Shown one piece after another: positions 1 to 22,556 of a stretch of 22,556 nt of DNA. Source of the DNA: a virus. The notes beneath the pieces are model-generated. The model had not been told where the DNA came from and made no database searches. It was given only the letters and a program-made list of their open reading frames with translations. The stretch lies in the IMG/VR virus record IMGVR_UViG_3300022913_000009, positions 1 through 22,556 of that record, one strand, 5' to 3'. Position numbers and translations under genes: made by a program. The stretch's first letter is position 1. Every line of letters starts with the position of its first letter.

Positions 1-173
1 AAGCGGGCCTTGCCGTTCATCGTCGTAATCGTTCCTATGGCAAGCCACAGATCGAAGTCATCCTGGTACCTCTTCCAGAACTCCTCCAACTCCGATGGTT
101 TATTGATCCCCTCCTCTGAGGGGTCAGTGTCGATGTCCATGAGGATATAGAGAAACTTAAAAATCTTATCCAT
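1..173 (-). CDS. Small phage protein, 3' part missing at window edge
   Basis: Fifty-seven residues are visible, beginning MDKIFKFLYILMDIDTDPSEE; the reading frame is still open at base 1, so the C-terminus lies outside the window. The ATG is preceded by a strong ribosome binding site (GGAAGGAAGG on the minus strand, bases about 180-190), and the start overlaps the stop of the preceding gene by a few bases, so the two are probably translationally coupled. The visible part is acidic, with aromatic residues in a WKRYQDDFDLWLAIG stretch that could be helical. I do not recognise a family. It is the last visible gene of the unit driven by the promoter at 444-472. Confidence 0.6.
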   Translation of the reverse strand, partial: MDKIFKFLYILMDIDTDPSEEGINKPSELEEFWKRYQDDFDLWLAIGTITTMNGKAR

Positions 174-366
174 GTCTAGCCTTCCTTCCTTTGAACTGCT
201 CCCACCTCCAACGGAGGCGAGAGACCACGCTCTGCTTCGGGTAGTTGTCGGGGTTGTCGGAGCCTTCCAACTCCAGCACCTCGACACGCTTTGCCAGTTC
301 GGCTATCGCAGCCCAGAGGTAATGAACCTCACCTTGTACCTGCTCTGCTACTTCTTGTTCCGTCAT
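166..366 (-). CDS. Small coiled-coil phage protein, 66 aa
   Basis: The protein starts MTEQEVAEQVQGEVHYLWAAI and has an amphipathic helical stretch at about residues 4-34 with heptad-like hydrophobic spacing (VAEQV, LWAAIAELAKRVEVLEL). A basic, tryptophan-containing tail follows (RLRWRWEQFKGRKARHG). This is consistent with a small oligomeric or nucleic-acid-binding protein, but no family is recognised. The ATG follows AAGGAAGGCAGTGCG, a good ribosome binding site. It is the first gene after the promoter at 444-472, and the leader between them folds into a 9-bp hairpin. Its TAA stop overlaps the next start. Confidence 0.65.
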   Translation of the reverse strand: MTEQEVAEQVQGEVHYLWAAIAELAKRVEVLELEGSDNPDNYPKQSVVSRLRWRWEQFKGRKARHG

Positions 367-386
367 CGCACTGCCTTCCTTGTAGT

Positions 387-434
387 GAGGAGGGGCACCC
401 GCCAGTAGCCCGCCAATGGGGGCAACCCCTCCTC
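387..434 (-). promoter_or_regulatory. 5' leader hairpin, 9-bp perfect stem
   Basis: Bases 387-395 (GAGGAGGGG) are the perfect complement of 426-434 (CCCCTCCTC). The 30-base interior can itself form a GCCC/GGGC stem. The structure sits at the predicted 5' end of the transcript from the 444-472 promoter, with the ribosome binding site of the 66-aa gene just downstream. A role in protecting the mRNA 5' end or controlling translation is inferred. There is no U-tract, so it is not a terminator. Confidence 0.55.
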
Positions 435-443
435 TGTTTCTAT

Positions 444-472
444 GTTCTAGCCTACCGATACTACCATGTCAA
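444..472 (-). promoter_or_regulatory. Sigma70-type promoter, leftward
   Basis: On the minus strand a perfect -35 box TTGACA (472-467) is followed by a 17-base spacer and the -10 box TAGAAC (449-444, four of six consensus bases). The predicted transcription start is about 437, directly before the hairpin at 434-387. It lies in the only sizeable gap in the left block, between the 119-aa and 66-aa genes. Confidence 0.55.
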
Positions 473-478
473 TAGAAT

Positions 479-838
479 CTATTCCACCAACCCCTGCCCT
501 TCCCTGCCGCCTCCAGTCTTTCCCCATAGTGGAGAGAGGGGGGAGGGGTCAGCGTCTGTCTCCGTGGACGCTGGACCCCTTCTCGACCTGAAGAACCCCT
601 CCCTCCAGATCTTATTGAATCTTTCCGCATAGAATCTGCAATGGTTATTGTTGATGCGGTACTCGCCTCCACCTGCCTCCGTCTCCCACCTGACCCGCTC
701 CATCACGGCCTTCGCTCCGTAATGCTCGAAGCCTTCCCGGATCTTCTGCCGTGAGAACTTTACGAAAAGCTCCCAGACCTCAGGGTGAGCAGCATGGAAT
801 CGCTGACAGGCCAGACGCATCTGCTCCGTGCGGGTCAT
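479..838 (-). CDS. Conserved small phage protein, 119 aa
   Basis: The first 80 or so residues resemble a phage family I know only as conserved hypothetical: a FHAAHPEVWELFVKFSRQ opening, then GFEHYGAKAVMERVRWET, then YRINNNHCRFYAERF. These give an alternating helical pattern with conserved aromatic and asparagine residues. The last 35 residues (after FFRSRR) are low in complexity, rich in P, G, S and E, and are encoded over a strong inverted repeat at 545-579. This tail may be an extension not shared by relatives. The start ATG overlaps the stop of the 62-aa gene (ATGA), with GGAAGAGGGAGGGG just upstream. The function is unknown. Confidence 0.75.
   Translation of the reverse strand: MTRTEQMRLACQRFHAAHPEVWELFVKFSRQKIREGFEHYGAKAVMERVRWETEAGGGEYRINNNHCRFYAERFNKIWREGFFRSRRGPASTETDADPSPLSPLWGKTGGGREGQGLVE
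545..579. repeat. 12-bp inverted repeat inside 3' end of gene
   Basis: GGGGTCAGCGTC (545-556) can pair with GACGCTGGACCCC (567-579), giving 12 base pairs with one bulged base and a 10-base loop. It lies inside the low-complexity C-terminal coding part of the 119-aa gene. No clear U-tract follows on the minus strand, so intrinsic termination is not well supported. Confidence 0.5.
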
Positions 839-1023
839 GCCCCTCCCTCTTCCAGTGCAATCATTCTATCCAAGATAAAACAATCCAATTTCGTATACTG
901 AGTCAGGGTAAAGATGCCATTGTTCCAGCAGTTGGCGTAACTCTTATCCAGTTTCCTGAGATCATCGAGCGTTGCCGCCTTTTCTATCTTAGCCCTTGCA
1001 GATGTGTAGTCGTCACTCATCAT
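835..1023 (-). CDS. Small hypothetical protein, 62 aa
   Basis: The protein reads MMSDDYTSARAKIEKAATLDD at its start and then a helical, tyrosine- and leucine-containing stretch (LRKLDKSYANCWNNGIFTLTQYTKLDCFILDRMIALEEGG). It contains two cysteines, at about residues 33 and 48. No family is recognised. Either of two adjacent ATGs (1023 or 1020) could start it; both follow AGAGGGGGAGGA. The start overlaps the stop of the upstream 97-aa gene and the stop overlaps the next start, so it sits in a coupled string of three genes. Confidence 0.65.
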   Translation of the reverse strand: MMSDDYTSARAKIEKAATLDDLRKLDKSYANCWNNGIFTLTQYTKLDCFILDRMIALEEGGA

Positions 1024-1313
1024 TCCTCCCCCTCTGCTATGAATACGATGCGAACTTCTGCCACTCGACCCGCTCTACGCTTCACCTCCACCGGGTACTT
1101 TCCATCCCCCCATCCCGTACTCACCGCAACCCCTACCCCCTTACCTAGAGGAGCAGAGGTGCCGCTACCCTCGTGCAAGGCATCGACAAACTCGCCCCAG
1201 TCCTTGACTCTGCAGGTCGCCTCATCGCCCAGCACATAGCAGGGATCGCCAAGCCAGCAAAGTCCGGCATCCACATAGATGCATCCGATTGTTTCCCATT
1301 GCGGATCACTCAT
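1020..1313 (-). CDS. Conserved phage protein with GDPCY and GDGxYPV motifs, 97 aa
   Basis: The sequence has motifs I associate with a recurrent small phage protein: IYVDAGLCWLGDPCYVLGD at residues about 12-30, GVGVAVSTGWGDGKYPVEVKR near 60-80, then RVAEVRIVFIAE. The pattern suggests an all-beta fold, and family resemblance to DUF4241-like proteins is possible but not certain. No catalytic function can be assigned. The ATG lies inside the last codons of the upstream 79-aa gene (overlap of 4 bases) with GGGAAGTGGG upstream, and its TGA overlaps the start of the 62-aa gene. Confidence 0.75.
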   Translation of the reverse strand: MSDPQWETIGCIYVDAGLCWLGDPCYVLGDEATCRVKDWGEFVDALHEGSGTSAPLGKGVGVAVSTGWGDGKYPVEVKRRAGRVAEVRIVFIAEGEE

Positions 1314-1549
1314 CGCACGCCCACTTCCCGCAGTGCTGCCTCCAGTGCCGCCAAACCTCCCCCGTTGGCGGATGACTGGAATACAATCCCCCCACCGTAT
1401 CGCTTGCCCCGGTATCGCTTCCCCCCTTGCCTCTTGGCAAGGGCGATGGCTTCCTCAATCGTGCTGGCGATGGCTAGGTAGTGGCATACCCATCGCCCGT
1501 TTCCGTTGATGTCATTCTTGATGGGGGTCCATCCAAATGCTGCCTTCAT
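1310..1549 (-). CDS. Conserved small phage protein (INGNGRWVCHYL / GGGIVFQS), 79 aa
   Basis: The sequence carries two blocks that recur in many phage small proteins: NDINGNGRWVCHYLAIAS (about residues 13-30) and KRYGGGIVFQSS (about 50-61), with an alanine-rich helix between them (TIEEAIALAKRQGGKRYRG). The family has no known function that I can name. The ATG is preceded by GGAAGGCGGACAGC, which follows directly after a GCCC-GGAA-GGGC hairpin. Its stop overlaps the next ATG. Confidence 0.72.
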   Translation of the reverse strand: MKAAFGWTPIKNDINGNGRWVCHYLAIASTIEEAIALAKRQGGKRYRGKRYGGGIVFQSSANGGGLAALEAALREVGVR

Positions 1550-1557
1550 GCTGTCCG

Positions 1558-1575
1558 CCTTCCGCCCTTCCGGGC
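1558..1575 (-). promoter_or_regulatory. Hairpin-RBS cassette before the 79-aa gene
   Basis: On the minus strand GCCC-GGAA-GGGC (1575-1564) forms a 4-bp stem with a GGAA tetraloop and is immediately followed by GGAAGG (1563-1558). The first base of the hairpin overlaps the TAG stop of the upstream gene. Confidence 0.6.
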
Positions 1576-1868
1576 TAGTTTTGTACTAATTCCGCTGCCT
1601 TCAAAGTTACTGCCATGTTGCCGTGAGCCATCGAGACCCTGCCATCGTCGTTGTACCAGACAACCTTGCATCCTTTCAGGTTATCGGGATGTTTGAAAAT
1701 GATGCGGCCTACCTTGCCACCCTTGCCCCAGCCACATTTCACTTCTCGATGTCCGCTCGTTACAATCAGGGTAGTTTCCCCACTACTCATGCAACCGGAG
1801 AACCCCATCGCCACCTTGTCGCCGTGCTTCAGGCTCAAATATAGAGCCAGCAATTCCACTTGTGTCAT
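1575..1868 (-). CDS. Hypothetical small protein, 97 aa
   Basis: The protein begins MTQVELLALYLSLKHGDKVA and continues with predicted beta segments (VAMGFSG, ETTLIVTSG, REVKCGWG, GRIIFKHP, CKVVWYND) and an alanine-rich C-terminal helix. The glycine-rich centre HREVKCGWGKGGKVGRI suggests a small barrel or SH3-like fold. No family is recognised. Start choice is clear: the ATG follows a GCCC-GGAA-GGGC hairpin and AGGAAGGCGACAAG. The stop codon lies at the foot of the next cassette. Confidence 0.7.
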   Translation of the reverse strand: MTQVELLALYLSLKHGDKVAMGFSGCMSSGETTLIVTSGHREVKCGWGKGGKVGRIIFKHPDNLKGCKVVWYNDDGRVSMAHGNMAVTLKAAELVQN

Positions 1869-1875
1869 CTTGTCG

Positions 1876-1894
1876 CCTTCCTGCCCTTCCGGGC
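1876..1894 (-). promoter_or_regulatory. Hairpin-RBS cassette before the 97-aa gene
   Basis: On the minus strand GCCC-GGAA-GGGC (1894-1883) is followed without a gap by AGGAAGG (1882-1876), seven bases before the ATG. The hairpin is identical to that at 1564-1575. Confidence 0.62.
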
Positions 1895-1909
1895 GTGTTG
1901 ATTATCCGT

Positions 1910-2251
1910 CTAGTTGGTTTTGATGTTCTCGATGCCGTTCTGGCATTCTCCTGTGATCCACGACTCGACCTGTACCCGTGCCACGACTACCAGCGGATCG
2001 TCATCATCGCTGAGGAAGGCACTCGTGAAGGTCAGCCCATCGGCAGGGTCAGACTCCCGTGCGATGTGTAGATCCCACGAGAAACCCGGTATCCTTTCCA
2101 GGTGTGACAGCACGATGCTGACTACATCGTTCTGTTCCAAGTCGGCACCTGCCCCCCCTGTACTGTCGTTGAGGATTTCCAGTACCTCGATGGTGCCGGA
2201 GAACTCACGCCCCCCACTGCTGGCTGTGAAGTCGAATAGATTATCCATCAT
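1910..2251 (-). CDS. Hypothetical acidic protein, 113 aa
   Basis: An acidic protein beginning MMDNLFDFTASSGGREFSG, with probable beta strands (GTIEVLEIL, DVVSIVLSHL, WDLHIARES, LTFTSAFLS, PLVVVARVQVESW) and a DDDD run at about residues 84-87. The overall length and strand pattern suggest a single small all-beta domain. I do not recognise it. Two adjacent ATGs (2251 and 2248) overlap the TGA of the upstream 42-aa gene, so it is probably coupled to it. GGAAGGGGGAGA inside the end of that gene serves as the ribosome binding site. Confidence 0.7.
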   Translation of the reverse strand: MMDNLFDFTASSGGREFSGTIEVLEILNDSTGGAGADLEQNDVVSIVLSHLERIPGFSWDLHIARESDPADGLTFTSAFLSDDDDPLVVVARVQVESWITGECQNGIENIKTN

Positions 2252-2376
2252 TCTCCCCCTTCCAATTTGGCAATGACTGCCTGTAGGAAATTGATCATCT
2301 CTTCATCTTCATTGGCCGTCCAGAAGTCCAGTAACTCGTTAGCGTGGTCGATTAGATCCTGTGGATTATCGTACAT
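2248..2376 (-). CDS. Micro-protein, 42 aa
   Basis: A short frame, MYDNPQDLIDHANELLDFWT followed by ANEDEEMINFLQAVIAKLEGGE, fits exactly between two genes. It starts at an ATG seven bases after AGGAAGGC, and its TGA overlaps the ATG of the next gene. The composition is acidic and almost fully helical, with leucines and isoleucines on one face. It could be a small binding or inhibitory protein, but nothing in the sequence tells which partner. The tight fit and the hairpin-RBS cassette upstream are the reasons for calling it a gene. Confidence 0.65.
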   Translation of the reverse strand: MYDNPQDLIDHANELLDFWTANEDEEMINFLQAVIAKLEGGE

Positions 2377-2383
2377 ATCGTTG

Positions 2384-2402
2384 CCTTCCTGCCCGTGTGG
2401 GC
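2384..2402 (-). promoter_or_regulatory. Hairpin-RBS cassette before the 42-aa gene
   Basis: On the minus strand GCCC-ACAC-GGGC (2402-2391) is followed directly by AGGAAGG (2390-2384). The same 12-base hairpin occurs again at 2630-2641. Confidence 0.62.
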
Positions 2403-2403
2403 G

Positions 2404-2613
2404 TTATGAAACCTTAGTCACAACTACGCATCCGGCGAAGAAGTCAGGGAAGGTGGCCAGTCTTTTGTGGGCACCTGCCTTGGTGTATCCGAATGCCCTA
2501 TCGGCATGATTGCTGTCCGTGGTCCAGTCACGATCATCACCATGCACGGAACCCCTATAGAAGAGGCCATCCGTTCTCCTGATGTAGTAGTCGAAGATCA
2601 TGTAGTCGCTCAT
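2404..2613 (-). CDS. Small phage protein with YIRRTDGLFYRG motif, 69 aa
   Basis: The protein starts MSDYMIFDYYIRRTDGLFYR and ends GAHKRLATFPDFFAGCVVVT plus KVS. The order (strand, RTDGLFYRG turn, an alanine/tyrosine segment, a GAHKR helix, a C-terminal hydrophobic strand) recurs in many small phage hypothetical proteins, as far as I remember. No function is known to me. The ATG is set by an AGGAAGGCAGGACAG ribosome binding region next to a hairpin. The TAA stop is followed by the cassette of the next gene. Confidence 0.7.
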   Translation of the reverse strand: MSDYMIFDYYIRRTDGLFYRGSVHGDDRDWTTDSNHADRAFGYTKAGAHKRLATFPDFFAGCVVVTKVS

Positions 2614-2622
2614 TCTGTCCTG

Positions 2623-2641
2623 CCTTCCTGCCCGTGTGGGC
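2623..2641 (-). promoter_or_regulatory. Hairpin-RBS cassette before the 69-aa gene
   Basis: GCCC-ACAC-GGGC (minus strand, 2641-2630) followed by AGGAAGG (2629-2623). Across the hairpin, binding site and GCA that follows, it is identical to the cassette at 2384-2402. Confidence 0.62.
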
Positions 2642-2643
2642 TG

Positions 2644-2790
2644 TTAGTAGTTCTCGACTAGGTACGCCCGTACAACTTCATCGCTTGCCCGGTTTGCCAG
2701 TAATTCTCGCAAGCCTTCATCCTCATCAATGAGGATGCCGGGGTCGAGATTCAATTCCCCGCACAATATGGTGAATGATAATCTTGTCAT
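2644..2790 (-). CDS. Micro-protein, 48 aa
   Basis: Acidic protein beginning MTRLSFTILCGELNLDPGIL and ending RASDEVVRAYLVENY. The frame is open upstream to an ATG at 2889, but that would read through the hairpin and the neighbouring gene. The ATG at 2790 is preferred because AGGAAGGCAGGACA lies just upstream at normal spacing. LNLDPGILIDEDEGLRELL resembles a helix-turn-helix-length helical pair, but it is too short and acidic to claim DNA binding. Function unknown. Confidence 0.65.
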   Translation of the reverse strand: MTRLSFTILCGELNLDPGILIDEDEGLRELLANRASDEVVRAYLVENY

Positions 2791-2797
2791 TGTCCTG

Positions 2798-2817
2798 CCT
2801 TCCTGCCCGTTGGGGGC
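2798..2817 (-). promoter_or_regulatory. Hairpin-RBS cassette before the 48-aa gene
   Basis: On the minus strand GCCC-CCAAC-GGGC (2817-2805) forms a 4-bp stem with a 5-base loop and is followed directly by AGGAAGG (2804-2798). The loop differs from the other cassettes while the stem is kept. Confidence 0.58.
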
Positions 2818-2818
2818 G

Positions 2819-3118
2819 TTAGTAACTGCGATGGGTACTGGCGATTGTGCCGGGTTCCATCGGTTGAGTTTGGTGATGAGTGAAAGCATCCGCCGCTAGT
2901 GCGATAAGAGCAGATCCCGCATCAGGGTAGACATCCGGAAAGATAGGCTTCCCATCGGAGTCTTCGATGTCGATGTCCACTAATTCGCAAGTATCGAATC
3001 CGGTTGGCTGTACTGCGATGATGATCGCATCAGCGGCTGCCGGGATACTGTGACATGGCCACGATGCTTTGAAAGCATCGATGGTTGCCCTGCAGATGGT
3101 GATGATAAGTAACTCCAT
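2819..3118 (-). CDS. Hypothetical protein, 99 aa
   Basis: The N-terminus MELLIITICRATIDAFKASW is hydrophobic and could be a strand-helix unit. It is followed by DAIIIAVQPTGFDTCELVDIDIEDSDGKPIF and an alanine-rich segment, then a polar tail with TQPMEPGTIASTHRSY. No signal peptide pattern with a clear cleavage site is seen. The start has GCAGGAAGGCAGGACAATA upstream. Here the intergenic space is only 18 bases and the usual GCCC/GGGC hairpin is missing. Function unknown. Confidence 0.65.
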   Translation of the reverse strand: MELLIITICRATIDAFKASWPCHSIPAAADAIIIAVQPTGFDTCELVDIDIEDSDGKPIFPDVYPDAGSALIALAADAFTHHQTQPMEPGTIASTHRSY

Positions 3119-3136
3119 TATTGTCCTGCCTTCCTG

Positions 3137-3499
3137 CTATATGGTGAAAAAGCTGTCTGTGTTGAAAAACGCCATCGCACTGCCTTTGTACACGGTGCCA
3201 TCGGCCATCGTGAAGTCACGACAGCGATGTGGATTCAAGTGAATCTCCCGCTGTCCTGTGTCCCGCTGTCCGGTGCTGACAAGGGTGCCTTTGATTCTCG
3301 CATACACCTCACGGTGTCCCTTGCTGAGAATGCGACGATGGCCACCGGGTGCCACTAGTGGTTTGCAATCTCGCAAGACAACATGGTCCACATTACAGAC
3401 AACCTTACCGCTGACCTTTATCGACCATCTAGGCTTGCCCTGTTTGACATTGTTTAGGTTCATATGAACCGTCACAACTGTTCCGGGTTTCGGTGTCAT
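3137..3499 (-). CDS. Conserved phage protein, first gene of leftward unit, 120 aa
   Basis: The sequence contains a string of motifs I have seen in conserved hypothetical phage proteins: VTVHMNLNNVKQGKPRWSIK (about residues 9-28), GKVVCNVDHVVLRDCKPLV (32-50), APGGHRRILSKGHREVYARI (51-70) and KGTLVS. This looks like a small beta-rich domain, possibly nucleic-acid-binding given its basic centre, but that is inference. The ATG at 3499 follows GGAAGGCAGGTACAGA. It is the first gene after the promoter at 3540-3568, and a 6-bp hairpin separates the predicted RNA 5' end from the ribosome binding site. Confidence 0.72.
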   Translation of the reverse strand: MTPKPGTVVTVHMNLNNVKQGKPRWSIKVSGKVVCNVDHVVLRDCKPLVAPGGHRRILSKGHREVYARIKGTLVSTGQRDTGQREIHLNPHRCRDFTMADGTVYKGSAMAFFNTDSFFTI

Positions 3500-3509
3500 T
3501 CTGTACCTG

Positions 3510-3531
3510 CCTTCCGTGGCACCATTGCCAC
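3510..3531 (-). promoter_or_regulatory. 5'-end hairpin plus RBS
   Basis: On the minus strand GTGGCA-ATGG-TGCCAC (3531-3516) is a perfect 6-bp stem with a tetraloop, followed immediately by GGAAGG (3515-3510). The predicted transcription start (about 3533) is within two bases of the hairpin, so the stem would form the very 5' end of the mRNA. Confidence 0.62.
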
Positions 3532-3539
3532 TACCACAA

Positions 3540-3568
3540 GGTATACACGGTATCCCCTACCCCGTCAA
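3540..3568 (-). promoter_or_regulatory. Sigma70-type promoter, leftward
   Basis: On the minus strand the -35 box TTGACG (3568-3563, five of six consensus bases) is separated by exactly 17 bases from the -10 box TATACC (3545-3540, four of six). The predicted start is near 3533. It sits just upstream of the 120-aa gene and downstream of the terminator at 3878-3928, as expected for the start of a separate unit. Confidence 0.65.
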
Positions 3569-3877
3569 CCTAGTCTATCAGATTCAATCCAATCTACCTG
3601 TGAACCTGCTGTATCGGGACAGGGGAACCCGTGCAGTGGTCAAGGTCGGCATGGTCGGATGTCGTTCCGGGAAGGGGTGCCGTCACTGTGTCAATATCGC
3701 ACACTTGGAAGTTTGAACCGGGTGCCGGGGTCGAATCGGCTGCAATCTCCGGCTCGAGGTGCTGTTGCCGACTGGCAGGGGGGGGAGGGGGAGGGGGGGG
3801 CTGCCGGGGGGGGGTGTATCCCGCCTTATACATTTTCCCAGAATAGCGTCCTGCGGTGGTTCTGTGGCTATTTGGCT
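3569..3877. other. Intergenic spacer with G-quadruplex-type tract; no convincing gene
   Basis: This stretch lies between the intrinsic terminator and the 3540-3568 promoter. Open frames of 60-80 codons exist on both strands, but none has a ribosome binding site or a recognisable product, and the minus-strand ones run through a proline run created by the G/C tract. The plus strand holds G8, G5, G8 and G9 runs at 3778-3814. I see no RNA gene here, although an unrecognised small RNA cannot be excluded. Confidence 0.6.
3778..3814 (+). repeat. G-tract cluster (G8-A-G5-A-G8-CTGCC-G9)
   Basis: Four long guanine runs separated by one or five bases satisfy the pattern for an intramolecular G-quadruplex on the plus strand. 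The plus strand is the template for leftward transcription, so the structure would lie in the path of any polymerase passing the terminator at 3878-3928. Run lengths may carry sequencing or assembly error. Confidence 0.6.
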
Positions 3878-3928
3878 AAAAAGAGAACCGGACACCCGCT
3901 GATGTGGAAGGCGGTGGGTATCCGGTTC
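3878..3928 (-). terminator. Rho-independent terminator, leftward
   Basis: On the minus strand GAACCGGATACCC (3928 leftward) pairs with GGGTGTCCGGTTC ending at 3885. That gives 13 pairs including one G-U, with a further GC/GC pair and an 11-base loop inside. TCTTTTT (3884-3878) follows directly. It lies 45 bases past the stop of the 23-aa gene and closes the unit that begins near 6279. Confidence 0.82.
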
Positions 3929-3973
3929 AAGGAAGGCCGAGATGTTGGTATGGCTATTAGCGGAGTCTAATGG

Positions 3974-4045
3974 CTATTTCTTCTTAGGTTTCTTCTTCTT
4001 AGGTCTGCCGACTTGGCTTCCGTAGGTGCCTGGTCCGTTTGGCAT
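3974..4045 (-). CDS. Basic micro-protein MPNGPGTYGSQVGRPKKK type, 23 aa
   Basis: A 23-residue frame reads MPNGPGTYGSQVGRPKKKKP plus KKK and stops at TAG. It follows AGGAGAAGTTAT, a good ribosome binding site at proper spacing. Very similar peptides (a G-TYGS--GRP core followed by lysines) occur in many phage genomes, from memory, and are usually unannotated because of their size. The lysine-rich tail suggests nucleic-acid or membrane contact, but its role is not known. It is the last gene before the terminator at 3878-3928. The conserved core makes chance occurrence unlikely. Confidence 0.75.
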   Translation of the reverse strand: MPNGPGTYGSQVGRPKKKKPKKK

Positions 4046-4061
4046 ATAACTTCTCCTGTGG

Positions 4062-4142
4062 TTAGTGGCTGCTGCAGGTGCAGCTGCACCACATCACTTT
4101 TTTTAATTTGAGTAGGTTGTTCAGCAGGTCTGCTTTCGGCAA
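4062..4142 (-). CDS. CxCxC-tailed micro-protein, 26 aa (possibly 59 aa)
   Basis: With a TTG start at 4142 (GGGAG four bases upstream) the product is a leucine- and lysine-rich helix (PKADLLNNLLKLKKV) ending in MWCSCTCSSH, with three cysteines in a CxCxC array that could bind a metal. The frame stays open further upstream to a GTG at 4241, which would give 59 residues, but that extension passes through A8 and two G7 runs (encoding KKRGGRGG) and has no good ribosome binding site. The stop lies 16 bases before the start of the 23-aa gene. No family is recognised; a chance frame is possible. Confidence 0.45.
   Translation of the reverse strand: MPKADLLNNLLKLKKVMWCSCTCSSH
4077..4090. repeat. Perfect 14-bp palindrome
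   Basis: GGTGCAGCTGCACC reads the same on both strands and lies inside the codons for the CxCxC tail of the micro-protein. It could be an operator-like site or a tight RNA stem without a loop, but nothing else supports either role. Confidence 0.5.
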
Positions 4143-4324
4143 CTTACTCCCTAGATTGTGGTAGATCCTTTGGTGCTGGTCAAAACCCCCCCTACCCCCC
4201 CTTTTTTTTATGGGGGAATAGCGGTGGATTGTTGCCAGCACTGCTCTTGCGGTTGTTCACCCTGAGTTGTTGGTGAGTCCTTCGTATGCTGGGTGCCGAA
4301 GACCCTAAACTTGGCACCGACAGA

Positions 4325-4338
4325 TTCCTGTCGTCAGG
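4325..4338. repeat. Short 5-bp hairpin in gap after the 89-aa gene
   Basis: TCCTG-TCGT-CAGGA is a perfect 5-bp stem with a 4-base loop in the gap between the 89-aa gene and the micro-proteins. A second pair, GGTGCC/GGCACC at about 4290-4317, lies beside it. Neither has a U-tract. The gap of about 125-225 bases otherwise holds no gene that I can support. Confidence 0.35.
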
Positions 4339-4367
4339 AGAGGTTCTATCCGTTGCCTTGCTGTGGG

Positions 4368-4637
4368 TCAAGTGGATTCCTCATGGGGTCGTACTTGTTT
4401 GATTTCTCTTATGCAACCGAGTGGTATGCAGTTGACATCGCCTACGAGTTCGCCGTCGAACTCAACGGAGGAGGTGATGGTGAGGTATTTGGGTGTTTTG
4501 GCGAGTATCCAGCCGACTGAGTGCATGATCCCTGGCTTGAGTTCCCGTGCTTCTTCCTCATCGCTCCATGTTTCCTCTAATGCGGCGGTATCCTCCCAGA
4601 TGACGACAACGAGTTCGGGTTTAGGGTTCGATTCCAT
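4368..4637 (-). CDS. Conserved phage protein (SVGWIL / GDVNCIPLGCI), 89 aa
   Basis: The protein carries motifs typical of a common small phage family: VVVIWEDTAALEETW (about residues 10-24), MHSVGWILAKTPKYLTITSS (38-57), and VGDVNCIPLGCIREIKQ (65-81). This suggests a compact alpha/beta or all-beta fold with two conserved cysteines, at about 69 and 74. The function of the family is unknown to me. The start overlaps the end of the HAD gene by 17 bases with only a weak GAAG upstream, so it probably relies on coupling. Confidence 0.75.
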   Translation of the reverse strand: MESNPKPELVVVIWEDTAALEETWSDEEEARELKPGIMHSVGWILAKTPKYLTITSSVEFDGELVGDVNCIPLGCIREIKQVRPHEEST

Positions 4638-4929
4638 GTTTCTTCAGATCCTCTGGGCTGATGTGTACCATCCAGGGGTTATCGTCGATCCAGATGTCGA
4701 ACTCTTCCCCTTGTTCCCGGCAATAGGGCTTCTTGGCTCTTCCGCTGGTGAAGATGATAGGGACCGAGTGCCCGAGGAAGTAGGGTATTTCGTCTTTGGA
4801 TGATTTGCGAGGGGGTCTTGCAGTGACGACATAGACCTCGATGCTGTGCATTTTGCAGAGGTTTACGAAATCTTCCCAGAATGGCGGTGCCTTGGTGATG
4901 GTGCCGTCATAGTCGAGGGCTATTCTCAT
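4621..4929 (-). CDS. HAD-superfamily phosphatase-like protein, 102 aa
   Basis: The haloacid dehalogenase signature is clear. Motif I is LDYDGT, with nucleophile Asp6 and acid/base Asp8. Motif II is VVTAR, with Thr36. A lysine at 66 or 67 could be motif III. Motif IV is WIDDNP, with Asp82 and Asp83, which would bind magnesium. At 102 residues there is no room for a cap domain. Small phage HADs of this kind are predicted nucleotide or polynucleotide 5'/3' phosphatases, but the substrate here is not evident. The ATG follows AAAGGGAAGACG and overlaps the upstream acidic gene by 23 bases. Confidence 0.88.
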   Translation of the reverse strand: MRIALDYDGTITKAPPFWEDFVNLCKMHSIEVYVVTARPPRKSSKDEIPYFLGHSVPIIFTSGRAKKPYCREQGEEFDIWIDDNPWMVHISPEDLKKHGIEP

Positions 4930-5164
4930 CGTCTTCCCTTTCTTCCCGGTTCATAATGTCTATGAAGAAAGCTAGGCTTTCGTCCATGAATCGTTCCATG
5001 AGTTTGCTTGTGAGGTGTATTTTCACTTGCTGGCGGTTGGAGGGCGAGGTGAACAGGAGTGCGAAGTTGTCGGTGTCTGGGTCGTACTTGAACCAGAACT
5101 CGACTCCTTCGGTGGGTTCGTTGTCGGCTGGCTGCATCCAACTGTTTCGTTCGCTTAATTCCAT
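4907..5164 (-). CDS. Conserved hypothetical phage protein, 85 aa
   Basis: The start is placed at 5164 (MELSERNSW) rather than at a longer in-frame option, because AAGGGGAATCAAGAC precedes it and the longer form would read back through the endonuclease gene. The protein has a beta-rich centre (GVEFWFKYDPDTDNFALLF), then SPSNRQQVKIHLTSKLMERFMDESLAFFIDIM, and a very acidic tail (REEREDDENSP). This resembles small phage proteins of unknown role found near recombination genes. It overlaps the endonuclease stop upstream by 10 bases and the HAD start downstream. Confidence 0.7.
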   Translation of the reverse strand: MELSERNSWMQPADNEPTEGVEFWFKYDPDTDNFALLFTSPSNRQQVKIHLTSKLMERFMDESLAFFIDIMNREEREDDENSPRL

Positions 5165-5682
5165 GTCTTGATTCCCCTTTTTGTGAGATAGGGCAGGATT
5201 ATCTCGATTGCCGCTCCTTCTCCCCATGTCCCAAACAGCGTGTTCAGTGCCATGCAGATGATTCGGCAGTTCTCTTTCGTGTACCCTAGTTCTGGAATGA
5301 TTCTATCAATAGTGGGGGTTCGTGGGGAGAGTTGGCCCGACTTGGATTGAAGGTCAAAGGGCACTCCTGAGGCTTCACAGGTTCCAAGTTGGATTCTTTT
5401 TTTGACCCATTCGATATCTAGCCCGAACTCCATAGCCTTGAGTTTGGCTCTCCTTTTTGCCCCATGAAGGAGACGCAAAGACCTGTGCTGGATATTCGTC
5501 CTGAGCCTTCTCCTGTTGCATATTTTGCAGATTCTCAGGTGTCGGGTCTGGTTGGCCTTCTGGTCCCAGAAGAACTGGAAGTGCTTTTTGTCCAGGGGCA
5601 GGACTTGTTGGCATTGACTACACTGGAGGGTTTCTATGGGTTTGCCTTGAAAGCGGAGAGGGAGGCCAAATGCCGCACCAAT
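5155..5682 (-). CDS. Endonuclease VII/HNH-like nuclease, 175 aa, AUU start
   Basis: Read from ATT at 5682, the product has two CxxC pairs (residues 21/24 and 52/55), the expected zinc-binding frame of recombination endonuclease VII-type proteins. A basic linker (NRRRLRTNIQHRS) follows, then an HNH-like core: CEASGVPFDL near 102-111, SPRTPTIDRI with Asp126, GYTKEN at 133-138 and ALNTLFGTWGE. Such enzymes resolve branched DNA before packaging. No ATG, GTG or TTG lies in frame upstream of the zinc region; the first is a TTG at 5478, which would delete it. GGAGAGGGGGG lies just before ATT, and an in-frame TAA precedes it. The start is inferred. Confidence 0.8.
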   Translation of the reverse strand: MGAAFGLPLRFQGKPIETLQCSQCQQVLPLDKKHFQFFWDQKANQTRHLRICKICNRRRLRTNIQHRSLRLLHGAKRRAKLKAMEFGLDIEWVKKRIQLGTCEASGVPFDLQSKSGQLSPRTPTIDRIIPELGYTKENCRIICMALNTLFGTWGEGAAIEIILPYLTKRGIKTWN

Positions 5683-5713
5683 GAAAACCCCCCTCTCCGG
5701 GAAATGGCAAGGT

Positions 5714-5938
5714 TCACAGGATTATTCCTGGCTGCTTGTGTAGTCGATTCTGGATCATGTTCCGGACCTCAAGCAATCTGTGCTTCTGCTTCTGGTTGGA
5801 GATCTGTTGCTCATGGATTTCGAGAAGGCAAAGGTCCAGCGATTTCTTTATGTCGTTCAGTTCCGTGTCTTTTTGAACTCTTTTAATCGTGGCGACTTTG
5901 GCATTTCTTTTCTTGCTTCTCTTTCTAGACCTTGCCAT
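5714..5938 (-). CDS. Basic coiled-coil protein, 74 aa
   Basis: The N-terminus is strongly basic (MARSRKRSKKRNAKVATIKR), followed by a long amphipathic helix with leucine/isoleucine heptads (LNDIKKSLDLCLLEIHEQQI onward to VRNMIQNRL). A small DNA-binding dimer is a reasonable guess. A longer start at 5959 (adding MEGDPPK) is possible but lacks a ribosome binding site; the 5938 ATG has GGAGGGAG about 11-13 bases upstream. The first 82 bases overlap the end of the preceding gene in another frame. The TGA stop is about 30 bases before the endonuclease start. Confidence 0.62.
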   Translation of the reverse strand: MARSRKRSKKRNAKVATIKRVQKDTELNDIKKSLDLCLLEIHEQQISNQKQKHRLLEVRNMIQNRLHKQPGIIL

Positions 5939-6246
5939 TTTTGGTGGATCTCCCTCCATAGTGAAATAAGGAACGAACTGGTTTCAATGGGCAGCTTCAG
6001 CCCTTCTTTAACGATGTCGATAAAGCGGAAGTCGTTATTGCTAGAGGTGTCTACGACCCATGTGGAGTCATTGTACTCAGATGACTGAAAGATTGTTTTC
6101 TTGTTTCCGGACTTGACCCAGAACTCCAAGGGCTTGAGTGCCCCATTCTCGAACGGAATGAAGAATCCCAGTTTGTAAGATTGGCCCTCGGAAGATTGAT
6201 AGGTGTGCTGGTGGTAGACTTCCAGCCCGGATTTGTCCTTGTCCAT
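5857..6246 (-). CDS. Hypothetical protein, first gene of leftward unit, 129 aa
   Basis: The preferred start is the ATG at 6246 (MDKDKSGLEV), preceded by GGCGAGG at good spacing; an upstream ATG at 6279 (MYIAHEGEAKP) would add 11 residues but has no clear ribosome binding site. Predicted strands dominate (GLEVYHQHTY, SYKLGFFIPFENG, LKPLEFWVKSG, IFQSSEYND), then a helical, basic C-terminus. The QSSEYNDSTWVVDTSSN section recalls single-strand-binding or recombination accessory proteins, but this is not strong enough to name it. It is divergent from the plus-strand terminase block, about 50-85 bases away. Confidence 0.62.
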   Translation of the reverse strand: MDKDKSGLEVYHQHTYQSSEGQSYKLGFFIPFENGALKPLEFWVKSGNKKTIFQSSEYNDSTWVVDTSSNNDFRFIDIVKEGLKLPIETSSFLISLWREIHQKWQGLEREARKEMPKSPRLKEFKKTRN

Positions 6247-6330
6247 TGGTTTTGCCTCGCCTTCGTGGGCAATATACATCTTTTGGTTTCGTTTTCAATA
6301 GCGTAGGATTTGACTCGTCAGTAATAGAAA

Positions 6331-7056
6331 GTGACAATCAGAGTGAAAGACCCCCCCAAGGAACTGAAGGCTCCAGAGAAAGTTGCGAACAAAGTCCTGA
6401 AGAGACTCAAGGACAAGTCTGACGCAGGAGCCATGTGGCTTATGGGGCTGGACCCCATTCGTAAACACCAACTCGTGGACTTTGCCGGACAACTTTCGCA
6501 ACTGGTCCCCATGAGCATGAGCCAATCAACAGAGAAAGAGTTCATCGCTCGACTCGCAAGTGTGGGCCATTACCAGTCGGCAGTGAAGATGTTCAAGAGA
6601 CTGGTGGGGGATATTCAGGGCTGGCTCGGTCCCTACGAGATATGGTGGTCCCATAGGTATTGCCACTACTACACCAAGTACCTGCGAAGGGGACATGACG
6701 AAGAAGAGGCCAGGGGGCTGGTTGCCAAGAAACTCAATGTCGATCTCAATGTACTCCTTTCCCGTGTTTCCCGCAGGGACATCAACACCATTATCAATAT
6801 GCTCTTGCTCAAGGCAGCAGAAGAGTCAGAGGGCCACATCGCTATGAGTGTGGCGATCCGTGCCAGTGAGGGTTCGGTGAAGGACACTGAGTTGTTCTAT
6901 CGCTATGTGAAGCGTAAAGAAGCAGACCTTGGTGGGGATAAGGAACTAGACCCGACCGTGATGACAGAAGAGGAACTGCTAGCCCATATCAAGAAGATGA
7001 AGAAGCAAATGGGAGTGGTGGGCACTTCCGTGACAATGGAGGAGCCAGATGATTAA
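6331..7056 (+). CDS. Probable terminase small subunit, up to 241 aa
   Basis: The call rests mainly on position, directly upstream of the large terminase with only a 56-aa gene between, and on a mostly helical composition. A central segment (RRGHDEEEARGLVAKKLNVD then VLLSRVSRRDINTIINMLL) could be the DNA-binding or oligomerising region. The C-terminus is charged and coiled-coil-like (EEELLAHIKKMKKQM). Start codon choice is poor: GTG at 6331 or GTG at 6343, neither with a good ribosome binding site, and TAG at 6325 blocks any extension. Its role would be to recognise viral DNA and regulate the motor. Its last codons overlap the next ATG. Confidence 0.55.
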   Translation: MTIRVKDPPKELKAPEKVANKVLKRLKDKSDAGAMWLMGLDPIRKHQLVDFAGQLSQLVPMSMSQSTEKEFIARLASVGHYQSAVKMFKRLVGDIQGWLGPYEIWWSHRYCHYYTKYLRRGHDEEEARGLVAKKLNVDLNVLLSRVSRRDINTIINMLLLKAAEESEGHIAMSVAIRASEGSVKDTELFYRYVKRKEADLGGDKELDPTVMTEEELLAHIKKMKKQMGVVGTSVTMEEPDD

Positions 7057-7219
7057 AGAGTGCCCTCGCTGCCAAGGGTCCGGTCGAGGCAAAGGTCGTT
7101 TCCTTATTGTCCATGTTCAGACCACGACATTGCGTGGAGCGAGAGAGTTCAGGCCAATTCGCTCCTGTCGTCAGTTGTCAACCAGGGATAAGCCTTGTGG
7201 CTATTGGGAGTGGTTCTAG
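7049..7219 (+). CDS. CxxC zinc-binding mini-protein, 56 aa
   Basis: The frame reads MIKECPRCQGSGRGKGRFLI and ends RDKPCGYWEWF. Cys5 and Cys8 with the following QGSGRGKG match the CxxCxGxGxG element of DnaJ-type zinc centres. Cys40 and Cys50 (SCRQ..., KPCGYW) could supply the second half, giving a four-cysteine site. The ATG follows GGAGG, overlaps the end of the preceding gene by 8 bases, and its TAG is immediately followed by the ATG of the large terminase. The position between the terminase subunits suggests a packaging accessory role, which is inferred only. Confidence 0.72.
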   Translation: MIKECPRCQGSGRGKGRFLIVHVQTTTLRGAREFRPIRSCRQLSTRDKPCGYWEWF

Positions 7220-8632
7220 ATGGAACATGGCGATCTGGTTGACGAATACAAGCAACTCAAGGAACAAGCTCAAGTCTTCAAGGAAGCCCCCTTCTTCTTC
7301 TTTGAACCTTACGGACAACAGACAGAGTTCTTGGAGCATCCTGCCCAGATCCGTTTGATTACTGGAGGGAACCGTACAGGCAAGTCAACGGTTGGCGTTG
7401 TCGAGGTGCTGGCTCATTGCATGGGGTTCAGGCATGACGGGACGAGGAAGAACCTTCCAACCCCTCCTGTGGATATCTTGGCTATGGTCAATGATCGCAG
7501 GAAAGCGGTAGACAAGATCTTGATGAAGAAGATCAAGGAGTTCTCGGCCAAGGGTTGGATTGAACACACGAAGAATGGGACGGACGGATACCCGGAGATC
7601 CTCCGCTTCTCGAACGGCTCACGGCTCTACATCGGTTCTTATATGCAAGACCCTTCCACCTATGAGGGTCACGACTGGCATGGTGTCTGGTTTGATGAGC
7701 CTCCACCTCGCCCGATGTTCGTGGCAGTTCGCCGTGGTTGCTTGGATCATGGTGGGCGAATCTGGTTTACTCTGACCCCACTGAGTTGTCCTTGGATTTA
7801 TAACGAGATTGCTTCGAGGGCAGACGGCATAAGGATTGCGGATTTCCATCTAGACTTGATGAACAATCCATATATCCCCGAGAAGGAGAAACTTTCCTTC
7901 ATAGAGGATTTGACTCCTGAAGAGATTGAATCAAGGGTTCACGGCAAGTTCAGTCACTTGTCTGGTTCGATCTTCCCTGAGTTTAGCCGTGAGACTCATG
8001 TGGTTCCGGGGTTCGAGATTCCAGAGTCATGGCCTCGCTTCCTGGTGATGGACCCGCATGATCGTCGTCCGTGCTACATGGCATGGTTTGCGATCAATCC
8101 GAAGAACCAGTTGTTTTGCTACCGTGAGTGGCCTCACGATCCTTTCCACTCGATCAAGACCTGTCGCAACTCTGTCCGTGACTATGTTTCGATTATCCGT
8201 ACAGAGGAGGGGAAAGAGTCTATCTATGAGAGGATCATTGACCCAAACTTCGGCAAGACTCCTTCGGTGTTTACAGGGAGGACACTGATAGAGGAGTATG
8301 AGGACCACAACCTTGATTTCTACGCAGAGATCAACAATGACCTGTCACTTGGTCACCAGAGGATTCACGAGGCTTTGAGGACAGATATTGGTGAGCCAAA
8401 GTTTCTGGTCTTCGAGGGTTGCCGTAACATGACTTGGGCCTTTGAGAACTACATTTGGAATCAGAAGGACATGGAGTCAGAGTATGGGGCGAAGGAGAGA
8501 CCAGGGGATGCGGGCAAGGACATGATTGACACGCTTCGCTACCTCTTGGACTTCGAGCCTCAGTTCAGTATGGGGCAATCAGTAAGTGTTGAAGAAACCA
8601 GGGATCTTGGAGTTACGGGGTATGGGGGCTAA
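7220..8632 (+). CDS. terL: Terminase large subunit (packaging ATPase and nuclease), 470 aa
   Basis: The ATPase domain has a Walker A motif GGNRTGKST at residues 49-57, a Walker B motif with its catalytic glutamate in VWFDEPP (156-162), and a coupling motif-like IWFTLTP (181-187). The nuclease half contains three acidic positions in the expected order: Asp278 in LVMDPHD, Asp341 in IIDPNFG and Asp434/Asp437 in DMIDTLRYLL. The length of 470 residues is normal for phage large terminases. It drives DNA into the prohead through the portal encoded next. The gene starts one base after the stop of the mini-protein, and its TAA abuts the portal ATG. Confidence 0.95.
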   Translation: MEHGDLVDEYKQLKEQAQVFKEAPFFFFEPYGQQTEFLEHPAQIRLITGGNRTGKSTVGVVEVLAHCMGFRHDGTRKNLPTPPVDILAMVNDRRKAVDKILMKKIKEFSAKGWIEHTKNGTDGYPEILRFSNGSRLYIGSYMQDPSTYEGHDWHGVWFDEPPPRPMFVAVRRGCLDHGGRIWFTLTPLSCPWIYNEIASRADGIRIADFHLDLMNNPYIPEKEKLSFIEDLTPEEIESRVHGKFSHLSGSIFPEFSRETHVVPGFEIPESWPRFLVMDPHDRRPCYMAWFAINPKNQLFCYREWPHDPFHSIKTCRNSVRDYVSIIRTEEGKESIYERIIDPNFGKTPSVFTGRTLIEEYEDHNLDFYAEINNDLSLGHQRIHEALRTDIGEPKFLVFEGCRNMTWAFENYIWNQKDMESEYGAKERPGDAGKDMIDTLRYLLDFEPQFSMGQSVSVEETRDLGVTGYGG

Positions 8633-10861
8633 ATGGAAAAACATCCAGAGAGCAGGGGTATAGACCTTGCTCCTCAAATCAAAAACGAGACGGTCATTGA
8701 TCTGGTTCAGCAGGTTGAGAAAGCCATAGGAGATCGTTCTCAGTGGGAGAACAAGCAAAGAGTCTTTTACGAGAGACGCTTTGGTATCCGTGGGGAAAAG
8801 AACTTCCCTTGGCCGGGTTCCTCCAACATCAACATTCCGTTGATTGACAAGACGATACGCCGTCAGAAGCCCCTCTATGTGAGTGCGGTTTTCGGTGTGA
8901 ACCCTGTGTTGTCGATTGAGACTCTGGGGGAAGCTGCCCCTGAGAGAGCGAGAAGGATAGAGAACTTCTATGATTGGTTGATCCGCTACAAGATGGATCG
9001 TTGCCGTGAGACTCAGATCCAATCAATAGATCACTTCCTTACCTACGGTCAGTCTTACATCAAGGCTGTCTGGGACCACCAGACTGAGAGGAAGACCAGG
9101 ACTCTGGACCTTTCTTTCTTGCCTGAAGATGTGGACCGGAGCGAAGTGACGGATGAGGACTTCATTCAACTGGCTCCACAGATGGGGTTGGACCTCAAGA
9201 ACAAAGAGGACCGCATTGCCTTTGAGTCTGTCCTCAAGCAGTTCCGTGACGGCAAGGAGTTCCTGAAGGTTTCCCTGCAGGTGGTGAAACAGAATGCTCC
9301 TGCTTGGCACTTCGTTGATTCGAGGGATATTGTGGTTCCCTTCGATTCTTCCGACGAGATAGACACCTTGCCTTGGATCGCTCACCGAATGTTCCTGACT
9401 CCAGCGGAGATCAGGACCAGAGGTATCCAAGGAATGTATGACTCCGAGGTTGCCCAGAAGGTGGCGAAGGAGTCCAAGACTTCAGAGATTGCCAGCCGGG
9501 ACACTTCCTATGTGAACACATCTAGAACGGCACGAGAGGGCATCTCTTCCACTTCCTCTAGCGGTTCACACATTGAGGTTTACGAGATCTATTTCTACCA
9601 TGATATCAATGGTGACGGGTTGGAAGAGAAGTGCGTGATGACTATCAGTGCCAAGGGCAATGAAGTCTTGCGTCTGATCGAATACCCCTACGAGCATGGT
9701 GAGTGGCCCTTTACTCGTTTCGCTTACGAGATTACTGAGCCTCGCTGGTATGCCCCTCGTGGGATTCCTGAACTACTGCATGACCTCAATGCAGAGATCA
9801 ATGCCCAGCACAATGCCAAGCTCGACCGCATGACGATTCAAAATGCTCTGACCTTCAAGGTTAGAGAGGGTTCGGTTCGCAATCCTTCTCAGTTGCGTTT
9901 CCGTCCGGGTGGATACATTCCTGTCAGGCGTATGGACGATGTGCAGCCCATTACGCATCAGGTCATGGATTATTCATTCGAGGCTGAAGAGAGGACTCTC
10001 AAGGCTTACGCCGAGGAGTATGTCGGCATTCAGGATTTCGGAATCTCAAATGTGAACCAGAAGGTGGAGAGGAGGACTGCGGCGGAGGTTCAGGAGATTT
10101 CTCGCATGAGCCAGATGCAGGGAGCCTTGGACATCCAGATCTTCCAAGAGTCTATGAGGAGGCTGCATCGTCAGACCTTGTTCCTCTGGAGTCAGTACGG
10201 GGATATGTCGGTCATGGTGAACATTGACGGTCGTGAGCCTGTCATGTTCAACCGCTGGGATCTCTACTCTGACTTCGACCTGATTCCAACGGGTCGATTG
10301 GACAACATGGATCCGAGGGCACGGTCCCAGAAGGCACTAGCAGATATGCAGGTGGCTTCTTCTCCGAACTTCTCTCCCTTTATCAACTCCTATGAACTGG
10401 TCCGTGACTACTTCGAGAACAGTGACTACCGTTCTTCGAGGAGGTTGTTACGGGCACCGGGAGTCATGGAGGAAGACGCTGCCAGTGAGCAACTGACAGA
10501 GATTCAGTTCATGCAGACGATGAAGCAGGTTGCTCCGGTGGACCAGGGTGACGCACACCAGATTCACATGGAAGTCTTGCAGCAAGCGATTCAGGCGAAC
10601 ATGGAAGATCAGGAATTGGTCTTACTCTTGACGGGCCACATAGGTCTGCATATGTCCATGCTTGGAGACAACTCAGTGGTGGAACAGTTGCAGCAGCAGG
10701 GGGCAGAGGTTCAGCAGCAGGGGACAAGGATCTACATGACCTTCCCCGAGCAGGGTCCGATGGCTCAAGGGGCACCCCAAGAAGGGCCACCGCAAGAAGG
10801 GCCACCACAAGAGGCACCGCCACAAGAAGAACCGCAGCCTGAAGGGGAGGTAATGGCATGA
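8633..10861 (+). CDS. Portal protein, P22-like, 742 aa
   Basis: Length, position and motifs fit the large P22-type portal. The N-terminus has FPWPGSSNINIPLIDKTIRR (near residue 61). The stem and clip region includes EITEPRWYAPRGIPELLHDLNAEINAQHNAKLD, and a wing region follows. Dodecamers of this protein form the vertex through which DNA passes. DINGDGLEE at 324-332 resembles a calcium-binding loop (DxNxDG). The C-terminus is Gln/Glu/Pro-rich with repeats of PPQEG (from about 716). The start immediately follows the large terminase stop, and the last four bases overlap the next ATG. Confidence 0.92.
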   Translation: MEKHPESRGIDLAPQIKNETVIDLVQQVEKAIGDRSQWENKQRVFYERRFGIRGEKNFPWPGSSNINIPLIDKTIRRQKPLYVSAVFGVNPVLSIETLGEAAPERARRIENFYDWLIRYKMDRCRETQIQSIDHFLTYGQSYIKAVWDHQTERKTRTLDLSFLPEDVDRSEVTDEDFIQLAPQMGLDLKNKEDRIAFESVLKQFRDGKEFLKVSLQVVKQNAPAWHFVDSRDIVVPFDSSDEIDTLPWIAHRMFLTPAEIRTRGIQGMYDSEVAQKVAKESKTSEIASRDTSYVNTSRTAREGISSTSSSGSHIEVYEIYFYHDINGDGLEEKCVMTISAKGNEVLRLIEYPYEHGEWPFTRFAYEITEPRWYAPRGIPELLHDLNAEINAQHNAKLDRMTIQNALTFKVREGSVRNPSQLRFRPGGYIPVRRMDDVQPITHQVMDYSFEAEERTLKAYAEEYVGIQDFGISNVNQKVERRTAAEVQEISRMSQMQGALDIQIFQESMRRLHRQTLFLWSQYGDMSVMVNIDGREPVMFNRWDLYSDFDLIPTGRLDNMDPRARSQKALADMQVASSPNFSPFINSYELVRDYFENSDYRSSRRLLRAPGVMEEDAASEQLTEIQFMQTMKQVAPVDQGDAHQIHMEVLQQAIQANMEDQELVLLLTGHIGLHMSMLGDNSVVEQLQQQGAEVQQQGTRIYMTFPEQGPMAQGAPQEGPPQEGPPQEAPPQEEPQPEGEVMA

Positions 10862-11178
10862 GAATAGAGCAAGTGATTGAGGAGTATGGTCTTCAAAGCA
10901 AGGAGTTTCGGGGGTACTGGAGTGCCTTGGATGAGGATGGAACTCCTCAAACCTTAATGGGCCAAAAGAGGGCAGAGGAGCAGAGAAGGCTGGAAGCCCT
11001 TATCAGGGACCAGAGTTTGGCTTTTTTAATGGCAGTCCTTCAGCCTCTTCGGGAGCAATATCTTTCATCTGCTCTGACAGCCAGCGACCCCAAGGACATC
11101 TACGAAGCCCGTGGAGCGTATATGGCCTTTGAGGATATTGAGAACTACCTCTTGAATGTGTGTGCAGATCAGGATTAG
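10858..11178 (+). CDS. Small helical protein overlapping portal end, 106 aa
   Basis: The protein (MRIEQVIEEYGLQSKEFRGY and onward) is predominantly helical and charged, with a central segment LEALIRDQSLAFLMAVLQPLREQYL and a C-terminal acidic helix. Its ATG overlaps the portal TGA (ATGA), so translation is probably coupled. Small proteins at this spot in related phages are typically uncharacterised; a role as a portal or scaffold accessory is guesswork. A promoter-like sequence follows its stop. Confidence 0.75.
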   Translation: MRIEQVIEEYGLQSKEFRGYWSALDEDGTPQTLMGQKRAEEQRRLEALIRDQSLAFLMAVLQPLREQYLSSALTASDPKDIYEARGAYMAFEDIENYLLNVCADQD

Positions 11179-11180
11179 TA

Positions 11181-11208
11181 TTGACAGGTACCCGTCTTTG
11201 GGTGTAAC
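11181..11208 (+). promoter_or_regulatory. Sigma70-type promoter before scaffold and capsid genes
   Basis: A perfect -35 box TTGACA (11181-11186) is followed by 16 bases and TGTAAC (11203-11208, four of six -10 consensus bases). The predicted start near 11215 gives a leader of about 20 bases before the TTG start of the scaffold gene. Placing a promoter here would raise expression of scaffold and capsid relative to terminase and portal. Confidence 0.5.
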
Positions 11209-11237
11209 AAAAACCTAGATACCCTGAAGGGGGTTAC

Positions 11238-12047
11238 TTGGACGATACGAACACGGGCGTAGGTGGTGTCCCCGTCACCAACTCGGGCGTAACTGGCTCC
11301 CAGGATTCCAGTAGTGTCCCCCCGAACACAGTAGAGGCACAAACTCCTGCGAAGCAATTTGGTCAAGATGCACCAGCCTCGGACGCATCGCCGGGAACAG
11401 GGGATCGAAGGATTCCTTATGACCGTTTCAAAGAAGTTTACGACAAAATGAAAGGGTACGAGGCTCAGATACAGAGCCAACCAGGGATTCCAGTACAGCA
11501 ACCAGCGGGTGCGGTGCCTGACGCAATCGACGATGAGATCAGTCGGTGGACAAAGATAGCAGAGGATAGTTTCGACGATCCTCGAAAGTCTGTTGAAGCT
11601 GCTGATAACATTGCGAAGTTGCGGGCAACGCAGATCTCAAGCCAAACGATACAGGGACTCATGCAAGAGCAAGCGAGGGCATCGGCTGTTCAACAGTTTG
11701 ATGTGCAGAGGCAGCAAGCATGGGACCAAGCAAGGTCTGATTACCCAGAACTCAACAATCCTAAGTCGGATTTTTTCAAGGAAGCTGAGGCAGAATACCT
11801 CAGTGATCCGGGTCTTCAGGAACTCCCGACTGGAATGTTGAGGGCAGCAGAATCGACCTTTGCGAGATTGTCTCGTTTGGGTGGTGCCCCTTCTAGTAGC
11901 CAGCGTTTGGAAGGTGGGGTTCGCCCTGCCCCTCAGACGACACCACAGGCTGAAGAGGCGGCAGATCGGGCGGGCATTCAACCGGGCGATCCAAATTCGT
12001 TGTTGCGGTACTTGGAGAAACATCAACCCTGGAAAGACTCTCGTTAG
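11238..12047 (+). CDS. Scaffold-like protein, 269 aa, TTG start
   Basis: The protein lies between portal and major capsid gene, the usual scaffold position. It is low in complexity and disordered at its N-terminus (Gly/Val/Thr/Ser), followed by charged, glutamine-rich helices (DNIAKLRATQISSQTIQGLM and QQQAWDQARSDYPELNN), and ends with RYLEKHQPWKDSR. These fit a prohead scaffold that is later expelled or cleaved. No protease motif is visible. The start is TTG at 11238, with AAGGGGG five bases upstream; the first in-frame ATG lies far inside the gene. A SU10-type scaffold is the closest idea, but sequence identity cannot be judged here. Confidence 0.75.
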   Translation: MDDTNTGVGGVPVTNSGVTGSQDSSSVPPNTVEAQTPAKQFGQDAPASDASPGTGDRRIPYDRFKEVYDKMKGYEAQIQSQPGIPVQQPAGAVPDAIDDEISRWTKIAEDSFDDPRKSVEAADNIAKLRATQISSQTIQGLMQEQARASAVQQFDVQRQQAWDQARSDYPELNNPKSDFFKEAEAEYLSDPGLQELPTGMLRAAESTFARLSRLGGAPSSSQRLEGGVRPAPQTTPQAEEAADRAGIQPGDPNSLLRYLEKHQPWKDSR

Positions 12048-12074
12048 AGCCAGTGCCCATAAAAGGACATAACA

Positions 12075-13100
12075 ATGGCTATTATTCCGGGTGCTGAACA
12101 TACCGCTGGTCATCTGACAACGACTATCAGAGAAGATCTCTCTGATGTCATCACGATGATCTCGCCGTATGACACACCGTTTTTCTCCATGCTGCAGTCT
12201 AAAGCAGCGACTTCGACAAAACATGAGTGGATCAGGGATAGTCTCACTACGGTTGATTCCGGGGGTGCCCTTGAGGGTGACCAGTTTCTTGGTGCTACGC
12301 TGGTTGATCCGACTCGTGCAAACAACCACACGCAGATTCTTCGCAAGGACTTTGCTGTCACGGGCACGAACGAGGCTGTCACCCATGCGGGTATGGCTTC
12401 TCAGTTCTCGTACCAGATGATGAAGGCTTTGCGTGAGTTGGCTCGCAACACTGAACAAGCGTTGCTGTGCCAGAAGGATGCTTCTGCTCCTGCTGGTTCG
12501 ACCACTGCTGCTCGCACCATGAACGGTCTCTACCACGAGATCTTGGACGCTGATGTGGCGGTGGCAGCGGATAACTTTCTCTTCGATGTGTCAGCATCAA
12601 CAGATGGTACGGGTGCCCCCGGAACCGCTGCGGCAGCTGCACTTACGGAAGCCAAATTCAACACTCTGCTGCAGAGAATGTGGACGGCGGGTGTTGCACC
12701 TGACACGATCCTTGCTTCTCCGGCAGCGAAGAAGGACATCACGGCATACGCTGGTTCGCAGATTGCTCGTTTCAATGTTGGCAAGAACGATCTCGTTTCA
12801 AATGTCATGCGGTACGAAAGCGATTTCGGCACTGTTGATGTTATTCTTGAGCGTTTTGGCCCAACGGGTCACGCAACTACCGCTAACGGTGACACGGGTC
12901 TAATCGTTGGTGCTGCTGGCTCGAAGACTGCTTTCGCTTTAGAGCGTCAGCATCTTTGCAAGGCGACCCTGCGTCCAACTGTTGCCGAGCGTCTGCCGAA
13001 GAGTGGTGACTCCGAGCGTGGCATGGTTCTCCATGAACTGACTCTTGAGGTTGCTGCTGTCGGTGCTGCTGGTGCTTGGATGAACATCAAGGATGACTAG
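12075..13100 (+). CDS. Major capsid protein, HK97 fold, SU10-like, 341 aa
   Basis: The N-terminal block matches the SU10 major capsid family: TTTIREDLSDVITMISPYDT at about residues 15-34, then PFFSML and a HEWIRDSL segment at about 49-56. Further on, TNEAVTHAGMASQFSYQMMKALRELARNTEQALL corresponds to the long spine helix region, and ERQHLCKATLRPTVAERLPKSGDSERGMVLHELTLE to the C-terminal A-domain. It assembles the icosahedral shell. Length is normal. The start has AAAAGGACATAACA upstream. The next gene begins inside its final codons. Confidence 0.93.
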   Translation: MAIIPGAEHTAGHLTTTIREDLSDVITMISPYDTPFFSMLQSKAATSTKHEWIRDSLTTVDSGGALEGDQFLGATLVDPTRANNHTQILRKDFAVTGTNEAVTHAGMASQFSYQMMKALRELARNTEQALLCQKDASAPAGSTTAARTMNGLYHEILDADVAVAADNFLFDVSASTDGTGAPGTAAAAALTEAKFNTLLQRMWTAGVAPDTILASPAAKKDITAYAGSQIARFNVGKNDLVSNVMRYESDFGTVDVILERFGPTGHATTANGDTGLIVGAAGSKTAFALERQHLCKATLRPTVAERLPKSGDSERGMVLHELTLEVAAVGAAGAWMNIKDD

Positions 13101-13449
13101 CAAGTCTACGAATGGTAGGGGGGTCGCCAAGGTTGCGGCCCCCCGTCCAGTCCCTACTAGTTATGTCAAAGGTCAGGCTGAAGAGAGAGTTCTTCGGGCT
13201 GTCATGGATACTTGGTTCAAGAAGTACCCTCACGAGGTAAAGCAATTTCTCAAGGAAGTTGATATTCTTCGTCAGACGAAACACCAGCCAAATGGTATGA
13301 GCATAAATGGCGACCTGATGATGGCCGCTTTAATCCCCACCCGTCCTTGGATACTCGTGAACGCATTGCTTCCCGAGTTCTGGAACACTGGTGGTTCAAA
13401 GAAATTCATTCGGATGTTTTCCAGGTTCGACCTGAAAGACCCGAAGTAA
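13093..13449 (+). CDS. Hypothetical protein following capsid gene, 118 aa
   Basis: A basic N-terminal tail (MTSKSTNGRGVAKVAAPRPV) precedes a folded part with VLRAVMDTWFKKYPHEVKQFLKEVDIL and IPTRPWILVNALLPEFWNTGG. The ATG overlaps the end of the capsid gene (TAG within ATGACTAG). Its early codons carry a very stable hairpin (13118-13144), so output may be lower than that of the capsid. No family is recognised; a head-completion or decoration role is possible from the location only. Confidence 0.7.
   Translation: MTSKSTNGRGVAKVAAPRPVPTSYVKGQAEERVLRAVMDTWFKKYPHEVKQFLKEVDILRQTKHQPNGMSINGDLMMAALIPTRPWILVNALLPEFWNTGGSKKFIRMFSRFDLKDPK
13118..13144 (+). promoter_or_regulatory. Strong GC hairpin just after capsid gene
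   Basis: GGGGGGTCGC (13118-13127) pairs with GCGGCCCCCC (13135-13144): ten pairs including one G-U, with a 7-base loop. No U-tract follows, so classical termination is not shown. Position immediately downstream of the major capsid stop is a common place for structures that protect or cap a high-level capsid mRNA. Confidence 0.55.
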
Positions 13450-13459
13450 GGGGTAAACG

Positions 13460-13978
13460 ATGGCAATCACAGCGACTTGGCACTCTCGGACTGGGGCAAG
13501 TGCGGGGACACTTGGCACTGCTATTGGTACTTCGACGGTATTTTACGGTGGATCAGATGACGGTGCTGCATCTGCAGCAGCAGATCCCATCACCGCAGGT
13601 GCTAACAGTATTCGTCGTTACTTCATTGCCCGCTTCACTGAAACGGCAGGAACGATTACGACGATCTCTAGCGTAGTAATTGATAGATCCGACAGTAATG
13701 GCACTGGCACTGACCTTGATGACCAAGGCACAATTGTAAATGCTCAAGCAGGTTTGGCTTACGCAGAGAACTCCGTGACTGCCTTGACGAACCCCGTAGC
13801 GTTGGGAGTAAGTGGTGGCGGGACGAGCATTACTCCTACGGCACCATCTGGAGACATCCAAAATGGGGTTGTTGGTTCTAGGGATAGTCAAGAGTTTGCC
13901 GTTCAGGTAGACACCCATGCAAATGCCACCGCAGGAGTTGCGTTCACTTTGCGGTGTTCTTTTAATATCACAGCCTGA
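13460..13978 (+). CDS. Small structural, decoration-like protein, 172 aa
   Basis: The composition is Thr/Ser/Gly/Ala-rich with repeated beta-strand candidates (TVFYGG, RYFIARFTETAGTITTISSVVIDR, SFNITA), which is characteristic of phage virion surface or decoration proteins. No transmembrane segment or cysteine pattern is present apart from one cysteine near the C-terminus. AAGGGGTAAACG upstream is a good ribosome binding site. It overlaps the next gene by one base (TGATG). Its place after the capsid suggests a head-associated protein, but a tail role cannot be excluded. Confidence 0.65.
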   Translation: MAITATWHSRTGASAGTLGTAIGTSTVFYGGSDDGAASAAADPITAGANSIRRYFIARFTETAGTITTISSVVIDRSDSNGTGTDLDDQGTIVNAQAGLAYAENSVTALTNPVALGVSGGGTSITPTAPSGDIQNGVVGSRDSQEFAVQVDTHANATAGVAFTLRCSFNITA

Positions 13979-14289
13979 TGTTCACTTGGCAGGGGATCAC
14001 AACCTCTGGCGAGAAGGTTGATTCGGACGGCAAGGGGCAATCCTTTGCCCGAGAGTTCCCTCTTCGCTCGTTGGTCATCAAGGGGCCGGGTGTTGAAATC
14101 CCCTTCATGGTCGAGATCCCAATTGAAGCCAGTCCCGTGATCTTTGAGCGTCACTCGATTGTTGTCAGCACCGACCCAAGTAACACGGAGACCAAGGGTC
14201 CAACTCGTTACTTCTTCGGGTGGGAGAAGGGTGACAAGCGTCATGTGTGGGAGTTCGGCGGGGACAAGATCGTACTTCACGAGGAGTAG
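13978..14289 (+). CDS. Hypothetical small structural protein, 103 aa
   Basis: A beta-rich acidic/basic mixed protein (MFTWQGITTSGEKVDSDGKG to WEFGGDKIVLHEE). The strands LVIKGPGVEIPFMVEIPIE and SIVVSTDPSN and TRYFFGWEKG are consistent with a single small sandwich domain. The ATG directly overlaps the stop of the preceding gene, so the pair is probably coupled. I recognise no family. Location among head and tail proteins suggests a virion component. Confidence 0.65.
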   Translation: MFTWQGITTSGEKVDSDGKGQSFAREFPLRSLVIKGPGVEIPFMVEIPIEASPVIFERHSIVVSTDPSNTETKGPTRYFFGWEKGDKRHVWEFGGDKIVLHEE

Positions 14290-14301
14290 CTGGGTGGTGA
14301 C

Positions 14302-15429
14302 ATGGCCGTTTATGAGTTCACGGTGGATGACTGCCACCCGTCATTGGTGAATCATGGGGCTGTTCGTAGTTTCGCTTTTTCCCCCGGTACGGGAAAGTCG
14401 ATTACAAAGGTAAGGGCTAAAGTATCATCAGGCACTCTCGCCTTTAATATGCGTCTCGGAGCTGCGAACAAAGATCTTTTTGACGACTCGGATTTTGACG
14501 AGAACGGTGAGATGCTGTGGCACTTCCGAGCCGAAGATCTAGGTGCCCCTGCTAGTGCATCTGATGGTGACAATGTGACCATCTGGAGATCATGGGATAA
14601 GTCTCAGGCGGTCTTCCGTCAAACTTCCTCAAGTGTGTACCCCACCTATAAGACTACTACTGGTCCCGGCTCAAACGAAGGCATCGACTTCGACGGAACG
14701 CAGTACCTCACTGGCTACACAGGAACCTACTCTCTTCCTTACGATGCGGCTTACTCGGTGTTCGCTGTGATCGGAGATTACACATCGTCTAACAACTCTC
14801 CAATCATGGGAACCTACGACATCGGGGACACTGCCTGGAACTCGACCTGGGGCCACAAAGGCGGCGACCTCAGAGTGAGGAACGACTCAGGGAATGAATT
14901 TAATCACGGAGACCCTGATCTCGGCAACGACGAAATGAGAGTATTGGTTTGTGGGAAAGATATCGGTACAGCATCCAGTTTGTCTGAGTGGGTTGACGGC
15001 ACCGCTTTATATACCGATCAGTCTATCACGATAAACTCTTCGACCGGAGGCTGGACCTACAACGGGATGGCTGTCCTCGGAAGAGATCGAAACGGATCCC
15101 CTCAGTTACGGAGATTGAACGGTGCTATCTCTGAGTTGATCTTCGTCGAAGGTGCTGCTTCGGATGATCTTAGAGAAAAGATTGAAGGGTATTACGCTCA
15201 CAAATACTGGGGAAGCGGTCAGGCGAATCCTCTTCCAGCCGCACACCCGTATAAATCTTCTGATCCTTATCCGTCTACCTATATGCTCGCCAACGACATT
15301 ATTTGCACCTCGTCATACGGCTTAGAGCCTACAATAAGTGAGTCGGTAACTGACCATCAAATGGTCAACCTGTATGTAACGAAGTGCCAGAATCCAGGGA
15401 CACTGACCGTAGAGTTGACGGTGGCATGA
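14302..15429 (+). CDS. LamG/concanavalin A-like lectin-type virion protein, 375 aa
   Basis: The core (about residues 70-318) has the layout of LamG-like domains found in phage and environmental proteins: MLWHFRAEDL, a GSNEGIDFDGTQYLTGY strand pair, then GAISELIFVEGAASDDLREK and the closing IEGYYAHKYWGSG with HPYK at 315-318. Such domains usually bind glycans, so this is a plausible host-surface-binding protein. The first 55 and last 50 residues look like the two halves of a different small beta domain (ITKVRAKVSSGTLAFNM and MVNLYVTKCQNPGTLTVELT). The ATG follows GGTGGTGAC. Its stop is one base before the next gene. Confidence 0.82.
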   Translation: MAVYEFTVDDCHPSLVNHGAVRSFAFSPGTGKSITKVRAKVSSGTLAFNMRLGAANKDLFDDSDFDENGEMLWHFRAEDLGAPASASDGDNVTIWRSWDKSQAVFRQTSSSVYPTYKTTTGPGSNEGIDFDGTQYLTGYTGTYSLPYDAAYSVFAVIGDYTSSNNSPIMGTYDIGDTAWNSTWGHKGGDLRVRNDSGNEFNHGDPDLGNDEMRVLVCGKDIGTASSLSEWVDGTALYTDQSITINSSTGGWTYNGMAVLGRDRNGSPQLRRLNGAISELIFVEGAASDDLREKIEGYYAHKYWGSGQANPLPAAHPYKSSDPYPSTYMLANDIICTSSYGLEPTISESVTDHQMVNLYVTKCQNPGTLTVELTVA

Positions 15430-15430
15430 T

Positions 15431-18349
15431 ATGGCATTGGAAGTTCTTGACCTAAGAGCCGTAGGAGGTTCATCAGATGGTCAGAATACAGGTATTCTCC
15501 ACCTGACTATTGATGCAATCAATGGATCTGCTCCTAACACGCTCTTAGCCGGAGACTTCCTTGTCTTAATGCACTCAGAGGAGCGGCAAAATAATGCGTT
15601 AAACCCTGGCAATGGCAACTCACACATCCTCAATCAAGTCGCAACCTACACTAACTCTTCAGGCACAACTGGTATTACCACCGACTTTCTTGACTTCGGT
15701 TATCTCCGTTCCACTTCCTCTTCCGGTGGCCGACAGGCTGGTGGCCTCTGGGTTCTTCCAATCACGAGTAGCCATGCCCTGACGAATCAACAGCTTTCTT
15801 ATACGGATGTATCTGCCACTGGCGGAGGGAGTTGCCCTAGAACTTTGCGGGTATTTGTCATTCGAGGAGCAGACAATTCAACGGCTACGATCTCGGCGAT
15901 GCAAGCCTCTTGCAAATCATCAATGACAATGATGGGGAAATTGGTCTATCGGCGGTGGAACAAGCCAACGGATAGTTCATGGAACTCAACAGATGTTGGC
16001 GATGAGTTTATGAATGTTTTTTGCTCCACTGTTCGTCGTCGCCAACAAATAGACCCCCCGGCGGCTCCTGCTTCTAGCATTAACAATGTACCAGCGGGCG
16101 GAACTGAGGTGGATACACTCGCCCAAACTTGGCCTACGAGCGGTACGACAAAAGGCGGACATTCTGAAGACAACGCAGCGGCTGCACAGACTGCTTCTTG
16201 GTTCTTCAAGAAATATACTGGCTCAGGTGCGTTCTCTAATATGGATGCAAACTGGTCAACTACTGGGTCTACTTATTATGGATGGGTCAGCACCCCTAGT
16301 ACCCAAAGTCATAACGGCGGCGTTTCGATGTCGCTCTTCTTCAAGGAGGCATCGGGAACCACCGCAGGAACCCCCGTCACTGCCACTGGCTCCTATGCAG
16401 TAACCTCCACTGGAAGCCCGACGACTGCCACGAGTGACTATGCGGTGACTGCTACAGGAACATCAGTTGCGTTATTGAGTTCCTATGATGTCGAAGTAAC
16501 AACAAGTGGCTCGGTGTCTGCCACGGGTGATTACGCAGTTACTTCTGCAGGGACAGCCGTACCCGCAACGGGTGCTTATGCGATCTTGCTTACGGGGTCT
16601 CTGGCAACCGCAACAGGCTCTTACGCAGTTACTTCTGCGGGAACAGCCACAACTGCCACGGGTGCTTATGCAGTTGCCTCGACAGGAACGGTAGAGACCT
16701 CCACAGGTTCCTACGCCGTTACTTCGACAGGAACGGTGACAACAGCAACCGGGTCTTACGCTGTTACCTCGACAGGAACATCAGTTGCGTTATTGAGTTC
16801 CTACGATGTCGAAGCAACAACAAGTGGCACCGTGTCCACGGCCACAGGTTCCTATGCCGTCACCTCTACAGGAACATCAGTTGCCGTATTAAGTTCCTAC
16901 GATGTGTCGTCAACAACCAGCGGCCTTCCGGCAGCCGCCACGGGTGACTATGCGGTGACATCGGTCGGGCCAGTGACAGCCTCGACAGGTGCTTATGCAG
17001 TCACTTCAACGGCTGTTGCCGTTGCTGTATCAAGTTCCTACGATGTTTCTTCGACAACTGCTGGTTCTGCAACAGCAACAGGTTTTTATGCAGTTGTTTC
17101 CGCAGGAACTGCGGTTCCAGCCACAGGTTCTTATGCTGTTGCCTATGCTCCCACTGGTGTAGCAGTTTCGAGTGAGTATGCAGTTGTTGCGGTAGGGACA
17201 GAATCTACAGCAACTAGCACTTACGCCGTTACTTCTCCGGCAACGGCTGTTGCTGTATTAAGTTCCTACGATATCTTTTCGACAACCAGCGGTTCTGTAA
17301 CGGCAACAGGTTTTTATGCAGTTGCAGCAACCGGGTTGCCAGTAGCCGCTGCTGGATCATACGCTGTTGTGTCCGCAGTTATTCCCGTAACCGCAACAGG
17401 GAACTATGCCGTTACAGGTGTCGGCAATGTATCCACGGCTACAAGCACTTACGCAGTCATGGCGACAGGGGATATTGCAACTGCTGTAAGTGACTATGCA
17501 GTTGTCTCTACTGGACCCGCAGTTATAGCAACGGGTAGTTACGATGTCGCTTCAACAACCGCTGGCTCGCTCACTGCTACAGGTTCATACGCTGTTGTGT
17601 CTGCAGGTACAGTCGTTGCGGTATTAAGTTCCTACGATGTCGCTTCAACAACCGCTGGCCTTCCGGCAACATCCATAGGCTCTTATGCAGTTATTATAGA
17701 AGGAACAGAGTCCCGAGTTAATTGCTCTTATGATGTGTCTAACATTTCCTCTGGTGCTGCTTCGGCAGGGGGATCATACGCCGTTATAAGTACGGCCATA
17801 GCAGTTGCGACCACGGGTGCTTATAGGGTTTTGACAACAGGAAGAACTGCTGCGGCCACCGGGTCTTATGTGGTGGATGCGGCTGGAACCGCCACGGCTA
17901 CGGGGTTTTATGCGGTCATATCTACGGGGTCTCCAGTTCCCGCAACGGGTTCCTACGCATTCATTGAAAGTGGAACTGCCGCTACAGCCACAGGCTCCTA
18001 CGCAGTATCGGCCAGTGGGATAGCGTCCACTGCACCAGGAGATTATTCTGTAGGCACATCTGGAGAGGCTTCCGCCACAGGCTTGTATGCAGTAGTAGTG
18101 GAGGGGACTCCGTTAAGTGCTACTGGTTCTTACGGGATCCAAACAGGCAATGAAGTGTCTATTGCTGGGGAATACGGGTTCAACCTTGCGGGCAATACAG
18201 TAACGGTTACTGGTTCCTATGAGGTAACAGGAGTTAATTTTGCGGCTACTCCGGTTGAAGTGTTTAGCGAGTATGCCGTTATGAACTGCTGCCATTTAGG
18301 GATTAAAGCATTCAGGCAGCTTTCAACCTTCCGACAAAGGACAAAATAG
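15431..18349 (+). CDS. Large repeat-containing virion protein, adhesin-like, 972 aa
   Basis: Residues 1 to about 312 form a non-repetitive domain with beta strands (LAGDFLVLMHSEERQ, GGLWVLPITSS, LRVFVIRGAD, STYYGWVS) resembling phage/adhesin sandwich domains. From residue 313 to near 950 about 42 copies of a 15-residue unit follow, consensus TATGSYAVTSTGTxV, each with a central tyrosine. A variant with SSYDVxSTTS spaces some copies by 17. The C-terminus (CCHLGIKAFRQLSTFRQRTK) is cysteine-containing and basic. The role is probably a long fibre or surface decoration. Neighbouring lectin and tail genes support host contact. The ATG lies just after the preceding TGA. Confidence 0.78.
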   Translation: MALEVLDLRAVGGSSDGQNTGILHLTIDAINGSAPNTLLAGDFLVLMHSEERQNNALNPGNGNSHILNQVATYTNSSGTTGITTDFLDFGYLRSTSSSGGRQAGGLWVLPITSSHALTNQQLSYTDVSATGGGSCPRTLRVFVIRGADNSTATISAMQASCKSSMTMMGKLVYRRWNKPTDSSWNSTDVGDEFMNVFCSTVRRRQQIDPPAAPASSINNVPAGGTEVDTLAQTWPTSGTTKGGHSEDNAAAAQTASWFFKKYTGSGAFSNMDANWSTTGSTYYGWVSTPSTQSHNGGVSMSLFFKEASGTTAGTPVTATGSYAVTSTGSPTTATSDYAVTATGTSVALLSSYDVEVTTSGSVSATGDYAVTSAGTAVPATGAYAILLTGSLATATGSYAVTSAGTATTATGAYAVASTGTVETSTGSYAVTSTGTVTTATGSYAVTSTGTSVALLSSYDVEATTSGTVSTATGSYAVTSTGTSVAVLSSYDVSSTTSGLPAAATGDYAVTSVGPVTASTGAYAVTSTAVAVAVSSSYDVSSTTAGSATATGFYAVVSAGTAVPATGSYAVAYAPTGVAVSSEYAVVAVGTESTATSTYAVTSPATAVAVLSSYDIFSTTSGSVTATGFYAVAATGLPVAAAGSYAVVSAVIPVTATGNYAVTGVGNVSTATSTYAVMATGDIATAVSDYAVVSTGPAVIATGSYDVASTTAGSLTATGSYAVVSAGTVVAVLSSYDVASTTAGLPATSIGSYAVIIEGTESRVNCSYDVSNISSGAASAGGSYAVISTAIAVATTGAYRVLTTGRTAAATGSYVVDAAGTATATGFYAVISTGSPVPATGSYAFIESGTAATATGSYAVSASGIASTAPGDYSVGTSGEASATGLYAVVVEGTPLSATGSYGIQTGNEVSIAGEYGFNLAGNTVTVTGSYEVTGVNFAATPVEVFSEYAVMNCCHLGIKAFRQLSTFRQRTK
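16367..18280 (+). repeat. Tandem array of about 42 units of 45 bp within the fibre-like gene
   Basis: The units encode about 15 residues each. Most are diverged at DNA level, but some are nearly identical: bases 16454-16510 and 16772-16828 match at 55 of 57 positions. This points to recent duplication inside the array in addition to older expansion. Confidence 0.85.
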
Positions 18350-18350
18350 C

Positions 18351-19244
18351 ATGAAGACATTTGGAGACATAGCCGGAGAGGTTCTGCGTTTCGCCAACCG
18401 GACAGACTTGGATAAGGAAACTGTCGTCAAGGAAGCCATAAACAGGAGATACAAGGAGATCCTGCAGTTCTACAACTGGCCTGAGTTACTTCAGGAGACT
18501 ACCGTAACTGCTACCACTGAGACAGTGGGCCTTCCTCAGAGCGTTGCTAAGATCATCAAGGTCTATGACAGGACCAACAATCGAGTAGTCATGCCACTGC
18601 CTGACCAGGATCTTACCGAGAGGTATATCAAGGATATTGGGAGTGCTGGTAACCCTCAGTATTACTCTCGTCTGGGCAATCGAGGTGTCTTCAAGCAACC
18701 TTTAACGGCATCTAATCTCAAGGCTATATCTGATGCTGGCTCCGAATCTGGTACTTACCGAGTACGAGGCTACGATTCTAATGGTCTTCTAGTAGAGTCT
18801 GAGAAGCCTATTGGTGTATCTTTGGATCATTCCTTTAGCACGGTCCTTCATTTCAGTAAAAGCACCCCCACTTCAGGTGTGATTTCTTTGACGAATGACC
18901 TTGGCACTGATACTTACGCCCGCCTGTCAAGGGATGAGAAGGTAGCCCGATACGCTGTTATCAGGCTTCACCCGGTCCCTACCTCTGTCTCCTTGCACAT
19001 TACGCACTCTACGAGGATCAGCGACTTGGACGACGACGAGGACGATCTGCTCCTCGACTGTGAGCATATCTTGGTGATTGGTGCTTTCAGTGACCTGCTC
19101 AGGAATCTTCGTCAGTTTGCTCAAGCAGAAGCAGAGGAGTTGCGGTATCAGACTCTCCTTGAGGGGTTCCTTAGAGATAGGCTAGGATCTGATAGCACTT
19201 GGGCCTTCATGCCTGACATGAACAAGCGGACTGAGAGAGTTTAA
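18351..19244 (+). CDS. Tail adaptor / tail tubular A-like protein, 297 aa
   Basis: The N-terminus (MKTFGDIAGEVLRFANRTDL then KEAINRRYKEILQFYNWPEL) matches the helical start of short-tail adaptor proteins such as T7 gp11-like and P22 gp4-like connectors. A beta-rich middle follows, and a long acidic helix pair at the C-terminus (DDDEDDLLLDCEHILVIGAF and ELRYQTLLEGFLRDRL). It would form the ring between portal and tail. Start: AAAGGACAAAATAGC upstream. The TAA overlaps the next ATG (TAATG). The exact subfamily is not certain. Confidence 0.82.
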   Translation: MKTFGDIAGEVLRFANRTDLDKETVVKEAINRRYKEILQFYNWPELLQETTVTATTETVGLPQSVAKIIKVYDRTNNRVVMPLPDQDLTERYIKDIGSAGNPQYYSRLGNRGVFKQPLTASNLKAISDAGSESGTYRVRGYDSNGLLVESEKPIGVSLDHSFSTVLHFSKSTPTSGVISLTNDLGTDTYARLSRDEKVARYAVIRLHPVPTSVSLHITHSTRISDLDDDEDDLLLDCEHILVIGAFSDLLRNLRQFAQAEAEELRYQTLLEGFLRDRLGSDSTWAFMPDMNKRTERV

Positions 19245-20917
19245 TGCCAGTAGATCCCAGAGTTTTCCAGCGTAGATCTCAACTGCTCGATTCTCCAATC
19301 GGGACATTCGAGATCGACAGCCTATCTGGTGGTATGAATACGAAGGCTCACCCGACGAGGATTGGCCCTAATGAGGCAGCTCTGATCCAGAACTTCCTTA
19401 TCAAGCAGGGAGCCTTTGCGGAGAAGAGGTCCGGTTCCGTAGACAAGTCAGGGACTGAAGTAACTGATCCGTTATCTGGTACTGTGGATAGGCCAACTGG
19501 CAAGACCTATGCTATGGGTCATTACTACCCCACATCTGGATCTGTAGGTAACAGGCTATTGATGAATGTGGGCGAGGAGTTCCTTGCTTGGGACGGCAGT
19601 GGAACCGTAGCAAGTAATTGGAATCAGTTAACTAAACCAGGCACCTTCACTTTTCCTACAACACGGGGAAAGATGCGTATGGTGCAGGTGTTTGATTTCA
19701 ATGAAGCCGCCAAAGATCAGTTATACATAATGGAAGAAGGTAACAGCCAGATTCTTAAATGGTCTGGTGGAACGCTTGCCGAAGTCACGGGGTCGGAAGG
19801 TCTTGATCCTGCTGCTGGCAGGGACGCAGTGTTCTGGCTATCTCGTTTGTGGGTAGCAGGTGGAGGTGAAGAGGAGAACGGTTACATCTATTTCTCTCAA
19901 ATAGGTGAGCCTAATCGTATCAACAAATCCGCTGGTTACTTGGTGAACCCGTCCGACGAGACCATGCGGATGGTCCCATTCATGCAGAATGGCCTCTTGA
20001 TTTTCCAAAGGGATTCAATCTGGATTCTGGATATAGATCAGCCTAACTTCGGAGACCTGACCTTTGATGCTACTAGCATCTTCCCGATCAACACAGACAT
20101 TGGAACTGTTGCCCCTGACTCCGTGGTACAGGCAGGGCATGACTTCTTCTTTCTTAGCCGACATGGGGTCCACAGGTTGGCGAAGACGGAAAGGGACCGT
20201 CCTCTTGGAGTGACGATCCCGATCTCAGATAAGATCAAGGGGACGATAGATCGGATTAACTGGACCTATGCCTATGATTGCGTGGGCACGGTCTGGGACA
20301 ATCTGTATATGCTGGCTGTCCCTCTGGATGGTGCTACGACTAACTCCCATATCTTGGTTTACGATATGGTGGAAGACGCTTGGAGCATCTTCCACGGCTG
20401 GACTCCCTCCGCCTTCCTTCCTGCTAGGTTCACACAAGAGGACGCACTGTACTATGGGGATCTCTCAACTGGGAAGTTGTATGAGGCTTTAGAGCCGGGT
20501 TCCGATACTGATTCAGGAACCAACATTGAGTCCATCATAGAGACTGCCCGGTTCAGTTTCGGTGGGACAACCTTCCGTAAGCATTTCCAATACCTGGACC
20601 TCTATGCCTTTGGAGGCACGGGCGGGACTGTCGAGTTGTATGTGGGCAAGGATGAATCAGCGTTCAGTTTTCTTGGTCGCCATGTGATCGAGGAGGGCGG
20701 TTTGAAACTTGGAGATGTTGGAGATCCTGAAAGTGGTTTTGTTTTGAACGAGAAGGCAATCCTGTCGGACGGCGGGTTGTTTCGGAAAAGATTTTACCTC
20801 GACAGGTTTGAGGCTTGTCGAGAGATGCAGTTCAAGTTCAGGAGTAGTGGGCAGAATAAGGTAAAGATTCTGTACTTCTCTGTCTCTGCATTACCTGAAA
20901 TGGAGAACTTTGACTAA
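19244..20917 (+). CDS. Tail nozzle / tail tubular B-like protein, 557 aa
   Basis: The opening DSLSGGMNTKAHPTRIGPNE at about residues 24-43, followed by AALIQNFLIKQGAFAEKRSG, is typical of phage nozzle or stabilisation proteins with a beta-propeller. Repeated blades can be seen, for example LWVAGGGEEENGYIYFSQIG, IWILDIDQPNFGDLTF, FFFLSRHGVHRLAKTERDR and LYMLAVPLDGATTNSHILVY. A C-terminal beta domain follows. It would extend the adaptor ring into the short tail. TAATG overlaps at both its ends suggest coupled translation with adaptor and receptor-binding-like genes. Confidence 0.82.
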   Translation: MPVDPRVFQRRSQLLDSPIGTFEIDSLSGGMNTKAHPTRIGPNEAALIQNFLIKQGAFAEKRSGSVDKSGTEVTDPLSGTVDRPTGKTYAMGHYYPTSGSVGNRLLMNVGEEFLAWDGSGTVASNWNQLTKPGTFTFPTTRGKMRMVQVFDFNEAAKDQLYIMEEGNSQILKWSGGTLAEVTGSEGLDPAAGRDAVFWLSRLWVAGGGEEENGYIYFSQIGEPNRINKSAGYLVNPSDETMRMVPFMQNGLLIFQRDSIWILDIDQPNFGDLTFDATSIFPINTDIGTVAPDSVVQAGHDFFFLSRHGVHRLAKTERDRPLGVTIPISDKIKGTIDRINWTYAYDCVGTVWDNLYMLAVPLDGATTNSHILVYDMVEDAWSIFHGWTPSAFLPARFTQEDALYYGDLSTGKLYEALEPGSDTDSGTNIESIIETARFSFGGTTFRKHFQYLDLYAFGGTGGTVELYVGKDESAFSFLGRHVIEEGGLKLGDVGDPESGFVLNEKAILSDGGLFRKRFYLDRFEACREMQFKFRSSGQNKVKILYFSVSALPEMENFD

Positions 20918-22254
20918 TGGCTAATCTAACTAGAGGTCACACATTCAGTAGCGGGGATTTGGTTACAGCCACTAAGTTGCACAACTTGGTGGACTCCGCT
21001 TCTGTTGCTAACATTGCCGAGGCTGCACTTGCTGACGGTTCTCATATCATAACGAGTAGTACAACAGCTCCGGCTGCTGCTACTGCTGGTCATGCTTGGT
21101 GGGACACTTCAAGTCCAGAGGCAGATGGTTACGGAATCTTGAAGATCCATGACGGCACCCGCTGGCAGTCGGTCGCTAAGAATGTTGAGCAATACTACTT
21201 CAACAGGAGTGGTGCCACCTTGGATTACGGGGATCTGGTTATCTTCGACACAAGTGAGGCTCGCTCTGTAACAACAACGACTTCGGCTGGTAGTGCCAAG
21301 GTTGCTGGTGTGATTGCCAGTGGGTTAGATGGCTCTACAGAGGTGGGCGACGATAGTGAAGGTCGAGTGGTTCGTTCAGGTTTGGTAATGGTGAAGACTA
21401 CGGGCACCGTGACTCTTGGGGACTACCTGGGCACTTCAGATACCGTGAAGTTGGCGAAGAGTCTTGGCTCCAGTCAAGTGGCGGGAGCCTTTGGAATAGC
21501 AGTCAAGGACACGGGGACCACAGACCAGTGGCTTGTCGCTCTGTCAGGTCACACGGTTGACTATGTTCAGAAGACGACGACCGTAGCATTGGTGGAGAAC
21601 AATCGAGTGCCATCTCCTGGTCATCTTGGATCTAACAGTGGAATAATGACAACGCCTAATGGCATACCGGGAACGGACGGGGCAGGTGGCTCATCTACAA
21701 GTAACGATGGGGCTGGTCCTTCAACATCCGCTTGGCTTCCACTGACATGGTGGGACGAGACACTCGATGCTGGGTCTGAGGATGTTGTTGTTGAGTCAGG
21801 GGAGTTTGTTCTTCAAGCGAATCAAATGGTTCATGTTTTCTTGAGCGATATAGCGATCAAGTGTGTCTCCAGTCATTCCAGCACTGCGGATCGTGGCATT
21901 GGTTTGCGTGTAACCATTGAGGCATCGTCTGTTGTTGGGCTATCTGCTGATTTCGTGGTTTCGGAAGGGTCGTGGTCTGGCCTGAGTGAGTATGTAAATC
22001 CAGATGAGAGTATAAGGTTTGGTCAAACAAACTACATCACAACTGGCTCTCAGAACAACGGAGTTTGGTTCAGGAACTTGCAGCATGATTACTCCCCGAC
22101 TTTAGCAGGAACCTACAAAGTTCGTGCTTGGTGGCACGGCACCCATGCCGATGGCAACTTCCGAATACTAGCCCCGCTAGATTACCGATCAGGGACAACA
22201 ACATTCGAGAGCCTCGGGATGGGCAAGCCCACCCTCAAAGTAGTGACGAGATAG
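20917..22254 (+). CDS. Tail fibre / receptor-binding-like protein, 445 aa
   Basis: The short N-terminus MANLTRGHTFSSGDLVTATK then LHNLVDSASV resembles the attachment segment of many phage fibre-like proteins. Residues about 90-215 form a small beta domain (YFNRSGATLDYGDLVIFDTS... LVALSGHTVDY). After a glycine/serine linker (about 245-270) a C-terminal beta sandwich follows (LQANQMVHVFLSDIAIKCVS... YKVRAWWHGTHADGNFRIL), which fits a jelly-roll receptor-binding head. The function is inferred from order and composition. The start overlaps the nozzle stop. GGGAG follows its stop as the next ribosome binding site. Confidence 0.72.
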   Translation: MANLTRGHTFSSGDLVTATKLHNLVDSASVANIAEAALADGSHIITSSTTAPAAATAGHAWWDTSSPEADGYGILKIHDGTRWQSVAKNVEQYYFNRSGATLDYGDLVIFDTSEARSVTTTTSAGSAKVAGVIASGLDGSTEVGDDSEGRVVRSGLVMVKTTGTVTLGDYLGTSDTVKLAKSLGSSQVAGAFGIAVKDTGTTDQWLVALSGHTVDYVQKTTTVALVENNRVPSPGHLGSNSGIMTTPNGIPGTDGAGGSSTSNDGAGPSTSAWLPLTWWDETLDAGSEDVVVESGEFVLQANQMVHVFLSDIAIKCVSSHSSTADRGIGLRVTIEASSVVGLSADFVVSEGSWSGLSEYVNPDESIRFGQTNYITTGSQNNGVWFRNLQHDYSPTLAGTYKVRAWWHGTHADGNFRILAPLDYRSGTTTFESLGMGKPTLKVVTR

Positions 22255-22263
22255 GGAGACACA

Positions 22264-22556
22264 ATGCCAATCACTCCACAAATGGTAATGATGGGGGCAC
22301 AACTGCTGGGTGGCCTGTTTGGCGGGCAGAAGAAGCCAAACTTTGCCAACATCCTCAGAAGAAACCAAGGGCTGTTCCAGCAACAACTGGGGTATGGGGT
22401 GCAGAACCTCAACCAGTATGGTGGGCAGTTCATGGATGCCTACTCACAGATGTCTCCCATGTTTGGTCAACTGGCTCAGAGTGCAAGTCAGATGTTCGGA
22501 GACGACAACCGAAGGTTCCAGTTGGCTCAGGACATGGCTAAGTTCACCAGAGGGAA
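22264..22556 (+). CDS. Internal virion / ejection-type protein, 5' part only
   Basis: Ninety-seven codons are visible before the right edge. The start is MPITPQMVMMGAQLLGGLFG, a hydrophobic glycine-rich helix. A Gln/Asn/Tyr/Gly-rich segment follows (QGLFQQQLGYGVQNLNQYGG) and then a helical stretch (LAQSASQMFGDDNRRFQLAQ). This composition recalls ejection proteins or minor tail proteins in short-tailed phages, which insert into the host envelope. GGGAG stands seven bases before the ATG. Identity cannot be confirmed without the rest of the gene. Confidence 0.6.
   Translation, partial: MPITPQMVMMGAQLLGGLFGGQKKPNFANILRRNQGLFQQQLGYGVQNLNQYGGQFMDAYSQMSPMFGQLAQSASQMFGDDNRRFQLAQDMAKFTRG

Follow-up and report, generated by a model that had tools for sequence, protein, structure and literature searches.

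Small GC hairpins next to the Shine–Dalgarno sequence of small phage genes: a leader unit with a fixed place relative to the start codon and conserved pairing in an unrelated phage

Small, perfectly paired GC hairpins stand at the upstream edge of the Shine–Dalgarno (SD) sequence of small genes in the phage DNA analysed here. Comparison with a second, unrelated phage shows, as judged from sequence, that leaders of this class retain their pairing, at non-homologous sites. The order of elements in these leaders is a stop codon or promoter, the hairpin, the SD sequence and the start codon, and comparison of related genomes showed that the unit travels with the leader, not with the gene. The window, by which we mean the whole stretch of DNA that was analysed, is a 22.5 kb virus record with a structural module on its right (terminase, portal, SU10-like capsid and others). 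Small genes, most of them without known function, form a minus-strand block in its left 3.5 kb; one, with its start at 3499, is related to mycobacteriophage L5 gp82 (Pfam PF25735). A search for a close cultured relative of the window found none.

A sequence-only reading had proposed hairpins in front of six genes of the left block (starts 1549, 1868, 2376, 2613, 2790 and 3499). All six are present on the minus strand, with perfect stems of 4 or 6 bp. As that reading described, the stem is GCCC/GGGC in five of the six units and the loops differ, being GGAA at 1549 and 1868, ACAC at 2376 and 2613, CCAAC at 2790 and ATGG at 3499, where the whole hairpin is GTGGCA-ATGG-TGCCAC. The absence of any gap between stem and GGAAGG was correct for 1549 and 3499 but not for 1868, 2376, 2613 and 2790, where a single A intervenes (GGGC-A-GGAAGG). 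In the leader of 1549 (1547..1575) the hairpin lies at 1564-1575, GGAAGG at 1558-1563 and the ATG at 1547-1549, and the hairpin starts within the upstream TAG stop codon. The next four leaders, each with the A, GGAAGG and ATG following the hairpin, are those of 1868 (1866..1894; hairpin 1883-1894), 2376 (2374..2402; hairpin 2391-2402), 2613 (2611..2641; hairpin 2630-2641) and 2790 (2788..2817; hairpin 2805-2817). A TAA stop codon lies 1 nt upstream of the hairpin at 2376 and 2790 and 2 nt upstream at 2613. In the leader of 3499 (3497..3531) the hairpin occupies 3516-3531 and GGAAGG 3510-3515, followed by the ATG. Taken one by one, the folds are of modest stability (–4.6 to –7.8 kcal/mol). The genes behind these leaders are small: 79 aa for 1549 (1310..1549; phrog_3164, function unknown), 97 aa for 1868 (1575..1868; function unknown), 48 aa for 2790 and 120 aa for 3499 (3137..3499), the L5 gp82-like first gene of the block.

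Three results rule out chance as the origin of the stems: the shuffles, an offset control and a motif that is confined, within the window, to these leaders. The shuffling test that had been suggested was run with dinucleotides preserved in the 26 nt upstream of GGAAGG. Results from this showed a flush stem of at least 4 bp at 6 of 8 window leaders compared with a mean of 0.22 in the shuffles, none of which (0/5000) reached six such leaders. In the related genome G001, described below, flush stems were present at 5 of 8 leaders compared with 0.21 in shuffles. When the distance between stem end and SD sequence was varied as a control, there were 2.33 stems per offset at 0–2 nt from the SD sequence and 0.20 at 5–29 nt. 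The pattern GCCCN3-6GGGC occurs five times in the whole window, and all five occurrences are at these leaders.

The position of the hairpin is nearly constant relative to the start codon. Of the 11 units of the window and G001, eight have the 3' end of the hairpin 14 nt before the ATG; the remaining three have distances of 16, 16 and 17 nt. The leader of 1549, which lacks the A, has a spacer that is one longer, so that the distance stays at 14 nt. Genes with no flush hairpin also exist in the left block (3118, 2251, 1313, 1023, 838 and 366), and the distribution follows the distance from the preceding gene. A flush hairpin is found at 9 of the 12 internal starts in the two genomes with a gap of at least 25 nt and at none of the 10 starts with a smaller gap or an overlap (Fisher P = 0.0005); all starts that overlap the upstream gene or lie within 18 nt of its end are without one. 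Both the stem and GGAAGGC are missing at genes 2251, 1313, 1023 and 838, each of which overlaps its upstream neighbour. The leader of 3118 (3116..3139, minus strand), in which a TAG stop codon is followed by C, AGGAAGGC and the ATG, has a gap of 18 nt, and as an exception it fits the gap rule. In the window, gene 1313 has an overlap and lacks a hairpin; the G001 homologue is free of overlap and has one. The other three wide-gap starts bear a different stem-loop nearby, which is large at 366 and at G001 3527 and at G001 2755 is a 6-bp stem-loop that takes in the stop codon. In the leader of 366 (364..434, minus strand) the large stem-loop, GAGGAGGGG ... CCCCTCCTC (387-434; –32.8 kcal/mol), is separated by a 7-nt linker, ACTACAA, from GGAAGGC and the ATG, and it is conserved in G001.

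Two leaders have promoter-like sequences upstream on the minus strand. A targeted pattern gave a weak match, TTGACG-N17-TATACC, at 3540..3568; transcription starting about 6–8 nt downstream of it would begin at the foot of the 3499 hairpin. Its –10 part is not clearly kept in G001. The second, TTGACA-N17-TAGAAC at 444..472, lies directly upstream of the 366 stem-loop and is also present in G001. A consensus promoter scan listed neither. These candidate promoters weakly suggest that an RNA 5' end would lie at the 3499 hairpin and at the 366 stem-loop.

G001 (IMGVR 3300001683_000060, 37.9 kb) has the same operon as the window, is 97% identical to it over most of the structural module and is mosaic on the left. 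It also has five flush hairpins, on partly different genes, and thereby answers the suggestion that the unit be sought in related genomes. These have GGAA (twice), ACC and TAACCA loops plus a GTGGCA/TGCCAC stem; two of them precede genes common to the window and three precede genes without a window counterpart. Hairpins that are orthologous between the two genomes are identical. The leader of 1549 is the same in G001, where an unrelated open reading frame follows it. At 1868 the leader and its gene (86% identity) are both kept, although the upstream sequence and gene have diverged, and the hairpin of 3499 (87% identity for the gene) is the same with one extra C before GGAAGG. One homology block between the two genomes, 1547-1894, runs from the ATG of one unit to the outer base of the next hairpin, and further blocks end near 2373 and 3122. 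A Sak4-like ATPase gene adjoins the operon in G001. The G001 contig is also present in a bin named Euryarchaeota archaeon Guaymas_22, in which no archaeal 16S was found.

The variable loops on a conserved stem had been taken as a sign of selection on structure. Within the lineage, whose left block is carried by two genomes only (the window and G001), this amounts to a constant stem with variable loops and no covariation, and because GCCC/GGGC is invariant there, structure and sequence are inseparable. Support comes instead from G006, an 85.8 kb record of 65% GC that is unrelated to the window phage, where the stems vary and are always paired. We followed the proposal to use a covariance model, building it from seven units. 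The model recovered the family, with scores of 30.5, 42.2, 40.5, 35.7 and 36.4 bits for the leaders of 1549, 1868, 2376, 2613 and 2790, respectively, and the strong matches were all in the left non-structural block on the minus strand. It then matched eleven places in G006 (E 1.5e-5 to 0.04), nine of which are directly before open frames of 57–515 aa. G006 was first noticed through pattern scans for the unit, so that one copy was selected and the others were not. A geometric scan of one 12.4 kb piece of G006 gave 11 starts with flush hairpins compared with 1.5 in shifted controls, and the distance from hairpin to ATG is 12–15 nt. The stems in G006 include GCCC/GGGC, CGCCC/GGGCG, GCCCC/GGGGC, GCGCC/GGCGC and GCGGC/GCCGC, and the loops include UUCG, UACG, CAAG and CACG.

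When units of G006 were aligned with those window units that have a 4-nt loop, the GTGGCA stem included, 100% of cells were paired, a share that is partly by construction as the G006 rows were chosen as hairpins. Four of four pairs were changed on both sides, and the covariation score was 0.618 compared with 0.111 when shuffled and at most 0.08 when slid. The informative part is that different predicted stems lie at the same place in G006, unlike in the offset control. As the leaders compared are not homologous, the comparison is evidence of a shared design and not of common descent. Twister-P5-like matches lie upstream of three of the G006 hairpins, with 36.2, 28.7 and 27.7 bits against a gathering score of 37.6.

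The unit is sparsely distributed. In seven control regions totalling 269 kb, which were parts or all of T4, T7, TM4, HTVC106P, Caelum and two Manatee Spring phages, the covariance model gave nothing below E 0.8, and it found no units in the other records searched, G002-G004. Pattern scans of viral contigs, of the same with an ATG included and of bacterial genomes gave mostly single chance matches, and the window/G001 lineage and G006 were the only ones to stand apart from the rest of the 341 loci. In distant relatives of the neighbouring genes, from Streptomyces phages (L298-L331), the unit was not enriched. The crude gene caller undercounts small genes; the counts for G001 and G006 are not based on it.

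We favour, with confidence that is evenly divided, the idea that, in an early-type mRNA with several cistrons, the hairpin marks the 5' limit of a ribosome-binding site at which initiation is independent. We do so because the hairpin has a fixed place relative to the AUG, is found at uncoupled starts only and preserves its pairing. Constant arms with loops that range from 3 to 6 nt are more easily reconciled with an RNA hairpin than with a rigid DNA operator. In the mRNA the hairpin would border the initiating ribosome on its upstream side and set the SD sequence apart from the preceding cistron. It may thereby insulate the SD sequence against pairing with upstream sequence and against newly terminated ribosomes, and every gene that is swapped in would be given the same leader. 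Where a transcript begins, it could double as a stem that protects the 5' end. A stem of 4 bp would by itself not stop every termination–reinitiation event. The simpler proposal that the hairpin keeps the binding site open was not supported by folding, as predicted SD accessibility was 0.60 compared with 0.53 when the hairpin was shuffled (combined P = 0.10), which is not significantly higher. A thermometer or other switch that sequesters the SD sequence was ruled out because in six of six units the SD sequence is outside and directly 3' of the stem. An intrinsic terminator was likewise ruled out, since on the coding strand the stem is followed by AGGAAGGC with no T run.

Other explanations account for parts of these data. 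The hairpin might be a processing or stability element, with nuclease cleavage separating it from the upstream stop codon and leaving it as the protected 5' end of a separate message for each gene. This would fit the candidate 5' ends of transcripts at the hairpin of 3499 and the large stem-loop of 366, as well as the twister-P5-like ribozymes that lie upstream of the hairpin in three G006 leaders. In addition, 5' hairpins stabilise bacterial mRNAs (PMC3997798) and RiboJ leaves such a hairpin before the ribosome-binding site (PMC6206723). On the other hand, the 0–2 nt between most stop codons and hairpins in the window leave no room for a ribozyme, and none was found there; no cleavage motif was identified, and protection of a 5' end does not need a tight distance between hairpin and ATG. 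We consider processing rather unlikely as the function.

It is less probable still that the unit is a DNA boundary sequence, a short shared stretch at which cassettes are swapped by recombination and in which the palindrome is incidental or a protein site. Such sequences are an accepted idea for phage mosaicism (PMC3029335), the homology blocks of the window and G001 end at units and the Sak4-like ATPase is encoded beside the G001 operon. But recombination needs neither complementary arms nor variation in loop length nor a fixed distance to the ATG, the G006 units have a common layout and not a common whole sequence, and overlapping genes are without units. A role as a recombination boundary is probably a by-product and not the function. 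Recent duplication of a leader repeat a few times within one operon, with the hairpin kept by descent and without function, would explain why GCCC/GGGC recurs, with identical SD letters, in five of six window units and why two pairs have common loops. It would not explain why 8 nt of stem stayed unchanged beneath five different loops of 3–6 nt, nor would it account for the unrelated GTGGCA stem, the complementary stem variants of G006 or the identity of orthologous hairpins where the DNA upstream of 1868 has diverged, and we regard it as very improbable.

A broader proposal, which we put forward tentatively and with more doubt than belief, is that the unit represents a leader module of general use to phages, in which a GC mini-hairpin abuts the SD sequence at a fixed distance from the AUG. 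It may have arisen or spread in unrelated phages, making each ribosome-binding site independent of its context so that cassettes could be swapped freely; some versions, as in G006, would be coupled to a self-cleaving ribozyme and be a natural counterpart of RiboJ. Early phage operons constantly gain and lose small genes, and newcomers have to be reliably expressed from a crowded polycistronic message. If the hairpin remains in place as part of the leader when the flanking genes are swapped, it would be a simple natural solution, and the unit would aid the calling of start codons for tiny genes. The parallel in G006, with its ribozyme-like elements, makes the question of processing or insulation directly testable.

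The statement that no element of this exact form has been described stands for the open papers searched, in which none was found, but a close analogue has been published. Nearest among published elements are two from Cluster K mycobacteriophages, the start-associated sequences (SAS) and the extended SAS (ESAS). The SAS, a 13-mer that hardly varies (GGGATAGGAGCCC), lies just upstream of the start codons of many unrelated small non-structural genes, includes the SD letters and can overlap the upstream stop codon (PMC3203893). About half of SAS have an upstream inverted repeat, ESAS, with imperfect 17 bp arms and a spacer of 4–13 bp, and the authors argue against an RNA hairpin (PMC3203893). The window units likewise lie directly before non-structural starts in one orientation. 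By contrast, they read GGGC-A-GGAAGGC and not GGGATAGGAGCCC, their arms are perfect, 4–6 bp long and flush with the SD sequence, with loops of 3–6 nt, and, unlike in SAS/ESAS, complementarity is what persists between the lineages of the window and G006.

Rfam gave no match at E ≤1 in window positions 1-4300 and none at or above gathering score in the whole window; weak matches in G001 were dismissed as they are not at the units. Phage T4 has intercistronic CUUCGG hairpins, which are tiny, stable tetraloops between genes. The window differs in that its loops are not UUCG, and in the 50 kb of T4 examined we found no flush hairpins, with crude gene calls, and nothing significant with the covariance model. 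With 5' stem-loops of the ompA/papA type (PMC3997798) there is a possible likeness in the short 5' stem at 3499 and the larger one at 366; most window units differ in being intercistronic and fixed relative to the start codon. The element coincides with the ends of homology blocks in the two genomes compared, a likeness to the short conserved boundary sequences of mosaic phages (PMC3029335), but recombination leaves the complementarity and fixed spacing in the window unexplained. RiboJ is a synthetic ribozyme plus a hairpin before the ribosome-binding site, thought to expose that site or to stabilise the message (PMC6206723). The window units resemble it in having a hairpin directly upstream of the ribosome-binding site and differ in having no ribozyme; the likeness goes further in G006, where the hairpin is paired with twister-like ribozymes.

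In an unrelated phage record with 65% GC (G006, IMGVR_UViG_3300043419_002186), where short hairpins also stand flush with the Shine–Dalgarno sequence (SD), three successive gene leaders contain one twister-P5-like ribozyme match apiece; E values run from 2e-5 to 3e-3, and all three matches fall below the gathering score. These elements lie on the minus strand of one piece of the record (L174) at 5268-5340, 6516-6582 and 7127-7194, and in each leader the twister-P5-like element precedes a tetraloop hairpin that sits flush against the SD. No further twister-P5-like elements were found in the rest of the record.

The 10-bp palindrome GAATCGATTC occurs 59 times in the whole of G006 (L172-L176, 85.8 kb), scattered over both coding and non-coding DNA, and its reversed control has no copies there. 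The palindrome is absent from both the window and G001, a mosaic relative with the same left operon. In G006 it looks like a putative genome-wide binding site.

Upstream of gene 366 in the window (364-472) is a promoter-like TTGACA-N17-TAGAAC, then a 48-nt stem-loop, a 7-nt linker and GGAAGGC. The leader has a predicted fold of -32.8 kcal/mol, and the same layout is present in G001. The G001 contig is also L229 (PSPX01000020.1), filed under bin Euryarchaeota archaeon Guaymas_22, a putative host link.

Accessory genes at window 1023-1313 and 3140-3499 have homologues in Streptomyces phages (40%) and mycobacteriophages (31-36%), whereas the capsid is similar to those of SU10-type phages, which infect other hosts. 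A long G-rich tract at 3779-3815, with G runs up to nine, separates the small-gene block from the remainder and is a possible G-quadruplex. The 972-aa ORF at 15431-18349 carries several diverged internal repeats (16355-18010); these segments share about 65-81% pairwise identity and are not alike among relatives.
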